Source of the DNA: Hymenobacter sp. YC55
Lineage (GTDB): Bacteria; Bacteroidota; Bacteroidia; Cytophagales; Hymenobacteraceae
Assembly: GCF_029433095.1 (NCBI RefSeq)
Contig: NZ_JARNTX010000004.1
Coordinates: 62,001 to 126,000 of the forward strand
Reading direction: 5' to 3'
DNA length: 64,000 bases
This document shows positions 1-64,000 of the stretch, one piece after another. Numbering within the stretch: the first letter of the stretch is position 1; every line of letters starts with the position of its first letter. The notes beneath the pieces are model-generated. The model had not been told where the DNA came from, did not search any database, and saw only the letters and a program-made list of their open reading frames with translations. The position numbers were made by a program, and so were the translations under genes.

Positions 1-69
1 TGGTTCAGCTTGGACTGCATTGTAGCTAAGAAATGTCCTAAAGCTGCAGTAAAAGTTTTCGCTAAATAA
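1..69 (+). CDS. C-terminal end of a protein that begins outside the window (partial)
   Basis: Frame 1 is open from the first base to a TAA at 67-69 and gives 22 residues ending in KVFAK. The other two forward frames stop within the first 30 bases. The piece is too short to identify. Its position just upstream of exopolysaccharide genes on the same strand suggests it belongs to the same locus, but this is inference. Confidence 0.4.
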   Translation, partial: WFSLDCIVAKKCPKAAVKVFAK

Positions 70-175
70 GTTTGATTGATGGTGTTGTTTAGCAATAGCG
101 ACAACCTTTTAAAATAAGTATCAGATAGTAATCATCATCTGTTGTCTATTAAGAGCTAGGTAACAACAAACGTTC

Positions 176-213
176 TAAACTCACTTTTGCCGTAAAAGGC
201 AAAAGTGAGTTTA
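176..213 (+). terminator. 16-bp perfect hairpin just upstream of the GT2 gene
   Basis: Positions 176-191 and 198-213 are perfect inverse complements around the loop GTAAAA. The hairpin ends only 14 bases before the GT2 start codon at 228. It could end transcription of the upstream gene or act as an attenuator of the GT2 gene. No separate promoter fits between hairpin and start codon. Confidence 0.55.
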
Positions 214-227
214 CAATCAATACGCTA

Positions 228-1238
228 ATGAAGATTTCAGTCTGCATTCCTACTTACAACCAGTCGCAATACTTAGCACTTGCCGTGCGTAGCGCGTTCA
301 ACCAAACAGTTGCACCAAGTGAAATCATCATATTAGATGATTGCAGCACTGACAACACTGCAGAAGTCTTAAAAGAGTTAGAAAAGGAAATACCGGTACT
401 GAAAAACTTTCGGCAGCCGAAAAACGTCGGTATTTCCAAAAACACCGATGAATGCTTGCGCAAAGCTACCGGTGAGTACATAGTTCGTCTTGATTCTGAT
501 GACATACTAGCCCCTACTTACATCGAAAAACTTTCCACTTTGTTGTCTCGTCATCCTGAAGCAGCCTACGCTCATGGTGCCATTCAGGAGATTGATGAGC
601 ACGGAAACTTTCTTCGGCAAAGATTGCTCATTCGTCCATCTGGATTCCAAAAAAGCGAAGATGCCTTGTTGGCCTCCAAGAAAGGTTATAGGGTAGCAGC
701 CAACATCATTATGTTTAGAAGAGCGGCTTTAGAGGCCGTCAACTACAACACCGGACGTCCTAACTCTGCCGAAGACTTTCACCTTTCTGCCGAATTGGCT
801 GCCGCCGGATTTGGTAATATCTACCTCGACGAAATTCTGGCTTTCTACCGCGTGTGGTCTGATGCGGGTAAGGTGCGTCAGCGGCGCAAAATGTTGGAAA
901 TAGATGGCGTGCGTAAGGTGTTCGAAGAGGTTTTGGAGCCCGCGTATAAAAAACGTGGCTGGAACATATCTCAACTATACAAGGAAAGAGCAAACTTTGC
1001 AGGGGTACTATCAGATTGCTTAGGCTCCGACGTTTATACAGCTCAAGAAAAATCAGAATTAGCGGAGGCTCTCAACCTCCTATCTTCTTCCAAAAGAGCA
1101 CAAATGTTTGCTTGGGCTCATATGAATGGATTTGGATCTATTTTGAGCAGTTATAGTGATTTTATGACGGCGCTAAAAGCGACATTCAAGAAATATCGGC
1201 GGGGTCTGAGACATAGTGATATTCCTAATCCAATTTAG
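228..1238 (+). CDS. Family 2 glycosyltransferase
   Basis: A 336-residue GT-A fold glycosyltransferase that should transfer a sugar from a nucleotide donor during exopolysaccharide assembly on the cytoplasmic side of the membrane. The N-terminus (MKISVCIPTYNQ) is the classic GT2 opening. The donor-binding DDCS lies at residues 37-40, the metal-binding DSDD at 89-92, and an ED pair at 182-183 is the likely catalytic base region. There is no membrane segment. The ATG at 228 is the natural start because the family motif begins at residue 3. It lies on the plus strand, opposite to the main polysaccharide operon, with a GINT1_N-like gene next in the same direction. The acceptor and sugar cannot be told from the sequence. 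Confidence 0.9.
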   Translation: MKISVCIPTYNQSQYLALAVRSAFNQTVAPSEIIILDDCSTDNTAEVLKELEKEIPVLKNFRQPKNVGISKNTDECLRKATGEYIVRLDSDDILAPTYIEKLSTLLSRHPEAAYAHGAIQEIDEHGNFLRQRLLIRPSGFQKSEDALLASKKGYRVAANIIMFRRAALEAVNYNTGRPNSAEDFHLSAELAAAGFGNIYLDEILAFYRVWSDAGKVRQRRKMLEIDGVRKVFEEVLEPAYKKRGWNISQLYKERANFAGVLSDCLGSDVYTAQEKSELAEALNLLSSSKRAQMFAWAHMNGFGSILSSYSDFMTALKATFKKYRRGLRHSDIPNPI

Positions 1239-1326
1239 AAAGTATTACCTCGCGCTTTAGAGTGGTTAGAGCGTTAATGCGGCCTAAGTTCGCGGCATAA
1301 GCTTGTAACCACCGATATAATTTTTA

Positions 1327-3066
1327 ATGACAAATAATGCTCGAATAATTCGAATCGGAGTACTTTATCAGGGGGGCTACCTCCGCTCTTGGGAAAGCCA
1401 AGCGCTCCGCGCTATCTCGCTACTGGCCAATACTTCGTTGGAAGTGTTGATTGAAGTAGACACAAGGAATGGTAAAGCAGTGCAGCCTGCACAAGCTGGA
1501 AGCCTACTATGGCAACGCTACCTGAAGTGGTTTTACAAGCCCTCGGCTCTTCTGCAAACCACTACCACCCGCGACTTTGCTCTTGACATACCAAAGCTTA
1601 CGTGTACTCCTCGGCAGCAAGGTGCTGGCGTTGAACTCGATGAGGCAATTGTTGCTGCTATAAGCGGTTATCAGCTCGACTTTATCTTAAGCTTTGCCGA
1701 CCAAACTGTTAACACGTTGGTTGCCAAGCTAACTAAATCAAATATTTGGTATTTTCAGTTTGGAGCACAACGCAACAAACCAAACTTACCGATTGGTTTT
1801 TGGGAGACGTGTACCCACAAGATCGTCACACCCGCAATGCTTTGTCAATTAGCAAGTTCGGGAGCAACCACGGTGTTGAAGCAGGGGTACTTTCGGACGT
1901 TGCTGCATAGCCTGTCACTTAGTGCAACTACCATTTACACGGAATGCGCCAATTGGCCTACTGACATCTGCCGCCAACTGCTTGCTGGCGGTGAGTTGCC
2001 CAGCTTGGCGCTTCAGCCGCTGCCTGCCGCTAGTGAAGTTCAATTACCATCCAACGCGGCTACATTACGCTTTTTGGGGGGCTTAGTGAGGCAGAAGATT
2101 CAGCAGCTATACAACATTTACCTGCAGGCCGATCAATGGAACATGGGGGTAGTGAATAGGCCTATTCAAGACTTCTTACGCCCAGAAACCCTACGTGGGG
2201 TAAGGGTAGATGCGCCTGAGCTTCCTAGCCGCAACGTGTTCTATGCGGACTGTTTCGCACGGCAGGAGGAGTCCGGAACGGTGGTGTACTTTGAAGCATA
2301 CGACTACCGGGTGCGACGCGGCAATATTTCGCGCCTCAGCTACCCATGGCAGCAAGGCAGCACACCCGAGCTGGTCTTAGACTTCCCATTTCACTTATCG
2401 TATCCATTTCTTTTCGGGCCCTATTGTATTCCCGAAGGGTGGGTTAGCAACAGCATCCGCATGTATGACCTGCGGAAGCCAGTCACGGATCCTGCTGCGG
2501 GCCAGCTATTGCTGGAGGCACCTGCCGTTGATTCTACCTTGCTGGAGTATGATGGGCGTTATTGGCTCTTCTATACCCGCATGGACCGTGACCCCATGCT
2601 CAATCTGTACATCTCGTACGCTGTCAGCTTAGAAGGGCCCTGGCACGAGCATCCACAAAATCCAGTTAAGACGGATATTCGAAGTGCGCGTCCTGCCGGG
2701 CCATTTTTCGAGGAAGCCGGCAAACTCTACCGTCCTGCCCAGGACTGTGCCAAGGACTATGGATACGGCATCACCATCAATGAGGTGCTCACGCTCACGA
2801 CAACCGAATACGCCGAACGAGAAGCAGCCGCACTAACCTCTCCGCATCCCGATTATCCAGATGGCTTGCACACTATTACCGCAGTTGATGCAACCCACAC
2901 CATAATCGATTTTAAGCGCCGCCGCTTTATTCCTTTCGCCTCGCTATTAGCTATCTGGATATGGGTATCAGGCTTTATCCAGTTCAAAAAGAAACCGCGT
3001 AAAACGGAAGTTGCTGCGCCGAGCCCAGCAGTACCAGAAGCAAAAACTGCCAACTCGGTTCATTGA
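1327..3066 (+). CDS. Formyltransferase-like / GINT1_N beta-propeller-type protein
   Basis: A 579-residue protein. The N-terminal 230 residues look like the Rossmann part of formyltransferase-like proteins (start IRIGVLYQGGYLRSW). Residues about 250-520 match the beta-propeller-like domain named after plant glucosamine inositolphosphorylceramide transferase 1 (GINT1_N), with the signature HLSYPFLFGPYCIPE followed by DSTLLEYDGRYWLFYT and a YGYGI motif. Residues about 535-553 form one hydrophobic segment followed by KKKPRK, consistent with a C-terminal anchor. Bacterial members usually lie in polysaccharide clusters, as here, next to a GT2. The enzymatic role is not established; transfer or modification of a sugar on a lipid or glycan is inference. 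Confidence 0.7.
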   Translation: MTNNARIIRIGVLYQGGYLRSWESQALRAISLLANTSLEVLIEVDTRNGKAVQPAQAGSLLWQRYLKWFYKPSALLQTTTTRDFALDIPKLTCTPRQQGAGVELDEAIVAAISGYQLDFILSFADQTVNTLVAKLTKSNIWYFQFGAQRNKPNLPIGFWETCTHKIVTPAMLCQLASSGATTVLKQGYFRTLLHSLSLSATTIYTECANWPTDICRQLLAGGELPSLALQPLPAASEVQLPSNAATLRFLGGLVRQKIQQLYNIYLQADQWNMGVVNRPIQDFLRPETLRGVRVDAPELPSRNVFYADCFARQEESGTVVYFEAYDYRVRRGNISRLSYPWQQGSTPELVLDFPFHLSYPFLFGPYCIPEGWVSNSIRMYDLRKPVTDPAAGQLLLEAPAVDSTLLEYDGRYWLFYTRMDRDPMLNLYISYAVSLEGPWHEHPQNPVKTDIRSARPAGPFFEEAGKLYRPAQDCAKDYGYGITINEVLTLTTTEYAEREAAALTSPHPDYPDGLHTITAVDATHTIIDFKRRRFIPFASLLAIWIWVSGFIQFKKKPRKTEVAAPSPAVPEAKTANSVH

Positions 3067-3090
3067 GGCCACAATAGCTTCAACGCTCAC

Positions 3091-3843
3091 CTAAGCTACT
3101 TTTCTGCCCGTAATGATATAGTGCTTGCAGAAGAGGTGCTTGAAAGGATACATCTGTTGTTTTAGGCTCTCAGGCAAGTTTGTCTTTAAGCGCGACAGGT
3201 AAAGCTGTTGTATGGGATACACCAATAGAGCAGCTGGCAAATACACTAAGTCTTTGGAATAAGAAGAGGTGTATTCGATTTTCTCGATTTCTATCCCGTG
3301 CTTGCGCAAAAGCCGGCAAAGCTCTTGAACAGGTACATTCTCGGTTAATTCCTCGGTGTCATCATAGATCGGCCGGAACATCCGATATCTCCCAAAAAGG
3401 AGATAGGCTATCCGGTCAATTATGGTAGCTGAATTATCATTCGTGACGATAAAGGTTCCACCGGGTTTTAAACGAGAAGCACAGTTCCTGATAAATGATA
3501 ACGTATTACTAAACATCATTACGCCGCTAATAGAAGTAATGAGGTCGAATTGCTGTTGATCAGGCAATGTGAAATCCTTTGTCAAATCCATTTCAACGAA
3601 GGATACATCTTGGCTCTTATTTGAGGGAGGGAATAGGTCCGCGCCCCATAGTTTTGCGGCCGGAAATAGCTTCCGCAAATACGTTAAGAACTCTAAGTTG
3701 CCACACGGCAAATCCAAGGCCTGAATAGTAGCACCTTTAGGAAATCTATTGGCAAGATTAGCCAGGATAGTATAGTTAACGTCCTTCTGCGTTTGACCTC
3801 GCTCTACAACAAAGTCAGCAGGAAGAGTGGCTTTAGAAGACAT
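3091..3843 (-). CDS. Class I SAM-dependent methyltransferase
   Basis: A 250-residue soluble methyltransferase. Motif I is LDLPCGNLEFL near residues 43-53, the acidic end of beta-2 is in LWGADLFPP, and motif IV is close to FDLITSISGVMMF. A late motif (LKPGGTFIVTNDN) is typical of small-molecule methyltransferases. It follows the WcaI-like gene on the same strand, 128 bases downstream and after a hairpin, so it is probably transcribed separately. It ends 25 bases from the convergent gene at 3066. Methylation of a polysaccharide sugar or lipid is a guess from context; the substrate is not visible. Confidence 0.85.
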   Translation of the reverse strand: MSSKATLPADFVVERGQTQKDVNYTILANLANRFPKGATIQALDLPCGNLEFLTYLRKLFPAAKLWGADLFPPSNKSQDVSFVEMDLTKDFTLPDQQQFDLITSISGVMMFSNTLSFIRNCASRLKPGGTFIVTNDNSATIIDRIAYLLFGRYRMFRPIYDDTEELTENVPVQELCRLLRKHGIEIEKIEYTSSYSKDLVYLPAALLVYPIQQLYLSRLKTNLPESLKQQMYPFKHLFCKHYIITGRKVA

Positions 3844-3944
3844 GATCTAAAATTATGCGTAATCAGTAGACTGCTAGATACTAAAATAATGGTACTAATA
3901 TAAGCGTATATAACAGGAGAAAACCTCGCAATTATAAGGCGGCT

Positions 3945-3971
3945 TACTCAATGTATTGCGAGCATTGAGTA
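3945..3971 (-). terminator. Hairpin at the end of the exopolysaccharide operon
   Basis: A 9-bp perfect stem (3945-3953 with 3963-3971, loop TATTGCGAG) begins directly after the stop codon of the WcaI-like gene. No T-run follows. It marks a likely transcript end between that gene and the methyltransferase. Confidence 0.5.
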
Positions 3972-5249
3972 TTAAGAATTTATGACGGTGCTCTCAAACG
4001 TCCTCATAATCTTTTCTATTGAAAGGTAATTTTCGGCGTAGGTGCGGGCATTCTTGGTAAGGCGCTGATTATCTTCATCAATAGCTTTGCGCAAACCTTC
4101 ATTTAAAGCTTGTTGGTTTTCAGCCTCTACCAGCAAGCCCATGTTATATTTGCTTAAAAGCGAATACAAGCCTGAGCCTTCATTTGCCGTAACAACAGCT
4201 AGGCCACCTACCGCCAATATGGTAGTCAGTTTAGATGGCATCACTAAATCACCGGCTGTGCCTTTTTGAATAACCAAATGAATATCAGCCATATTCAAAA
4301 ACTGGTTAAACTTTTCGAACGGCTGCAAAGGCAAGAACACTACATTCTTTAACTGCAAGCCAGCAGCCATATTCTGTAATTTCTCTTTGTAAGGTCCTGA
4401 ACCACAAATGACGAATTTTACAGATGCTCTGTTTTCGAAGCTTTTGGCAGCGTGCAAAATATATTCCAAGCCTTGCTTTTCACCGATTGCCCCCGAATAC
4501 AAAACGATAGTATCGTTGGGATTAAAGCCGAATTGCTCTTTCAGCCCAGTCTTATTATCGATTGGAAAAAAGAGTGAATTGTCAGTCCAGTTCGGAAATA
4601 ATAACACCTCTTTCTGCGCTTTGGCTTCTATCTTCTTAATCATGTCTTCCGATATACTACTGATATAATCGGCCTGATTGAAGATATATTTTTCTACTTT
4701 AAACAGCGTGTCAATCACGCCTTTCGAGCGTATCATATTCAAATCTCTAGCAGCTTCGATCTGCAAATCTTGGATATGGTAAGCGAATTTAGCTTTCGAT
4801 ATTTTTTTGCAAACTATTCCCAACAAGCCAAATTGGAAAGAGGGAGCAACCGTAATAACCGTATCGAATTTCTTAGTTATAAGTAACTGTATGAGTTTCA
4901 GCGAAGCAGTCAAAGAAAAAGACATGTCCAACAACATTCGCTTCAATCCTGAAGGAACGGAAGGTACATACATGGGGCACCTATGAACGTGCATTGTGCC
5001 CCCTGAAGGAAGAGTTACGGTTTCCGTTTTGAAGCTGTACCGGTTGTTGTAATAAGCCGCATCTACCTTCCACTGCGGGTAATACGGGTAAGCGGTTATT
5101 ACATCGCACTGGTAATTGTTTTTGGCTAACCATGCCATCATTTCCCCGCTGTATTTACCAATACCAGTAGGCTCGGGAGAAAAGTTATATCCAATAAGTA
5201 ATATTCTTTTCTTCATGCTACGAGGAGGGTGGCTCTGGGCTAAACTCAT
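3972..5249 (-). CDS. wcaI: WcaI-like family 4 glycosyltransferase
   Basis: A GT-B fold, family 4 glycosyltransferase resembling WcaI of colanic acid synthesis. The core opens with KKRILLIGYNFSPEPTGIGKY, the glycine-rich acceptor side of this family. AYHIQDLQIEAA and the donor-side segments FVICGSGPYKEKL and VMPSKLTTILAVGG are also typical. I place the start at the ATG at 5249 (425 residues), 16 bases after the WcaF-like stop. The longer frame to 5330 would overlap that gene by 65 bases, and a second ATG at 5216 gives MKKRILL and is equally plausible. It is the last gene of the minus-strand run and is followed by a hairpin. Sugar and acceptor are unknown. Confidence 0.85.
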   Translation of the reverse strand: MSLAQSHPPRSMKKRILLIGYNFSPEPTGIGKYSGEMMAWLAKNNYQCDVITAYPYYPQWKVDAAYYNNRYSFKTETVTLPSGGTMHVHRCPMYVPSVPSGLKRMLLDMSFSLTASLKLIQLLITKKFDTVITVAPSFQFGLLGIVCKKISKAKFAYHIQDLQIEAARDLNMIRSKGVIDTLFKVEKYIFNQADYISSISEDMIKKIEAKAQKEVLLFPNWTDNSLFFPIDNKTGLKEQFGFNPNDTIVLYSGAIGEKQGLEYILHAAKSFENRASVKFVICGSGPYKEKLQNMAAGLQLKNVVFLPLQPFEKFNQFLNMADIHLVIQKGTAGDLVMPSKLTTILAVGGLAVVTANEGSGLYSLLSKYNMGLLVEAENQQALNEGLRKAIDEDNQRLTKNARTYAENYLSIEKIMRTFESTVINS

Positions 5250-5265
5250 ACTTTTTCCGCTGCGC

Positions 5266-5817
5266 CTACTTAAGAATTTCGCGCTTACGCATATAGGTTG
5301 CGGGATTGCCGGCATAAATACCCCACGCATCCAGATTTTTAGTAGCTACCGAGTGAACCGTAAGAATCGAGTGAGACTCGCACCGTACACCAGGACATAC
5401 CACTGACTGAGCACCTATCCACACCCCGTCTTCCAAGGTTATCTTTCCTAATTTATAAGGAAAGCTACTGACTTTGTAGTCATGGTTGCCGGTGAGCAGC
5501 ATAGCGCCTTGCGAGAGAGTAACGTTGTTGCCTATTGCAACATCTTCCAGGTTATCAATCCAGACGGATTCCCCGATCCAGCAATTCTTGCCGATTGTGA
5601 GGCGCCAAGGATTCTTAATCCGCACTTTGTTCTTGATTACCAGTCCTTCGCCTACCCGCGCCCCAAACAATATCAACAAGGAGCGTTTGAGTTTGTAAGG
5701 CCATGGGAAGAAACTGTCCATGATCAAGTAATTGAAGAAAAACCAAATCAATACCTTGAGCTTGGGTCCGGCTACGTACCCCTCCGTATCGAATTTAGAC
5801 AAATCAGTCTGCAACAT
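5266..5817 (-). CDS. wcaF: WcaF-like left-handed beta-helix acetyltransferase
   Basis: A 183-residue acyltransferase of the hexapeptide-repeat family that should put an acetyl group on a sugar of the exopolysaccharide from acetyl-CoA. The N-terminal part (DSFFPWPYKLKRSLLILFGA) is characteristic of the WcaF subgroup. Imperfect hexapeptides run from about residue 55 (IGKNCWIGESVWI, AIGNNVTLSQGA) to 160 (VWIGAQSVVCPGV), and the histidine in GNHDYK is the likely catalytic residue. It lies 9 bases from the VanZ-like gene and 16 bases from the WcaI-like gene; this wcaF-wcaI pairing is common in exopolysaccharide loci. Confidence 0.88.
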   Translation of the reverse strand: MLQTDLSKFDTEGYVAGPKLKVLIWFFFNYLIMDSFFPWPYKLKRSLLILFGARVGEGLVIKNKVRIKNPWRLTIGKNCWIGESVWIDNLEDVAIGNNVTLSQGAMLLTGNHDYKVSSFPYKLGKITLEDGVWIGAQSVVCPGVRCESHSILTVHSVATKNLDAWGIYAGNPATYMRKREILK

Positions 5818-5826
5818 ACAACAACT

Positions 5827-6306
5827 TTATCTTGGCTGATTCTTAAGGACGGCCCAAAGTATTTTGTATAAATAGATCCCTATAACTACACCGGTTACAT
5901 TTAAAATAATATCATCAATATCAGGTACCCCTATTCTTAAGACGAACTGAATCAATTCAATAGAAAAGCTTAGGAGAAATCCAATGAGTATTATTTTGCG
6001 TTTGGTATAAACTCCAAAAACGTTGACTAAGAAAAAAGCAAGCGGAATAAAAATGATTATGTTTCCGAGCAAGTTCGCAACGTTATTCTCTAAGCCAATC
6101 AGATCAGACCGCCGAAACGACTGAATCGTGTGTTTAATAGGAACCAAGTTTACAAGATTATCTCGCCAGACAAGTGATTGTCTTCTTCGAGCAAAAAACA
6201 CGATATAAGTCAATAACCCGGCGTAAGAAAAAAATAAGAAAGTTCTTATATGCTTCATTAAATAATAGAACTGTGCGGTTTTGAGCGGGAAATGACGTAG
6301 CGGCAT
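5827..6306 (-). CDS. VanZ-like membrane protein
   Basis: A 159-residue membrane protein with about four hydrophobic segments and the VanZ-family signature NLLGNIIIFIPLAFFL followed by FSIELIQFVLRIGVPDIDDIILNVTG (quoted here as two neighbouring parts of the same region). VanZ-like proteins are frequent in Bacteroidota polysaccharide operons; their biochemical role there is not known. An inner ATG at 6258 (MKHIRTFLFF) is a possible start, because the first 16 residues are polar and not family-like. It is tightly spaced with both neighbours, so it belongs to the operon. Confidence 0.8.
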   Translation of the reverse strand: MPLRHFPLKTAQFYYLMKHIRTFLFFSYAGLLTYIVFFARRRQSLVWRDNLVNLVPIKHTIQSFRRSDLIGLENNVANLLGNIIIFIPLAFFLVNVFGVYTKRKIILIGFLLSFSIELIQFVLRIGVPDIDDIILNVTGVVIGIYLYKILWAVLKNQPR

Positions 6307-6322
6307 TTTTTTCTATGCTTAC

Positions 6323-7468
6323 TTATTGAGGAATTAATGTTTTATAGTAGTCTGTATATTGCTTGGTTAAGTAATTCTTGTTGAAGTCGTGGGAAATAAT
6401 TTCTGGCGCATTTTCTTGAATGAACTTGCGCTTTTCCGTTTCCCGATAGACAACTTCAAGATCCGCAGTAACTTGGTCGATGTCGTGGATATTGGTTATC
6501 CACCCCAAATCCTTGTCGGCTACATAACTAGATAAGCCCACATTCTTGCCTAAAAACACGGGAGTGCCCACCGACAAGGATTCGATTACAACAACTGCAA
6601 AATTCTCGTTGTGTGAGGTAAGAGCAAATAGATCTATTTCAGAATAAAACTTCATTTTCTGAACGTTGTCTTTCCACCCAACCCATTCTATCTTATCTGC
6701 ATTACCGCATTCTACGGCTAGGTTCTTTAGCTTATTAACATAGTCATCCTCGCCAGTACCAGCTACCTTGAGCTTATAGTTAAAAGAGACTTTCGACAAA
6801 GCTTTAATTAGGATATCCAAGCCCTTCTTCGGGTCTATTCTTGAGATGAACCCTACTGTGAAGACACTATTCGCATCTCTTTTTGTTGGGGGCTTTACAT
6901 TATCAAGTTCCACCAGATTAGAGATAATTGCTCCATCCCATTTCTTCTTTAAGATGAGCTGGCTTTCTTCCCACTCCATGGGTGTTGACACGTGGAGGTA
7001 GGTATTATTAAGCAATGATTTGCCTACAACGGTTTGTAGGATCTGCTTCTTAACTTTATTGTTTGTAGTTAATATATAATCACAGAACATGCCGTGGGGT
7101 GACAGAATTGGCTTCACGCCGCGCATACGGCAAACTGCTGCCGCTGCTACAATTGCAGGGCTCCACCACGAATGCAGATGGACTACATCAAAATCTTTCA
7201 CTGTCTGAAAGATCTTGTTCCAAAACCCGGGCGACAAATGCGAATTACCTTTCGTGTATCTTTTAAAATAATACACTTTAACGCCGTCGACTAATACTTC
7301 CTCACCGGTTTTGACATCCAATTCCTCTTTGCCATTTGCGGTAGTTGTGTACACTGTTACGTCGTGGCCATTGCGGACCAATGACTCAGCTAGTAAATAC
7401 ACAACGGCCATTAGGCCTCCATATATGTAAGCAGGTTTGTAAACAGGAATTATGAAAAGTATTTTCAT
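6323..7468 (-). CDS. Family 4 glycosyltransferase
   Basis: A 381-residue GT-B glycosyltransferase. The N-terminus (MKILFIIPVYKPAYIYGG) has the glycine loop of GT4 enzymes. DVVHLHSWWSPAIVAA and LSPHGMF belong to the acceptor domain. The donor domain holds VGFISRIDPKKGLDILI and the E-x7-E motif region ENFAVVVIESLSVGTPVF. It is one of two adjacent GT4 enzymes, with only 2 bases separating it from the upstream gene, so the pair is translationally close. Its base composition is more AT-rich than its upstream neighbour. The sugar specificity is unknown. Confidence 0.9.
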   Translation of the reverse strand: MKILFIIPVYKPAYIYGGLMAVVYLLAESLVRNGHDVTVYTTTANGKEELDVKTGEEVLVDGVKVYYFKRYTKGNSHLSPGFWNKIFQTVKDFDVVHLHSWWSPAIVAAAAVCRMRGVKPILSPHGMFCDYILTTNNKVKKQILQTVVGKSLLNNTYLHVSTPMEWEESQLILKKKWDGAIISNLVELDNVKPPTKRDANSVFTVGFISRIDPKKGLDILIKALSKVSFNYKLKVAGTGEDDYVNKLKNLAVECGNADKIEWVGWKDNVQKMKFYSEIDLFALTSHNENFAVVVIESLSVGTPVFLGKNVGLSSYVADKDLGWITNIHDIDQVTADLEVVYRETEKRKFIQENAPEIISHDFNKNYLTKQYTDYYKTLIPQ

Positions 7469-7470
7469 GT

Positions 7471-8661
7471 CTAACGGGCCGAACTACTTATTTCGGCTGT
7501 TTCTTTTGTGCAGGTTAAATAAATCTTCTCGATTTGATCCAATAGGGTTTTAGGCTCAAATCTTTTGGCATTTAGAATGCCTGCTTCTACCGCACGGCTT
7601 CGGTCAATGGGAGAGAGGGAGAGGATCTGTTGGAGTACTTGAGCAGCTTCGTCGGCCCAAGTAGTAACTTGCTCTTCAACAGCAGGACGGCGAGGAGCCA
7701 GGAAACCTGCATCTCCTGCCACTTCTGTCATTGGCGCCTCGTTGGTTGTGAGAACTAAGCATCCGGAGGCCATTGCCTCCGCAATAGGCCAGCCAAAACC
7801 TTCGGCGAGGGATGGGAAAAGGAACACAGAAGCCCCGGCATACGCCAACTGTACAAATTCGTCCGAGATATTCGTGAGAAAGTGAATATCCTTTTGATAG
7901 CCAGATTGCTCACGCAGCTGCTCTAGAGCTAGCGTTGGAGCCTCACCAATCAAGAGCAGCGGGAGGGTGCCGCCCGTGTTCTTGCGCCAGGCAGTATAAA
8001 TCTCGATAACCCCAGCTCGGTTCTTATACCACTGATTTCCGCCAATGTGAAGGAGGTAGCCAGCGTTTAAGTCTATACCCGTTTGCTTGGTTAAGGAAGC
8101 CCGTGCCTGCTCTATATCTACGGGGCCGAACTTCTGGTTTAGCGCGTTGTAGACTGTCTCTGAAGAGCGGGGAGGGGTGGGCAGAAAGTGGGCAAGATCC
8201 TGCTGCGTCTTGCGAGAAACAGAAATGAAATTCTTGGCTTGTGAATAGCCTTGCCGGATGTACTTCTGGTACTGCTGCCCCGACCAGCCCGTGGGGTTCT
8301 CGGGTATGGCCCCTAAAGCAGACCATTGCGCTAGAAAGTCGTGGCAGTGCACCACGTGCGGCCGATCTGCTACCAAGGGCACCCAAGGGCCTAAGGCATG
8401 ATCTGTAAACACGAAGAGAGTATCGGGCGAGTAAGTAGATAAACCCTTGCGGACGGCACTAGGAAATGTGATGTACTGATCTATGTAGTGCAGCCATTTC
8501 CTTAATGCTTTTGGAGCAGGAAGCCGAGATACTTTTGCTTGAGGCGAAAGTATCTCGACGTTATGCCCACGTTCTTTCATTCCTTCTGCCAGCATTCTTG
8601 CGAAGCGGGGCATGCTCTGATGACCGAGGAAGTCGGGATGTGCAAAGAAAACTATGTTCAC
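7471..8661 (-). CDS. Family 4 glycosyltransferase
   Basis: A 396-residue GT-B glycosyltransferase. It starts MNIVFFAHPDFLGHQSMPRFA. It has VVHCHDFLAQWSALG in the first domain and LLHIGGNQWYKNRAGVIEIY at the linker. The donor-site E-x7-E motif is EGFGWPIAEAMASGCLVL, and LTTNEAPMTEVAGDAG follows it, a pattern typical of GT4 mannosyltransferase-like enzymes. It acts in the cytoplasm on a lipid-linked repeat unit by family analogy. It is more GC-rich than the genes at 4-7.4 kb. Confidence 0.9.
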   Translation of the reverse strand: MNIVFFAHPDFLGHQSMPRFARMLAEGMKERGHNVEILSPQAKVSRLPAPKALRKWLHYIDQYITFPSAVRKGLSTYSPDTLFVFTDHALGPWVPLVADRPHVVHCHDFLAQWSALGAIPENPTGWSGQQYQKYIRQGYSQAKNFISVSRKTQQDLAHFLPTPPRSSETVYNALNQKFGPVDIEQARASLTKQTGIDLNAGYLLHIGGNQWYKNRAGVIEIYTAWRKNTGGTLPLLLIGEAPTLALEQLREQSGYQKDIHFLTNISDEFVQLAYAGASVFLFPSLAEGFGWPIAEAMASGCLVLTTNEAPMTEVAGDAGFLAPRRPAVEEQVTTWADEAAQVLQQILSLSPIDRSRAVEAGILNAKRFEPKTLLDQIEKIYLTCTKETAEISSSAR

Positions 8662-8716
8662 GTCGCTGATTTTAGTGTAATACTAGTGCCACACAGCGTG
8701 GCCAGACAAGTCTCAA

Positions 8717-10078
8717 TCAGCTTGTGCGAACTACACGTTTTTGCGGGGCGCTTCGCAGGGAAGCAATAAGCAGCCCCGCTATTAGGGTGCTGAATCCTAA
8801 GGCAGTTGGCTGTGCCCATTGTCCTTGTGGTATCAACAGCAGGCCATTGCTCAGCAGAATCCAGGGCAAAAAGTCGCCCACGCTAAGCTTTTCATAGCAA
8901 GCAAGGCCAACTTTTATGCAGAAGCCAACCCGGAGGAAAATTACGATTATCCCGAATAAAGGACCCATTTCGCCAATTAGGCGCGCCCACTCTTCTTCTG
9001 CTATCAGAAACTGTGTGCCGCCGCTCAGGAGCATACTTCCTACGTTTGTACCCATTCCGATGCCATAGCCGAAGAACGGAGTATTAGAAGAGCCGGTAAG
9101 AGCCGCTATCATACCACCCAAGTAGCGGTTGCCAATGGTACCTTCCAAGCCGCCTTCTGTTTCGCTGGCGCTTGTGAAGCGCGAAAGGAAAGCTTCGGTA
9201 GCATTCTGGAAGAAGCTGGCTTGACTCAAGACTGCCAAGGCTACGACCATAGCAAAAGCAATAGGAATGATCTTGGACAGGTACTGAGGTTTCCGGGCAA
9301 CCGCTGCCAACGTGAAGATCATGGTTACGCCCACGCTAAATAGCAAGGAGCGGCTAATCGACATCGGTATGGCCGCAAGCAATCCGGCTGTCGCCGCAAT
9401 CAAGATTATGCGATTGACGTTTTGAGAGTTCAGCCAGAAGTAGAACACAAAACACGCAACAAACATGAAAAACTGCGTGTTGCCGTTGGTGAAAGAGAAG
9501 GTGCCTGGCGGGCGGAAATAGTTTAGCGCACCGCTGTAACCTGCACCAGCCATATCGCCGCCTACTCCACGGTTCACCCAAGCCGACTGTGGGCTATAGA
9601 ACTGCAACGCAATAAGGACTGTCATCGGAATGGCTATCCATAACGTTACCTTCCCTAGCTTCACTACATCCTCACGATTGAAGATGCGGCCAATCACGAA
9701 TATCATGGGGAAGTGAAGTAGCAGGATGCGAGCTCCATAGATAGCTACTGCGATGTTGCCGTGGCCGAAAAGCACAGCCGTAAAAGTTGACAGTACCCCA
9801 ATCAGCATCATCCCAATCAAGTAGGGATTAGCTGGGAGTAAACCGCGCTGCCAAGTGACGAATAGCAGCCATACGACCAACGGGTCGCGGACAATAAGAA
9901 GAGGGGTTGCTAGACCTGGTAAAAACCATTTCCGCAACGCCCCCTCAAATATTAAGAGTAGAAAATAAGCCCAAACCCCTTGCTTGAGCAAGCGGTTTGG
10001 GTCTTTTGCTGCATTCTTGCGCCGCTCCAACACGGCCCTTGGCTCCGGGCGAACTACTGCAATGTTGGTGGTGGACAC
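8717..10078 (-). CDS. O-antigen ligase/polymerase-like membrane protein (Wzy candidate)
   Basis: A 453-residue inner-membrane protein with about ten hydrophobic segments and a large periplasmic loop (about residues 270-330) before the last helices, the layout of Wzy polymerases and WaaL ligases. The loop contains FLSRFTSASETEGG and GNRYLGGMIAAL, and a later segment GYGIGMGTNVG resembles the conserved end of the loop in O-antigen ligase-family proteins. Between the Wzc-like gene and the glycosyltransferases, it most likely polymerises the exopolysaccharide repeat. The polymerase-versus-ligase choice is inference, as the family does not separate by sequence alone. Confidence 0.8.
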   Translation of the reverse strand: MSTTNIAVVRPEPRAVLERRKNAAKDPNRLLKQGVWAYFLLLIFEGALRKWFLPGLATPLLIVRDPLVVWLLFVTWQRGLLPANPYLIGMMLIGVLSTFTAVLFGHGNIAVAIYGARILLLHFPMIFVIGRIFNREDVVKLGKVTLWIAIPMTVLIALQFYSPQSAWVNRGVGGDMAGAGYSGALNYFRPPGTFSFTNGNTQFFMFVACFVFYFWLNSQNVNRIILIAATAGLLAAIPMSISRSLLFSVGVTMIFTLAAVARKPQYLSKIIPIAFAMVVALAVLSQASFFQNATEAFLSRFTSASETEGGLEGTIGNRYLGGMIAALTGSSNTPFFGYGIGMGTNVGSMLLSGGTQFLIAEEEWARLIGEMGPLFGIIVIFLRVGFCIKVGLACYEKLSVGDFLPWILLSNGLLLIPQGQWAQPTALGFSTLIAGLLIASLRSAPQKRVVRTS

Positions 10079-10106
10079 TGTGAAATTGCTTAAATAAGAT
10101 AATCGA

Positions 10107-12473
10107 CTATTGAGCTTCTAAGCTCTTCTTCTTTGAGCTTGTGCTCACCTCTTCGCCATAGCCGTAACCATAGCCATAGCCGTAGCTGCTCGTATTTTCC
10201 TTCTTCGCGTCGTTTAACACGATCATCGGGTGGTTCAGACGCTTGTTCTGATAGATGGAGTCGATAATCTCTATCTGCTTCTTATAGGTGAAGCCGTAGC
10301 GAAGCAGGTAGATGGTCGAGTCTACTAATGGGCTCAAGCTGAACGCATCGGATACTTGGCCAATTGGGGCCGTATCGATGATGATATGATCAAAGATGTC
10401 TTTAAGCTCGTTGATAAGGTGCGCAAGCTTAGCAGACATCATCAGCTCAGCGGGGTTGGGCGGTAGTGGCCCTGAGCTTATCACGAACAGATCAGGTGCT
10501 TTTTCCGAAGTCCGGATGATGTCGTTGATAGTGATGGAGTCGGACGTCAGGTAGTTTGTGATACCTACATTATCGTTCAAGCCAAGCTTAGCTGACAGTG
10601 TGGGCTTGCGCAAATCCAGCTCAAGCAAAACTACTTTCTTGCCAGTCAGGGCTAAGCTAGCGCCAAGGTTGATGCTGAAGAAGGTTTTGCCTTCACCGCC
10701 CATGCTCGAAGTGATGAGCATGACCTTGTTCTCTTTACCAATAGCCGCAAAGTGCAGGTTGGCACGCACAAGCCGGAACATTTCCACAATTGGGCTGCGG
10801 CTGTCCTTGTTCACTACTACCGCGTTACGAGCACTGCGCGAGTTGTGGCAGATTTCGCCAAGGATAGGAGTTGCTGTTGCTTTCTCGACATCCAACCGGC
10901 TCTGAACTTTGTCGTTCAGCATGTTTTTGATGAAGATGCCAGCAAACGGAATTCCTAGACCGGCAAGGAGCGCAATCAGATAGATGTTCTGCGGGTTCGG
11001 GCTGATTGGGTAAGGCGTGCTTACTGCCTGGTCGATAACTCGGGTGTTGGAAACGGTGGCAGCCAGAGCAAGAGCAACCTCTTCGCGCTTTTGCAACAGG
11101 AACAGATAAAGGTTCTGCTTTACAGCTTGCTGTCTGTTTATTTCCAGCAGCTCTCTTTCCATCAAGGGTACCCGCTTGATTTTAGACTGGAAATTACCCG
11201 AGTTCTGCTTTAGGTTATTGCTGGTAATAACAAGGCCCTTCTTGATGTTGCGCAGGTTCTCTAAGATGTTACGGCGCAAATTAGCCAGCTGCTCATTGAT
11301 GCCTACTACAACTGGGTTTTCAGCTGTGCTAGTGCGCAATTGCACCTCGCGTTGCAGTTGCAAGTCATTGAAGCTTGTAATCAAGCCTAGCAAAGTAGGA
11401 TCTTGAATTCCGAGAGAGCTAGGTACCGTTTTATATTCCGATGAGGACATGTACCGCTCAATCGACTCCAATACTTCGATTTGAGTAGCCCACTCCGAAA
11501 GCTGCCTGTTGTAGTCGCTAGCTTGCGACAAATAATTAGAGGCCTGTGTGGAAACGTCTGCTATCCCCTCTTGGCTCTTGTATTGCTGAACATTCTTTTC
11601 TGCGCCAGCAAGCTCCGCCGTAATGTATTTCAAACGTTCGTCCAGGAAAGCAACAGTGTTAGTTGCTTTGGCATTTTTGTCTTCTACAGATTCCTTTTCG
11701 TAAACCTCAATGATCTTGTTGATAATATCCTCACCGCGTTCAGGAATAGGATCAATTATACCCATGGTGATTACGCTAGCATTTTTAGCGCTGGGCTTAA
11801 TGTCAACACGCGAGAAAAATACATCAGCCATATCTTTTAGCTGATGAAACTGAATGTTTATTTTCTTGTTCGGACCCTTTGTATTTGTGTAAAATGCAGG
11901 GCCAGGCGCTACTGTAAATGAGCCATAAGGTCTGGTTATTTCCTCGCCTAGCTGATAAACATTAGTTTTTCCATCTGACTCAATTAGCTTGTACGAGTTG
12001 TTACCCGTCAATAAAATTGAGAAAGAAGGATTGGGATACTTAGGATTCATTTTCTTGGTAATGATCTGAATAGGCAGACCCTTACCATAAATTTCAACGT
12101 CGCGAATCCTTCCTTCAACTACATAGCTTATTGACAAGTCGAGTTCTCTTATCACTCTTTGCATCAGAGTTTTCGACTTCAGGACCTCCACTTCGTCGTC
12201 CACGTTCTTAGACGACTTAAACAAGTCTGGGTCATTGATTGCCATTGCCGAAGACGTGCCAGACTCTGACTTTTCGTCTTTGATCAGAATGAGGCTGCTT
12301 GTATAGTATTCAGGAACAGCATAGTACCGCAGGTATGTGTAGGCAATACCAATAGCAATAACGGCTCCTAGAAGAAACAAATACCAATAGCGCAGGTATT
12401 TCGAAAACGCGGATTTTAAATCCACCGCTTCATTTCTTTCCGAAGAAAGAGGAAACAATTCTTGATTACTCAT
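10107..12473 (-). CDS. Wzc-like polysaccharide co-polymerase and tyrosine autokinase
   Basis: A 788-residue inner-membrane protein that controls polymerisation and export together with the Wza-like protein. Order: cytoplasmic tail, membrane helix at about 31-51, periplasmic Wzz domain with coiled coil (about 255-470), second helix at about 497-516 preceded by the proline-rich TPYPISPNP, then a BY-kinase domain with Walker A SSMGGEGKT (589-597), Walker A' LLELDLRKP (616-624) and Walker B HIIIDTAP (696-703). The C-terminus carries a tyrosine cluster (YGYGYGYGYG, about 764-773), the autophosphorylation tail of this class. No cognate low-molecular-weight tyrosine phosphatase is seen nearby. It lies 38 bases from the Wza-like gene. 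Confidence 0.95.
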   Translation of the reverse strand: MSNQELFPLSSERNEAVDLKSAFSKYLRYWYLFLLGAVIAIGIAYTYLRYYAVPEYYTSSLILIKDEKSESGTSSAMAINDPDLFKSSKNVDDEVEVLKSKTLMQRVIRELDLSISYVVEGRIRDVEIYGKGLPIQIITKKMNPKYPNPSFSILLTGNNSYKLIESDGKTNVYQLGEEITRPYGSFTVAPGPAFYTNTKGPNKKINIQFHQLKDMADVFFSRVDIKPSAKNASVITMGIIDPIPERGEDIINKIIEVYEKESVEDKNAKATNTVAFLDERLKYITAELAGAEKNVQQYKSQEGIADVSTQASNYLSQASDYNRQLSEWATQIEVLESIERYMSSSEYKTVPSSLGIQDPTLLGLITSFNDLQLQREVQLRTSTAENPVVVGINEQLANLRRNILENLRNIKKGLVITSNNLKQNSGNFQSKIKRVPLMERELLEINRQQAVKQNLYLFLLQKREEVALALAATVSNTRVIDQAVSTPYPISPNPQNIYLIALLAGLGIPFAGIFIKNMLNDKVQSRLDVEKATATPILGEICHNSRSARNAVVVNKDSRSPIVEMFRLVRANLHFAAIGKENKVMLITSSMGGEGKTFFSINLGASLALTGKKVVLLELDLRKPTLSAKLGLNDNVGITNYLTSDSITINDIIRTSEKAPDLFVISSGPLPPNPAELMMSAKLAHLINELKDIFDHIIIDTAPIGQVSDAFSLSPLVDSTIYLLRYGFTYKKQIEIIDSIYQNKRLNHPMIVLNDAKKENTSSYGYGYGYGYGEEVSTSSKKKSLEAQ

Positions 12474-12511
12474 ATTCTTAAAACTCAGTTTGAGGGTTAT
12501 TGAGTAATTGC

Positions 12512-13285
12512 TTATCTAAATATTATAAATGACACCACACTGATTAGAGAAGCTATGGTGGCAATTACTGGTAAGTAATAGTTGCTGGAGCTGGCTTGTA
12601 ATCCTTTTGCCTTCTCAGCCTCCACATAGACGATATCGTTTTGCTGAAGATAATAATAAGGTGAGTTTAAGCTTTCCTTATTGCTCAGGTCAATTCGTGC
12701 AGTATTTCTAACTCCGTTTTTTTCCCGAATGATCAGTACGTTGGTTCGCTTGCCATAAATTGTCATGTCGCCGGCAAGGCCAAGTGCTTCTACAATATTG
12801 ATGCGTTCGGTGCGAACATCAATAGTTGCTGGGTGGTTCACCTCACCTACAACAGTCACTTTGAAATTTAAGAACCTGATGTTGATGATGGGGTTTTTAA
12901 CGTATTGACTAATCTTCGTCGTCAGAAGTTGAATAGCTTCAGTTTTTGTTAAACCAGCTATTTTCAGCGTGCCTAAAACAGGGTAATTGATTGAACCTGT
13001 TTTGTCTACTAAATATCCCTCATTTAATTTTTCGCCGGAGCCTGCGCTACCTCCCCCACCTGGAGCTTGCAAAAGACCATTGTTAAACAAAACATTTGAT
13101 TCAGGATTTAAGCTACTTAGTGTAATACTTAATAAATCATCTGGTTGAATAACCGGCTCTACTTTATTAGTAATAGTTGATGTATACGTTTCAGACTCTT
13201 TTAAATTACCGAAATACGTTAAGCTTCTATTGGCACAGGAACTAAAAAAGAGTAATACAATAAAATATTGAAAATTCCTTCGCAT
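12512..13285 (-). CDS. Wza-like polysaccharide export lipoprotein
   Basis: A 257-residue outer-membrane lipoprotein that should form the polysaccharide exit channel. I start it at the ATG at 13285 because the next residues form a lipoprotein signal peptide (FIVLLFFSSCANRS, with the cysteine as lipid site); the longer frame to 13348 puts 21 polar residues in front of it. The polysaccharide export domain is visible as PVIQPDDLLSITLSSL, then an SLBB segment (VTVVGEVNHPATIDV, LGLAGDMTIYGKR). A C-terminal hydrophobic stretch (LPVIATIASLISVVSFIIF) is typical of Bacteroidota members. It precedes the Wzc-like gene in the same operon. Confidence 0.92.
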   Translation of the reverse strand: MRRNFQYFIVLLFFSSCANRSLTYFGNLKESETYTSTITNKVEPVIQPDDLLSITLSSLNPESNVLFNNGLLQAPGGGGSAGSGEKLNEGYLVDKTGSINYPVLGTLKIAGLTKTEAIQLLTTKISQYVKNPIINIRFLNFKVTVVGEVNHPATIDVRTERINIVEALGLAGDMTIYGKRTNVLIIREKNGVRNTARIDLSNKESLNSPYYYLQQNDIVYVEAEKAKGLQASSSNYYLPVIATIASLISVVSFIIFR

Positions 13286-13749
13286 TTTTGAATCTTTGAA
13301 AAGTGTGGTCATTGTGGGTGAATAATAATAAATCAAGGCTGATTGCAAAAATCAGTGATTTATATGCTTGAATGTAGGTGCTAAGGTACTTGATTTTGCT
13401 TGACTTCCCATAACCCCAACTGTGCAGTGCTGAGGTAACAATTGGTTAAACTTGCTTGTAAATCAGCTAATTGCCGGTGTTGAGTGCTAGCTGCCTTTCC
13501 ATCTACTACTTGCTCCACTTGCTTTTCGGCTGAGCCATTCGCTCCTGGCTAACCTAGTACGAGCTAAGCTCCTGTATGGCGACTAAGTAGTAAGTGGGCT
13601 ATTGATGCTGGTTTGGTGCCTGGCAACTACTAGGTTCACATACATGCAAGGTGTCAGTAGAGGCAATGCTTGGAGATACAAGCCGCGACTTATACTACAC
13701 AACTCGGTTCGTGTTGCAACTTGTTAGGAACGTCTAACAGCTGGAGGGC
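13286..13749. other. Intergenic region between the sugar transferase and Wza-like genes
   Basis: There is no convincing gene. A short 6-bp hairpin (13722-13727 with 13734-13739, loop GAACGT) lies just after the sugar transferase stop and may end that transcript. A weak minus-strand -7-like box (GATTTTTG, 13346-13353) could drive the Wza-like gene but lacks a matching -33 element. The rest shows no structure I can interpret. Confidence 0.4.
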
Positions 13750-14451
13750 TTAGAAAACATGATTGTTGTTCCGGAACACTTGTGTGACAGTCATTAGCAC
13801 AATCTTTAGATCGAGCCAGAACGACCAGTTCTCCAAATAATGGATGTCGGCACTTACGCGTTTCGCCATCGCCTCGGTTTCCTTAGTTTCGCCGCGGTAC
13901 CCTGATACTTGTGCCCAGCCTGTGATACCAGGTAGTATCAAATGCCGATCCATGAAGTTGTCGATTACTCTAGAGTAGTCTTCGGTATGACGGAGCATGT
14001 GCGGCCGTGGGCCAACTACCGACATTTCACCTTTCAATACGTTGATGAACTGCGGTAGCTCATCGAGGCTAGTCTTGCGTAGAAAGGCACCCACTTTCGT
14101 GATGCGGCTGTCTCCCTTTTGAGCTTGCTTCAGATCAGCATCGGCATTGATGCGCATGCTTCTAAACTTGAAGCAGTAGAATGGGGTACCATTTTTTCCA
14201 GTCCGGAGCTGCTTGAAGAATACTGGTCCCCTTGATTCTAGTTTGATAAGAAGTGCAATTATCGGAATCAGCCAGCTTAGGAGCAGGATCGCCACAATTG
14301 CAGCAAACAGGTAATCGAAAATACGCTTCGCAGAAGAGGATTGTATAGCTAGCTTAGGAGCCTTTTTGTGGCGCCTGTAGTTCATGGAATTCCGCTTCTC
14401 TAGAGTCGGTGCGGCGCTCCACTTGAAATGTAAGGTCGATTCCTGTTGCAT
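13750..14451 (-). CDS. Polyprenyl-phosphate sugar-1-phosphate transferase (initiating transferase)
   Basis: This membrane enzyme starts exopolysaccharide synthesis by moving a sugar-1-phosphate from a nucleotide sugar to undecaprenyl phosphate. After a short cytoplasmic tail it has [13 protein letters not shown] and one long hydrophobic helix, then the bacterial sugar transferase domain: [36 protein letters not shown] and the signature [12 protein letters not shown]. The N-terminal four-helix part found in long WbaP/CpsE proteins is absent, so it is the short form. I start at the ATG at 14451 (233 residues); the frame extends to 14520, but a strong promoter covers 14478-14508. An ATG at 14385 is also possible. 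Confidence 0.93.
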
Positions 14452-14477
14452 GAATCCAATATAATATGTATTAGTCA

Positions 14478-14508
14478 CAAAATTATCGTATAAAAACGTG
14501 TCTTCAAA
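14478..14508 (-). promoter_or_regulatory. Bacteroidota-type promoter of the sugar transferase gene
   Basis: Read on the minus strand, a -33 TTTG (14508-14505) is followed after exactly 19 bases by a -7 box TAATTTTG (14485-14478), a perfect match to the TTTG / TAnnTTTG consensus. The predicted transcript start is near 14471, 20 bases before the ATG at 14451. Confidence 0.75.
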
Positions 14509-14878
14509 AAATAAATCCAAATAATTTAAGGAATACTGATAAAATATAATTTTTATAGAAAATTCATGTCGTCTTCAAATGAGACAATTTTGCCCTATTT
14601 GGTGTATAGAAGACAGAGCACTGGAGAACACCTCAATAAGGTAGTAAGCAGTAGATCAGGCAGTAGGGCTAGATTATGGACTTTATGCAATCGGTTGAAT
14701 AGCTAATCACGGATTCAGCTAATTTTGCCCACTTAGCAAGCTGCTTATTTCTAGAGCCCCTCTGCAGGTAAGTTGAAATCCGTAAATGGTCATAAATCAA
14801 TTTTCGATAACACCAAGTCTAAAGGTGCTGGTCATCGAAATTGCTCGATGAGTCAGCGTCTTTTAGCTGCAAAAAAGA
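14509..14878. other. Intergenic region with an orphan plus-strand -7 box and a hairpin
   Basis: No protein gene is visible. The plus strand has a perfect -7 box TAATTTTG at 14720-14727 with a poor -33 candidate (GTTG at 14694-14697), but no plus-strand gene follows. A 7-bp stem (14832-14838 with 14845-14851) lies downstream. A small RNA is conceivable but unsupported beyond this. Confidence 0.3.
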
Positions 14879-14907
14879 AGCGGGCTACCCTACTTAGGTA
14901 GCCCGCT
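14879..14907 (-). terminator. Rho-independent terminator of rocD
   Basis: A 10-bp perfect GC-rich stem (14879-14888 with 14898-14907). On the minus strand it is followed by TTCTTTTTTG, a proper T-tract. It lies 23 bases after the rocD stop. Confidence 0.85.
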
Positions 14908-14929
14908 GAAGCTAGAAGGAAGTAAAGGA

Positions 14930-16180
14930 CTAAAACTCCAGAATTACTTGCTCAATTACGTCACAAGCTTCATGAAGCTGTTCTTCGGTAACAACCAAAG
15001 GGGGGGCAAAACGGATGATGTCACCGTGGGTGGGCTTGGCTAAAACTCCTCGTTCCATTAAGGTCACACACACGTCCCAGGCGGTGCGGCCGTCAACTGT
15101 TGGTTTTATCACTATTGCGTTAAGCAATCCTTTGCCACGCACCAATTCTATCACTTCTGGGCGCTTGGCCTGCACCCGGCGCATACGCTCCCGAAATACT
15201 TCACCTAGCACGCGCGCATTCTGAATAAGCTTTTCGTCGAGAAGCACATCGAGGGCAGCCCGTAACACTACGCTGGCCAGTGGGTTACCGCCAAATGTAG
15301 AGCCGTGCTGCCCTGGCTGGATGGTAAGCATGATTTCATTGCGAGCTAACACCGCTGAGACGGGCATTACACCTCCGCTTAAGGCTTTGCCGAGAACCAA
15401 GATGTCGGCGTGTACGCCTTCGTAGCAGACGGCCAATAATTCGCCGGTGCGACCTAAGCCAGTTTGTATCTCGTCGGCAATGAAGAGTACTTTATGCGCT
15501 TTGCAAATAGCGGCGGCCTTAGCAAGGTAGCCTTCGGAGGGCACTACCACCCCAGCCTCGCCTTGAATAGGCTCTACCAGAAAGGCACACACATGTGGAT
15601 CCTGCACGGCTTCTTCTAGCGCCTCCAAGTCATCGTACGGTACTACCTGATAGCCTGGTGTATAGGGGCCGAAGCCGCCGGTAGAATCGGGGTCAGTGCT
15701 GAAGGAGATAATACCCGTGGTGCGGCCGTGGAAGTTGTGTTCGGCTACTAGAATGCGGGCTTGATTGGGAGCAATTCCCTTTTCCTGGTACCCCCACTTG
15801 CGGGCGAGCTTGAGCGCCGTTTCTACGGCCTCGGCACCCGAGTTCATGAGCAAAGCTTTGTCGTAATTGAATAACTCACAAAGCTGCTTCTCGGCCGCGC
15901 CTAGCTGGTCGTTGAAGAAGGCGCGAGAAGTGAGGGTAAGTCGCTGAGCCTGCTCGGTAAGGGCGCCAATAATGCGCGGATGACAGTGGCCTTGGTTGAC
16001 AGCCGAATAAGCCGACAGGAAGTCGTAGTAGTGCTTGCCGTCTACGTCCCAGAGGTGTACTCCCTCGCCGCGGCTGAGCACCACGGGCAGCGGGTGGTAG
16101 TTGTGGGCTCCATACTGGTCTTCCAGCGCCATGAGCTGCTGGCTGCGGCTTTGCGTGTCGGGGGTGGGGTGAAGGGACAT
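14930..16180 (-). CDS. rocD: Ornithine--oxo-acid transaminase
   Basis: A PLP enzyme converting ornithine and 2-oxoglutarate to glutamate semialdehyde and glutamate, linking arginine and proline metabolism. From the ATG at 16180 it has 416 residues, the usual family length. It shows [18 protein letters not shown] and [20 protein letters not shown] near the N-terminus, both typical of ornithine aminotransferase. The cofactor region has [33 protein letters not shown], and the Schiff-base lysine in [17 protein letters not shown]. The longer frame begins with TTG inside a -7 promoter box, so the ATG at 16180 is preferred. It stands alone and is closed by its own terminator. Confidence 0.95.
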
Positions 16181-16216
16181 AGCAGAAAAGGTGGGTAGTG
16201 GTAACGTACTGTTGGT

Positions 16217-16224
16217 CAAACCTA
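16217..16224 (-). promoter_or_regulatory. rocD: -7 promoter box of rocD
   Basis: On the minus strand this reads TAGGTTTG, matching TAnnTTTG. No clear -33 TTTG is present at 19 bases. It would start the transcript near 16210, upstream of the ATG at 16180, and excludes the TTG start at 16219. Confidence 0.45.
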
Positions 16225-16385
16225 CGCAAAAAGACTTGGGCTTGATAGCAGAACGGTGAGGTAAACTCGGCTATAACAAGTTGACTGCAAGTGCTCGTAT
16301 AGAAACATCTAAGATTCTGACTAGCAATGCCTTGTAAGGTTGAGCTTGGAGCTGAACAATAAATTCGCAATTAAGCTTAACCATA

Positions 16386-17693
16386 ATGGCTACTCGCTCC
16401 TATTATCAACGTCATCCCATTGTCTCTGCATTCGCGTTTCTTCTTTTGCTACTGGTTGGAATAGTAGGGTGGGTGTATGTGAAGAACGATAAAGGCAAAG
16501 GGCTTGTGCCCACACTGGCCGACAAAGGCAAAGAATTGCTGCCCACCTTGGAAAACACGTCTTTGGCTGTTAGCAGCATGAAGGGTGACTCCGTGAAAGC
16601 CCAGGTGAAGCTAGACGTGCGCAACAACATGCCCATTACGCTGCGCATCGACAGCTTCCGGTACCAAACTCGCCTCAACGGAGACCTGCTCACGCAAGGC
16701 GCTAAAAGCACCCCCACGGTGTTGCGCAAAGATTCTATTAGCCACATGCAACTGCCGCTGGCTCTGGACCTGAGCAAGGTGAAGAACAAGCTAGCAGCCA
16801 GCCAAGAGGATAGTGTGGATGTGCAGTTGTCCATGGACTTGTACACCAAACTGCCTATAGCCGGCACCAAAAAAATACCGGTCACGCTTACCAAGCGCAT
16901 TTTCATGCCGAAAATGCCGACACTGGAGCACGTTTCGTTTGCCGTGAATAATATCACCCCCGACTACGTGTATGCCCAAATGGTGATGGACATCCAGAAC
17001 CACATGCCGATTACGCTCCGTATCGATAGTTTGAACTACCGCACCAGCGTAGATGGCCGAATGCTAGCCAGCGGCAATAAGCGCAAGCCTACTGTGCTAA
17101 AAGAGAAAGACTTAAGTCACATGCAGATTCCGGTCACGATGGACTTAAGCAAAATAAAGAACGCCGTTAAAACCAGCCAGCAAGACTGCGTGGACGTGAA
17201 GATGGTAATGAATCTGTACGCGCGGCTACCCATGGCAGAAGGCACGCAGAAAATTCCAGTGAATATGACCAAGCGAGTCTACGTCCCCAAGCTACCCAAG
17301 ATTGAAGTGGCAGACATAGACGTAGAACACCTCGGCCTCAAAAATGGAGAGGCTATTATCAACCTCAAAGTCACGAACTACAACCCTTTTCCTGTGATTG
17401 TCCGTCGGGTGTCGTACGACTTTCGGGTGAGCGACGATATGCAGGTACAAGGGGTTGAGGAAAAGGACGTCTCGTTTAAAACCCGTGGCACCGAGCTGAT
17501 GCCGATCCGGGTGAAGTTCGAGCCGAAGGCCCTACCGAAAGTGGGATATAAGACCATCTTCAGGGCCAAGCAAACGCCGTACAATTTGAAAGGATCAATG
17601 GTGGTAGCCGCCGGTAAGGACAACCCCAAGGACATGACCATGAACTTCAGCAGCGCGGGCACCCTAAAAGACTTGAAAGATATTCCGAAGTAG
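16386..17693 (+). CDS. LEA-type-2 / WHy-domain protein with three tandem domains
   Basis: A 435-residue protein with one N-terminal membrane helix (about residues 12-31), so it should be anchored in the inner membrane and face the periplasm. Three consecutive WHy (water stress and hypersensitive response, LEA14-like) beta-sandwich domains follow at about 54-173, 178-298 and 304-423. The first two are close copies (NMPITLRIDSFRY and HMPITLRIDSLNY at the same place, each followed by a SHMQ-type segment), while the third has diverged (YNPFPVIVRRVSYDF). LEA14-like proteins are linked to desiccation tolerance in plants; the role here is not known. It has no operon partner. Confidence 0.85.
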   Translation: MATRSYYQRHPIVSAFAFLLLLLVGIVGWVYVKNDKGKGLVPTLADKGKELLPTLENTSLAVSSMKGDSVKAQVKLDVRNNMPITLRIDSFRYQTRLNGDLLTQGAKSTPTVLRKDSISHMQLPLALDLSKVKNKLAASQEDSVDVQLSMDLYTKLPIAGTKKIPVTLTKRIFMPKMPTLEHVSFAVNNITPDYVYAQMVMDIQNHMPITLRIDSLNYRTSVDGRMLASGNKRKPTVLKEKDLSHMQIPVTMDLSKIKNAVKTSQQDCVDVKMVMNLYARLPMAEGTQKIPVNMTKRVYVPKLPKIEVADIDVEHLGLKNGEAIINLKVTNYNPFPVIVRRVSYDFRVSDDMQVQGVEEKDVSFKTRGTELMPIRVKFEPKALPKVGYKTIFRAKQTPYNLKGSMVVAAGKDNPKDMTMNFSSAGTLKDLKDIPK

Positions 17694-17784
17694 GCCGTTT
17701 GCCACAGCAGGAAGGTCTAAGAAAGTGCACTAGTAGAGCGCCGCTAGATAGCAAGAACCAGACTGGCCCGGAAGCAATTAGTGG

Positions 17785-17792
17785 TATTTTTG
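17785..17792 (+). promoter_or_regulatory. ogt: -7 promoter box of ogt
   Basis: TATTTTTG matches TAnnTTTG and lies 48 bases before the ATG at 17841. No good -33 element is seen. It supports the inner ATG rather than the longer frame from 17781, which begins before the box. Confidence 0.4.
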
Positions 17793-17840
17793 CACCTGCT
17801 GTTTCGGTGTACACCCACTTTGCTTTCAGTGAATTGCTTT

Positions 17841-18338
17841 ATGGCAGCTGCTTCCATTGCTCAGGCTTATCTGTACTCACCTCTAGGAACTATAGCGTTG
17901 CAGGGTACTGAGGCGGGTCTTACTGCTTTGCAGTTCCTGGATGAGTTGCGGCCAGAGACGCCAGTGTCTGCGCTACCGGAGTGTTTGTGGGAAGCACACC
18001 GACAGGTAGCAGCTTACTTCAACCGTGAGTTGCGCGATTTTCAGTTGGTGTATGCTGTACCGCAGGGCACCGAATTTCAGCGCCGGGTGTGGACGGCTTT
18101 GTCCGGCGTAGGATTCGGTCGTACGGCCTCTTACTTAGACCTAGCTCGGCAACTAGGTAACCCCGGCGCCGTGCGGGCGGTGGGCGCAGCCAATGGGCAA
18201 AACCCGTTAGGGCTGGTTTGGCCTTGTCACCGCATTATCGGGGCAAATGGGCAACTAACCGGGTACGCCGGGGGCTTATGGCGCAAGAAGTGGCTGTTGG
18301 AGTTTGAGCAACCCGCAGCACAAGGAAGCTTATGGTAA
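17841..18338 (+). CDS. ogt: Methylated-DNA--protein-cysteine S-methyltransferase
   Basis: This DNA repair protein removes alkyl groups from O6-alkylguanine by transferring them to its own cysteine in a single-use reaction. The active-site motif WPCHRIIG is present. Around it are GTEFQRRVWTAL, the helix-turn-helix segment VRAVGAANGQNPLGL, and GYAGGLWRKKWLLEFE, all typical of Ogt. From the ATG at 17841 it has 165 residues and starts MAAASIAQAYLYSPLGTI, the normal family start; the longer frame adds 20 non-conserved residues. There is no Ada regulatory domain. Confidence 0.95.
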   Translation: MAAASIAQAYLYSPLGTIALQGTEAGLTALQFLDELRPETPVSALPECLWEAHRQVAAYFNRELRDFQLVYAVPQGTEFQRRVWTALSGVGFGRTASYLDLARQLGNPGAVRAVGAANGQNPLGLVWPCHRIIGANGQLTGYAGGLWRKKWLLEFEQPAAQGSLW

Positions 18339-18373
18339 AAGTGTGCTTTTGGCGCCAGGCAAGTACACGCCAC

Positions 18374-19261
18374 TCAACTTTTTGCTCTCACCAGCTTCAG
18401 TAGCTCTTGGTAAACTACATTGTTCTTCCAGTACAGCTGCAAGACCATGGGAACGTGTTTTTTGCCGGGCAGCACCGTGAACTGTGGCGGCCAGCCCAGG
18501 TCAGTTAGCTTCTGTTGAAACTTGCGGCTGCTGTTGCGAATAGAAGGGTAGGTTTCTCCCCCGATGAAAATAACGAACGGCGGCGTGGCGGCCGTAACGT
18601 GGTACAAAGCCGAAACGTCTTTCCACACTTCGGGCTGCTTGCCATAGGGAATCAGGTATTGAGCGTCGCCGGGGTATTCGAGTTTGCTGAGGTACTCGAA
18701 CATATCAAGGCCGGCGGGGTCATCGAGGAGGGTGCCGCGGACGGGGTTGGTGGCTAGGCCGCGTCGCGCAAACAGGCGGTTGTCGGCGGCGAGTAAGGCC
18801 GCAAGGCCCGCGCCTGCCGAGTGGCCCATTAGGAACACGCGTTGCGGGTCGCCGCCGTATTGCCGGATGTGTTCGGTGGTCCAGATAACGGCGCGGGCGC
18901 AGTCGTCGGCCATGGCGGGCACTTCTACTTTCGGGGAGAGGCGGTAGTTAATAATCACGGCTACTACGCCCTGCTTGGCCAAGCGACGCCCGATAAAAGA
19001 GTAGAAGTTCTTGTTGCCGCTGTTCCAACTGCCCCCATGAATGAAAACCACTACTGGGTAAGGGGTAGAGGCTTGGAGGCGGGGAGCATACACATCCAGC
19101 AGGTGCCGTTCGGCATCATAGGCCGGATCGGTAGCGGGCACGTAGGCTATGTCCTGGGTGCGGCGGCTGGGGCGGGCGGTGGCATATTCGTTGGCTACTA
19201 CAAGCAACAAAGGCAGCAAGAGCAGAGTAGGCAAGGCCAGCCAGCGGCGGGAAACACGCAT
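18374..19261 (-). CDS. Alpha/beta hydrolase (carboxylesterase-like), exported
   Basis: A 295-residue hydrolase of the BD-FAE / esterase-lipase type. It has an N-terminal signal or anchor (WLALPTLLLLPLLLVVANEYA). The oxyanion-hole motif is FIHGGSWNSGN, the nucleophile elbow is GHSAGAGLAAL, and the catalytic histidine is likely in PGKKHVPMVL. The aspartate or glutamate of the triad is probably in the ETYPSIRNS region. It should act in the periplasm or on the membrane. The natural ester substrate is not visible. It faces ogt convergently across a 35-base gap. Confidence 0.88.
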   Translation of the reverse strand: MRVSRRWLALPTLLLLPLLLVVANEYATARPSRRTQDIAYVPATDPAYDAERHLLDVYAPRLQASTPYPVVVFIHGGSWNSGNKNFYSFIGRRLAKQGVVAVIINYRLSPKVEVPAMADDCARAVIWTTEHIRQYGGDPQRVFLMGHSAGAGLAALLAADNRLFARRGLATNPVRGTLLDDPAGLDMFEYLSKLEYPGDAQYLIPYGKQPEVWKDVSALYHVTAATPPFVIFIGGETYPSIRNSSRKFQQKLTDLGWPPQFTVLPGKKHVPMVLQLYWKNNVVYQELLKLVRAKS

Positions 19262-19444
19262 GTAGAAGAAAATCAGGGCAGAAAAAGGAAACAGCAGCTA
19301 CCGGCTTATGGGTGCATGAAGGCGCCAGCAACGGGAGCGTGACACTTACGCGCATACCGCTGGTTTAGGATGGTGGCGCCAGCAAAAAGATGCTGGTCTG
19401 TTCTCATTTCGCCTTGAAGGCACGAAGGCTGTGGGAGCGTACGT

Positions 19445-19452
19445 TATATTTG
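19445..19452 (+). promoter_or_regulatory. -7 promoter box of the TPR gene
   Basis: TATATTTG matches TAnnTTTG, 61 bases before the ATG at 19513. The -33 region lacks a TTTG at the usual distance, so this is a moderate candidate. Confidence 0.4.
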
Positions 19453-19512
19453 CTGGAAGCCAGTTACCACTAGCTAACTTCTTCTACTGCATTTTATTCC
19501 TGTAAAACGTCA

Positions 19513-20232
19513 ATGAAATACTTGATTTGCCTGCTCCTAGGCTTTAGTACCCTGCTGACACTGCCAGCGCAAGCTCAGCGCAAAACCAAAGTAAAAACCA
19601 AAGGGGACGCACCCGTTAGCGCTGCCAACCGCTTACAGCCTCTGTTTGGGGGCATCTCGCCGGCGCAGGCGCAAGCCCTGGTTGGGGCAGCTTTCCTGGC
19701 CGACATAGAGCGTAGCTTTGCCTCCAAGGCCGAAGCCAGCAAGTTCTTTTCCACGAAGGGCTACGAGTACTTAACCGAAGGCAAGGCAGATACTGCTATC
19801 TACCGCTTCAACCTAGCGTGGCTGCTCGACCCCAAAAATGCCGAAGCATACCGTGGCTTAGGCGTAGTTGCCAGTCGCAACCCTACCCCCGACGAATCTA
19901 TCAACTTGCTTACGCAAGGCTTGGCCCTAGCTCCCAATGATGCGCTGATGCTGGGCGACCTGGGCAGCAGCTACCTCATCCGCTACGAGCAAACCAAGAA
20001 GAAGAAAGACCTAACCACTGGCTTTGACTACCTGCAAAAAGCGGTGGCCGCCGATCCCAAAAATGCGGTGGCTTGGCAGCAAATCGCGCGGGTGTATTAC
20101 TTGCAGGAAGATTATGCCAAAGCCTGGGATGCTGCGCATAAAGGCGGCGACCTAAGCATCAACAGCATCGACTTCAACTTCCTGAGCGAGTTGATGGCCA
20201 AAATGCCGGATCCGCAAGGCAAATTCAAATAA
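19513..20232 (+). CDS. Exported tetratricopeptide-repeat protein
   Basis: A 239-residue protein with a clear signal peptide (MKYLICLLLGFSTLLTLPAQAQ, cleavage after AQA) and at least three TPR units: about 95-125 (YRFNLAWLLDPKNAEAYRGL), 130-160 (LLTQGLALAPNDALMLGDLG) and 175-205 (AVAADPKNAVAWQQIARVY). TPR proteins hold protein partners together. No enzyme domain is present and the partner is unknown. It stands alone on the plus strand with its own -7 box and a hairpin after the stop. Confidence 0.85.
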   Translation: MKYLICLLLGFSTLLTLPAQAQRKTKVKTKGDAPVSAANRLQPLFGGISPAQAQALVGAAFLADIERSFASKAEASKFFSTKGYEYLTEGKADTAIYRFNLAWLLDPKNAEAYRGLGVVASRNPTPDESINLLTQGLALAPNDALMLGDLGSSYLIRYEQTKKKKDLTTGFDYLQKAVAADPKNAVAWQQIARVYYLQEDYAKAWDAAHKGGDLSINSIDFNFLSELMAKMPDPQGKFK

Positions 20233-20250
20233 GGCTGTTGTCTGCCGCTG

Positions 20251-20292
20251 TAGTGTTTCCAGACAAGCGGTACCGCTGCTGGTCCAACACTA
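20251..20292 (+). terminator. Interrupted hairpin after the TPR gene
   Basis: TAGTGTT (20251-20257) pairs with AACACTA (20286-20292), CCAG pairs with CTGG inside it, and the centre is the 12-base palindrome AGCGGTACCGCT. It starts 19 bases after the stop. No T-run follows, so terminator activity is inferred from position. Confidence 0.4.
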
Positions 20293-20453
20293 GCCCTTCA
20301 ACCTGGGGTAGTTTAGTTGGATAAAGCGGTAAAGTCAGCATACGAATAAGGGTAAGCGGATCACTGACTAGCATCTACTTTTCCTTCTCCTATCAACCTA
20401 GTCCGGCTGCGGTACGTAGCCAGCGGCCTAGCTTGTTCACTTAATCTTACTGC

Positions 20454-21188
20454 GTGAAGCACCTTCTGCTGATTTCTTCTTTCGCGGCCAGTGTATTGCT
20501 GGCGCATTCCGCTATGGCCCAAGAAGGCCCCGAGCGCCGGCGGCGGCACTACAATGCACAGGCCCGAGCATACTACCGTGGGCCCGTACGCTTCACAGCG
20601 GGTGGTGGGGTTGGCTTATACAGTGGCGACCTAGGCGGCTTGTCCGAAAATTTTCCTGGCGGTAGTGTCAGCTTGGGGTTGCTCTATCTTATTCGGCCGC
20701 ACCTAGTTATCGGCGCCGAAGGCACTTATTTTCAACTTGGCGCCAAAGACCAGTTGCCGGAACGGGGGTTGGCTTTCAAAGGACAGAATATAAGCGGCGT
20801 CACGTTTCTGCGCTACGAGCTGATACGGGATGAAAGCCAGTTTGCCAGCCCCAAACGAGACGCGGCGCTCGTGAAGCCCTATATAAAGGCCGGGGCCGGC
20901 CTTTTGCTCTACAATCCCAACGCGTACAATGGCACCAGCCGCCCCAACCAAAACACCTCGTACATACGGCCCGAGCGCAATGATTATCCGGCGTTGGCTG
21001 TGGTAGCGCCTGTTGGGCTCGGCGTGGTTTTGCGCCTTACCCCCAGGATTAATGCCACCGTTGAAGGAGCCTACTATTTCACCACCACCGACCACCTCGA
21101 CGATGTCAGCCAGCGTGCCAACCCTAACCAGAACGACGGATATGGTTTGGTGGAGTTAAAGCTAGAATACGCTCCGTGGAACCGGTAA
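20454..21188 (+). CDS. Outer-membrane beta-barrel protein
   Basis: A 244-residue protein starting at a GTG codon (20454) with a signal peptide (KHLLLISSFAASVLLAHSAMAQ). The mature part alternates short polar and hydrophobic strands (FTAGGGVGLYSGDLGG, VSLGLLYLIRPHLVIGAEGTYF, LVELKLEYAPW), the pattern of small Bacteroidota porin-like barrels of the OmpW/OprF-barrel kind. Many such proteins occur per genome; no transport substrate can be assigned. It shares a bidirectional terminator with the convergent M4 protease gene. Confidence 0.82.
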   Translation: MKHLLLISSFAASVLLAHSAMAQEGPERRRRHYNAQARAYYRGPVRFTAGGGVGLYSGDLGGLSENFPGGSVSLGLLYLIRPHLVIGAEGTYFQLGAKDQLPERGLAFKGQNISGVTFLRYELIRDESQFASPKRDAALVKPYIKAGAGLLLYNPNAYNGTSRPNQNTSYIRPERNDYPALAVVAPVGLGVVLRLTPRINATVEGAYYFTTTDHLDDVSQRANPNQNDGYGLVELKLEYAPWNR

Positions 21189-21229
21189 AGCTCTTCAGCT
21201 GAAACGTAAGGTCATCAGCCAACGCAATA

Positions 21230-21261
21230 AAAAAGGCCCGTCAGTCCGACGGGCCTTTTTT
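21230..21261. terminator. Bidirectional terminator between the barrel protein and the M4 protease
   Basis: GGCCCGTC (21235-21242) pairs with GACGGGCC (21248-21255), loop AGTCC. It is flanked by an A-run on the left and a T-run on the right, so both strands read stem plus T-tract. Confidence 0.9.
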
Positions 21262-21290
21262 GTTTGACATACTACTTACTAGCAGTACAT

Positions 21291-23741
21291 CTATTCCTTG
21301 ACGAAGCGCTGGTGGAACACTTTCTGTCCGTCGGAAACTTCGAGCATATAAATGCCCTTCGCCAACGTCGATACGTTCAGTTGCCCGCCTTTTACCTGGG
21401 TGCCAAGTACCTCTATGCCCTGCAAATCAGTTACGCTCACGGCTACGGCCGTGCCATTGCCAGGCGTAGTGATGCGCAGCATATCGGTAGCTGGGTTCGG
21501 ATATATTTCCAGGGGTTGCGTGCGGCCTGAACCTATCAGGTCCAGGTTGCTGTCGCTCTTGCTTACGGCTACTGCTTCTTGCAGCGCCGTGCCACCCGAG
21601 ATAGTAATGCTGTAGTCCTCGGTTTCGCCGTAGGTGTAAGAGCCGCAGCTGCTCGTAGCCGAAGCATCACTCATTACCACGCGCAGGCGGGTTTTGCCGC
21701 TCTTGGCCGTGGTTGGTACGGTGAAGCTGGCATTGAGCGTACCCGTGCTAGCACTGCTGCCATTCACAATGGTTTCACCGCTGTCAATGAAGTCGCCGTC
21801 TTGGTTGTAGTCGATGAAAACTTTCCAGTACTCGGTATACGCCGTGGATGCAAAGCCGGCCGAGAAGCTAATCGTCTGGGCGGAGCCTGCCGTTACAGTA
21901 GTGCCGAGGGCCGTGCCATCATAGTAGCCCGCATCTTTGCTGGAAGTGCGGCTGATGCTGCCGAGGCCAACGAAGTCGATCCACTCATAGCTCGTGTTAG
22001 TGCCCTTGCTGGTGCAGTAAGTTGAGGTGGTAGGCGGTGGGGTAGTGCCCCCAGCCGCTGCGCCCACGCCCACGGCATACCACGCGTTGGTTACGGCCGT
22101 TACCTGCGCCGAACCGGCTCCATAAAGGTCGGTAGCTGCCTGAATAGAATAGGTCCGGGTTGCGGCATAATTCGACGAAGCCGTCAAATACACACTTTCG
22201 GTACGGTAGGCGATTTTGGCCGCGGCGTCAATGCCAATACCCGTTACGCTGAAGGAGTTGCCGAGGTCGTTGGTGCCAGTTTTGCCAACGCTCAAGATAT
22301 AGAACCAGTGGTTGAGCACGCCGCTGTTGGTGTGTACACCGCCGTTGTCGCCGGTGCCAGCATACCAGTTGGTGCCTTTATAAGTATCGGGCTGGCCTTC
22401 GGCATTGGGGTTGCTCATTGAGCGTAAGGAGGGCCGTACTTTATCGATGTCTTCGCCAATCAGCCAAGTAGCTTTGTTGGGCGCTTTATAGTACTCGACA
22501 GCGGCACCCCAGATGTCGGAGAAGCCTTCGTTCAGCGCACCCGATTCGTTGGAGTACGTGAGGTTGGCGGTGCTGGAGCATACCGCGTGTCCGATTTCGT
22601 GGGCGCAGACGTCGAGGGAAGTCAGCGGGTCAAAGCGGGTGTAGCCGTCACCATAGGTCATTACGGAGCCGTTCCAGTAGGCATTCTCGTAGCCTTTGCC
22701 GTCGCCAGGCGTGTCGTCGAAGTGCACGTAGCTCCTGATTTTGGCGCCGGCGTTGTTGTAGGAATTGCGAGCGTGCACGTTCTTCCAGTAGTCGTACACG
22801 GCTTGAGCACCCCAGTGGGCATCAAGGGCCGCATTGTCGAAGTTGGCGTTGGCGTACTCGGTCCAGTTATTGTCGGCATCCACAAAGTCGACAGCATTGG
22901 TGTAGCTGCTGCCTTTTTTGCAGTTATAGGTTTCGATGCCCAGGCCGCGGGTTGCTTCGCGGAGGTAATACCCGCCGGTGGTTGTGCTGGTCGCACTGCT
23001 CTGAGTACCGGCATACTTGGTGGCAAAGGTGCCAGTAGCAGCCACGTGCTTGATGATGGCATCCTGCAACACGATTTCGCCCGTTTCGGCGTCTACATAA
23101 ATGTAAGCCCGGCTAATAGGCGCCTTGGCGTAGACGTTGAACTTCCAGGCCAACGTAGGTTTGCCGTGCTGCGCCGGATTGGGGTTACGGTCGTTGCGTA
23201 CAATCACCAACTCGCCCTGCGGACGGTAGGTGGCAGTAGGATCGTTTTCCAGCTTTTTCAAGCCCGCTTCTTCTACGGCATCTTCCCACATATACTGGCT
23301 GGCCCCCACAAAAGCTAGCGCGTACCGCAGCGCAGTAGCAGCATCCATGGAAGGCGACGTCTTAAGGCCCTCGATACGCTCTATCTGGCCGCTCATGCTT
23401 TCCACCTTGCCTTGCTTGGCGTGCAGGGTATAAGCCGCATGCTCCACTTTAACGCCTTTGTAGTACTGGTTGTACTTCTCGTGCACGAACCCAAGGCCAT
23501 CGGTTTCGGTGCGGGTTTGCAGCATCTGGTCCTCTGTTTTCAGTTGCAGTTGCTCGGTTAGGGCCTGCCGAGCTTGGCTTAGCGTATAGGCCGGCGTTTC
23601 CGGGCGAAACCGTACAAGGGCAGGGGTGCCGTCTTCGGCCAAAAACTTCTGTGCTGCGCGGGTAACCTGTTGGGCATGCGCCGCCGAATAAGGCAGAGCA
23701 CCGAGCAGTAAGAGAGCTGCTACAGGGTATTTTTTGATCAT
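21291..23741 (-). CDS. Secreted M4 (thermolysin-like) metalloprotease with GEVED domain and type IX sorting domain
   Basis: An 816-residue secreted zinc protease. Order: signal peptide (1-23); FTP and PepSY-like propeptide (to about 210); thermolysin catalytic domains with zinc motif HEIGHAVC (about 379-386) and the third ligand in NEGFSDIWGAAVEYY (about 401-415); a GEVED domain of the form found in many secreted proteins (about 574-710, ending GETEDYSITI); and a C-terminal type IX secretion signal (about 735-816, with LEIYPNPATDMLRI and GIYMLEVSDG). It should leave the cell through the type IX system and be surface-attached or released, degrading proteins for nutrition. All key catalytic residues are visible. 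Confidence 0.95.
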   Translation of the reverse strand: MIKKYPVAALLLLGALPYSAAHAQQVTRAAQKFLAEDGTPALVRFRPETPAYTLSQARQALTEQLQLKTEDQMLQTRTETDGLGFVHEKYNQYYKGVKVEHAAYTLHAKQGKVESMSGQIERIEGLKTSPSMDAATALRYALAFVGASQYMWEDAVEEAGLKKLENDPTATYRPQGELVIVRNDRNPNPAQHGKPTLAWKFNVYAKAPISRAYIYVDAETGEIVLQDAIIKHVAATGTFATKYAGTQSSATSTTTGGYYLREATRGLGIETYNCKKGSSYTNAVDFVDADNNWTEYANANFDNAALDAHWGAQAVYDYWKNVHARNSYNNAGAKIRSYVHFDDTPGDGKGYENAYWNGSVMTYGDGYTRFDPLTSLDVCAHEIGHAVCSSTANLTYSNESGALNEGFSDIWGAAVEYYKAPNKATWLIGEDIDKVRPSLRSMSNPNAEGQPDTYKGTNWYAGTGDNGGVHTNSGVLNHWFYILSVGKTGTNDLGNSFSVTGIGIDAAAKIAYRTESVYLTASSNYAATRTYSIQAATDLYGAGSAQVTAVTNAWYAVGVGAAAGGTTPPPTTSTYCTSKGTNTSYEWIDFVGLGSISRTSSKDAGYYDGTALGTTVTAGSAQTISFSAGFASTAYTEYWKVFIDYNQDGDFIDSGETIVNGSSASTGTLNASFTVPTTAKSGKTRLRVVMSDASATSSCGSYTYGETEDYSITISGGTALQEAVAVSKSDSNLDLIGSGRTQPLEIYPNPATDMLRITTPGNGTAVAVSVTDLQGIEVLGTQVKGGQLNVSTLAKGIYMLEVSDGQKVFHQRFVKE

Positions 23742-24005
23742 AGAATTGAATGTTGGTTGGGTTGGGAAAGGAAGAAAAGCCTGCCGTTGGAAGGCAGCAA
23801 GGGTGCCAATTTATGATTTCGATAATTAGAAAACGATTGCACTAAAAATATGATCAGTTAAACAGTATATAATTTAAAATATATCAATAATATTTATTAT
23901 AAACTTTCTTAGCTAAATGCATTTTATCCTTTAAATGCGTAATGTTGTCGAGGATTTGCTTGATCTAAAAGCCATAGTTTTACACCGTCATCTTCACCGA
24001 TCATC

Positions 24006-24794
24006 ATGCAGCAACTACACCCCTTATTACAAAAGCGCTGGAGCCTAAGTGGACAGTTGGCCGTCGTAACAGGTGCATCCAAAGGCATCGGCGCGGCCGT
24101 AGCGGCCGAGCTGTTGGCTTTCGGTGCCACTGTAGTGGCCGTGGCCCGGCAAGCCCCGGAGCTAGAAGCCCAGGTAGCAGAGTGGCGTACCGCCGGGCTC
24201 GATGCTCACGCCGTAGCTGCCGATGTAAGTCAAGAGGCCGGTCGGCAGGTTGTACTGGCTGCGGCGGCAGCGCTTGGGCCCGCCTTGCATATCCTTGTCA
24301 ACAATGTAGGCACCAACATCCGCAAGCCTACCACCGACTACTTAGCCACGGAGTATCAGTATCTGTTAGCCACCAACCTTGAATCGGCGTTTGGGCTAAG
24401 CCAAGCTGCTTACCCACAACTGAAAGCAGCGGGCGGCGCTAGCATCATCAACGTGTCGTCGGTGGCCGGGCTCACGCACGTGCGCACCGGCGCTATTTAT
24501 GGCATGACCAAAGCTGCCCTGATTCAGCTCAGCCGCAATCTGGCCGTGGAGTGGGCATCGGCGGGTATCCGAGTGAATGCTGTAGCGCCCTGGTATATCC
24601 AAACGCCGCTGGCCGCCACCGTTCTCGCCAACCCCGACTACTTGCAGCAGGTAGTGACTCGCACACCTCTGGCCCGCGTTGGCGAAGCCGAAGAAGTGGC
24701 CGCCGCCGTTGCTTTTCTTTGCTTGCCCGCCGCCAGCTACATCACGGGGCAGTGCCTAAGCGTTGACGGGGGCTTCACCATCAATGGCTTCTAA
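24006..24794 (+). CDS. SDR oxidoreductase, tropinone-reductase-like
   Basis: A 262-residue classical short-chain dehydrogenase. It has the cofactor motif TGASKGIG (22-29), NNVG after beta-4, the catalytic serine in [15 protein letters not shown] (the YxxxK pair), and the C-terminal signature [18 protein letters not shown]. The subgroup with [16 protein letters not shown] and [11 protein letters not shown] resembles tropinone-reductase-like enzymes, most of which have unknown carbonyl substrates. An arginine is absent after beta-2 start but VARQ is present, compatible with NADP(H). It stands alone, divergent from the M4 protease across an AT-rich region, and is closed by a hairpin. Confidence 0.9.
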
Positions 24795-24847
24795 GCAATA
24801 CTTCATTTGAAATGAGCTTGCTACAAGAGGCATAAATTGCTTTTAAA

Positions 24848-24881
24848 ACCACAAAGGGCGCTCCGAGGCGCCCTTTGTGGT
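24848..24881. terminator. Bidirectional 14-bp terminator hairpin
   Basis: Positions 24848-24861 and 24868-24881 pair perfectly around TCCGAG. On the minus strand a TTTT follows. It lies between the convergent SDR and ATP-grasp genes. Confidence 0.8.
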
Positions 24882-24906
24882 TGATAATGGTAGGCTGCTT
24901 TAGCTT

Positions 24907-25797
24907 TTACACTGCAAATCGTCCCGCCATATCTATGACTCCAGCCTCATAGCGCGCAAACGAGCCTTCGGCAGTATCCAGGTACAAGAAGGGCTCGATG
25001 AGCTCTAGTTCCATAAGCAGGAACTCGCCGTTGACTTCCACGCCATCGACGCGGGCATAGAGGCAGTCGGCGGCGAAGCGACCCACGATGTCGTCGGCGA
25101 TGTGGCGTAGGTGGGTAGGCGCTTCACGGGAATCGATGCCACCGCCCAGGTAGTGCTGCACTCGGAAGTCTCCTGACTTTGGTGTTTTCAGTACGCTGTG
25201 GCTGTATTGGCCGCCCAAGTATATCAACGACCATTCGCCTTGGCTTTGGATCTGGGGCAGGAAAGGCTGGGCCAGAAAATCCTCGCTTTGCAAGAGGGCG
25301 GTTAACTCCGGGGCCCGCCGTTGGGCCTCGGCCAAGTTCATGTCGAACGTGTTTTTGGCACCACCGCTCACCGCTGGTTTCACCACCAAGCGGTTGGTGT
25401 GCAGCGCCTGAAATACAGTTTCGGCCTCGAAGGTGGTGCCGCGCGGCAGCCACCGTGTGGGCGCTATCCGGACGCCCTGCCGCTCCATATCGAGCAGATA
25501 CTGCTTGTCAGCATTCCAGCGGACCGTAGCCACGGGGTTGAGCATCCGGATGTTTTCTTGCTCCATGCGGTCCAGCCAGGCATAAAATTCCTGTACCCGG
25601 TCGAAGTAATCCCACGGTGACTTTAGCAATACTAAATCATAGCTATGCCAGTTCACGGCCGGGTTGCTCCAGATCCGAGGCTCTACGTGGTGGCCTTGCT
25701 CCCGCAAGTAGCGCGTCAGCAGGTTGTCTTCGTCATCGATGTTGGGGGCTGCGTATTGCGCTAAGCTTTCGCAGGTAACGAGGGCTATGTTAAGCAC
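24907..25797 (-). CDS. ATP-grasp domain protein (glutathione-synthetase/RimK-like)
   Basis: A 296-residue ATP-grasp protein of unknown substrate. The N-terminal Rossmann-like part (MLNIALVTCESLAQYAAPN, YDLVLLKSPWDYFDR) precedes the ATP-grasp fold. LVVKPAVSGGAKNTFDMN is the ATP-binding loop with its lysine, FLAQPFLPQIQSQGEWSLIYL follows, and YARVDGVEVNGEFLLMELELIEP holds the metal-binding acidic residues (quoted as neighbouring parts). This family is often annotated as glutathione-synthase-like and joins a carboxylate to an amine or thiol using ATP. It lies 50 bases upstream of the exported M20 hydrolase on the same strand; a functional link is unproven. Confidence 0.85.
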   Translation of the reverse strand: MLNIALVTCESLAQYAAPNIDDEDNLLTRYLREQGHHVEPRIWSNPAVNWHSYDLVLLKSPWDYFDRVQEFYAWLDRMEQENIRMLNPVATVRWNADKQYLLDMERQGVRIAPTRWLPRGTTFEAETVFQALHTNRLVVKPAVSGGAKNTFDMNLAEAQRRAPELTALLQSEDFLAQPFLPQIQSQGEWSLIYLGGQYSHSVLKTPKSGDFRVQHYLGGGIDSREAPTHLRHIADDIVGRFAADCLYARVDGVEVNGEFLLMELELIEPFLYLDTAEGSFARYEAGVIDMAGRFAV

Positions 25798-25847
25798 GAG
25801 AGGTAATGAATGAGAATAACAGGAACTGCATTAGATGCGCAATAGGC

Positions 25848-27152
25848 CTACTTCTTCATGCCTAAGTAGTCGGCTGCCAGGGTGGCAATGGCTTGTACAC
25901 CTAGCGTAAGGCCACTTTCATCAACAAAGAAACCCGGCGTGTGGTGCGGGGCAGTTTCGGCGGGGTTCTTACCCTTGGGCATGCCGCCCACAAACACAAA
26001 CAAGCCGGGCACCTTCTCCTGGAAGTAAGCAAAGTCTTCGGCTCCGGTTACAGCTTTTTGCAGCACCACATGAGATGGACCTGCCACGCGTTGCAGAGTG
26101 GGCAGCATCCGCTCGGTTAGGCGCGGGTCGTTGTAAGTGATGGGGGCATAGTTGACAATATCCACCTCGGCTGTAGCGCCCGCGCTTGCCGCAATGTTGG
26201 TAGCCGTCCGCCGAATGGCAGCCCATATCTTCTGCTGCATGTCCTTGTCAAGGGTCCGGATAGTGCCGGTCAGCTCCACTTGGTCGGGGATGATGTTATT
26301 GCGCACCCCGCCGTGGATCATGCCTACCGTTAGCACGGCGGCATCCTCGGTTAGTTCGGTTTGGCGACTAACAATGGTCTGCAACCCCGTCACGATTTGG
26401 GCTGCCGTTACCACCGGGTCCACTGCCAGCCACGGGTACGCCCCGTGCGCCGACTTGCCTTTCACCTTGATAGTGAACACGTCGGCGGCGGCCATAGTAC
26501 CTTCGGGGCGGTATTTGAGGGTGCCTACTTCGGTTTGGGCATTGATGTGCAAGCCGAAAACGGCGTCTACTTTCGGGTTATCGAGTACACCTTCTTGCAC
26601 CATGAGGCGGGCGCCACCTACCACACCGGGCAAAGAGCCTTCCTCGGCTGGCTGAAAGATGAATTTTATGGTGCCGGGTAAGTCTTTCTTTACCTGGCTC
26701 AATACCTCGGCCGCGCCAAGTAGCATGGCCACGTGCGTGTCGTGGCCGCAGGCGTGCATCACGCCCACTTCCTGCCCGTTGTAGGTGGTGCGGGCTTTCG
26801 AGGCAAATGGCAAGGAAGCGGCTTCCGTAACGGGCAAGCCATCCATATCCGCCCGCAAAGCCACCACGGGGCCTGGTTTACCTCCTTTCAGAATGCCAAC
26901 CACGCCCGTGCGGGCCACTCCGGTTTGCACTTCCAGCCCTAATTTTTTGAGTTGCTCGGCTACTATACCGGCGGTGCGCGTTTCCTGGTTACCTAGTTCG
27001 GGATGCTCGTGAAGGTCGCGCCGGCAAGCTATTACTTTCGATTCTTGGGCGGTAGCCAGCTTGGCTATGCGGGCATTAAGCGCCGCGTTCTGGGCTGCTG
27101 CCGGTAAGGTCAGCGTAGCCACAAGGGAAGTCAGGACTAAAGAATGCTTCAT
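25848..27152 (-). CDS. Exported M20 metallohydrolase (amidohydrolase, hippurate/IAA-conjugate type)
   Basis: A 434-residue hydrolase with an N-terminal signal peptide (KHSLVLTSLVATLTLPAAAQ), so it acts in the periplasm. It shows the M20D motifs: RRDLHEHPELGNQE, ALRADMDGLPV, the metal-binding HACGHDTHVAMLLGAA, the catalytic FQPAEEG and a late GAEDFAYF with HHTPGF. Relatives remove amino acids from N-acyl or N-aryl conjugates such as hippurate and indole-acetyl amino acids. The frame extends to 27278, but the signal peptide starts at the ATG at 27152, so the extra 42 residues are not real. It follows the ATP-grasp gene's direction but precedes it in transcription. Confidence 0.92.
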   Translation of the reverse strand: MKHSLVLTSLVATLTLPAAAQNAALNARIAKLATAQESKVIACRRDLHEHPELGNQETRTAGIVAEQLKKLGLEVQTGVARTGVVGILKGGKPGPVVALRADMDGLPVTEAASLPFASKARTTYNGQEVGVMHACGHDTHVAMLLGAAEVLSQVKKDLPGTIKFIFQPAEEGSLPGVVGGARLMVQEGVLDNPKVDAVFGLHINAQTEVGTLKYRPEGTMAAADVFTIKVKGKSAHGAYPWLAVDPVVTAAQIVTGLQTIVSRQTELTEDAAVLTVGMIHGGVRNNIIPDQVELTGTIRTLDKDMQQKIWAAIRRTATNIAASAGATAEVDIVNYAPITYNDPRLTERMLPTLQRVAGPSHVVLQKAVTGAEDFAYFQEKVPGLFVFVGGMPKGKNPAETAPHHTPGFFVDESGLTLGVQAIATLAADYLGMKK

Positions 27153-27303
27153 GTAGGAAAATGGGATTGGGCGCAAAAGATACTGCCCCGCCAGTAAAGG
27201 AGCGGCCCAGTGCGCAAGGTTTCCTGTGTACCTACTTCCCCAACATGTCCAGCAAGCACCACTTAATCCGCAAAGCACAGCTTATGAATATAGCGGCATG
27301 CGT

Positions 27304-27311
27304 TACTTTTG
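27304..27311 (+). promoter_or_regulatory. -7 promoter box of the PAP2_C gene
   Basis: TACTTTTG matches TAnnTTTG, 24 bases before the ATG at 27336. The upstream -33 region is not clear. The box overlaps the longer candidate start at 27309, which is therefore unlikely. Confidence 0.45.
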
Positions 27312-27335
27312 CGCCTGTTTTTGTGTAATCGTCTC

Positions 27336-28001
27336 ATGCCCCATCTGATTGCTGCTCCCGATTCTGTGCCAGCCGCTTGGCCGGCCGCTTGGCAGCAGGC
27401 TGCTTTCCGGTATCGGTTGCTGATTACGCTGCTATTGCTAATAGCGCTGGTAGCTAATCTGCCACATTTTTTTGCTTGGCTGCAGACCCGGCCGGGCACT
27501 CTACTGCCCGACCCGTTCCTGGCTTTACTGCCAACGCACGAGGTATCGTGGTTTACCTTCATTGTCATCTATGTAAGCGCCGGAGTTGCGTTCACCTACG
27601 TGCTGCCGCGGCCTTATGTGCTGCTTCGTTTGCTGGGAGCTTATTGGCTGATGCAAATTTGCCGCGTCATGCTGCTTGCGCTGCTTCCGCTAGAGCCTCC
27701 GGTTGGCCTATTGCCCCTACGCGACCCAATTATCGATACATTCATTTACGTGTCGGCAGGTCCAATCACCAAAGACTTGTTTTTCTCAGGGCACACGGCT
27801 ACGGTTATGCTGTTTGCCCTGGCTACGGGCACAAGCCAGCGTCGTCGGTGGCTGCTAGCTGCCACTGCCGTTGTGGGGCTGTTGGTGATGGTGCAGCGTG
27901 TGCACTATACGTATGATGTGGTAGCCGCCCCCATTTTCGCCCTCGGCTGTTACTGGTTGGCCGGCTGGTGGGCCGATCCAGCAAACAAAGAACTGGTGTG
28001 A
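27336..28001 (+). CDS. PAP2-superfamily C-terminal domain protein, sphingomyelin-synthase-like
   Basis: A 221-residue membrane protein with about six hydrophobic segments. It carries the two catalytic blocks of the sphingomyelin-synthase-like PAP2_C family: KDLFFSGHT (146-154, H153) and RVHYTYDVV (188-196, H190 and D194), giving the His-His-Asp triad with the 4-residue H-D spacing seen in the family. Family members move a phospho-head-group between lipids or remove one. Bacteroidota make sphingolipids, so head-group exchange on ceramide is an attractive but unproven role. I start at the ATG at 27336 because a -7 box lies at 27304-27311. Confidence 0.82.
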   Translation: MPHLIAAPDSVPAAWPAAWQQAAFRYRLLITLLLLIALVANLPHFFAWLQTRPGTLLPDPFLALLPTHEVSWFTFIVIYVSAGVAFTYVLPRPYVLLRLLGAYWLMQICRVMLLALLPLEPPVGLLPLRDPIIDTFIYVSAGPITKDLFFSGHTATVMLFALATGTSQRRRWLLAATAVVGLLVMVQRVHYTYDVVAAPIFALGCYWLAGWWADPANKELV

Positions 28002-28012
28002 AGCACAAAGTT

Positions 28013-28061
28013 CTTGGCCAACAGTCTACTTGCCTAGTGAGTAAGTAGACTGTTGGCCAAG
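28013..28061 (+). terminator. 19-bp perfect hairpin after the PAP2_C gene
   Basis: Positions 28013-28031 and 28043-28061 are perfect inverse complements (loop GCCTAGTGAGT). It starts 11 bases after the stop. It lacks a T-run and is much longer than a usual intrinsic terminator. Confidence 0.6.
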
Positions 28062-28102
28062 GGCTTATTTATAAGCACTCTGTGTTAGTTTTATAGCATA
28101 TT

Positions 28103-28110
28103 TACGTTTG
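28103..28110 (+). promoter_or_regulatory. -7 promoter box of the histidine kinase gene
   Basis: TACGTTTG matches TAnnTTTG. It lies 124 bases before the ATG at 28235, after the preceding hairpin. No good -33 element is seen. Confidence 0.4.
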
Positions 28111-28234
28111 CAAAACCTGTAGGCAATGCTCCTGAAAAGCGAGTATATTAATAGAGTAGGTCAATGTTTTTCTATAGAAGTTCCTTCTATCTTGCTTAGC
28201 CATTCAGCCCTAGCTGTTGGCCCCAACTCTATAC

Positions 28235-30457
28235 ATGAAGTGGATAATCACGCTATTGGCCTTACTCGTAAGTGGGCCGCTGTTAGCGCAATACAAATAC
28301 TGGGGCACCGATTACGACTCGCTTTCACAGGCGGTACACAGCCAGCAGGCTGACACCACCCGCTTGCGCGTATTAGTGCAGCTAGTCGATATAGTTGACT
28401 TGTCGGAGCTGCGGCGCCGGCGCCAGTTGCTACCCCAGCTCGACGAGCTTTTGGCGCTCAACAAACAACTCAAGAAATTCGACGATGTACCTTACCAGCA
28501 GCTACGAGTAGGCGTGCGGCTGTGGGCCCAGGACCCGCCCAACCCGCAAGCACTGGCGGCCATGCAGCAAACTATTTTCTTGTTTGATGAGGCCAAACGG
28601 CAAATGCCCCGGTTGCTAATTGCTATGGCGCCGTTGTTCAACCAGTTGCGTCAGGTGCCGGCTCGGGGCGTGTACTTTCGCGAGAGGCTAGCTGCCTACA
28701 AGCTGCGCGGCGATAAGAAAAGCATGGCGGCTTGCTACTTGGCCCTCGGTGGCTACTACCGCCATAAAGGCGACTACAACCAGTCGATAAGCCACTTGCT
28801 GCAAGCCGCTGACTTATTTCGAGAGTTTGACCGGGCTCATTACGTTAACGAAATTATGGCGACAGGCGCTGCTTACGCCGATTGGGGAAATACGCAGCGG
28901 GCTTTGCACTACCTGCGGCTAGCTATGAAGTTGGAAGACGCCTACCAGATTGAAGGAGTAAAGCGTTTCTTTACTATCGAAGCTATTTCCAAGGTGCATC
29001 TGCGGCTAGGTCGTCATCCAGAAGCACTGCGCTTTGCCGATATGGGATTGAAGGCTGCGCGTACCGACTCGGCCACTGAGGCGGTGTATACTGCTTATGC
29101 TTTGGTTCAGAAAGGTGCGGTGCTGCTTGGAATGCACCAGCCTGAACAGGCCTACCCCTTTCTGCGCCAAGCCCAGCACCTCGACGATTCCCTGCACTTG
29201 CCCATGACGGGCCGGGTAGGAGAGTTCGAGCTAGAAGCTACGTGGGCGCAGTATTATGACGCTCGCCACGATTACCTCCGGGCAGAAAAGCATTGGCTTC
29301 GGGCGTACCAAAAGTCCACTGCGGCTCGCATGGATGTGCTACTGCCTCGTTATCTGGCGCAGCTTTCCCGCTTCTACGACGCGCAGAAGCGGCCAGCCGA
29401 AGCACAACGCTACTCGCGGGCTTACCTAACCCTAGCCGATACACTCAGTGCGGCCGAAGGCGCTTTCCACGTGGCACAGTACGAAGGCGAACGTACAGAG
29501 CAAGCTCAAAATGCCCAGATAGCCAATTTGCGCCATGAGCAGGCACTGCAAGCGCTGCGCATCAAGCAGCGCAACCTGCTGCTCGGCGGGGCTTTTCTGG
29601 TAGTTATTCTACTGTCCGGTTTGGGGGTGTTTATCTACCGGCAGCTTCAACGTAACCGGCACACGTTGCAGCAACTGCGGCAGGCGCAAAACCAGTTGGT
29701 TCAGTCCGAAAAGTGGGCTTTCGTGGGAGAGTTGTCGGCGGGTATTGCACACGAACTACAAAACCCGCTCAACTTCATGAAAAATTTTGCGGAAGTCAGT
29801 ACCAAACTCATGGATGACATGGGCACCGGTACGTCGGTGCAGCAAAACAATCTGCAGCAGGAAATAATGACGGGCTTGCGCCAAAACCTGCGCGAAATCA
29901 GTGAGCATGGCTTGCGGGCTTCCGCTATAATCAAAAATATGCTGGAGCACTCCCGCTCCGGTACCGGCCAACCCGTACCCACCGACCTGAATAACCTTGC
30001 GGCCGAAGCTGCTCAGCTAGCTTACAAAGGATTCCGCACCCAAGATCCGGCGTTTAGCGCCACGCTCAAGACCGAGTACGATCCACAGCTACGACCCGCG
30101 CCAGTGCTGCCGCAAGACTTGAGCCGGGTTTTGATAAACTTGTGTACCAACGCGCTACACGCCGTGCGGCAACGCCAGCAAATAGGCGAAGCGGGCTATG
30201 AGCCCGAGATATGCATGTGTACCGCGCAGCATAGCAACGCAGTGGAAATTCGGGTGTGCGACAACGGGGTAGGAATGCCCGAGAGTGTGCAGCGGCAGAT
30301 TTTCGAGCCTTTCTTTACCACCAAACCTGCTGGCGAAGGCACCGGTTTGGGGTTGTCCTTGAGCTACGATATTGTGAAAAAAGGCCACGGAGGCAACCTT
30401 GTTGTGAGCAGCGAAGTCGGCAAAGGCACCGAATTCATCATCACGCTACCCTGCTAA
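28235..30457 (+). CDS. TPR-containing sensor histidine kinase (orphan)
   Basis: A 740-residue membrane histidine kinase. Order: signal peptide (KWIITLLALLVSGPLLAQ), periplasmic TPR array (about 150-420, for example LALGGYYRHKGDYNQSISHLL), membrane helix at about 450-470 (LLLGGAFLVVILLSGLGVFIY in two overlapping parts), coiled coil, and a phospho-acceptor domain with GIAHELQNPLNFM. The ATPase domain has the N box LINLCTNALHAV, G1 DNGVGMP, and FEPFFTTKPAGEGTGLGLSL. The TPR part should sense a protein or peptide in the periplasm. No response regulator gene is adjacent, so its partner lies elsewhere. The start at 28235 (ATG) gives a proper signal peptide; the TTG at 28217 does not. Confidence 0.93.
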   Translation: MKWIITLLALLVSGPLLAQYKYWGTDYDSLSQAVHSQQADTTRLRVLVQLVDIVDLSELRRRRQLLPQLDELLALNKQLKKFDDVPYQQLRVGVRLWAQDPPNPQALAAMQQTIFLFDEAKRQMPRLLIAMAPLFNQLRQVPARGVYFRERLAAYKLRGDKKSMAACYLALGGYYRHKGDYNQSISHLLQAADLFREFDRAHYVNEIMATGAAYADWGNTQRALHYLRLAMKLEDAYQIEGVKRFFTIEAISKVHLRLGRHPEALRFADMGLKAARTDSATEAVYTAYALVQKGAVLLGMHQPEQAYPFLRQAQHLDDSLHLPMTGRVGEFELEATWAQYYDARHDYLRAEKHWLRAYQKSTAARMDVLLPRYLAQLSRFYDAQKRPAEAQRYSRAYLTLADTLSAAEGAFHVAQYEGERTEQAQNAQIANLRHEQALQALRIKQRNLLLGGAFLVVILLSGLGVFIYRQLQRNRHTLQQLRQAQNQLVQSEKWAFVGELSAGIAHELQNPLNFMKNFAEVSTKLMDDMGTGTSVQQNNLQQEIMTGLRQNLREISEHGLRASAIIKNMLEHSRSGTGQPVPTDLNNLAAEAAQLAYKGFRTQDPAFSATLKTEYDPQLRPAPVLPQDLSRVLINLCTNALHAVRQRQQIGEAGYEPEICMCTAQHSNAVEIRVCDNGVGMPESVQRQIFEPFFTTKPAGEGTGLGLSLSYDIVKKGHGGNLVVSSEVGKGTEFIITLPC

Positions 30458-30498
30458 GGGCATACGAGTATTGCAAAGACAGTCGTAGGAAGCTGCCC

Positions 30499-31284
30499 TT
30501 ACTTCAGGTGCTTCTCGTAGATGCCAGCCGCAATTTTTTCGGTTAGGGCTTTGGGTACAAGTCCTGTAAGCTTCGAGGAAATCTTGTTTAAAGCGCCCGG
30601 AATAATTTCGGCTTCGCCCGCTAATAGGGCTGCAATACCGGCTTGCGCCACCTGCGCGGGTGTCATCGAAACCTTGTTGGCAGTTTCTTGCAGACCTGCG
30701 CTCATCCCAGCCCGGTCGGCAAAGTCGGTGGTGGTAGCGCCGGGGCTGAGGCAGCTCACTGACACGCCCGATTCGCGCAACTCGTAGCGCAAGCCACGGG
30801 AAAAGCTTAGCAGAAAAGCTTTGCTAGCAGCATAAAGCGTGAGCGTAGGCACGGCTTGGTAAGCCGCAGTACTAGCCACGTTCAGGATATAGGCTTTGGG
30901 TTGCCGGTGCAAGGCCGGTAGCAGTAGGTGCGTTAGCGCCACGGGCAGATGCATGTTTAGTTGCAGCATGTTTTGCTGCTCCGCCAAGGTTAGCTCCTCG
31001 AAGCGGCCCCAAATGCCGTACCCTGCATTATTGATAAGTACCGTCAGTTCCTGCGCCTGCGTGCTTACCCACTCGGCTACCCGCTCAGCTGCACCAGCAG
31101 AGGCTAAGTCGCAGGGAAGAACATGCGCCTTAATCTTATGCAACTGCCGCAGCTCGGCAGCCACGGCCTCAAGCTGGTCGGCAGAGCGGGCCACGAGCAG
31201 CAGGTCGTAGCCACGGCGGGCTAGCTCGACGGCAAAAGCCCGGCCGATGCCACGCGAAGCGCCAGTGATGAGAGCAGTAGGCAT
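30499..31284 (-). CDS. SDR oxidoreductase, DltE-type
   Basis: A 261-residue classical short-chain dehydrogenase. TALITGASRGIGRAFA is the cofactor loop, VARSADQL suggests NADP(H), and NNAGYGIWG follows beta-4. NVASTAAYQAVPTLTLYAAS and the YAASKAFLLSF segment carry the serine and YxxxK residues. The GYGIWGRFEE motif and the C-terminal ALTEKIAAGIYEKHLK are typical of the DltE/YqjQ-like subgroup, whose substrates are mostly unknown. The ATG at 31284 is chosen because the 20 residues before it are not conserved in the family. It converges with the histidine kinase and is 93 bases from the PhyH gene. Confidence 0.9.
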   Translation of the reverse strand: MPTALITGASRGIGRAFAVELARRGYDLLLVARSADQLEAVAAELRQLHKIKAHVLPCDLASAGAAERVAEWVSTQAQELTVLINNAGYGIWGRFEELTLAEQQNMLQLNMHLPVALTHLLLPALHRQPKAYILNVASTAAYQAVPTLTLYAASKAFLLSFSRGLRYELRESGVSVSCLSPGATTTDFADRAGMSAGLQETANKVSMTPAQVAQAGIAALLAGEAEIIPGALNKISSKLTGLVPKALTEKIAAGIYEKHLK

Positions 31285-31377
31285 AGAATCGAATAGCGAA
31301 GATGAAGTAGTAGGCTGAATGGGTGAGCTTGCCGTTTCACCCAATTAAAATGGCAAGCTCAGCATTCCGGCAACTTA

Positions 31378-32193
31378 CTATTTCACCAAGTGAAGAAACC
31401 GCAAATAGAACGGCGTAGGGCTGTTTTCAGACTTAGGTTGGTACTTGCCAGCCAGAATCGGGATATACATCACTCGCCGCCGAGATACTTCGCCTATCAG
31501 CGGCGACTGTGCCACGCGGTGCCACATGCGGCCATCGTGCACCGTTAGGTCGCCAGCTTCGGTTTCAACGGCAACTTCGTTGGGGTCGAAGCTTACGTCT
31601 TTGTAGTACTTCTTGCGGAACAGCATTTCGCGCAGTGGCTGGCGGTGCGTGCCTGGTATCAGGCGCAGGCCCCCATTGGTCGAGGGCGTGCCATCGAGGT
31701 GGAAGCCTACGTTGAGCATCGGACCGATGCGCTTACCGTAGAACACGTCGCGCAGGGAGTCGGTGTGCCACCCCATTTGCGAAAACTCGCTGCCCGTTAC
31801 GTTCACGTAGTGGTTGATGACGAGGCCGTCTTTCTCGTTGATGCCAATCCGGCCACCGGGAGCTTCGAGCAGCGGGAAAAGCGCTTGAAACCGTGGCTCC
31901 TCCAAAAATTCGCGCAGCTCCGTGCTGTAATGATTCGCGAAAGCGAAGCGCTGCACAATGGGGGAACCATCGACGTCCTTGCCGTACTTGATCGGCACGC
32001 CATTTACTTTCTGCACGTCGTCGGCTAGCCATTGACGCTGCACTTGCTCGGAAGCGCGCAACAGGCGCTGCACCGTGCTCAGGTCAGCAAAGCCCCGAAA
32101 GTGTAAGAATCCATTTCGCTGGAAAAACGCCAGTTGTTCAGCCGTGAGGGCAGAGCCTAGGGTGAAACGCGGGTAATTCTGTAGTGAAGACAT
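31378..32193 (-). CDS. Phytanoyl-CoA dioxygenase (PhyH) family oxygenase
   Basis: A 271-residue iron(II)/2-oxoglutarate oxygenase of the PhyH family. It opens with TAEQLAFFQRNGFLHFRGF, typical of the family. The iron ligands are most likely the His and Asp in GWHTDSLRD and the distal His in VHDGRMWHRVAQS, and the 2-oxoglutarate arginine is in SRRRVMYIPI. Members hydroxylate lipids, amino acids or small natural products; the substrate here is unknown. The ATG at 32193 is preferred to 32250 because a -7 box lies at 32231-32238. Confidence 0.87.
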   Translation of the reverse strand: MSSLQNYPRFTLGSALTAEQLAFFQRNGFLHFRGFADLSTVQRLLRASEQVQRQWLADDVQKVNGVPIKYGKDVDGSPIVQRFAFANHYSTELREFLEEPRFQALFPLLEAPGGRIGINEKDGLVINHYVNVTGSEFSQMGWHTDSLRDVFYGKRIGPMLNVGFHLDGTPSTNGGLRLIPGTHRQPLREMLFRKKYYKDVSFDPNEVAVETEAGDLTVHDGRMWHRVAQSPLIGEVSRRRVMYIPILAGKYQPKSENSPTPFYLRFLHLVK

Positions 32194-32230
32194 ATAGAGC
32201 GGAGGCGACCGGCAAATGCGCCTGCGGGCA

Positions 32231-32238
32231 CAAAGATA
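32231..32238 (-). promoter_or_regulatory. -7 promoter box of the PhyH gene
   Basis: On the minus strand this reads TATCTTTG, a match to TAnnTTTG. It would give a transcript start near 32225 and a leader of about 32 bases. No -33 TTTG is visible at 19 bases. Confidence 0.45.
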
Positions 32239-32421
32239 GGAGAGTGGCACCGGACCGTGCCTTGCTTGCCGTAAAATTACGGTAACAAGGAAAATCCCAG
32301 CACTGACACTTGCGACCTTTTGGGCAGCCAGACTCCCAAAATTTAGCTTGATACGTGAAGAACAAGTGAATCAACCCGCAAACGAGCCACAGGTTTTGTG
32401 GGCTTGCGTACCTTCGCTTAA

Positions 32422-33252
32422 ATGCCTGAATTCCGGTTTATTTCGTTTCCATCCCGGCGATATTTACGCCTTCTGTTTTGCACTCTGAGCGTGCTTGCCG
32501 CACTGCTGACCGATACGCCATTGCTCGCCCAAGCGACTAGTTCCCAACTGGTACCTTTCCGCCGTGGCAACCGCTGGGGGTATGCCGACCACACGCGGCA
32601 CCTGGTGCTGCCCCTGGCCTACGACGAAGCTGGGCCGTTTGTGAGCGGAGTAGCCTTGGTTCGGCAGGGTGCCCTTTTCGGCTACATCGATGGCGGCGGC
32701 AACCCCGTCACGCCAATGCAGTTTACGCACGCCAGCAATTTCAACCAAGGCCGCGCCCACGTCGAGCTAAATGGCGAAACCTTCGATATTGACCTGAATG
32801 GCCAGCGCCTGAGCACACCTACCGACCCCGAGCCGGAAACCGATTACTTGGAGCAAGGCGACATAATGCGTCGGCAGGGTAAGGTCGGATTCCGCTTCAC
32901 GGCTGGCTCCAGCACGGTGGTTCCCGCCGAGTACGACGAAATTCAAGACCTGCACCATGATGGGCTGTTAGTGGTTCGCCAAGGCACTAAGTGGGGTGTA
33001 TTGAATGCCAAAGGCAAACTAATATTACCACTGGAATACGATGCCATTCGAGCCACGGCCACCAACGGCTTTGCTTATCCGATAGTAGAGCAAGCAGGCC
33101 GCTTTGGGTACGTCGATAATGAAGGTAAGCTCATGACAAAGGTGAAATACGCCGCGGCCGAACCGTTCATAGAAGAAGTAGCCCGCGTAACAACTCCTGA
33201 AGGCAAGACCGGCTACATCGACAGCCGCGGCAAAGAGTATTTCGAGGAGTAG
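32422..33252 (+). CDS. Exported WG-repeat protein
   Basis: A 276-residue exported protein with an N-terminal signal (LRLLFCTLSVLAALLTDTPLLAQ, split by a short polar start) and at least five WG/FG-type beta repeats: NRWGYADHTRHLVLPLAY, LFGYIDGGGNPVTP, KWGVLNAKGKLILPLEY, RFGYVDNEGKLMTKVKY and KTGYIDSRGKEYF. WG repeats (KWGYID-like) occur in many bacterial cell-surface or periplasmic proteins; their function is not settled. It stands alone, and a palindromic element follows the stop by 40 bases. Confidence 0.82.
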   Translation: MPEFRFISFPSRRYLRLLFCTLSVLAALLTDTPLLAQATSSQLVPFRRGNRWGYADHTRHLVLPLAYDEAGPFVSGVALVRQGALFGYIDGGGNPVTPMQFTHASNFNQGRAHVELNGETFDIDLNGQRLSTPTDPEPETDYLEQGDIMRRQGKVGFRFTAGSSTVVPAEYDEIQDLHHDGLLVVRQGTKWGVLNAKGKLILPLEYDAIRATATNGFAYPIVEQAGRFGYVDNEGKLMTKVKYAAAEPFIEEVARVTTPEGKTGYIDSRGKEYFEE

Positions 33253-33292
33253 GACCGACTGCAAACTAGGGTGTGAACCGGTAGTGAACCAA

Positions 33293-33392
33293 CCGTCATG
33301 CTGAGCTTGCTGAAGCATCTCGCTCGAATCGTTGTAATGGCAAAAGGGTGTACCACACTGGCGAGATGCTTCGGCTGCGCTCAGCATGACGG
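33293..33392. repeat. Palindromic intergenic element with 31-base arms
   Basis: The left arm 33293-33323 and right arm 33361-33392 are near-perfect inverse complements: 14 outer bases (CCGTCATGCTGAGC) and 12 inner bases (GAAGCATCTCGC) pair exactly, with a 5/6-base unmatched bulge between them. The centre is 37 bases. The arm sequence looks like a dispersed REP-like family rather than a terminator. It lies between the WG-repeat and TonB_C genes. Confidence 0.7.
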
Positions 33393-33512
33393 CCGGTTTT
33401 TAAGCTAGAACCCACTTCTGGATACCTGTCCGTACTGTCTGAAAGGAGCAGCACAAGATTCAGGTTCGCCATGCGTTGCACGGTATAGTCTAGCCCTGCT
33501 AGACAAGACTCT

Positions 33513-34355
33513 ATGCTACCGCTACCCATCCTCAACGTCCGCCTGAACGCCTGCCACGAAGACTGGCAGCAAATGACACCCGTAGCTCAAGGGCACCACT
33601 GTAGCATCTGCGACCGGGTGGTCCTAGATTTCACGAAAAGCACGCAAGCAGATCTGGAATCAGCCTTCCAAGCATCTGCTGACGGACGTGTCTGCGGCCG
33701 GTTCCGGCAAAGTCAACTTGCGCCAACACTACAACTACGTCCAAAGCTGCGGCGGTTTCTAGTGGCACTGGTGTTAGTATGCGGGTTGGGCCTGACGAGT
33801 AATGAAGCATGGGCCCAAGTACGGAAGGCAACACAGATGGCTAATTGCCCAAACGAAATAGAACTGATATTAAAGACTCCGAGGGAGTTGAATCCAATAA
33901 CTCTCATCAAACATATAAAGCACGAATCAGTGATGGCTACACCTATTCTCCCGGAGCTAACATGGATAAATGACAGCGAAATTTCAGGAGGATTTATGGG
34001 GGCTGTTATAGGTAATGAAGTGGCTAGTCACAGAGAACCTCAGGTTTATAGCCACACAGAAAAAATGCCCGATTACAAGTTTGGCGGCCTAAAGGCACTA
34101 CCTGACTTTATTAATAGGAATTGGGATTGGCCAAAGGAAGCAGCAGATGTAGATGGGCGGATATTTATCAACTTCATTATTGACAAGAATGGTCGAATGC
34201 GCAATGCCCATGTCATTAAAGGCATTCATCCGTTGCTTGATGCCGAAGCACTTAGGGTGATAAAATTGCTCAATGGTCAGTTTACTCCTGGTAGACACAA
34301 TAATCAACCTGTAAACGTAAACTACATTCTGCCCATCACAATCAAGCTCAGCTGA
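33513..34355 (+). CDS. TonB C-terminal-domain protein with N-terminal cysteine module
   Basis: A 280-residue protein in three parts. The cytoplasmic N-terminus has four cysteines (C14, C30, C33, C61) in the setting HHCSICDRVVLDFTKS and RVCGRFRQSQL. A membrane helix spans about 81-97. The periplasmic C-terminus (about 187-280) is a TonB_C-like domain: KMPDYKFGGLKALPDFI, GRIFINFIIDKNGRM, DAEALRVIKLLNGQFTPG. TonB_C binds outer-membrane receptors or peptidoglycan partners. The cysteine module could bind a metal or act as a redox switch; this is inference. Only one base separates it from the next gene, so the two are co-transcribed. Confidence 0.82.
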   Translation: MLPLPILNVRLNACHEDWQQMTPVAQGHHCSICDRVVLDFTKSTQADLESAFQASADGRVCGRFRQSQLAPTLQLRPKLRRFLVALVLVCGLGLTSNEAWAQVRKATQMANCPNEIELILKTPRELNPITLIKHIKHESVMATPILPELTWINDSEISGGFMGAVIGNEVASHREPQVYSHTEKMPDYKFGGLKALPDFINRNWDWPKEAADVDGRIFINFIIDKNGRMRNAHVIKGIHPLLDAEALRVIKLLNGQFTPGRHNNQPVNVNYILPITIKLS

Positions 34356-34356
34356 T

Positions 34357-34785
34357 ATGCAACAGACGCTTCTAATGTTAAGCAGTCTATGCTTGATGAA
34401 TGGCCATGTTTGGGCACAGCAAACTAGTCTTCGAAAGCCTGCTTCCACTTACAAGTCAGAAGCAAACGTTTCAAACACTATAATCTGCTATTTCCCACCT
34501 ATGCCAGATTATAAGGACGGCGGATTTGAGGGAATGCGCAAATTCATTGACACGCATCTCCGGTATCCTGTGGGGCACCGGGAAAGAGGGCGAGTGTATG
34601 TAAGCTTTATCGTTACCAAGACAGGGAAAGTGAGCAATGTGCGCATACAAAAAGGGTTTGGACCCGCTTTTGACAATGAGGCGATGCGGGTTATTAAGAT
34701 GCTAGGCGAATTCACAACTGTCACACAGAATGGGGAGGTGTATGATGTGCCGTTCACTGTACCGGTCTTTTTCAATCCGAAATAG
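34357..34785 (+). CDS. Small exported TonB C-terminal-domain protein
   Basis: A 142-residue protein with a signal peptide (QQTLLMLSSLCLMNGHVWAQ) and a TonB_C-like domain (about 50-140: PPMPDYKDGGFEGMRKFI, RVYVSFIVTKTGKVSNV, NEAMRVIKMLGEFTTV). It lacks the membrane helix and cysteine module of the upstream gene and looks like a shortened duplicate of its C-terminal domain. It lies one base after the upstream stop. It is probably periplasmic; a role in gating or in partner binding is unknown. Confidence 0.8.
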   Translation: MQQTLLMLSSLCLMNGHVWAQQTSLRKPASTYKSEANVSNTIICYFPPMPDYKDGGFEGMRKFIDTHLRYPVGHRERGRVYVSFIVTKTGKVSNVRIQKGFGPAFDNEAMRVIKMLGEFTTVTQNGEVYDVPFTVPVFFNPK

Positions 34786-34887
34786 GTACTAAAGCTTTGC
34801 TAGTTGCAGTGCTGCTGAAACCTTTCTCTGAAAAATTCGCACTTTACCACCAGCATCGTCCTACTCCCACTCTCGTCTTCTGCTCCC

Positions 34888-36447
34888 ATGATTTTCACGC
34901 CTAGCCCCATGCTGCTGAAGCTGCTCTACACGCGCGGCAGCTTGCGCAATACGCCCAACGGTATTGCCTTCAGTATCAAAAACCGCCTCGATACCGTCCG
35001 CTTCACCCGGCTGGACTATATAGAAGTGGGAGGCCAGCGCGTTGCTCCCGAAAACATTGCCTTGGACTTAGGCGATGGTGACATCCGGCCCGCGCACGAT
35101 GTGCTGAGCCGTACTCCTGGCGGATTGGAGTTTCCCGTGGGGCATAGTATCACTTTCTACCTCACGGCCAATGCGCTGCCCGAGGGTATTCATCCCATAC
35201 GGGTGCAGTTTGCCGCCGACCCCTTTGGCGACCTGTCGGTGGAGGTAGAAGACGCCATTGTGCAGCAGTCCGATAACCGCACCCGGATTCCACGCCAGAG
35301 CCAAGACGATTATTCCGAGGCGGCCATTCAGGCCCGGCAGCGCTTCGCCGAGGAATTTTCCGGTCAGGAGTTCAAGCACCTCAAGCACTACTCGTTTGAT
35401 GCACATATGCTGCAAGGCAACTGCGAGCATTTTACGGGGGTAGCGCAGATTCCAATAGGGCTGGCGGGCCCGTTGCGCGTGAATGGCGAATCTGCCCAAG
35501 GCGACTTTCTAATACCTATGGCTACCACCGAAGGTACCCTGGTGGCCAGCTACAACCGAGGTATTCAGGTGCTTAACCTCTGTGGTGGCGTCAAATGCAC
35601 CGTTATAGGCGATGCTATGCAACGCGCGCCAGTATTCGTGTTCGACGATGCCCGCGGTGCCCGCGACTTTGGCCGCTGGGTAACCGAAACCATCGACCAG
35701 ATTCGGCCGGAAGCGGAAAGCACTTCCAGCGTAGCCAAGCTGCAATACATTGATACCTACTTGGCCAACAAGTTTGCGTACCTGCGCTTCAACTTCAGCA
35801 CCGGCGACGCCGCCGGTCAGAACATGGTAGGCCGTGCCACATTTGCCGCCTGCTCCTGGATTCTAGAGCATTATAAAGGCGCCCCTATTCGGCACTTCTA
35901 CTTGGAGTCGAATTTTGCCACCGACAAAAAAGCGTCCCAAATCAATGTGATGCGCACCCGCGGCAAACGGGTAGTGGCCGAGGCCGTCGTGAAGCGTGAA
36001 GTTCTCCAACAGCGCATGCGCGTGACGCCCGAGCAACTGGCCTACCACGGGCAGGTCAGCAACGTGGGTGCCTTCTTATCAGGGGCCAACAACAACGGGG
36101 CACACTCGGCCAATGGCATTACCGCGCTGTTTATTGCCACCGGGCAAGATGTGGCTAACGTGTCGGAGTCGTCGGCAGGTGTATTGTATTCCGAAGTAAC
36201 CAAGGAAGGGGATTTGTATCTGAGCATCACTATTCCGTCGCTCATTGTGGCTACTCACGGCGGCGGTACAGGCTTAGCCACTCAAAATGAATGCCTCCGC
36301 ATGCTAGGCTGCGTGGGCCGCGGCACGGTCAATAAGTTCGCTGAAATAGTAGCGGGCGTCGTGCTGGCCGGCGAGCTAAGCTTAGGCTCGGCCATCAGCA
36401 GTTCCGATTGGGTAAGCAGCCACGAGCAATACGGCCGCAACCGGTAA
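34888..36447 (+). CDS. Hydroxymethylglutaryl-CoA reductase, class I-like, with N-terminal extension
   Basis: A 519-residue enzyme reducing HMG-CoA to mevalonate for isoprenoid synthesis. The catalytic domain begins near residue 150: EHFTGVAQIPIGLAGPL, then MATTEGTLVASYNRG with the catalytic glutamate, DAAGQNMVGRATF with the aspartate, GKRVVAEAVV, NAHSANGIT-like GAHSANGITALFIATGQD, and a C-terminal SSHEQYGRNR containing the catalytic histidine. These favour the class I (NADPH) form. Residues 1-140 form a beta-rich domain I do not recognise, not a membrane anchor. No other mevalonate gene lies nearby. A hairpin follows the stop. Confidence 0.9.
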   Translation: MIFTPSPMLLKLLYTRGSLRNTPNGIAFSIKNRLDTVRFTRLDYIEVGGQRVAPENIALDLGDGDIRPAHDVLSRTPGGLEFPVGHSITFYLTANALPEGIHPIRVQFAADPFGDLSVEVEDAIVQQSDNRTRIPRQSQDDYSEAAIQARQRFAEEFSGQEFKHLKHYSFDAHMLQGNCEHFTGVAQIPIGLAGPLRVNGESAQGDFLIPMATTEGTLVASYNRGIQVLNLCGGVKCTVIGDAMQRAPVFVFDDARGARDFGRWVTETIDQIRPEAESTSSVAKLQYIDTYLANKFAYLRFNFSTGDAAGQNMVGRATFAACSWILEHYKGAPIRHFYLESNFATDKKASQINVMRTRGKRVVAEAVVKREVLQQRMRVTPEQLAYHGQVSNVGAFLSGANNNGAHSANGITALFIATGQDVANVSESSAGVLYSEVTKEGDLYLSITIPSLIVATHGGGTGLATQNECLRMLGCVGRGTVNKFAEIVAGVVLAGELSLGSAISSSDWVSSHEQYGRNR

Positions 36448-36482
36448 AGCAACCACTTTAGGTAGTAATCCTAATCAACCAA

Positions 36483-36512
36483 AAAGGCCCATTCATTTCT
36501 GAATGGGCCTTT
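36483..36512. terminator. Bidirectional 13-bp terminator
   Basis: AAAGGCCCATTCA (36483-36495) pairs with TGAATGGGCCTTT (36500-36512) around TTTC. A- and T-rich ends serve both strands, between the convergent HMG-CoA reductase and lipoprotein genes. Confidence 0.85.
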
Positions 36513-36535
36513 GCGTGAACTACAGGTAGAAGCTT

Positions 36536-37063
36536 TTACAGTGGGTCAGCCGTAACCCTAAAACGCGTGTCGCTGCGCAGGGTGATGTCGCTCGAAATAG
36601 GCTTGCGAATTTCGGCTTCGGTGGTAAGCGTGTAGCTTTTGGCCTTGATGTACTTGTCTAGCACCGCCTTCGTGGGCTCTAGGTTTATGGACTTGACACC
36701 GAGTGGCACATTGTCCAAGGAGGCTAGCAGCACCTTGTCGTTGCTGTCCGTGCTGATGTAAATTCGGATGAGCTTCAAGAAGTCTAGGTTCTCGCTACTT
36801 GGATCGGTGACGGTGAGCGTGAGTTGAGTTAGCGTCACCTTCTTCACCAAATTGGCGTTCGTGCCTTCGGTGCTAAACTTTTCTTCCGATTTTGTGGGAA
36901 CGGTAAGCGGCGTCAGGGGCACCACCTTTCCAAGTGGGAATCCACCCGATACCTTGATGTTCTGTGAGTCCTCGATGTTGAAGGTCAATAGGTCGTCGAT
37001 TTTCTCGCAGCCCATGGTAAGTAGCAAAAACGCTAACGGAAATAGTAGCAGTATTTTTTTCAT
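36536..37063 (-). CDS. Lipoprotein of unknown function
   Basis: A 175-residue putative lipoprotein. The ATG at 37063 gives a lipoprotein signal (KKILLLFPLAFLLLTMGCEK, cysteine at the lipobox), whereas the frame to 37180 begins with unrelated hydrophobic residues. The mature part is predicted beta-rich (VKKVTLTQLTLTVTD, FLKLIRIYISTDSNDKVLLAS), a pattern seen in Bacteroidota lipoproteins with DUF-type beta-sandwich domains. I do not recognise the family. It lies 120 bases downstream of the homogentisate dioxygenase gene on the same strand, without evident functional link. Confidence 0.75.
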   Translation of the reverse strand: MKKILLLFPLAFLLLTMGCEKIDDLLTFNIEDSQNIKVSGGFPLGKVVPLTPLTVPTKSEEKFSTEGTNANLVKKVTLTQLTLTVTDPSSENLDFLKLIRIYISTDSNDKVLLASLDNVPLGVKSINLEPTKAVLDKYIKAKSYTLTTEAEIRKPISSDITLRSDTRFRVTADPL

Positions 37064-37183
37064 GGAAGTTGAATTTTGCCACGAAAATACGAGTAGAAGA
37101 AATGCCAGGATTGCTTTGCCAGTCAAATAAAACGCCTTCCCAAACAAGTTCAGGAAGGCGTACAACTTGATATCAATCAATTA

Positions 37184-38392
37184 CTAATCCATCATGTCGG
37201 CTGATTTAGGTGCTTCCGGCACGAAGTCAGGCTGCCAGCTCATGGGGTAGCGCGGGTCGACATAAGGTAGCGCGGCTTCTGTAAGGTAAAGAGGCCGGAA
37301 CGTGTCGACCATCACGGCTAGCTCGTGGGTTTCCTTTTTGCCGAGGCTAGCTTCCACGGTGCCCGGGTGCGGCCCGTGTGGGATGCCGCTCGGGTGCCAG
37401 GTGAAAGACGCCAAATCCACGCCCCGCCGCGACATAAAATTGCCGGCTACATAATACAGCACCTCGTCGGAATCGACGTTGGAATGATTATAGGGCACTG
37501 GGATGCTTAGTGGATGATAGTCGAAGAGCCGCGGTACAAACGAACAAATCACAAAGTTGTGCCCTTCGAAATGCTGATGCACCGGTGGGGGTTGGTGCAG
37601 CCGGCCCGTTATCGGCTCGAAATCATGGATGCTAGTGGCGTACGGATAGAAGTAGCCGTCCCAGCCGACCACATCAAAAGGCGAATGGCCATAGGTGAGG
37701 TGGTGCAACTGGCCTTCCTTCTTGATTTTCAGTAAGTACTCGCCTGATTCCTGCGTGTCATCCGCGACCAGTTCGCTCGGTGGCCGGATGTCCCGCTCGC
37801 AATACGGCGAGTGTTCGAGCAACTGCCCAAAGTGGTTGCGGTAGCGCCGACACGTTTCCACTGCGCTAAACGATTCGATAATGAGCAAGCGCACGGGTCC
37901 TTCTTCGAAGTGTAGCTGGTGGATGATGGTCCGGGGAATTACCACATAGTCGCCGGGCTCGAAAGCTACTTTGCCCATCTGGCTCCATAGTTCACCGCGG
38001 CCTTCGTGCACAAAAATCACTTCGTCGGCCAGGGCATTTTTGTAGTAGTAGCTCATGCGCCGCTCCGTCGGGTTGCAGATGCTGAGCGTGACGTCGGCAT
38101 TGCCGAGCATGGTTTGGCGGGCAGCTAGGTAGTCGCCGCCGGTGGTGGTTTGGGCTAGGGTCCGTAAATGGCTCGGCTGCAAGGGTCGGTCTTTGAGCAG
38201 CTTGGGACTGAAAGGCTCGGGCTGACCTAGCTGTCGGATATCGGTAGGCGGGTGCCGGTGGTATAGCAGCGAGGAAACGCCGTGAAAGCCGAGCGTACCA
38301 ACCAGCTGCTCGGAGTACAGCGTGCCGTCGGGCTGGCGGAATTGGGTATGGCGCTTGCGCGGAATTTGGCCAAGGCGGTGATAGTAAGCCAT
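37184..38392 (-). CDS. hmgA: Homogentisate 1,2-dioxygenase
   Basis: A 402-residue cupin-type enzyme that opens the ring of homogentisate to maleylacetoacetate in tyrosine and phenylalanine breakdown. It shows YYHRLGQIPRKRHTQFR at the N-terminus. The active-site region contains WDGYFYPYATSIHDFEP, HQHFEGHNFVICSFVPR with the iron ligands His and Glu, and FTWHPSGIPHGPHPG. Length is shorter than the roughly 430-440 residues of animal enzymes, as in many bacterial ones. Other genes of the pathway (hppD, fahA) are not in the window. Confidence 0.92.
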   Translation of the reverse strand: MAYYHRLGQIPRKRHTQFRQPDGTLYSEQLVGTLGFHGVSSLLYHRHPPTDIRQLGQPEPFSPKLLKDRPLQPSHLRTLAQTTTGGDYLAARQTMLGNADVTLSICNPTERRMSYYYKNALADEVIFVHEGRGELWSQMGKVAFEPGDYVVIPRTIIHQLHFEEGPVRLLIIESFSAVETCRRYRNHFGQLLEHSPYCERDIRPPSELVADDTQESGEYLLKIKKEGQLHHLTYGHSPFDVVGWDGYFYPYATSIHDFEPITGRLHQPPPVHQHFEGHNFVICSFVPRLFDYHPLSIPVPYNHSNVDSDEVLYYVAGNFMSRRGVDLASFTWHPSGIPHGPHPGTVEASLGKKETHELAVMVDTFRPLYLTEAALPYVDPRYPMSWQPDFVPEAPKSADMMD

Positions 38393-38631
38393 AAAGACCG
38401 GGTGGGTTTGGGTGGAAAGTGGGACGGAAAGCGTGAAACGTGAAGGTAAGAACGTTTGAGAGGAGTGAGGATATGCGCACCAGTCAGCAGCTTTTTCTGT
38501 TGTCTGTAGAGGCGTCGTTTAAATCCGTAGTTACTGTTTGATGGCCTTCTTCACCCTATTTGGGGCAGAGCTAGACCTGACTTCTAAGCAGTTGAAATCC
38601 GTCTTGACAAACAAACCCTCTTTCGATACGT

Positions 38632-38639
38632 TACTTTTG
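38632..38639 (+). promoter_or_regulatory. -7 promoter box of the transglutaminase gene
   Basis: TACTTTTG matches TAnnTTTG, 36 bases before the ATG at 38676. A CTTG (38603-38606) lies 25 bases upstream, longer than the usual 19. Confidence 0.45.
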
Positions 38640-38675
38640 TACCTCCTGTATTGGCCGCCGATGGCCGATTAGGAC

Positions 38676-39689
38676 ATGTTCTGCTGCTTTATGTCTACTG
38701 CTATCCTCCGTTACTTGCTGCCTGCGGGCTTTGCACTGCTAGCTGCCGGGCCTACGCCCACACCACGGATTCGCACCTTCACTTTCGATTACACGGCTAC
38801 AGTGCCCGCTCTACCGGCCGGCACCGATTCGGTAGAGCTATGGTTGCCCGTTCCGCACCCTGATGCTTCGCAAGACATCCAGCAACTGGAAATCAAGACG
38901 AAGGTTCCCTATACTATCTCCGACGCGCCGTTCGGCAACAAGGTCCTTCATCTTAAGGTACCTGCCGCACAAGCTACCGGCCTCACCGTCGATATGAGCT
39001 TTCAGGCAACGCGGCGTGAGCATCAAAATCCTTTCTTGGCGGCTACCAAAGGCAAGCCTACACGCCCTATGGAAGCTACCGACCCCAACATGGCCCGGTG
39101 GCTAGCTCCCGACCGCCTTGTTCCGCTCGACCCCAAAATCAAGGGCTGGGCGCAGGAAGTGGTAGCAAAAGCCAATGCTAAAACTGACCTCGAAAAAGCC
39201 CGCGCCATTTACGAGCACGTCGTGAGCACCGTTACCTACGACAAAACCGGCCAGGGCTGGGGCCGCGGCGACATCTACTACGCCTGCGACGCGCGGCGCG
39301 GCAACTGCACCGATTTCCACGCAGTATTTATTGGGTATTGCCGGGCGTTGGGTATTCCGGCGCGATTCAGCATCGGGTTTCCGTTGCCCGCCGAGCGCGG
39401 CACCGGCGAAATCAAGGGCTACCATTGCTGGGCCGAGTTCTACACCAAGCAAACCGGTTGGGTGCCCGTCGATGCGTCGGAAGCCGCCAAAGACCCGTCG
39501 CGCCGTACCTACTTCTTCGGGGCGCACGACGAAAACCGCGTCGAACTCACCCGTGGCCGCGACTTAGTGCTGGCCCCGCAGCAGAAAAGCAACCCGCTCA
39601 ACTATTTCGTTTATCCTTACGCCGAAGCAGACGGCAAGCCACTCGAAGGAGTGAAGGGTCAGTTTCGGTACCAAGACAAAAAGCTGTAA
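38676..39689 (+). CDS. Exported transglutaminase-like protein
   Basis: A 337-residue exported protein. An N-terminal hydrophobic stretch (ILRYLLPAGFALLAAGP) should act as a signal; an inner ATG at 38691 is an equally good start. Residues 30-140 form a beta-sandwich (FTFDYTATVPALPAG, VELWLPVPHPDASQD). The transglutaminase core has the catalytic triad: cysteine in RRGNCTDFHAVF, histidine in GYHCWAEFY and aspartate in WVPVDASEAAKD. Such bacterial enzymes act as cysteine proteases, amidases or cross-linkers; the substrate is unknown. It is divergent from homogentisate dioxygenase and converges on the S41 protease. Confidence 0.88.
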   Translation: MFCCFMSTAILRYLLPAGFALLAAGPTPTPRIRTFTFDYTATVPALPAGTDSVELWLPVPHPDASQDIQQLEIKTKVPYTISDAPFGNKVLHLKVPAAQATGLTVDMSFQATRREHQNPFLAATKGKPTRPMEATDPNMARWLAPDRLVPLDPKIKGWAQEVVAKANAKTDLEKARAIYEHVVSTVTYDKTGQGWGRGDIYYACDARRGNCTDFHAVFIGYCRALGIPARFSIGFPLPAERGTGEIKGYHCWAEFYTKQTGWVPVDASEAAKDPSRRTYFFGAHDENRVELTRGRDLVLAPQQKSNPLNYFVYPYAEADGKPLEGVKGQFRYQDKKL

Positions 39690-39787
39690 CGGTTTGTCAG
39701 GTGGGCTTTTACCTAAAACGCTAGTCATAAGCTACTCAGGTATTCGTGCCCACTGATCGGCGTGATTTCTAGTATAGCGTAAAATCA

Positions 39788-39818
39788 AAACGGCCGGAGT
39801 TCCTCTCTCCGACCGTTT
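39788..39818 (-). terminator. Terminator of the S41 protease gene
   Basis: AAACGG/CCGTTT (39788-39793 with 39813-39818) and CGGAG/CTCCG (39795-39799 with 39807-39811) pair, with one C-A mismatch between them. On the minus strand it runs into TTTTGATTTT. It also lies at the end of the convergent transglutaminase gene. Confidence 0.7.
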
Positions 39819-39851
39819 CGCGGTATAGCCTCAGATAACAATAGATAAAGG

Positions 39852-41534
39852 TTAATTCATTGACAGCTTCTGCATAGGATTAGCTGAACCGTTGCCCATA
39901 GCCTGTACGGCCTGCTTCAACTCGATATCCTGCTCGTGCAACACGGCATAGTAGGTTTGCTTGCCATAAGCGCTCCGGGCGATGTACGCCTTGATTTGGT
40001 TGCGCAATAAGCTAGCGCAAGTGCGCAAGTGTGTAGGGTTAGCGGGCATTCCGTCGCGCACTGCCATGTCAACTAGGGCTTGCAACTGCGAGTCGCTAAT
40101 GCGGAATGTGCTAAGGAACTGCTCGGGGCGCAGTGCTTCTAGCTCTGTTTTGTGCTCTTTATAGTAGTTAAGCGCGTACTCCCGTACCAAATTGTGGCTT
40201 TGTAGCCGGGTATAGTAAGCTGAAAAAGCTGAGGTATCACGAGGTACAAATATGTCGGGCATGATGCCGCCGCCTCCGTATACCGTACGCCCGTGGTCGG
40301 TGTGGTAGCGCAACGAATCAGCGAAATGGATGCTATCGGCATGGAATAGCTCCCCGTGCCGCAGCCGATTCTGTAGATCCTGCTCGTAAGCAGCCAGCCC
40401 CTTGCGGTACGACTTCTGGATGCTACGGCCCGAAGGTGTGTAGTAGCGCGCAATAGTTAGCCGCAGTTCCGACCCGTCGTTTAAAGCAATAGGCTGTTGT
40501 ACCAAGCCTTTGCCATAAGTGCGGCGGCCAACCACTAGCGCTCGGTCGTGGTCTTGCAGAGCGCCGGCCACCACTTCAGCGGCTGAGGCACTGCCTTCGT
40601 CTACAAGTACTACCAAAGGTCCTTCCTCGAACTCGCCCGTTACCCGCGAAAAGGTCTGGGTGTCGTATTGGTCGCCCTTACCGTCGGTGTACACTATTTT
40701 GCGAGTACCGCCAATAAACTCATCGGCTAGCTTGGTTGCGCGGTCGAGGTAGCCGCCAGGGTTGCCGCGCAGGTCCAGCACCAGACTGGTCATGCCTTGG
40801 CGGCGAAGGTCACCAAGGGCCTGCTTGAATTCGTCGTAGGTACCCGTAGCAAAGCGGCTGATTTTGATATAGCCAGTCTGCTTATCGAGCAAATAAGACA
40901 CGTCAACCGAATTGTTGGGGACGCGGTTGCGGATAACGGCCACGTTTAAGGGCTTAACCTGATGGTGACGTAGCAATTGCAAAACCACTTTCGAGCCGCG
41001 GGTGCCGCGCAGCTTCCCAAACATCTGTTCAGTGGTAATATGGATGCCCGAAACCCGCTCGCCGTTCACCGCCATAATTCGGTCGCCGGGTTGCAAACCG
41101 GAAAGCTCGGCTGGGCCGCCACTAAGCGGTGCTACCACTGTCACGGTGTCGTGGAAGATGTTGAATTCCACGCCTACGCCGTCGAAATCACTCTGCAGAA
41201 AAGACGAAGCTTGCTGCTGCTGCTTAGCAGGAATAAATACCGAGTGTGGGTCAAGCTGCTCCAGCATCCGGCCAATAGCATAGTCCGATAACGCTTCAGC
41301 ATCTACTGAGTCCACATAGTCGCGGTCGACGTAGGAGAGAATCTCTTTGAACTTAAGATAACCACGGACCGTCCCATCAGGATTTTGATTGGAAGGCCGA
41401 AACGGATTAGAGCCCAATAGCACCCCGCAAGCCAGCGTAAAAGCCAGTAACAGCGGCTGTCGCACCTGCCGCCGCGAATTGCGGGGCGTAGGCTCCGTTG
41501 CAGGCGTTAGCTGAGGCGTAGACTCTGTTGTCAT
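39852..41534 (-). CDS. S41 family C-terminal processing protease
   Basis: A 560-residue exported tail-specific protease. It has an N-terminal membrane helix (QPLLLAFTLACGVLLGS), then a PDZ domain (about 115-190: FDGVGVEFNIF, LQPGDRIMAVNGERVSG), then the S41 catalytic domain with VLDLRGNPGGYLDRA, the nucleophile serine in DEGSASAAEVVAGAL and the base lysine in RRTYGKGLVQQPI. A C-terminal helical part of about 120 residues is typical of Bacteroidota Ctp enzymes. It should act in the periplasm on the C-termini of envelope proteins. It is divergent from ruvX. Confidence 0.93.
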   Translation of the reverse strand: MTTESTPQLTPATEPTPRNSRRQVRQPLLLAFTLACGVLLGSNPFRPSNQNPDGTVRGYLKFKEILSYVDRDYVDSVDAEALSDYAIGRMLEQLDPHSVFIPAKQQQQASSFLQSDFDGVGVEFNIFHDTVTVVAPLSGGPAELSGLQPGDRIMAVNGERVSGIHITTEQMFGKLRGTRGSKVVLQLLRHHQVKPLNVAVIRNRVPNNSVDVSYLLDKQTGYIKISRFATGTYDEFKQALGDLRRQGMTSLVLDLRGNPGGYLDRATKLADEFIGGTRKIVYTDGKGDQYDTQTFSRVTGEFEEGPLVVLVDEGSASAAEVVAGALQDHDRALVVGRRTYGKGLVQQPIALNDGSELRLTIARYYTPSGRSIQKSYRKGLAAYEQDLQNRLRHGELFHADSIHFADSLRYHTDHGRTVYGGGGIMPDIFVPRDTSAFSAYYTRLQSHNLVREYALNYYKEHKTELEALRPEQFLSTFRISDSQLQALVDMAVRDGMPANPTHLRTCASLLRNQIKAYIARSAYGKQTYYAVLHEQDIELKQAVQAMGNGSANPMQKLSMN

Positions 41535-41595
41535 AAGAAGCTAAGCAAGTAAAGGTTCAGGCTGTGAGGATGCTGCTTGACGCTGAAGTATGAAT

Positions 41596-41603
41596 CAAAA
41601 ATA
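41596..41603 (-). promoter_or_regulatory. -7 promoter box of the S41 protease gene
   Basis: On the minus strand this reads TATTTTTG, matching TAnnTTTG, 62 bases before the start codon at 41534. No TTTG lies 19 bases upstream. Confidence 0.4.
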
Positions 41604-41874
41604 TTAAAACTTTTCCAAGAAAATAGGCTGGCTGATGGCAGTCTAGGCATTTTCAAATAACAATGCAATTTTATCTTTATTATAAGCAAGGAAACACGTT
41701 ATGAGGAGAAATAACTTGTAGATTTTCTAGTTGGACTAATCTGTTGAAGCAGATGATTGGATCCGTTTTGAGTGGTATAAAACCAATTTGTTGGGTTTCG
41801 TGAGTGAATCGATGCCAGCGCAAGTAGAAGTAGCGGAACGTGGTATAGAACCAGCTATTTTTACTGGTCTGTCG

Positions 41875-41882
41875 TATCTTTG
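41875..41882 (+). promoter_or_regulatory. ruvX: -7 promoter box of ruvX-def
   Basis: TATCTTTG matches TAnnTTTG, 54 bases before the ruvX ATG. The -33 region is weak. Confidence 0.45.
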
Positions 41883-41936
41883 AGACGGTAGCCTTGGTGG
41901 CTGTTGCTGTAGTGTCACATTGAACATCATTCCGTC

Positions 41937-42347
41937 ATGGGCCGTATTCTCGCCATTGATTATGGCAATAAGCGCGTCGGGCTCGCCGTAACGGATCCAC
42001 TACAGCTCATAGCCACCCCCCTCGACACGGTGCACAGCAAGGATTTGCTGGCGTACCTGAAAACGTATCATCAGCGCGAACAATTGGCAGCAATAGTAGT
42101 TGGGATGCCTAAAACGCTTCTCAATGAAGCAACTGACAGCACTAGCGCCGTTGTTGGCTTGGTACGGAGCTTGCGCCGCGAGTTTCCCGGCTTGCCTATC
42201 CACGAGATAGACGAGCGTTATACCTCGCGGATGGCGCACGCCGCAATGCTAGCGGGTGGCCTCAGCAAAAAAGACCGCCGCGACAAAGCCACCGTCGACC
42301 GGGTAAGCGCTACCCTTATTTTGCAATCTTTTCTCGAATCCCAATGA
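41937..42347 (+). CDS. ruvX: Holliday junction resolvase-like protein RuvX (YqgF)
   Basis: A 136-residue RNase H-fold nuclease, proposed to resolve Holliday junctions and to process the 5' end of 16S pre-rRNA. The N-terminus MGRILAIDYGNKRVGLAVTD carries the first catalytic aspartate (D8). VVGMPKTLLNEATDS, EIDERYTSRMAHA and a late DRVSATLILQSFLE (with the last acidic residue) are typical. The ATGA overlap with def (4 bases) shows translational coupling, a frequent pairing in Bacteroidota. Confidence 0.95.
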   Translation: MGRILAIDYGNKRVGLAVTDPLQLIATPLDTVHSKDLLAYLKTYHQREQLAAIVVGMPKTLLNEATDSTSAVVGLVRSLRREFPGLPIHEIDERYTSRMAHAAMLAGGLSKKDRRDKATVDRVSATLILQSFLESQ

Positions 42348-42943
42348 TTTACCCAATAGTTGCCTTTGGCGACCCTGTACTGAAAGCGCGCGCCAAAGAC
42401 ATTCCGCACGATCTACCGGCCGACGAGCTAAAGCAGATTGTACAGGACATGTTCGAAACCATGTACCATGCCCACGGGGTGGGGCTGGCCGCGCCGCAAG
42501 TAGGCAAGAGCATCCGCTTGTTTGTCATCGACTCCGAGCCAATGATTGATACCGAGGACGAAGAAACCGGCGAGCCGCTACCCGATGCCGAAAAGCCTGT
42601 GAAACGGGCATTCATCAACCCGAAGATGGTGAGTGAGACCGGCGAAGAGTGGGGCTTTGAGGAAGGCTGCCTCAGTATTCCGGGCGTGCGAGAGATGGTG
42701 TACCGTCACGAGACCATCGTGCTCCGTTACGAAGACGAAAACCGGCAACAACATGAAGAAACTTTCGGTGGTATGACAGCCCGTGTTATTCAGCACGAAT
42801 ATGACCACCTCGAAGGCGTACTCTTCACCGACAAGATTTCAGGATTTAAAAAGCAACTCATCAAAGGCAAACTCACCCGTATCAGCAAAGGCGACGTGAA
42901 TGCCGATTACCGCATGCGCTTCGCTAGCCAAGGGCGCCGATAG
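42344..42943 (+). CDS. def: Peptide deformylase
   Basis: A 199-residue metalloenzyme that removes the formyl group from the N-terminal methionine of new proteins. All three motifs are present: GVGLAAPQVG (motif 1), EEGCLSIPG with the metal-binding cysteine (motif 2), and IQHEYDHLEGVLF with the two histidines and the catalytic glutamate (motif 3). It begins within the ruvX stop codon region (ATGA). A 12-bp terminator follows 22 bases after the stop. Confidence 0.97.
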   Translation: MIYPIVAFGDPVLKARAKDIPHDLPADELKQIVQDMFETMYHAHGVGLAAPQVGKSIRLFVIDSEPMIDTEDEETGEPLPDAEKPVKRAFINPKMVSETGEEWGFEEGCLSIPGVREMVYRHETIVLRYEDENRQQHEETFGGMTARVIQHEYDHLEGVLFTDKISGFKKQLIKGKLTRISKGDVNADYRMRFASQGRR

Positions 42944-42964
42944 ACAGTCAGACTTACTTATCTT

Positions 42965-42997
42965 CAAAAGCCAGCTTCCAACGACAGCTGGCTTTTG
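42965..42997 (+). terminator. Terminator of the ruvX-def operon
   Basis: CAAAAGCCAGCT (42965-42976) pairs perfectly with AGCTGGCTTTTG (42986-42997), a 12-bp stem whose right arm supplies the T-run. Confidence 0.8.
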
Positions 42998-43041
42998 TAT
43001 GCTATATGAATTGACTATTAGCATTTTCCACTTATAAGTAG

Positions 43042-43076
43042 GGTTGCTGTACGCTATATATAGCGGTGCAGCAACC
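43042..43076. repeat. 35-base palindrome of unknown role
   Basis: GGTTGCTG (43042-43049) pairs with CAGCAACC (43069-43076), and CGCTA (43052-43056) with TAGCG (43061-43065) inside it, around TATA, with a one-base bulge. It lies after the def terminator and 83 bases before the next promoter. It could be an operator or a second terminator. Confidence 0.4.
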
Positions 43077-43158
43077 GTTTTCAGCTAGGGTTAGGTCCAT
43101 TCTCTCGTTGTTTGAGTGCCGTTAGCGGTGCTAGACTAACTGTGCTGGCAGTCAGTTC

Positions 43159-43189
43159 CTTGATTGCTGATAGGTCTTCCTTATCTTTC
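43159..43189 (+). promoter_or_regulatory. Near-consensus promoter of the zinc phospholipase/nuclease gene
   Basis: A -33 CTTG (43159-43162) and a -7 TATCTTTC (43182-43189, one mismatch) are spaced by exactly 19 bases. The predicted start near 43196 agrees with the ATG at 43218 and rules out the frame start at 43164. Confidence 0.45.
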
Positions 43190-43217
43190 TTGCTTGTATT
43201 GCTATTGTTCAAACTAT

Positions 43218-44192
43218 ATGCCTCGCGTACTATCTCTATTGCTAATAACAGTCTTGTGCTTGTTGCCACTACAGCCGCAGGCATGGGGGTTCTTTGGGCA
43301 CCGGCTCATCAACCGCCTGGCAGTGTTTACATTGCCGCCTGAGATGATAGGGTTCTATAAAACCAACATCGAATACCTCACCGAGAATGCCACCCGGCCG
43401 GACTCCCGCCGCTCCGTAGTGCCTAGCGAAGCTGCCCGCCACTTTCTGGACGTGGATGTATATGGCGACTCTGCCTTAACCAAATTGCCTCGCTCATATG
43501 CCGATGCAGTAGCTAAGTACGGCGAAGACTCCTTGATGAAGCATGGCATTGTGCCGTGGCAAGTGGTTAGAATGAAAGGCCAGCTCACAGAAGCCTTTCG
43601 CCAGCGGGATGCCGACCGAATCCTGAGTTTATCGGCTGATCTTGGGCACTATATTGCCGATGCCTGTGTGCCGCTACACACCACGCACAACTACAATGGC
43701 CAGCTTACGGGGCAGCGCGGTATTCACGGATTTTGGGAATCACGGCTGCCTGAGATTCTGGCGGCCAACTACGATTTCTTCACTGGCCCCGCGCCTTATC
43801 TGGATTCCCCATCCAAAACGATCTGGGCAACCGTAGCCCGCTCCAATGCTGCCGTCGATTCGGTATTACGGTTTGAAAAGGAATTAACGAGCAAGTTTGC
43901 CGACCATAAAAAATATGGCTTCGAGGAGCGCAACAACCAAACGGTGCGCGTGTACTCCCGTGAGTTCAGCCGCGAGTACCACCAGCGGCTCACAGGCCAA
44001 GTAGAGAGACAAATGCGCCTAGCGCAACGTCTAATTGGCGCTTTCTGGTACACCTGCTGGGTAGACGCTGGGCAGCCCGACTTAGACAAGCTACCAAAAC
44101 AGCCTTCTCTGAAAGAGCAGCAACGCCTAGCCCAGGAAACAAAAGAACTGCGACAAGTCCCTCCTGTCGTTTCTCCCGGTCACGAGGATTGA
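43218..44192 (+). CDS. Zinc-dependent phospholipase C / S1-P1 nuclease-like exported protein
   Basis: A 324-residue exported protein. The signal peptide (RVLSLLLITVLCLLPLQPQAWG) is followed at once by WGFFGHRLINRLAVFTLP, where the tryptophan at the mature N-terminus and the first histidine are zinc ligands in this superfamily. Other likely ligands are the HFLDVD region and LSADLGHYIADACVPLHTTHNYNGQ (quoted as one family block in two parts). The family includes bacterial phospholipase C and S1/P1 nuclease; which activity this protein has is not visible. The start at 43218 leaves the tryptophan close to the cleavage site. A small DUF5522 gene follows. Confidence 0.8.
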   Translation: MPRVLSLLLITVLCLLPLQPQAWGFFGHRLINRLAVFTLPPEMIGFYKTNIEYLTENATRPDSRRSVVPSEAARHFLDVDVYGDSALTKLPRSYADAVAKYGEDSLMKHGIVPWQVVRMKGQLTEAFRQRDADRILSLSADLGHYIADACVPLHTTHNYNGQLTGQRGIHGFWESRLPEILAANYDFFTGPAPYLDSPSKTIWATVARSNAAVDSVLRFEKELTSKFADHKKYGFEERNNQTVRVYSREFSREYHQRLTGQVERQMRLAQRLIGAFWYTCWVDAGQPDLDKLPKQPSLKEQQRLAQETKELRQVPPVVSPGHED

Positions 44193-44282
44193 TGGAGCAG
44201 CGCAAGCCACCGTACTACTCACACAGCGCAGGTACGAAATTATGGTGGAACTTTACGGCTCGTCTGACTGCTGACAGTTTCT

Positions 44283-44447
44283 ATGCCTAGCTCTGCTTTT
44301 CTAGCTCAACCCCTCCAACCCGGCGACTACTACCTTACACCCGAAGGTTATATGGTTTTCACCGAACAGTATCACCGGCGGCGCGGCAACTGCTGTGGCA
44401 ACGGTTGCCGTCACTGCCCTTGGCGAAAAGTCAAACCTGCTAAATAA
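44283..44447 (+). CDS. Small DUF5522 protein
   Basis: A 54-residue protein. It reads MPSSAFLAQPLQPGDYYLTP, then EGYMVFTEQYHRRRGNCCG, then NGCRHCPWRKVKPAK. The core YY...G..VFTE.YH..RG.CCG.GCRHCP is the DUF5522 signature, with four cysteines and one or two histidines that could bind a metal. The gene is short and easy to miss. It has a hairpin terminator 62 bases downstream. The function of DUF5522 is unknown; it is found across Bacteroidota and other phyla. Confidence 0.85.
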   Translation: MPSSAFLAQPLQPGDYYLTPEGYMVFTEQYHRRRGNCCGNGCRHCPWRKVKPAK

Positions 44448-44509
44448 AGGCGTCTCATGTATAGATACCCTTACGCCTAACAGTTTAACTGTAATAGGTA
44501 ACTCTTAAC

Positions 44510-44551
44510 AAAGCCCGCCACGTCACATCTACATGTGATGCGGCGGGCTTT
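44510..44551 (+). terminator. Two-part terminator hairpin after DUF5522
   Basis: AAAGCCCGCC (44510-44519) pairs with GGCGGGCTTT (44542-44551), with an inner stem TCACAT/ATGTGA (44523-44528 with 44533-44538). Confidence 0.75.
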
Positions 44552-44702
44552 TAGATTGAGTAACTTGCCACAGTAAAAGTTACTAGAGTTCAAACTTGTT
44601 TATTCGGCTAGTAGCCAAATGTTTATCTATCAATTGTCTATTATTTCACACTTTATTCTAAGTGATTTGTCTGCTATGTTACAGGGATAATGGATATATC
44701 TA

Positions 44703-44750
44703 GTAAAGCAGAAGGGCGCGGCAATAAATTGCCGCGCCCTTCTGCTTTAC
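44703..44750 (-). terminator. 22-bp perfect hairpin after the methyltransferase gene
   Basis: Positions 44703-44724 and 44729-44750 pair perfectly around the loop TAAA. It lies 41 bases past the minus-strand methyltransferase stop at 44791. No T-run follows it on the minus strand. Confidence 0.65.
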
Positions 44751-44790
44751 TTCGCTCTTTATTGACGCTAATAACCGCTCTATCAACAGC

Positions 44791-45636
44791 TCAATTCACT
44801 CGCAGCCAATAAGAGCCACCGTGAGTTTCAACTCCTTGTAAGGCCGGCTGCTGCCAGAGAGGGGTCAAGATGCCACTCAATTCGGGGTCTTGGCTTATAA
44901 AGTAGTTCGGCAAAATTGTTTCGTACTTATCGGGATTGGCTAGTATGAAAGCCGCCAGCATGTATTGCTCTGAATATGCTCGGTCGCACATAAACTGCGG
45001 ATAATCGTAAGGCAGATAGATGTCATGGATATGCACAATGACGCCAGGAGCCAGCCGTGGGAGTACCTCCAGGAAGAACACCATGGAATCGGAATTCGGC
45101 AATACTCGGTGCGAATTATCAATGAACAGGATGTCATTGGCCTTGAGAGAGTACAGAAACGAGAAGTCAGTATCCTCGAATGGCTTGCGCACTACATGTT
45201 GCGCTAGTTGGTCTATTTCCGCCCGCGGATAAGGGTCGATAGATGTAATCTGAGTCGGCAGGCTCTGGTCACGGATAGCCTTGGCGGCTACTTTAGTGGA
45301 ATTGCCCGAGCCTACTTCCACATATTGGGCTGGCCGGAAATGCGCAAGCATTCCATAGATGGCTACTATGTCGAGGCCTGGCAAAAAGGTGTTGTTCCAA
45401 GCGGGCTGCTTGGTATCAGTTTCAACCTTTGCATCCTTCACCTGCTCGAAGATAGGCTTGTAGGTCAGTATGCCGTTGAGTAGCTCTCGATATGTTTCGC
45501 GGTGCCGGTTGATGAGGTCATAGAGCGGCTGATGTGGCGGTTTGCCGTGGCCATAGCGAGGTTCGAAGCTAACTTTATACTCTAAGAAAAGATTCTGGTA
45601 TTTGGGCGATACAAACTGATAGAGTTCCTTCAGCAT
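44791..45636 (-). CDS. Class I SAM-dependent methyltransferase (Methyltransf_24-type)
   Basis: A 281-residue protein with a helical N-terminal part and a Rossmann methyltransferase domain from about residue 95. Motif I is YVEVGSGNSTKVAAKAI, beta-2 ends in TSIDPYPRAEIDQL, and motif IV/V is NDILFIDNSHRVLPNSD followed by GVIVHIHDIYLPYDYP. This pattern is typical of methyltransferases linked to glycan or surface-polymer modification in many bacteria. It lies alone, divergent from rpmB. The substrate is unknown. Confidence 0.85.
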   Translation of the reverse strand: MLKELYQFVSPKYQNLFLEYKVSFEPRYGHGKPPHQPLYDLINRHRETYRELLNGILTYKPIFEQVKDAKVETDTKQPAWNNTFLPGLDIVAIYGMLAHFRPAQYVEVGSGNSTKVAAKAIRDQSLPTQITSIDPYPRAEIDQLAQHVVRKPFEDTDFSFLYSLKANDILFIDNSHRVLPNSDSMVFFLEVLPRLAPGVIVHIHDIYLPYDYPQFMCDRAYSEQYMLAAFILANPDKYETILPNYFISQDPELSGILTPLWQQPALQGVETHGGSYWLRVN

Positions 45637-45781
45637 GAGAGCAGGTGGTTACAAGAGAAGCTTGGCTGTTTCGGTTGAGTCAGCAGTTAGCAAAACTACT
45701 GTTTTCTAAGTTTCTGTTTCAGGGAAACCAGCATGTCATAAAAGCAAGTTGTTATTTTCCTATCGACTTGTTGGGGAGACA

Positions 45782-45813
45782 TTTGGCGATTATCAAACTT
45801 ATACCGATATTTG
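45782..45813 (+). promoter_or_regulatory. rpmB: Likely promoter of rpmB
   Basis: TTTG (45782-45785) and GATATTTG (45806-45813, one mismatch to TAnnTTTG) are spaced by 20 bases. The predicted transcript start is near 45820, about 35 bases before the rpmB ATG. Confidence 0.5.
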
Positions 45814-45854
45814 CGCCCCTGTTTCTAGCATTGTAACCCCAACCTTCAAATATC

Positions 45855-46094
45855 ATGGCCCGAGTTTGTGATTTGACCGGCAAGCGTACCCGCGTAGGCA
45901 ACAACGTGTCGCACGCTAACAATAAGACCAAACGCAAATTCTACCCGAATTTGCAGAAGAAGCGCTTCTACATCCCCGAGGAAGATTCTTGGGTAACGCT
46001 GAAAGTAGCTACCAGCACCATCCGCACCATCAACAAGAACGGCATCATGTCGGTCCTGAAGAAGGCAAAAGAGCAAGGCTTCATCGTTTATTAG
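45855..46094 (+). CDS. rpmB: 50S ribosomal protein L28
   Basis: A 79-residue ribosomal protein. [41 protein letters not shown] and [21 protein letters not shown] (each a family block) identify it as L28. It has only one cysteine (C5), so it is the zinc-free form. In many Bacteroidota rpmB directly precedes rpmG; here the aminopeptidase gene lies between them. A 22-bp hairpin follows the stop. Confidence 0.97.
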
Positions 46095-46134
46095 TAGAGC
46101 CTTTTCCGGCTTACTCTAGAGCGAAAGAATAAAC

Positions 46135-46182
46135 AGACGCGTACCCGAACTGAAAAGCAATTTTCGGTTCGGGTACGCGTCT
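46135..46182 (+). terminator. rpmB: 22-bp terminator hairpin after rpmB
   Basis: Positions 46135-46156 pair with 46161-46182 (loop GCAA) with a single T-G wobble. TTTGTTG follows. It separates rpmB from the aminopeptidase gene. Confidence 0.8.
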
Positions 46183-46227
46183 TTGTTGTATCTAACTAGC
46201 TTCGCCTTTGTTCTTCTGCTCTTCTTT

Positions 46228-47859
46228 ATGACTCGGTTTCTTTGCCCGCTGCTGCTGACCTTCGCTTTAAGCGCCCCATTGGCTGATGGATATGCGCAAC
46301 GGGCTGCGGGCCCCGGCCGCCCTACCGACTTCTTGGCGCCAACCTTTCATAAGAGCCGGCGAGAATTGTTGCGGCAAACGTTGCCAGCTGGTTCAGTAGC
46401 CGTACTGTTTGCGGCGCCCGTCCGCAACCGCGCCAATGACGTCAATTACGTATATCATCAAGCCCCCGATTTCTACTACCTAACTGGCTACGACGAGCCG
46501 GATGCCGTGTTAGTGCTCTTTAAGGAACCGCAAACTATAGGTGGGCAAGCGGGTATCACGGAGGCCCTGTTTGTGCAGCCGCGCGACCCAAAAGCTGAAT
46601 CCTGGACAGGAAGACGATTAGGCATAGAAGGAGCGCAGCAACAGTTGAAGCTACAGTACGTGGCCAATAATACCGACTTTGCTGGTGCCGGTATTCGGTG
46701 GGCAGACTTTCAATACATCCATTTTCTCGACCTGCCTACGGATGTGCGCGACGACGCACGAAATCCTGCCGACTTGTTTGACTTGGTTGCGGGTTTTCGC
46801 CAGCAGGCCGGCATACCGGATGCATACGACACTAAGAAAGCAGAAATCTATCGTGCGGTTGAGCGCAATGGCATCACGAATGCGACGAAGGTAAAAGCCT
46901 ATCTGGAAAGCATGATCAAGGCGCAGCCTGCTTTGGCGACGGATACTTACATACAGAATTATCTCCAAGCTACCACCGATGCGGAGCGCCAGAAAGCTAT
47001 AACAGCTCGCCCTACCAGTCGCTTTGAGAATGCGGTACTTGATGATGCGCTAGACGAGATGCGCGCTGTGAAAACTCCTGAAGAGCTAAACTTGCTACGC
47101 CGGGCCGTCCGCATCAGTGCAATAGGCCAGCAGGAAGTAATGAAGGCAATGCGTCCCGACATGGGCGAAATGGAAGTGCAGGGCCTGCACGAGTATGTGT
47201 ACAAACAATACGGCGCCGAGTTTGAAGGTTATCCGAGCATAGTGGGAGCGGGGAACAATAGCTGCATCCTGCACTACGAAACCAACGATAAGCCGCGTCT
47301 TGGCAACGACTTGGTACTAATGGACTGCGGTGCCGAGTACCACGGGTACACTGCCGACGTAACCCGCACCGCACCCGCTTCCGGTAAGTTCAGCCCAGCG
47401 CAACGGCAGATATACGAGTTGGTGCTAGCGGCGCAGGATGCAGCCATCCAGGAATGCAAACCGGGCAATGAATTCCAGGCTCCCAACAAAGCCGCACAAC
47501 AAGTAGTGGCCGATGGACTGATGAAGCTTGGCATTATTCAGAAGCCGGAAGAAATGCGTCGCTACTTTCCGCACGGCACCAGCCACTACCTCGGTCTCGA
47601 TGTGCATGACCGGGGCAACTATGGCCCCCTCAAAGCTGGCAACGTTATTACGGTGGAGCCAGGAATCTACATTCCGGAAAACAGCCCGTGTGACAAGAAA
47701 TGGTGGAATATCGGCGTGCGCATCGAAGATGATGTGCTCATTACTGCCACTGGCGCCGAGAATCTTTCCAAGGAAGCACCCCGCACAGTAGCCGAGGTAG
47801 AAACTATGATGGCTAAGTCAAGTGCCCTCGACGATTTAAAGCTGCCTACGTTGAAATAA
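46228..47859 (+). CDS. pepP: Exported Xaa-Pro aminopeptidase P (M24B)
   Basis: A 543-residue metallopeptidase that removes an N-terminal residue preceding proline. The ATG at 46228 gives a signal peptide (RFLCPLLLTFALSAPLADGYAQ, cleavage after YAQ), so it is exported, unlike the cytoplasmic E. coli PepP. The N-terminal creatinase-like domain contains YVYHQAPDFYYLTGYDEPDA. The catalytic domain has the five metal ligands in MDCGAEYHGYTADVTRT, YFPHGTSHYLGLDVHD, TVEPGIYIPE and VRIEDDVLIT. It is inserted between rpmB and rpmG, with its own upstream hairpin and a downstream rpmG promoter, so it is an independent unit. Confidence 0.93.
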   Translation: MTRFLCPLLLTFALSAPLADGYAQRAAGPGRPTDFLAPTFHKSRRELLRQTLPAGSVAVLFAAPVRNRANDVNYVYHQAPDFYYLTGYDEPDAVLVLFKEPQTIGGQAGITEALFVQPRDPKAESWTGRRLGIEGAQQQLKLQYVANNTDFAGAGIRWADFQYIHFLDLPTDVRDDARNPADLFDLVAGFRQQAGIPDAYDTKKAEIYRAVERNGITNATKVKAYLESMIKAQPALATDTYIQNYLQATTDAERQKAITARPTSRFENAVLDDALDEMRAVKTPEELNLLRRAVRISAIGQQEVMKAMRPDMGEMEVQGLHEYVYKQYGAEFEGYPSIVGAGNNSCILHYETNDKPRLGNDLVLMDCGAEYHGYTADVTRTAPASGKFSPAQRQIYELVLAAQDAAIQECKPGNEFQAPNKAAQQVVADGLMKLGIIQKPEEMRRYFPHGTSHYLGLDVHDRGNYGPLKAGNVITVEPGIYIPENSPCDKKWWNIGVRIEDDVLITATGAENLSKEAPRTVAEVETMMAKSSALDDLKLPTLK

Positions 47860-48028
47860 GTAGAGTCGCTTCTTTAAGCTGTAAAGAGCAATGGAGAAGA
47901 GAAATATTCTGCCTCTACTGTATAGCTCTGCATTTTGGAGTTAAGTACAAGGCTGCAGAATCAACCAGCTCGGTGGTAGAGAGGTGAATGTCAAAGTGAT
48001 ATTCACTACTACATTATTGACTTGAGTG

Positions 48029-48059
48029 TTTGTCAATTCCGAAAAGACCTGTACCTTTG
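48029..48059 (+). promoter_or_regulatory. rpmG: Consensus Bacteroidota promoter of the rpmG operon
   Basis: TTTG (48029-48032), a spacer of exactly 19 bases and TACCTTTG (48052-48059), a perfect TTTG / TAnnTTTG match. The predicted transcript start near 48066 leaves a 23-base leader before the ATG at 48089. Confidence 0.85.
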
Positions 48060-48088
48060 CAGTCCTTAATCCCAAAAACCCCGTCGAG

Positions 48089-48271
48089 ATGGCTAAGAAA
48101 GGAAACCGGGTGCAGGTAATCCTCGAATGCACCGAGCACAAGAACTCGGGTCAGCCGGGCACCTCGCGCTACGTCACCACCAAGAACCGCAAGAACACCC
48201 CTGAGCGCATTGAATTGAAAAAATTCAACCCCGTGCTCAAGAAGATGACCGTTCACAAGGAAATCAAGTAA
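48089..48271 (+). CDS. rpmG: 50S ribosomal protein L33
   Basis: A 60-residue ribosomal protein: [53 protein letters not shown]. With a single cysteine it is the zinc-free type. The ATG at 48089 is fixed by the promoter at 48029-48059; the longer frame from 48026 starts upstream of the -33 box. It is the first gene of rpmG - DUF4295 and lies 7 bases before the next start. Confidence 0.97.
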
Positions 48272-48278
48272 TTGAGTT

Positions 48279-48440
48279 ATGGCTAAGAAAGTAGTAGCAA
48301 CCCTGAAAGTAGCAGGCGGTAAAGACTGGGCGAAAGTAATTCGTGCCGTTAAATCCGATAAGACTGGTGCCTATACCTTCCGTGAGGAAATGGTGCCCGT
48401 TGACAAAGTGCAGGATTACCTAACCACTGGCGTTAAGTAG
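48279..48440 (+). CDS. DUF4295 small basic protein
   Basis: A 53-residue protein: MAKKVVATLKVAGGKDWAK, VIRAVKSDKTGAYTFREEM, VPVDKVQDYLTTGVK. This matches DUF4295, a Bacteroidota-specific protein encoded between rpmG and ftsY, which suggests a ribosome-associated role, not yet shown to my knowledge. It is too short for many gene finders. It begins 7 bases after the rpmG stop and is followed by a small terminator. Confidence 0.92.
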   Translation: MAKKVVATLKVAGGKDWAKVIRAVKSDKTGAYTFREEMVPVDKVQDYLTTGVK

Positions 48441-48476
48441 TTCAGCGCCCTCGTGGCCCCCTGACCGAAGTGAAGA

Positions 48477-48501
48477 AGTCCCGCCAGTGTGGGACTTTTT
48501 T
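48477..48501 (+). terminator. Terminator of the rpmG-DUF4295 operon
   Basis: AGTCCC (48477-48482) pairs with GGGACT (48491-48496) and six T bases follow, a normal rho-independent terminator. Confidence 0.85.
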
Positions 48502-48510
48502 GCGTTATAT

Positions 48511-48620
48511 GTAGCGCGAAGCTCCAGCTTCGTGTATCACCGAACGAGCGGAACGGCACCCCGTGCAACCGCTCGTTCAACCTCTGCCACGCTGCGCGAA
48601 GCTGGAGCTTCGCGTTACAC
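48511..48620. repeat. Nested palindromic element upstream of ftsY
   Basis: The outer arms 48511-48536 and 48594-48620 pair over about 23 of 27 bases. Each arm is itself a palindrome (CGAAGCTCCAGCTTCG on the left, CGCGAAGCTGGAGCTTCGCG on the right, 20 bases). An inner stem GAACGAGCGG/CCGCTCGTTC (48542-48551 with 48569-48578) lies in the centre. It ends 8 bases before the ftsY ATG, so it forms much of the sequence between the terminator and ftsY. Confidence 0.8.
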
Positions 48621-48628
48621 CCTATCCC

Positions 48629-49603
48629 ATGGGCCTCTTCGATTTTTTCAAAAAAGACAAGGAAAACAAGGAGCAGCAGGAGTCGTTGGACAAAGGGCTG
48701 GAAAAAACTAAAACCAGCTTCTTTGACCAGCTCAGCAAAGCCGTAGTCGGCAAAGCTACCGTCGATGAGGCGGTGCTCGACGACCTGGAGACCTTGCTAG
48801 TACACGCCGACGTTGGCATCGATACCACGGTGAAAGTCATCGACCGTATCGAGAAGCGCGTGGCGCGCGACAAGTATGTCAGCACTTCGGAACTGGACCG
48901 GATTCTGCGCGAAGAAATTGTGGACTTGCTGCAAGACAACCGTACTTCTGGTTCCAGTGCCATCCTCGACCGGCCCGACAGCCCCGGACAACCCTTCGTG
49001 ATTATGGTAGTGGGAGTCAATGGTGTGGGCAAAACTACGACGATAGGTAAGCTCGCGCACCGTTTCCATAGCGCCGGCAAGAAGGTGGTACTAGGAGCCG
49101 CCGATACGTTCCGAGCCGCCGCCGTCGATCAGCTTATTATCTGGGGCCAGCGGGTAGGCGTACCGGTTATTTCGCACGGTATGAACACCGACCCTGCCTC
49201 GGTAGCTTATGATGCCATCAAGCAAGGGGTGGACTTGGGAGCCGACGTCGTGATTATCGACACGGCCGGCCGCCTGCACAACAAGGTGAACCTGATGAAC
49301 GAGCTGAACAAGATCAAGCGCGTGATGCAAAAGGTGATTCCGGATGCGCCCCACGAGGTGCTGTTGGTGCTCGATGGTAGCACTGGGCAGAACGCTTTTC
49401 TGCAAGCCAAAGAATTTACGAAAGCCACCGAGGTATCGGCGCTGGCCATTACCAAGCTCGACGGTACGGCCAAGGGCGGCGTGGTCATTGGTATCTCAGA
49501 CCAGTTGCAGGTGCCAGTGCGCTATATCGGAGTAGGAGAGAAGATGACCGACTTGCAGCTGTTCGACCGGCGCACCTTCGTCAACTCATTGTTTAAGAAA
49601 TAG
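48629..49603 (+). CDS. ftsY: Signal recognition particle receptor FtsY
   Basis: A 324-residue GTPase that receives SRP-ribosome complexes at the inner membrane. The N-terminal acidic A domain is nearly absent (starts MGLFDFFKKDKENKEQQES), as in many Bacteroidota. Then come the N domain and the G domain with the P-loop GVNGVGKTT (129-137), DTFRAAAVDQL (159-169), DTAGRLHN and TKLDGTAKGG. The ATG at 48629 is used; the frame extending to 48563 runs into the palindromic element. The gene is bounded by two large palindromes. Confidence 0.97.
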   Translation: MGLFDFFKKDKENKEQQESLDKGLEKTKTSFFDQLSKAVVGKATVDEAVLDDLETLLVHADVGIDTTVKVIDRIEKRVARDKYVSTSELDRILREEIVDLLQDNRTSGSSAILDRPDSPGQPFVIMVVGVNGVGKTTTIGKLAHRFHSAGKKVVLGAADTFRAAAVDQLIIWGQRVGVPVISHGMNTDPASVAYDAIKQGVDLGADVVIIDTAGRLHNKVNLMNELNKIKRVMQKVIPDAPHEVLLVLDGSTGQNAFLQAKEFTKATEVSALAITKLDGTAKGGVVIGISDQLQVPVRYIGVGEKMTDLQLFDRRTFVNSLFKK

Positions 49604-49620
49604 CACACATCCTAATAGTG

Positions 49621-49737
49621 TTGTTGCCCGAGCGAAGCGAAGGACCTTTCCCATCGGAACGAAACGATAGAACGAATTGTCGTTCACAACTAGTTTGTTC
49701 CGGCGAGAGGAGGTCCTTTGCTTCGCTCGGGCAACAA
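49621..49737. repeat. Palindromic element between ftsY and rimO
   Basis: The arms 49621-49647 and 49711-49737 pair over 26 of 27 bases. Inside is a short stem GAACGA/TCGTTC (49670-49675 with 49680-49685) and a GGAAC/GTTCC pair. It starts 17 bases after the ftsY stop and ends 11 bases before the rimO ATG, so it occupies nearly the whole gap. Confidence 0.85.
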
Positions 49738-49748
49738 AAAATCAACGT

Positions 49749-51065
49749 ATGAAAGTTAGAAGCCAGCAGGCCAATAAAGTAAACGTCATCACGCTTGGCT
49801 GCTCCAAGAATATTGTCGACTCGGAAGTGCTGATGGGGCAATTGCGCGCCAACCAGTTTGAGGTGACGCACGAAGCCGACAAGAGCGACGCCAACATTGT
49901 GATTATCAACACCTGCGGCTTCATCGATAACGCCAAGCAGGAAAGTATTGATACCATTCTGCGCTACGCCGACGAAAAGGAAGCTGGCAAGCTGCAGAAG
50001 CTCTACGTAACGGGTTGCCTTTCGCAGCGCTACAAGGACGACTTAGAGGTGGAGATTCCGCAGGTAGATGCTTACTTCGGAACGCTGGAGCTGCCGCAGC
50101 TCATGAAGACGCTGGAAGCTGACTACAAGCACGAACTGGTGGGCGAGCGGCTTCTGACCACCCCACAACACTACGCTTACTTCAAGATTGCCGAAGGCTG
50201 CAACCGGCCGTGTTCGTTCTGCGCCATCCCGCTGATGCGCGGCAAGCACGTTGACCGGCCTATCGAAGACTTAGTGCGTGATGCCAAGCGTTTGGCTAGC
50301 ATGGGCACCAAAGAACTGATCCTCATTGCCCAAGATTTGACCTACTACGGCCTGCAAGCCTATGGCGAGCGGAAGCTAGCTGACTTGTTGCGCCACCTTT
50401 CGGATGTGGAAGGCATTGAGTGGATTCGGATGCAGTACGCGTATCCCTCGCAATTTCCGCTGGATGCACTGGACGTAATGAACGAGCGCGCCAACATCTG
50501 CAAGTACTTGGATATGCCGTTGCAGCACGTATCAGATAACATGCTCAAGACCATGCGCCGTGGCATCAGTCGGCGGCGTACTATCGAGCTGGTAGATACC
50601 ATTCGGCAGCGCGTGCCCAATATTGCTTTGCGTACCACGCTCATTGCGGGCCACCCCGGCGAGACGCAGCAGGACTTCGAAGACCTCTACGACTTTGTAG
50701 AGCAAACCCGCTTCGACCGGCTTGGTATCTTCACCTATTCGCATGAGGATAACACGCATTCCTTCACTCTGCCCGATGACGTACCGGCCGATGTAAAGCA
50801 GGACCGTGCCGACCAGATCATGGAATTGCAGCAAGGCATTTCGATGGAGTTGAACGAGCAGAAGGTGGGCCAAACCTACAAGGTGCTCTTCGACCGCAAG
50901 GAAAGCGGCTATTTCGTGGGCCGCACTGAGTTTGACTCACCCGAAGTTGACAACGAAGTGCTGGTGCCCGCCACCAAAAACACGTTCGTTCGCCTCGGTG
51001 ACTTTGCCAACGTTAAGATCAACGAAGCTTCTGATTTCGACTTGTACGGCCAGCTAGTTTCGTAA
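49749..51065 (+). CDS. rimO: Ribosomal protein S12 methylthiotransferase RimO
   Basis: A 438-residue radical SAM enzyme that adds a methylthio group to an aspartate of ribosomal protein S12. The N-terminal UPF0004 domain has its cluster cysteine in ITLGCSKNIVDSE (C18) and further cysteines in INTCGFI and VTGCLSQRY. The radical SAM cluster is GCNRPCSFCAIP (C151, C155, C158). A C-terminal TRAM domain ends the protein. The ATG at 49749 is used; the frame to 49677 starts inside the palindromic element. It is closed by a hairpin. Confidence 0.96.
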   Translation: MKVRSQQANKVNVITLGCSKNIVDSEVLMGQLRANQFEVTHEADKSDANIVIINTCGFIDNAKQESIDTILRYADEKEAGKLQKLYVTGCLSQRYKDDLEVEIPQVDAYFGTLELPQLMKTLEADYKHELVGERLLTTPQHYAYFKIAEGCNRPCSFCAIPLMRGKHVDRPIEDLVRDAKRLASMGTKELILIAQDLTYYGLQAYGERKLADLLRHLSDVEGIEWIRMQYAYPSQFPLDALDVMNERANICKYLDMPLQHVSDNMLKTMRRGISRRRTIELVDTIRQRVPNIALRTTLIAGHPGETQQDFEDLYDFVEQTRFDRLGIFTYSHEDNTHSFTLPDDVPADVKQDRADQIMELQQGISMELNEQKVGQTYKVLFDRKESGYFVGRTEFDSPEVDNEVLVPATKNTFVRLGDFANVKINEASDFDLYGQLVS

Positions 51066-51081
51066 CCTACTACTGACCAAC

Positions 51082-51123
51082 AACAGAAAAGGCGCCTCTT
51101 GTACAAGGGGCGCCTTTTCTGTT
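51082..51123. terminator. Bidirectional terminator between rimO and the acyltransferase
   Basis: AACAGAAAAGGCGCC (51082-51096) pairs with GGCGCCTTTTCTGTT (51109-51123), with an inner palindrome CTTGTACAAG. It serves both convergent genes. Confidence 0.85.
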
Positions 51124-51138
51124 AGTAGGAATTGCTGA

Positions 51139-52344
51139 CTACGCAGAAGGGCTTCCTAAATCCAACTGCATAAGTTGTCCTGATGGGGTAATGACTTGCT
51201 CCATCGCCTTGCCAGCTTTTTCGATAGAAGGCTTGCGCTTGTTTTTCAGGAGCAAGAAATATTTCTCGAAATACGTGTAGCTCAACCAAGCCAACCCTGC
51301 GCTCAAAGGCAGTGCAATAGCAACTCGGATAACTGTATTGAGCGGTGTAGAAGGGATGTGCAACTGGTGCGAACTAAGGGCTAGTAGCTCAAGCACAATG
51401 CTGTGCAAGCAGTAGAAACCATACGTAAAGGTGCCCCAATACGTCAGGAAGGGGATGTTCTTGATTTTAAACCAGGAGCGAGTAGCGTAATTCTGCTCTA
51501 GAATAACCAGAACAAAAAAGAAAGATTGCGTGATGTGCTGATCGGTAACGGCTTTTATCGCTGAAGGAAGAAATTTCTGTGGCCCTAGAGTAAGTAGGCC
51601 GAGCAGATAAATACCGGTAATGGTCCAGCGCGACCAACCAGCAATAAATTGACGGAATGCCGGATAGCGGAAACAGAGCCAACCAGCGCCGCCGCCCATT
51701 GCCATATCCGATATAACGGCGAATGTATGCCGGTACGTCAGGAAAAAGTTAGCCTGATGCGTGAAGCGGAACCAGAAGGAGGCCGCCATGATCAACAGGA
51801 ACGCGCCCGGCCGCCAACGACGGAAAACAAACATCAGCAATACGGGCCACACCAGATAAAATTGCTCCTCAACGGCTACAGACCACAATACAGCTAAGCT
51901 GCCAGCGGCCGGCTGCACTCCCTTCCAAACTGAATCCATGTTGCCAAGGAAAATCATGTGCAACCCGAGGCTGGCAGTTTCATGATGGGGCATGTTGAAC
52001 CAGTGCATGACGAGGGGATGCACAAAAAATCCATACACGATGACCACATAGAATACAGGCCAAATGCGCAGGATACGGCGGCGATAGAAATCCAGCAGGT
52101 TAATTCGTTGGTGCCGTTGCTCTTCTTCTAAGAGGAGATAAGTAATCAGGAAGCCTGACAGTACATAGAAGAAATTGACCCCTAGAGTGCCCTTGTTGAA
52201 TATACTAAATGCAGGAGAGGAAGCTAATTCTCCAGGCGCAGTGGCTACAAGGCCATGAAAAGCAAAAACTCCTAGGCAAGCTAACGTGCGTAATCCGTCT
52301 AGATTAGGAAAATAAATTTTGGGTCGCTGAGAGCTGGATTGCAT
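51139..52344 (-). CDS. Acyltransferase family 3 (OafA/NodX-type) membrane protein
   Basis: A 401-residue membrane acyltransferase that should transfer an acyl group, often acetyl, to a sugar of a surface polysaccharide. The signature YFPNLDGLRTLACLGVFAFHG contains the conserved arginine and histidine of the catalytic region (FAFH). Further typical segments are FFYVLSGFLITYLL, DFYRRRILRIWPVFY and VLWSVAVEEQFYLVWPVL. About ten hydrophobic segments are visible. A GTG at 52350 and an ATG at 52344 are both possible; I use the ATG. It is divergent from bshC across 366 bases. Confidence 0.9.
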   Translation of the reverse strand: MQSSSQRPKIYFPNLDGLRTLACLGVFAFHGLVATAPGELASSPAFSIFNKGTLGVNFFYVLSGFLITYLLLEEEQRHQRINLLDFYRRRILRIWPVFYVVIVYGFFVHPLVMHWFNMPHHETASLGLHMIFLGNMDSVWKGVQPAAGSLAVLWSVAVEEQFYLVWPVLLMFVFRRWRPGAFLLIMAASFWFRFTHQANFFLTYRHTFAVISDMAMGGGAGWLCFRYPAFRQFIAGWSRWTITGIYLLGLLTLGPQKFLPSAIKAVTDQHITQSFFFVLVILEQNYATRSWFKIKNIPFLTYWGTFTYGFYCLHSIVLELLALSSHQLHIPSTPLNTVIRVAIALPLSAGLAWLSYTYFEKYFLLLKNKRKPSIEKAGKAMEQVITPSGQLMQLDLGSPSA

Positions 52345-52710
52345 AGACACTCGACATTAAAGCGTTTTAATGCCCAAATATTGCTAAATAATATGGATGT
52401 GGTACAAAGTAGCACCACTTTTTTACTGATAAATCTAACTATCCTAGAATAGTTATAACAAGAACAGGGGTACCTAAGGTTTAGATTATATTTTTATTGC
52501 ACTCTATACGTGAATTTATAGATGGAAGTTTCTAATTCTAAATGCATTCAAGGGGTTAAGTGTTATTAATTTGTAGTTAAAATATAGATATTTATATATT
52601 AATAGGGTGTGGGGTTGTGCATGTAAGTACCCCTCGGGTTGAGCGGATCCCACAAATTGCCAGTTACTTTGTGGCGGCTGGCCGGTTATAGCCGAATTAT
52701 TCTTCATTGT
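52345..52710. other. AT-rich divergent region upstream of the acyltransferase gene and bshC
   Basis: Bases 52380-52610 are strongly AT-rich. A weak -7-like TTACTTTG (52667-52674, one mismatch) may serve bshC. A longer frame extends bshC upstream to 52639, but it has no family match. Nothing else is recognisable. Confidence 0.4.
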
Positions 52711-54303
52711 ATGTCCGTCACGACCCTGCGCTACGCCGATACCGGCGCATTTTCCTCTTTGCTCACTGCTTATCTGGCCCGGCACGAAGCCCTGATTCCA
52801 TTTTATCACCGCTTTCCGACCCTCGATGAATTTGCAGCGCAGATAGAAGAGAAGAAAACCCACTACACCCCCGAAGCCAGAAAGCGGCTAGTTGCTGCCC
52901 TGCGGGAACAGTACGCTACGCTGCCCGATGTACACGAGCAAGTACAAGCCAACCTCGACTTGCTGGCTAAGGACACCACCTTTACTATCACCACCGGCCA
53001 CCAGCTTAATCTGCTAACGGGCCCTCTGTACTTTGTGTACAAGATCGTAACGGCTATCAAGCTTAGTCGTCAGCTGAAAGAACAGTATCCGCAGTACGAT
53101 TTTGTGCCGATGTACTGGATGGCCACCGAAGACCACGACTTCGCCGAAATCAACCATCTGCACCTGTTCGGGAAAAAATACGAGTGGAACTCAACTGAAC
53201 AAGGCGGACCAGTAGGGCGGCTGAAGCTAGCTGGCCTGCGGGAAGAGCTACTCGACCAACTGCCAGCCGACGTGCCCGCTGCCTTCCGTGAAGCATATCA
53301 GGAGTCGGCAACGCTGGCCGAGGCCATGCGTCGGCTTACGCATAGCATGTTTGGGCAGTATGGCTTAGTAAGCCTTGATGCAGACAACCCCGACTTAAAG
53401 CAAGCGTTGGTGCCGGTACTGGAACGCGAGATTCTAGAGCAAGCTTCCAATAAAGCGGTGCAAGTAGCCAATACACAGCTGGAAGCTGCTGGTTTCAAGC
53501 CGCAAGTGTATTCGCGCCCTTTGAATCTGTTTTTCCTGACCGATACCGGCAAACGGGAGCGTTTGGAGTACGATGCGGCCGCCGACTGCGTGCAGATAAC
53601 CGTGCGCAACACCAACCGATGTCATACCCAGGAAGAACTACTAGAGTTAGCCCGGCAGCATCCCGAGCAGTTCAGCCCCAACGTGGTGCTGCGGCCGCTG
53701 TACCAAGAGCTGCTCTTACCCAACCTGTGTTACATCGGGGGCGGCGCGGAGGTGGCATATTGGTTTCAACTAAAGCAGGTGTTTGCCGATAATCAGGTGC
53801 CGTATCCGATTTTGCTGCTCCGCAACTCGGCCCAATACATCGGAAAAGCTAGTGCGGGCAAGTTGCGCAAGCTCGGTCTGACTTCGACGGATATCTTCCG
53901 GCCGCTGCCCGACCTGAAGAAGCAGGTCGGTGCATCGTTAGGGCAGGAGGAGGTTAGCCTTGCGGCGCAACAACAGGCACTGGCGGCCGTGTTCAAGGAA
54001 GTATCGGACTTGGCGCAGCGCCTCGATCCTACGTTGGTACGCACGGTGGCAGCCGAGCAGCAGAAAGCCGCTAGCAGCTTAGCCGGACTAGAGAAGCGCC
54101 TAAGTAAAGCGGCGGAAGCCAAGCATGAAACGGCGTACAGCCAGCTCGCCGCCCTCAAGGACAAGCTCATGCCCGACGGCCAGCTGCAGGAACGTATCGA
54201 CAACGTACTTAGCATCCTGATTAACAATCCGCAGTTCATCGACCAGTTGTTGGAAGCTTTCGACCCGCTGGCGCTGGAGTTTACGGTGCTCGAAGAAGAG
54301 TAG
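52711..54303 (+). CDS. bshC: Bacillithiol biosynthesis cysteine-adding enzyme BshC
   Basis: A 530-residue protein proposed to add cysteine to glucosaminyl-malate, the last step of bacillithiol synthesis. The N-terminal part shows ITTGHQLNLLTGPLYFVYK and YPQYDFVPMYWMATEDHDF, both strongly conserved in BshC. LCYIGGGAEVAYWFQLK and LLRNSAQYIGKASAG follow, and the C-terminus is a long coiled coil. The ATG at 52711 gives the family start. Bacillithiol is used by many Bacteroidota as the main low-molecular-weight thiol. bshA and bshB are not in the window. Confidence 0.95.
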   Translation: MSVTTLRYADTGAFSSLLTAYLARHEALIPFYHRFPTLDEFAAQIEEKKTHYTPEARKRLVAALREQYATLPDVHEQVQANLDLLAKDTTFTITTGHQLNLLTGPLYFVYKIVTAIKLSRQLKEQYPQYDFVPMYWMATEDHDFAEINHLHLFGKKYEWNSTEQGGPVGRLKLAGLREELLDQLPADVPAAFREAYQESATLAEAMRRLTHSMFGQYGLVSLDADNPDLKQALVPVLEREILEQASNKAVQVANTQLEAAGFKPQVYSRPLNLFFLTDTGKRERLEYDAAADCVQITVRNTNRCHTQEELLELARQHPEQFSPNVVLRPLYQELLLPNLCYIGGGAEVAYWFQLKQVFADNQVPYPILLLRNSAQYIGKASAGKLRKLGLTSTDIFRPLPDLKKQVGASLGQEEVSLAAQQQALAAVFKEVSDLAQRLDPTLVRTVAAEQQKAASSLAGLEKRLSKAAEAKHETAYSQLAALKDKLMPDGQLQERIDNVLSILINNPQFIDQLLEAFDPLALEFTVLEEE

Positions 54304-54332
54304 TAACGCAGGACGCCTAGCTTTGCTGTTAG

Positions 54333-54369
54333 TTGCCGTAGCGCGGGCTAAGTTTCCGCGCTACGGCAA
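54333..54369 (+). terminator. 14-bp perfect hairpin between bshC and the cyclo-ligase gene
   Basis: TTGCCGTAGCGCGG (54333-54346) pairs perfectly with CCGCGCTACGGCAA (54356-54369). No T-run follows. The TAGCGCG core resembles the arms of the element near ftsY, so it may be a member of the same palindrome family rather than a terminator. Confidence 0.5.
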
Positions 54370-54416
54370 ACCATATGAATAGTGCCCGGCGCATGCTGAA
54401 GCCTATACTACACTCC

Positions 54417-54989
54417 ATGACCAAAGCTGACTTGCGCCGTGAGGCCTTGGCCCGCCGCCGAGCCTTGTCCGCTGACGAATTGGTGCGGCGGAGCATTGAA
54501 CTGCAGAAGCGCTTATCGGAGCACTTCGCGGTAGCAGCGTGGAATTGGCTGCATGTGTTCCTGCCAATTCCTCAGCAAAACGAGCCCGATACCTGGCGCA
54601 TCATCCGCTGGATATGGGAGCAGAAACTGCCCGTGCAGCTAGCTGTACCCATCGTACAGCCCGACGGCCAAAGCCTACGCCACTACCGCCTCACCCCCGA
54701 CACCCAGTTAGCTACCAACCGGTGGGGAATACCCGAGCCAGTTGGGGCCGCAGAAGTTTTGCCGCCGCAGTTTGATGCTGTTCTGGTGCCGCTGCTTGCT
54801 TTCGACGAAGAAGGCCACCGGGTAGGCTATGGGAAAGGCTTCTACGACCGGTTCTTGCTGGATTGCCGCTCAGATGCGTTGCGTATTGGGCTGAGTTTGG
54901 AGCCGCCGGTTCCGAAGATTATAGATGCTTGGTCGGGTGATGTACAGCTCCATGCGTGCGTGACGCCGGAAGGGGTGCGGTGGTTTTGA
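54417..54989 (+). CDS. 5-formyltetrahydrofolate cyclo-ligase
   Basis: A 190-residue enzyme that turns 5-formyl-THF into 5,10-methenyl-THF with ATP. The N-terminal part TKADLRREALARRRAL is the substrate-binding opening of the family. The ATP site is in VPLLAFDEEGHRVGYGKGFYDRFL, the strongly conserved GYGKGFYDR motif. The ATG at 54417 is preferred; the frame reaches 54375 but the family start fits the inner methionine. The gene lies close to bshC on the same strand, with no evident functional link. Confidence 0.93.
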   Translation: MTKADLRREALARRRALSADELVRRSIELQKRLSEHFAVAAWNWLHVFLPIPQQNEPDTWRIIRWIWEQKLPVQLAVPIVQPDGQSLRHYRLTPDTQLATNRWGIPEPVGAAEVLPPQFDAVLVPLLAFDEEGHRVGYGKGFYDRFLLDCRSDALRIGLSLEPPVPKIIDAWSGDVQLHACVTPEGVRWF

Positions 54990-55102
54990 GAGGCAGCAAG
55001 GCAGCCATGACCAATAGGGCAGACGGTAGCAGAAATCACAAGCAATAAGCAGCTACACAGTACCGTTGCTTGGTTGTTCGTTCACTATATACTGTTCTCG
55101 TT

Positions 55103-55615
55103 ATGGCTGAAATTCAATCTTCCGCTCCCGCTGGCCGTGGCACCAAGCCTCGCCGCAAGAAAATGTCGACCCGCATCGACATGACCCCCATGGTCGACCT
55201 GGCCTTCCTACTGCTCACCTTCTTTATTCTGACGGCTTCGTTCAATAAGCCAACGGTTATGGAACTGGCTATGCCTGATAAGAAGGGTCCTTCGTCCGAT
55301 ATATCTGCAAGTCGGGCGCTCACGCTAATCCTAGGCAAGAACGGCCAGGTGCATTACTTCTTCGGCTTGAATACCAAAGCCGAGCCCGCCACACTACACA
55401 CCACTACGTTCAGCTCGGAAGGGCTGCGGCGGGTGCTACTTGAGCGGCAACGGCAACTGCCAGCTCCCACGGTACTTATCAAGGCTGGTCAGGATGCTAA
55501 ATACCGCGACTTAGTAGACGTGCTAGATGAAATGACCATTACCGATCAGCAGAAATACGCGTTGGTTGACTTGTCTGCTGACGACAAGAAGCTGCTGGAA
55601 AAGAACTCGTTATAA
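55103..55615 (+). CDS. exbD: ExbD/TolR-type biopolymer transport protein (solitary)
   Basis: A 170-residue membrane protein with one N-terminal helix (TPMVDLAFLLLTFFILTASF) preceded by a basic tail, and a periplasmic domain. The TxMVDxxFxLLxFF motif contains the proton-path aspartate of ExbD/TolR. The C-terminal half has the ExbD fold (RQLPAPTVLIKAGQDAKYRDL). ExbD normally works with ExbB and TonB, which are not next to it here. The ATG at 55103 is the likely start (MAEIQSS). Confidence 0.9.
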   Translation: MAEIQSSAPAGRGTKPRRKKMSTRIDMTPMVDLAFLLLTFFILTASFNKPTVMELAMPDKKGPSSDISASRALTLILGKNGQVHYFFGLNTKAEPATLHTTTFSSEGLRRVLLERQRQLPAPTVLIKAGQDAKYRDLVDVLDEMTITDQQKYALVDLSADDKKLLEKNSL

Positions 55616-55621
55616 GTTGGA

Positions 55622-55662
55622 GTAAGCTAGCTGCTTGCTGCATCAGCGAGTAGCTAGCTTAC
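55622..55662 (+). terminator. exbD: 19-bp strand-specific hairpin after exbD
   Basis: Positions 55622-55640 pair with 55644-55662 around CAT, with two G-T wobbles. In plus-strand RNA both are G-U pairs, while minus-strand RNA would have A-C mismatches, so the structure favours plus-strand transcripts. It overlaps the last codons of the convergent gene. Confidence 0.55.
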
Positions 55663-56131
55663 CGACTTGGTAGCTGCTATAGCCGAAAGTAGCCACTGCC
55701 AAGAGCTGCAAGACATACGCGCCGTTTAACAGTACTTGGTAAAAATTAACAGGTGATGCAGGAGGTATTTCGGTAGCGTTTAGAGGTGGATAAATTCTCC
55801 AGCCCCCCATACTGCCTACAACTAGCGGCGAAAGCAAGCAGGTAACTATGCCAATCAACAGGGCACTAAGTGCTGCAAGCAGTAGGTAAGTCTGAAGAGG
55901 ATACCGACTTCGCAATAACATAAAGAAGCCGACCACCAAGAGGAGAAGTAGAAATAATACTCCCACAAACACTACAGGCTGCACAACGAAATAGGTGTTG
56001 TGCATCTGGATATCAAGCTGTGGCTGCAACAGCGCGCCGAATCCGAGAAAGACACCTGCCAGCAAAAAAGCTAACCCCAACGACACCAATAACCAACGCA
56101 GCACTAGCTGCAACGTTTTCGAGGATATCAC
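55643..56131 (-). CDS. Small membrane protein with two cytochrome-oxidase-subunit-I-like motifs
   Basis: A 162-residue membrane protein with about four hydrophobic segments. A GTG start at 56131 is chosen because it overlaps the upstream stop (GTGA). It carries LDIQMHNTYFVV (residues 39-50), which matches the D-x-LHDTY-FVV block of cytochrome oxidase subunit I, and GWRIYPPLNA (110-119), which matches the GWT.YPPL block of the same protein, but in reversed order. The heme and copper histidine set is absent, so it is not an oxidase. I know of no function. It is the last gene of a three-gene operon. Confidence 0.75.
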   Translation of the reverse strand: MISSKTLQLVLRWLLVSLGLAFLLAGVFLGFGALLQPQLDIQMHNTYFVVQPVVFVGVLFLLLLLVVGFFMLLRSRYPLQTYLLLAALSALLIGIVTCLLSPLVVGSMGGWRIYPPLNATEIPPASPVNFYQVLLNGAYVLQLLAVATFGYSSYQVGKLATR

Positions 56132-56751
56132 GGTGTGGTTGGTGAGGTAGAAGATGTCGGCAGCACATCCACTTGCTTGATGCGCGCCTGCCCCCACGGC
56201 GCAATACTGACTTGCACTCGCAATGATTGTTTTGGCTTGAGCTTACGGCCAGTGTCTTCGGGTACATAATATCGTTCGAAGCCGTAGCGGAGGCGTATGC
56301 TGCGCCGAAAAGCATCGGCCACCCATCCCCGGAGCACTACTTGGTTGGCCGGCACGGTAGGCTCCTGCGGATACACGCCCACCGCCTCGTAGTTGCCCTG
56401 GCGGGACTCTAGCACCACGTACACGGCCTGCTTGCGGCGCGGCCTACCGGGGCCCCGCCACAAGTGACCGGGAATTTGGCTGATGCTATAATTTAGGTTG
56501 AGATAGTCGCCGTAGAGTAGGTCGCGCGGGTCTACGGGGGTGCTACGAAGCGTGATGGTCCGGCCAAAAGCAGCGGTAGCATAGCCAGCGGCGGCTACTG
56601 CTAACACAAACAGCACCTGCGCTACCACCAGCCACCGCACACCCTGCCGCCGGCGCGACTCTTGCACCTGCGGCAACGGCGCGGGTGTAGGCAGCGTGGT
56701 AGCAGCCGGCGTAGCGGCATTCGAAGAAGAAAGTTCGGGAGAAGTCGGCAT
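56128..56751 (-). CDS. GDYXXLXY-domain protein
   Basis: A 207-residue protein with one membrane helix (about 38-58, WLVVAQVLFVLAVAAAGYA) and a periplasmic GDYXXLXY domain, named after YGDYLNLNYSISQIP, which occurs here near residues 84-98. This domain typically follows a DUF2157 protein, as it does here with 3 bases between the stop and this start. The N-terminal 35 residues are low-complexity (Ala/Thr/Pro). The function of the pair is unknown. Confidence 0.88.
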   Translation of the reverse strand: MPTSPELSSSNAATPAATTLPTPAPLPQVQESRRRQGVRWLVVAQVLFVLAVAAAGYATAAFGRTITLRSTPVDPRDLLYGDYLNLNYSISQIPGHLWRGPGRPRRKQAVYVVLESRQGNYEAVGVYPQEPTVPANQVVLRGWVADAFRRSIRLRYGFERYYVPEDTGRKLKPKQSLRVQVSIAPWGQARIKQVDVLPTSSTSPTTP

Positions 56752-56754
56752 GGG

Positions 56755-57969
56755 TTAGTCGGGGGCTTTCACCGAAAATGTTTGGGTGGCGCGGCGCCGC
56801 AAAACCCACCATAAGCCGAGCAGCAGCAACCCACCCAGCAAGAAAAACAGCGACTTATCCATGAAGCCCCACGTGAGCTTGAAGTAAGCAACTGCCGTGG
56901 TCAGGATAAACAGGGCGGTGCCGAGCGTTACGCGGTCCGGGTTGTGCTCGTGATGGGCGCGGGCTAGCACCGACCCGGAATATGCGTACAGCACTACCAG
57001 CGTAGCCACGGCCAGCGGCAGCCCGCCCGGCAAATAGAAGCCCGGCAACAGCAGCAGCCAGTCGGTGGCGCTGCTTAGGCGGCCTCGGGCTCGTTTGCCC
57101 CATAGCGACAAAGCCAGTACCACGCCAAGCGCCGCCAGATATGCTAGCAACGGTGGCCGCAATTCTCCAGCGTAGGTATCCGTTTCGCCGAACAAAGCCA
57201 GCCCCAGCGTGAACAGGAAAGCAGCCACTAGCGGCGGCCCTTGCAAGGCGCGGCCGGCGGGCCGGTCGGTTTGCCAATCACCTGCCGCGTAAATCAACAT
57301 GGCTGGTACAAAGAACCACGTGATTTTGATATGCAAGTGGTTTATCAGCAAGGCAGCCTGCCACAGTAGGCCCGTTGCTAGTACGCCACCTAGCAGCGAA
57401 TCGGGGCGGCGCCACCAGTAGTAGCCTAGTCCGCCCGCGGTTAGCGCCGCCGTGAAATAGCTGAACACGCCTAGCTGCCCGGTGTTGTAGCCCTGCACAA
57501 TGCCTCCGATAACAACGGTAAGCAGAAATACAAACTGGCTACGGTACAGCCACGTCAGCAGGATGCCGACTACCGCCCAAGCCAGCAACCCCGTAAGGTC
57601 GTAGCCGATGAGCTGGTACATCTGGCTGGTGAGCACAATGCTGGCCCCGAACAGAATCAGCCCCAAGCCTACCAGCCCCATACCCAGCGCCTCGTACTGG
57701 CGGCGCAGAAAGTATTCGGCGGCGGCGTAAGCCCCCGTCAGACTGCCGAGCAGCAGCCCTAGCCGCATGAGTTCTGGCATCTCCTGCCAGTTGGCGGCCA
57801 CTACGCTCAATGCACTCAGCCCGATAAGCAAACTGCCTAATAGTGGCAGCAACCCTATAGCACGTTGTTCGGCCGGGTAGAGAGCCAGCAGTTGCGCGTG
57901 CTGCTCCGGGCTGATAATGCCTTTGCGCACCCATTCCACCCCGTCCGTTTCTAATAATTTACGACTCAT
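56755..57969 (-). CDS. DUF2157 polytopic membrane protein
   Basis: A 404-residue inner-membrane protein with about ten hydrophobic segments and a short N-terminal cytoplasmic helix domain (LLETDGVEWVRKGIISPEQ), the DUF2157 signature. Segments such as LPLLGSLLIGLSALSVVAANW and AEYFLRRQYEALGMGLVGLG are typical. It is the first gene of an operon with the GDYXXLXY protein and the COX1-motif protein. DUF2157 function is unknown. A C-terminal basic tail (RRRATQTFSVKAPD) follows the last helix. Confidence 0.88.
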   Translation of the reverse strand: MSRKLLETDGVEWVRKGIISPEQHAQLLALYPAEQRAIGLLPLLGSLLIGLSALSVVAANWQEMPELMRLGLLLGSLTGAYAAAEYFLRRQYEALGMGLVGLGLILFGASIVLTSQMYQLIGYDLTGLLAWAVVGILLTWLYRSQFVFLLTVVIGGIVQGYNTGQLGVFSYFTAALTAGGLGYYWWRRPDSLLGGVLATGLLWQAALLINHLHIKITWFFVPAMLIYAAGDWQTDRPAGRALQGPPLVAAFLFTLGLALFGETDTYAGELRPPLLAYLAALGVVLALSLWGKRARGRLSSATDWLLLLPGFYLPGGLPLAVATLVVLYAYSGSVLARAHHEHNPDRVTLGTALFILTTAVAYFKLTWGFMDKSLFFLLGGLLLLGLWWVLRRRATQTFSVKAPD

Positions 57970-58079
57970 AGATACTGCAACATACGCAGAAGGTATAATT
58001 CACGAGCTTTTCCTGCGACACATGAGAAGCTGTAGTTCTGTACGGATCCCAAAAGGTTCTCTGGTATTCGCCTTCGTTG

Positions 58080-58322
58080 CTAGTTAGGGCTGAACTGCTG
58101 GAACCACTGTACGTCCACGTCGCGGTACCATTCTGTGTGCTTTGAAACGCAACCACAAGCTGGGCACCACGTGTCTAACCATTGTTTGCGGCAGTTTGGG
58201 CATTGGCCAGCCGTATCAAATGTATTCCACTGGTGCAGGCAGGTGCACTGCCAAAGCTTGTCGTTGCCCGAAGGCTGCCAATTGCATTTCGGGCAAGCAA
58301 TAATGAGTTGATGGTCAGGCAT
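58080..58322 (-). CDS. Small double zinc-ribbon protein
   Basis: An 80-residue cysteine- and tryptophan-rich protein. Cysteines at 10, 13, 26, 28, 41, 44, 53, 56 and 58 and histidines at 30 and 62 form two likely zinc ribbons (CPKC...CTCLH and CPNC...CPACGC). The WNTFDTAGQCPNC and EWYRD segments are conserved in a small protein found in several phyla, as I recall. There are no membrane or signal segments. The function is unknown. It lies between DUF2157 and mnmD on the same strand. Confidence 0.7.
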   Translation of the reverse strand: MPDHQLIIACPKCNWQPSGNDKLWQCTCLHQWNTFDTAGQCPNCRKQWLDTWCPACGCVSKHTEWYRDVDVQWFQQFSPN

Positions 58323-58362
58323 TACTTGGCAATGTTAGATTACAGTCGTGAGGTTCGGCGGG

Positions 58363-59049
58363 TTATGCCGCTTTTCTCGCCCGCGTCATTTCGCGCTTGC
58401 CGGGTGGACCCGGAATTTTCTCCACCAGCCAGCCAGCGGCCTTCAGGCTGCGACGGAAGCTACCCTTGGCGCAGTAACTCACCAGCACGCCACCTGGTGC
58501 AGTGGCGGCGTAGAGTTGGGCAAACACCTCATCATTCCACATATCTGGCTGCTTTTCAGGCGCAAAGGCATCGAAGTAGACAACGTGGTAGGTGTCGTTG
58601 GGCAGTGGGGTGTCTTGCAGGGCACCGGCAATTTTATGGAGCGCAAACCGCGGCGTGAGTTTCACCAACGTATCCCACGCGGCGCTGTGCAATTGCTGAT
58701 GATAATCGAGTAGCTCTGGGTTGAGCACGTACCGCTCCACGCCAAGCGTCTCGATGACAGCGACTGGCAACGGATATTTCTCGATGGTGTCGTAGCGAAT
58801 GGGGGAGGGGCTGGCTAGGCTGCGCTGCAAGGTCAGCAAGGCGTTGAGTCCGGTGCCGAACCCAATTTCCAGTATCCGCACTGGGCTGGTAGACCCTGCC
58901 AGCACTGGTTCAAGGCCGGCGCCTAAGTATACGTGTTGGGCCTCCTGAACTGCTCCGTGGGTGCTGTGGTAGTGCTCGTCTAGCTCGGGCACGTACAGCG
59001 TACTCGAGCCGTCGGCCGTGACGCGAACTTCTACTTTGGGAGTAATCAT
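58363..59049 (-). CDS. mnmD: tRNA 5-methylaminomethyl-2-thiouridine-forming methyltransferase MnmD
   Basis: A 228-residue methyltransferase of the DUF752/MnmD family, the methylation half of MnmC, acting on the wobble uridine of some tRNAs. The family segments are STLYVPELDEHYHSTHGAVQE, LEIGFGTGLNALLTL (SAM motif I), VVYFDAFAPEKQPDMWND and GVLVSYCAKGSFRRSLKAAGW. The MnmC oxidase domain is absent, so this is the separate form. The start at the ATG at 59049 gives MITPKVEVRV; the frame to 59163 adds hydrophobic residues not found in the family. Confidence 0.9.
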   Translation of the reverse strand: MITPKVEVRVTADGSSTLYVPELDEHYHSTHGAVQEAQHVYLGAGLEPVLAGSTSPVRILEIGFGTGLNALLTLQRSLASPSPIRYDTIEKYPLPVAVIETLGVERYVLNPELLDYHQQLHSAAWDTLVKLTPRFALHKIAGALQDTPLPNDTYHVVYFDAFAPEKQPDMWNDEVFAQLYAATAPGGVLVSYCAKGSFRRSLKAAGWLVEKIPGPPGKREMTRARKAA

Positions 59050-59189
59050 GAGGGTGAAAACGATAATAGCGCTAGTAAAGAAGGAATAGCAGAAAGATAT
59101 ACGAGGTAAGGGGTGGCGCGGCTTGTTTGCTGGTTGGTCCGTATGCAGAAAGCCGCATAGCAATTTTGGTTTTCAACTAAGCTCTCCTT

Positions 59190-59615
59190 ATGCCCCGCGT
59201 CAAAGTAAATCTACCCGAAACTTTTCTGTTCTCGGTTGCCATTCCCGTCCGCATCACCGACCTCAACTACGGCGCCCACCTCGGCAACGATTCTTTGCTC
59301 GGGATACTGCACGAAGCTCGGGTGCAGTTCTTCCAGCACATAGGCCAGTCAGAGGTGGACCGCGCCACGGGGCAGGGCTACATCATGGCCGATGTGGCTA
59401 TCGAGTACAAGGGAGAAGCGTTTTACGGAGACGTGCTGCACATTCAGATAGCCGCCAACGACCTGCACCCCTACGGCTTCGATGTGGTGTACAGCGTTGT
59501 AAACCAAGACGGCCGCGAAGTAGCCAGAGCCAAAACCGGCATGCTCCGCTTCGATTACAATACGCGGAAGCTGCTGCGTTTGTCGGAGGAAGTAACGGCC
59601 CGGTTGAGTAGTTAA
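59190..59615 (+). CDS. Hotdog-fold acyl-CoA thioesterase
   Basis: A 141-residue 4-hydroxybenzoyl-CoA-thioesterase-type hotdog protein. IRITDLNYGAHLGNDSLLGILHEARVQFF (in two parts) holds the conserved Asp/Asn-Gly region of the active site, and VAIEYKGEAFYGDVLHIQI is the central beta-sheet. It should cleave short or aromatic acyl-CoA thioesters in the cytoplasm. The substrate is unknown. It is divergent from mnmD and followed 50 bases later by a TonB_C-like gene. Confidence 0.88.
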   Translation: MPRVKVNLPETFLFSVAIPVRITDLNYGAHLGNDSLLGILHEARVQFFQHIGQSEVDRATGQGYIMADVAIEYKGEAFYGDVLHIQIAANDLHPYGFDVVYSVVNQDGREVARAKTGMLRFDYNTRKLLRLSEEVTARLSS

Positions 59616-59665
59616 GCTTTTGTCAACGATAGTCCGTTATCTTTCATCTCAACGCTTCCTCTGCT

Positions 59666-60172
59666 ATGTCTTTATTCATCAGGCCATTTGGTCAGCTGTT
59701 GCTGCTGGCTGCTTTACTTTTTTCGACAATAGAGCAGGCAACTGCTCAGGCCCAGGCTTCCAAAGCACGTGCTCAGGCAAAACCACCTGTCACTCTCGAT
59801 TCCTCTAAAGTCTATACGTATGTGGAGCGCATGCCAGTATATCCTGGCGGTGGCGGGACAAAAGCGCTGACGGCCGATTTCTTGCGTGAGTTTCGCAGTG
59901 CTAGCGCTACGGCAGGCTGCTCGCCTCCTACGCCAGTGTTTGTGAGCTTCACCGTAGGACCTAGTGGGGTTATTTACAACGTGGCAAGTGTCAACAACGT
60001 GATAAGTGTTAACAATCAACCTGCTCCCAACAACTTGCCTAAGCTGTCTGCCGCTTGCGAAGGGGCCTTGGTTGCGGCAGCCAGTAAACTGCCGCGCTTC
60101 ACGCCCGGCACGCAAAATCGACGCCGAGTGGCCGTAACCATCACTTTGAAACTAGCCGAGCCGACGCCATAA
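59666..60172 (+). CDS. Exported TonB_C-like protein
   Basis: A 168-residue exported protein. The signal peptide (FGQLLLLAALLFSTIEQATAQ) is followed by a linker and a diverged TonB_C-like domain: YVERMPVYPGGGGTKALTADF, VFVSFTVGPSGVIYNV, an asparagine-rich insert, then ALVAAASKLPRFTPGTQNRRR and VAVTITLKL. It is the third protein of this kind in the window, after those at 33513 and 34357. There are two cysteines that may form a disulfide. The role is unknown. Confidence 0.78.
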   Translation: MSLFIRPFGQLLLLAALLFSTIEQATAQAQASKARAQAKPPVTLDSSKVYTYVERMPVYPGGGGTKALTADFLREFRSASATAGCSPPTPVFVSFTVGPSGVIYNVASVNNVISVNNQPAPNNLPKLSAACEGALVAAASKLPRFTPGTQNRRRVAVTITLKLAEPTP

Positions 60173-60213
60173 GAGAAGTTGAATTTCCAGGAACCCAACT
60201 GCCTCACTCGTTG

Positions 60214-60221
60214 TATCTTTG
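60214..60221 (+). promoter_or_regulatory. rlmN: -7 promoter box of rlmN
   Basis: TATCTTTG matches TAnnTTTG, but it ends only 5 bases before the ATG at 60227. Transcription would begin at or next to the start codon, giving a leaderless or nearly leaderless mRNA. Confidence 0.4.
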
Positions 60222-60226
60222 CAGCT

Positions 60227-61297
60227 ATGATGATTGACCTGCCCGTAGTTTCCAAACGCGACATTCGCAAAATCAGCCCCGACGAGCTCAAAACCTTTAT
60301 GGTGGAGCACGGCGAAAAGCCGTTCCGTGCCAAGCAGGTGAGCGAGTGGCTGTGGAAAAACACGGCCTCCTCGTTCGAGGAGATGAACAACATTTCCCTG
60401 GCTACCCGCCAGTTGCTGGCCCAGCACTTCGTAATCAACGGCGTGACGGTGCACAACAAGCAGCTTTCCAACGACGGTACCATCAAGTCGGCGTTCAAGC
60501 TCTACGATGGCAACATTGTGGAGGGCGTGCTTATTCCGCACGACACGCGCATGACGGCCTGCATCAGCTCGCAGGTGGGCTGCTCACTCACGTGCAAGTT
60601 CTGCGCTACCGGCTACATGGACCGTAAGCGCAACCTCGACGCCGCCGAAATCTATGACCAAGTGGTGCGCATCAAGGAGCAGTGCGAAGCCGAGTACGGC
60701 ACGCCGCTTACCAACATCGTGTACATGGGCATGGGCGAGCCCCTGCTCAACTACGCTAACGTGGTGAAAAGCATCGAGCGCATCACCGCGCCCGATGGCT
60801 TGAACATGGCGCCGCGTCGCATTACGGTGAGTACGGCCGGCATTGCCAAGATGATTAAGAAGCTGGCCGACGACGACGTGAAAGCCAACCTGGCCCTGAG
60901 CCTGCACGCGCCCAACGACGCCAAACGCAATGAAATTATGCCCATCAACGAAGCCAATTCCCTGGCTGCGTTGAAGGAAGCTCTCCAATATTATCACCAG
61001 AAAACAGGCCGCAAGGTAACCTACGAGTACATCGTGTTCGAGAACTTCAACGACACGCCGCAGGATGCCGAAGAGCTGTTCCAGATTTCGAAATGGTTGC
61101 CTTGCAAGGTGAACCTCATCGAATATAACCCCATCGAAAACGCTGACTACCGCAACACTGGCGAAGCGAAGCTGATGGCGTTTCTGAAGTATTTAGCCGA
61201 CCGCGGCGTGCAGACCAACCTGCGCCGCAGCCGCGGCAAAGACATCGACGCCGCCTGCGGCCAGCTAGCTGTAAAAGAAAAGTCAGAAGCGGCCTAG
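60227..61297 (+). CDS. rlmN: 23S rRNA / tRNA adenine-C2 methyltransferase RlmN
   Basis: A 356-residue radical SAM methyltransferase that methylates A2503 of 23S rRNA and A37 of some tRNAs. The radical SAM cluster is in GCSLTCKFCATGYMDRKRN (C-x3-C-x2-C). NPLTNIVYMGMGEPLLNYANV-type segments (here PLTNIVYMGMGEPLLNY), RRITVSTAGI and the C-terminal RRSRGKDIDAACGQLA with the catalytic cysteine are all present. The ATG at 60227 (MMIDLP) is the family start; the TTG at 60179 adds unrelated residues. A 30-bp hairpin follows. Confidence 0.96.
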   Translation: MMIDLPVVSKRDIRKISPDELKTFMVEHGEKPFRAKQVSEWLWKNTASSFEEMNNISLATRQLLAQHFVINGVTVHNKQLSNDGTIKSAFKLYDGNIVEGVLIPHDTRMTACISSQVGCSLTCKFCATGYMDRKRNLDAAEIYDQVVRIKEQCEAEYGTPLTNIVYMGMGEPLLNYANVVKSIERITAPDGLNMAPRRITVSTAGIAKMIKKLADDDVKANLALSLHAPNDAKRNEIMPINEANSLAALKEALQYYHQKTGRKVTYEYIVFENFNDTPQDAEELFQISKWLPCKVNLIEYNPIENADYRNTGEAKLMAFLKYLADRGVQTNLRRSRGKDIDAACGQLAVKEKSEAA

Positions 61298-61307
61298 TCG
61301 TAGTTGT

Positions 61308-61371
61308 AGTAACCCTAAACACCAAGCGCCACTCGTATTGCTACGAGTGGCGCTTGGTGTTTAGGGTTACT
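61308..61371. terminator. 30-bp perfect hairpin between rlmN and the outer-membrane protein gene
   Basis: Positions 61308-61337 and 61342-61371 are perfect inverse complements around the loop TTGC. It starts 10 bases after the rlmN stop and ends 7 bases before the convergent stop. It has no T-run and is far longer than a normal terminator. Confidence 0.7.
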
Positions 61372-61378
61372 GTAGCCA

Positions 61379-62587
61379 TCAGTATCGGCTGCCTCTGCCA
61401 AAGCGGAAGGCAAGGTCCAGATAGACAGGCAGAACCACAAAAGGGTCTTCGGGGCCGCTGAAGGGTACGGCATAGATGCCGCCGAGCCCAAAGCTAAAGC
61501 GGCGGTTTGCGTAGCGGGTGCCAAACAACCCAAATGTTCCAGGCTCACTATTGATGAGCAAGAAGTTCTCGTTGACCAACGACCAACCTCGGCTGATACG
61601 CTTCTGCGCACCGTAGTGCAGCACGGGCGTGTGGTCTATTCCATTTTTGTCGATGCTGTAGCCTAGCCCCACGCTCACGTTATCGTCGGCGGAGCCGTAG
61701 GTAACCACACCATAGCCGATGCCAGCGCGAATAGGCTCAAACTCGGGGTCTAGTTTTGGGAGGCGCACGTACATCACCCCGCCGCCTACGTGCCACTTTT
61801 CGCTGAGGCTTGCCGTCAACTTGGGCGTAAAGAGCAAAAATTGGTCGCGCAGGGGCACGGTAGGAACAGCTGAAAAGAATACCCCTGCCGAGAAATTGTT
61901 AGTGAAACCATACGTAGCGCCAAACAGCAGGCCGTCAGTTTGCTGTACATACCCTTCTCCGCGACGTAGGTTACGAGCTGTTGGGACCAGAAACAGCCGG
62001 TGGCCGTTGCCCACCGAGAACCGAGTTTTCAGCCGGTAGCCGGGCTGGGGTAGGGGTTCGATCCGAGCTATGTCGGTCCGCTCCACAACAACCAGCCCGG
62101 AATCGGCGGTGAGCAGCTCTATGCGCTTACGATAGTGCAACAACTCTTCCCCTTCTATCACCGCGCCGGAATGCAGTTCCACTCGGTACCAGCGACGACC
62201 ATTCGAAAAGGGCAATTTGATTTGGTAGGGACTGATTCGAGGAAGCTTGTTCAGTTCCTGCTTGCGCGTCTCGATGGTCTCGCGCACGGCCGCAAACTCG
62301 GCGGAAGAAAAGGGACGCAACATAGTGCGGCCGTCGCGCAGCAGCGTGCGCAGGCGAATGGTGCTGTCGAGGAGTAAATTCTGCTCGAAGCGGGCTTCAA
62401 CGAAGTTATCAGCAGCGTAGTAGGAAAACAAGCCGTAGGTGGCTTTCTCCTGTGCATCAATGACTTCACCAACTATGGCACTGACGATGAGTGGGCAGGT
62501 AGTAGGTGGTGACTCTTGGGCGACAGTTTGGTAGGAAATAGGGCAAGCGAACAGCAAAAGCCAGCATAGAACACGGATGCGCTGCAT
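61379..62587 (-). CDS. Outer-membrane-type protein with PTARNLRRGEGY motif (paralog 1)
   Basis: A 402-residue exported protein with a signal peptide (RVLCWLLLFACPISYQTVAQ). The N-terminal half contains a small beta module (VELHSGAVIEGEELL, ELLTADSGLVVVERTDIARI) of a kind common in Bacteroidota proteins that begin with a G-x-x-x-G strand pattern. The C-terminal half looks like a beta-barrel with strands such as FLVPTARNLRRGEGYV, LLFGATYGFTNNFSAGV and VTYGSADDNVSVGLGY. The next gene is a close paralog. I do not recognise a named family or substrate; the outer-membrane location is inferred from signal and strands. Confidence 0.8.
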   Translation of the reverse strand: MQRIRVLCWLLLFACPISYQTVAQESPPTTCPLIVSAIVGEVIDAQEKATYGLFSYYAADNFVEARFEQNLLLDSTIRLRTLLRDGRTMLRPFSSAEFAAVRETIETRKQELNKLPRISPYQIKLPFSNGRRWYRVELHSGAVIEGEELLHYRKRIELLTADSGLVVVERTDIARIEPLPQPGYRLKTRFSVGNGHRLFLVPTARNLRRGEGYVQQTDGLLFGATYGFTNNFSAGVFFSAVPTVPLRDQFLLFTPKLTASLSEKWHVGGGVMYVRLPKLDPEFEPIRAGIGYGVVTYGSADDNVSVGLGYSIDKNGIDHTPVLHYGAQKRISRGWSLVNENFLLINSEPGTFGLFGTRYANRRFSFGLGGIYAVPFSGPEDPFVVLPVYLDLAFRFGRGSRY

Positions 62588-62980
62588 AAGACTGTATGTA
62601 TAACATGGAATGGCTTACTGTTTATAAAGCAATAGTTAGGTTGGAATAACTGGCAAAGCAAAACCTAACAAACCGTCCTCATCAGTAGTATTTAAGACCA
62701 AAAACGAGTTGGAACTACCTAGCAGAAAGTGTGGCTGAGCAGCCGTTTCGTTGGTCTGCTACGCTTATAATTTGATAGCATAGTAGGCTGGTAACACCTG
62801 CTCTCGTTGCGTGTATAGCAAAGAGTTCTTTCTGCAAACGATGAAAAAGGCTCTTGTTGTATGGGGAGTAGCCACGAAGGAGAAACTCACAACTTGTTGT
62901 TGCTTTACAACCGCTTACAAAGCGAAGGCCCGACTGTAATCAATACAGTCGGGCCTTCGCTTTGTAAGCGGTTGTGCAGG
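62588..62980. other. Intergenic region between the two paralogs
   Basis: It holds the promoter region of paralog 1 and, next to the stop of paralog 2, a 32-bp hairpin (62907-62975). An AAAACCTA at 62660-62667 (minus-strand TAGGTTTT, one mismatch) is a weak -7 candidate for paralog 1. A 32-codon plus-strand frame (62841-62939) overlaps the hairpin and has no other support. Confidence 0.4.
62907..62975. terminator. 32-bp perfect hairpin after paralog 2
   Basis: Positions 62907-62938 and 62944-62975 are perfect inverse complements around ATCAA. It ends 5 bases before the minus-strand stop at 62981. It is the longest perfect stem in the window. Confidence 0.7.
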
Positions 62981-64000
62981 CTACTTGGTTTTGCCAAAGC
63001 GGTATGCAATTTCCACATAAGCTGGGTAGAAGCCGCCCACATCAGTCCCGTACACGAACCCTAGGCTGCCGCTGAGGCGAGTAGCAGCCAAACGTACACC
63101 AAGCAATCCAAGTAAGCCGTCGCCGGCAAAGTATGTTTCGTTCAATAAGGAAAGGCGGCGTGATACGCGTGTTGCTCCACCTACCACCACTATGGGGGTA
63201 CTTTCACGTTCTCCATCGACAAAGGCATAGCCTAGACCAAGCGTAGCATTGTTGTCGGCAGAGCCATAGGTTGCTACGCCATATCCGATTCCGGCGCCAC
63301 CACTTTCTCTGAAGCCAAAGGCTCGAGCGTATAGAACCCCACCTCCTACATTGAATTTCTCGCTTACTGGTACACTCACTTTGGGAGTAACGGCCAACAC
63401 TCCAGCTCCAAGGCCAGGAATGATAGGGAATAGTACGCCGAGTGAAATGTTGTCGGTGATACCGTAGTTGGCACCAAATAGAAAAAGGTCGATGTTTTGA
63501 ACATAGCCTTCCCCTTTGCGTAAGTTTCGGGCAGTAGGTGCAAAGAACATACGCGTCCCGTTTCCTACTGGCTCCCAACCGCGCTGGGCCTGGGCAGTGG
63601 AAAGCAGCACTAACCGACGAACATTCAGCTTCTGAACGGTAATGCGGCCTAAATCCGTAGTTGTAAAATCCAGTTCGGTTTCTCGCTCGGCTACCAGTAC
63701 ACCAATAAAGGAACTGCCCGATACCAGTTCAACAGAATATGTCTGGCCCAAGGAATCAATACCCAACCTGCCGGGCTGCTGATTCAAGGAGTTCTTTAGC
63801 TCCCGGTTACGGTCCTCGATTAGGTTGCGCACACTTTCAAACTCACGGGTTGTGAAGGGGCGTACCCGCTCGTCACCATTGCTGAGAGTAGTTTGCAGAG
63901 TGATAGAGCTTTGGGTGCTATCGGAGGTCGTGAAGCGCAGAAAGCGAGCTTCTCGGAACATATCCGCCGAATAGTAAGGAAATAGGCCGTATGCTATTTT
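62981..64000 (-). CDS. Outer-membrane-type protein with PTARNLRKGEGY motif (paralog 2, 5' end outside the window)
   Basis: At least 339 residues of a protein close to paralog 1. The frame stays open to the window edge: the 13 codons before the internal ATG at 63961 read KIAYGLFPYYSAD and match the same place in paralog 1 (KATYGLFSYYAAD), so that ATG is not the start. The N-terminal module (VELVSGSSFIGVLVAE, LDFTTTDLGRITVQKL) and the barrel part (FFAPTARNLRKGEGYVQ, LFLFGANYGITDNISLGV, VATYGSADNNATLGLGYAF) parallel paralog 1. The protein ends VEIAYRFGKTK. The signal peptide must lie beyond the window. Tandem duplication explains the pair. Confidence 0.85.
   Translation of the reverse strand, partial: KIAYGLFPYYSADMFREARFLRFTTSDSTQSSITLQTTLSNGDERVRPFTTREFESVRNLIEDRNRELKNSLNQQPGRLGIDSLGQTYSVELVSGSSFIGVLVAERETELDFTTTDLGRITVQKLNVRRLVLLSTAQAQRGWEPVGNGTRMFFAPTARNLRKGEGYVQNIDLFLFGANYGITDNISLGVLFPIIPGLGAGVLAVTPKVSVPVSEKFNVGGGVLYARAFGFRESGGAGIGYGVATYGSADNNATLGLGYAFVDGERESTPIVVVGGATRVSRRLSLLNETYFAGDGLLGLLGVRLAATRLSGSLGFVYGTDVGGFYPAYVEIAYRFGKTK

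Follow-up and report, generated by a model that had tools for sequence, protein, structure and literature searches.

Cytochrome oxidase subunit I (COX1; PF00115, TIGR02891 CtaD/CoxA) is a membrane protein of 12 helices, and Sco, CtaG/Cox11, and Surf1 are assembly factors of the oxidase. In COX1, the outer loops III-IV and IX-X border the same outer water/Mg cluster, which lies across from subunit II (COX2). PMC12901375 assigns to this cluster, in the bovine enzyme, residues T127, Y129, P130, L132, D364, H368, and D369 of subunit I together with E198 of subunit II; in the Mg-free Thermus ba3 enzyme, it lists N in place of D369 and Q in place of E198. Two further families are relevant here, DUF2157 (PF09925) and GDYXXLXY (PF14345). 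According to PMC11237479, the helices of DUF2157 are unified with LiaF sensor helices, and PMC5915739 reports that a GDYXXLXY protein of Fusobacterium co-purified with FtsX and EnvC.

Here we describe a small protein of Hymenobacter that resembles COX1 in its IX-X and III-IV outer loops, in the lineage-specific letters of these loops, and in their predicted outside location. Unlike COX1, it has four predicted helices instead of 12, it carries the two segments in reversed order, it lacks heme ligands after the motif, and it scores under the cutoffs of the models that match. We found no description of such mini-proteins in the open-access PMC literature.

A small membrane protein with two COX1 loop motifs

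The window, a stretch of 64,000 nucleotides from Hymenobacter sp. YC55, contains at 55643..56131 on the minus strand a gene with a GTG start that encodes 162 residues, with four membrane helices according to hydropathy and the AF2 model. The frame that holds both motifs is real and runs from 56131 down to 55643, and the plus strand across it is interrupted by 12 stops. It stays open further upstream, up to a GTG at 56197 (55643-56197, minus, 184 residues); the start at 56131 was preferred because of a GTGA overlap with the preceding gene and because of the length of the relatives. That preceding gene (56128..56751, minus) encodes a GDYXXLXY protein (118.9 bits, E 2.1e-34) and is itself preceded by the gene of a DUF2157 membrane protein (56755..57969, minus; 123.3 bits, E 8.2e-36), the first in the gene run. 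Both proteins exceed their Pfam cutoffs, and the identities and the overlap given in the preliminary description are correct. On the other side, an ExbD/TolR protein gene (55070..55615, plus) is the convergent neighbor. No cox gene was present among the window neighbors that we scanned.

Residues 39 to 50 of the small protein (LDIQMHNTYFVV; 55982..56017, minus) are the counterpart of COX1 loop IX-X, and residues 110 to 117 (GWRIYPPL; 55781..55804, minus) are that of loop III-IV. In the COX1 of the host, GWTIYPPL comes first and LDIQMHNTYFVV follows about 250 residues on, whereas the small protein has the opposite order, as had been noticed from the sequence alone. After the LDIQMHNTYFVV motif, COX1 has heme-ligand histidines (VVAHFH), which the small protein lacks, as it reads VVQPVV there; some relatives retain one or two of them (for example, AHLH in L136). 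The first motif is identical to that of the host COX1 in 12 of 12 residues and in 29 of 36 bases. Recent gene conversion of the motif was ruled out because the 7 base differences within these 36 bases are all silent.

The AF2 model, which is of low confidence (pLDDT 66.5, pTM 0.45), has helices at residues 4 to 29, 52 to 74, 78 to 108, and 130 to 161, with both motifs in intervening loops. With this weak model, Foldseek returned nothing at an E value of ≤0.001, VIA-align compared 26 chains, none of which was an oxidase, and no structural match of the motif loops to COX1 was found. Among the 61 of 79 collected small proteins with four predicted helices, the mean number of K and R residues was 2.26 in the N terminus, 2.64 in the middle loop, and 3.41 in the C terminus, compared to 0.84 and 1.61 in the two motif loops. 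Because K and R are scarce there, both motif loops are predicted to lie outside. Judged by its sequence, the small protein appears to have kept the outer (P-side) loops D-I-Q/N-x-H-D/N-T-Y (IX-X) and Y-P-P-L (III-IV) and to have lost the heme and CuB pockets.

Kinship with COX1 is found at the level of the family

Taken alone, the window protein scored 16.4 bits (E 0.0044) against Pfam COX1, under the gathering score of 34.8 bits. No COX1 model was among its NCBIfam matches, and against PDB sequences its top match was an unrelated virion protein (E 0.24), followed by COX1 (E 1.1). As the single sequence is not significant, the claim of COX1 kinship was based on the family. Pfam scanning of eight members, the window protein included, gave COX1 as the best match in five, all under the cutoff. 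Four of the relatives scored 28.7 to 33.8 bits, three others had no Pfam match at an E value of ≤0.1, and no NCBIfam model matched any scanned member above its cutoff.

Searched against all PDB sequences, a family profile returned COX1 only (25 of 25 matches at an E value of ≤0.001), and so did a second family profile (26 of 26 at an E value of ≤0.1). The reversed-alignment controls (hhalign against COX1) gave a best E value of 0.15. The best PDB stretch for the family profile was yeast COX1 58-140, which covers helices II-III running into YPPL. The Pfam COX1 search proposed in the preliminary description fell short for the window protein, and the suggestion that both segments are COX1-like and the protein oxidase derived is borne out by profiles matching COX1 alone in the PDB and by empty reversed controls. 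For the IX-X hairpin, kinship with the COX1 sequence is found at the family level; for III-IV, GW-x-x-YPPL is present, and the match is one of the loop, not of the flanking helices.

Chance or compositional resemblance was ruled out by the reversed-alignment controls together with PDB profile searches returning COX1 alone at the thresholds used. The broader proposal, that the resemblance is accidental or the gene a decaying pseudogene, could point to the single sequence being not significant against Pfam COX1 or the PDB, but the same profile searches and controls, and dN/dS values well below 1 (see below), make it extremely improbable. We consider the family of small proteins very probably akin to COX1. 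The small protein falls outside the definition of COX1 by score, helix number, and heme ligands, and yet it is derived from COX1.

Spread of the family and origin of the second loop

With the window sequence as a single query, relatives were found in 37 of 200 Hymenobacteraceae genomes. Profile searches extended the family to the Flavobacteriaceae and other families, over the Bacteroidia. The A2 profile, built from the 12 small proteins first collected outside the Hymenobacteraceae and covering both branches, also matches true COX1 genes (E down to 2.7e-19); of 149 genomes searched from the class, 137 gave a match, either to COX1 or to a small protein. Besides the 61 small proteins with four predicted helices, the 79 collected include 14 with three and 4 with two. 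We assign the window protein to a putative family of heme-free mini-paralogs of COX1 in the Bacteroidota. Other short COX1-like frames were also observed, namely, paired adjacent frames of about 150 residues in genomes G341, G260, G287, and G290; every one of these frames corresponds to the initial third of the COX1 profile.

The family falls into two branches, and the window protein sits in the second, YPPL branch, in which the YPPL loop is present in many rows. In the first, non-YPPL branch, the protein follows COX1 helices IX-XII collinearly along its entire length (a profile of 9 chosen rows of 53 aligned over 125 columns, hhalign E 5.9e-20). A YPPL-type loop is kept in 26 of the 79 small proteins, so that homologs with both motifs do exist. 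Compared with COX1 by hhalign, these 26 rows gave two separate matches, one to IX-X (E 2.5e-10) and one to the III-IV region (E 1.9e-8); the match to XI-XII was weak (E 0.16, or 0.03 for the XII region in another comparison). A longer stretch of the III-IV loop is seen in L322 and L334 (TIYPPLSALPEAI versus TVYPPLSALPQAI in the host) and in L129 (GGWTLYPPLSAQPQ versus AGWTIYPPLSALPQ). At L129, a 144-residue gene (L129:5451-5885, plus) that overlaps the small gene resembles, on visual inspection, a second copy that has diverged strongly (GWHTTVLPPHFF, AQIFFMLQ); it matched nothing in Pfam or NCBIfam.

When the YPPL loop was masked, the flanking helices matched neither III-IV nor XI-XII of COX1. 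A derivation of helices 3 and 4 from III-IV as a whole is hence unsupported, and because the III-IV match is lost with the loop, either a III-IV hairpin or the loop by itself would have been joined to the IX-X hairpin. The swapped order proposed earlier stands for the motifs, IX-X before III-IV; what was moved may be a whole hairpin or a loop alone. Helix pairs III-IV and XI-XII of COX1 are pseudo-threefold equivalents, so such an exchange would be easy to accommodate. On the family tree, the YPPL-type loop requires 13 gains or losses, at least 4 of them on supported branches, and it is thus not steadily kept.

These data bear on another history, in which all members descend linearly from COX1 IX-XII, the XI-XII loop gained GW-x-x-YPPL either in place or by grafting, and only the IX-X hairpin is functional. 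The collinearity of the non-YPPL branch is what one would expect under it, as are the weak match to the XII region given by the second half of YPPL-branch proteins and the short members with the IX-X hairpin alone that also follow GDYXXLXY (L016 and L028). This history does not account for a III-IV match that extends over YPPLSALPEAI in L322, L325, and L334, which is not given by chance, nor for a best PDB stretch that covers helices II-III into YPPL. We judge it rather unlikely, if worth keeping in mind.

The small proteins form a separate clade and are under constraint

In a tree computed with the motifs masked (33 of 70 small-protein and 17 of 34 COX1 rows chosen, with L005, L014, and L194 then dropped), the remaining 30 small proteins were separated from the 17 COX1 proteins by a branch supported at 99/98. 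Grouping the Hymenobacteraceae small proteins with their COX1 as one clade was rejected (p-AU 0.0037, motifs masked). This value rules out that the Hymenobacter small protein branched off recently from the COX1 of its host, but it should be read with caution since the tree program flagged long branches in both trees. In nine close pairs, dN/dS ranged from 0.13 to 0.36, and a tenth pair was saturated. Because these values are well below 1, and the family is spread over the Bacteroidia, we rejected the view of the preliminary description that the gene may be a relict.

Association with GDYXXLXY genes was seen in the Hymenobacteraceae

We examined 20 of the 37 Hymenobacteraceae matches with 5-kb flanks, mostly long forms, with ten short forms left out. 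The GDYXXLXY gene lies near the small gene in 19 of these 20 loci. The DUF2157/GDYXXLXY pair, which shares a gene run with the small gene in the window, adjoins it in 12 of the 20, GDYXXLXY being directly before it; in 7, an opposite-strand ExbD gene lies between GDYXXLXY and the small gene. At the twentieth locus (L161), the contig stops 79 bases past the gene, on the side where GDYXXLXY would lie. An ExbD relative adjoins the small gene in 19 of the 20 loci. Among the first 30 loci (L001-L030, 1.5-kb flanks), GDYXXLXY was present in 19, always on the same strand; at L009, it is located farther out (seen in L149). The 1.5-kb flanks of L013, L017-L021, L023-L025, and L027, which are short forms or cut, contain no GDYXXLXY, and for four of those ten loci none was found in 10-kb loci either (L032 and L034-L036). 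The members at L013, L017, L018, L020, L021, L023-L025, and L027 are short Hymenobacteraceae forms with the HNTYF loop only.

Outside the Hymenobacteraceae, phmmer found no GDYXXLXY or DUF2157 relative at 13 loci of other families. Twelve of these hold a family member, and the 20 neighbors scanned there are unrelated to each other and include no cox gene. The remaining one, L141 (genome G272), holds a different COX1-like protein of 153 residues without the HDTY motif (L141:4918-5379, plus; LVSAHTHIILVG), which matches the COX1 profile at 302 to 414 (E 1.8e-10). Since phmmer detected neither relative at the 13 loci, the gene run with DUF2157 and GDYXXLXY appears to be a local arrangement, and the earlier idea of a new job in the DUF2157 system has the linkage within the Hymenobacteraceae on its side (19 of 20) and can hold at most locally.

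The same observations weigh on the proposal that the small protein works in an envelope system with DUF2157 and GDYXXLXY, is unconnected with the oxidase, and reuses the COX1 loops as a fold. Apart from GDYXXLXY and ExbD lying nearby in the Hymenobacteraceae, it would fit with the unification of DUF2157 with LiaF sensor helices made in PMC11237479. Still, no such neighbor was detected by phmmer in the other families, and a reused fold need not match the letters of the host COX1, as described below, which leaves this proposal improbable. GDYXXLXY itself had no match among PDB sequences at an E value of ≤1.

Loop letters follow the COX1 of the host

In Hymenobacter, the genes of the host's own COX2 and COX1 (L067:257-1318 and 1333-3210) encode N and Q where the Mg site normally has D and E (COX1 HNTY, COX2 CNQIC), an N/Q pair like that of Thermus ba3. 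The Flavobacteriaceae that were read combine HDTY in COX1 with CNKIC in COX2, with K at the E position, and several other families combine HDTY with C-T/A-E. As some host COX1 states in our switch analysis had been assigned by taxonomic family, letter matching was restricted to the 48 genomes in which the small protein, COX1, and COX2 had all been read. At position 366 (Q or N; numbering counted from D364 and H368), the small protein agrees with the host COX1 in 48 of 48 genomes. At position 369 (D or N), it does so in 45 of 48, and these matches include the D-to-N change, accompanied in Hymenobacter by E to Q in subunit II. The three mismatches are all Flavobacteriaceae small proteins (N, G, and E). 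Residue 198 of COX2 was read as K in 23 of the 48 genomes, as Q in 15, and as E in 10. In G064, a relative within the same family, the small protein and the two COX1 copies carry D; the one COX2 read there carries E and belongs to the second cox locus of this genome. G587 combines Q in COX2 with D in its other two proteins. The motif histidine is absent from 8 of the 48 small proteins, making a strict metal role unlikely.

Outside the 48 genomes, the small protein equals COX1 at both positions in G068, G114, G170, G086, G521, and G220, for which COX2 was not included, and in G1081, for which no COX2 was found; the COX1 letters of G1093, which has a small protein, were not read. The second-copy COX1 loci L350-L352 were left out of the comparison. 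Independent switches of letters are few, with two supported pairs per position, which gives no significance, and at position 369 one of the two supported pairs switches without a change in the host; host states in this switch analysis were partly assigned by family.

Letters that track the host are also what a decoy would require, that is, a small protein that copies the exposed face of COX1 and absorbs a toxin, bacteriocin, or phage factor binding there: such a decoy must resemble the host's own COX1 because the attacker binds that face. Decoy genes typically show a patchy spread and varied neighbors, as seen here outside the Hymenobacteraceae, and they may occur in tandem, as at L213. However, most of the scanned neighbors have metabolic or informational functions; one (L139) is a caspase-domain protein, and no known defense set was recognized among them in scans with general protein-family models. 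Additionally, 21 stretches of viral contigs carried the motif pattern and none was a relative by tblastn, and the small protein had no match on plasmids. We know of no attacker of this COX1 face, and we regard a decoy as decidedly improbable.

A possible stand-in for COX1

From the computed kinship, constraint, predicted outside location, and host-matching letters, we infer binding, a partner, and a role for the small protein. It would present the outer loops of COX1 without a redox center, and these loops would bind whichever partner they face in COX1, the simplest candidate being the CuA domain of COX2. That the small protein mimics the COX1 face and contacts a part of the oxidase is, in our view, close to an even call. 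It may stand in for COX1 in holding, maturing, or regulating either free COX2 or the oxidase during assembly; it could, for instance, hold COX2 until COX1 is ready, aid the maturation of COX2, or limit assembly. A role in assembly or regulation is one that we propose tentatively. Similarly, we offer as a conjecture that this permuted, catalytically dead mini-COX1 family rebuilds the water/Mg face as a docking site for subunit II, evolving in step with the contact pair of COX1 and COX2 (D-E with Mg, N-Q, and D-K). The mimicry of the COX1 face has against it the few switches, the mismatches at position 369, the unsteady YPPL loop, the long branches, the absence of cox neighbors, the patchy spread (37 of 200 Hymenobacteraceae genomes with the single query), and G587.

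The small protein would share with Sco, CtaG/Cox11, and Surf1 an action on a maturing oxidase subunit. It differs from these assembly factors in that scans of members against Pfam and NCBIfam brought up none of their families and no cox gene was found among the scanned neighbors. A location beside cox genes is common for assembly factors but not required. If the proposed mimicry is true, COX1, a membrane protein studied as thoroughly as few others, has been shortened and rearranged to give an independent, noncatalytic protein that keeps only the contact face. Such a protein would be a natural model of the interface between COX1 and COX2, reduced to two loops, and its natural variation (D-E, N-Q, and D-K) could be used to probe what the Mg site does. 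The small protein would then also be a candidate for an unknown step of oxidase maturation or control in the Bacteroidota.
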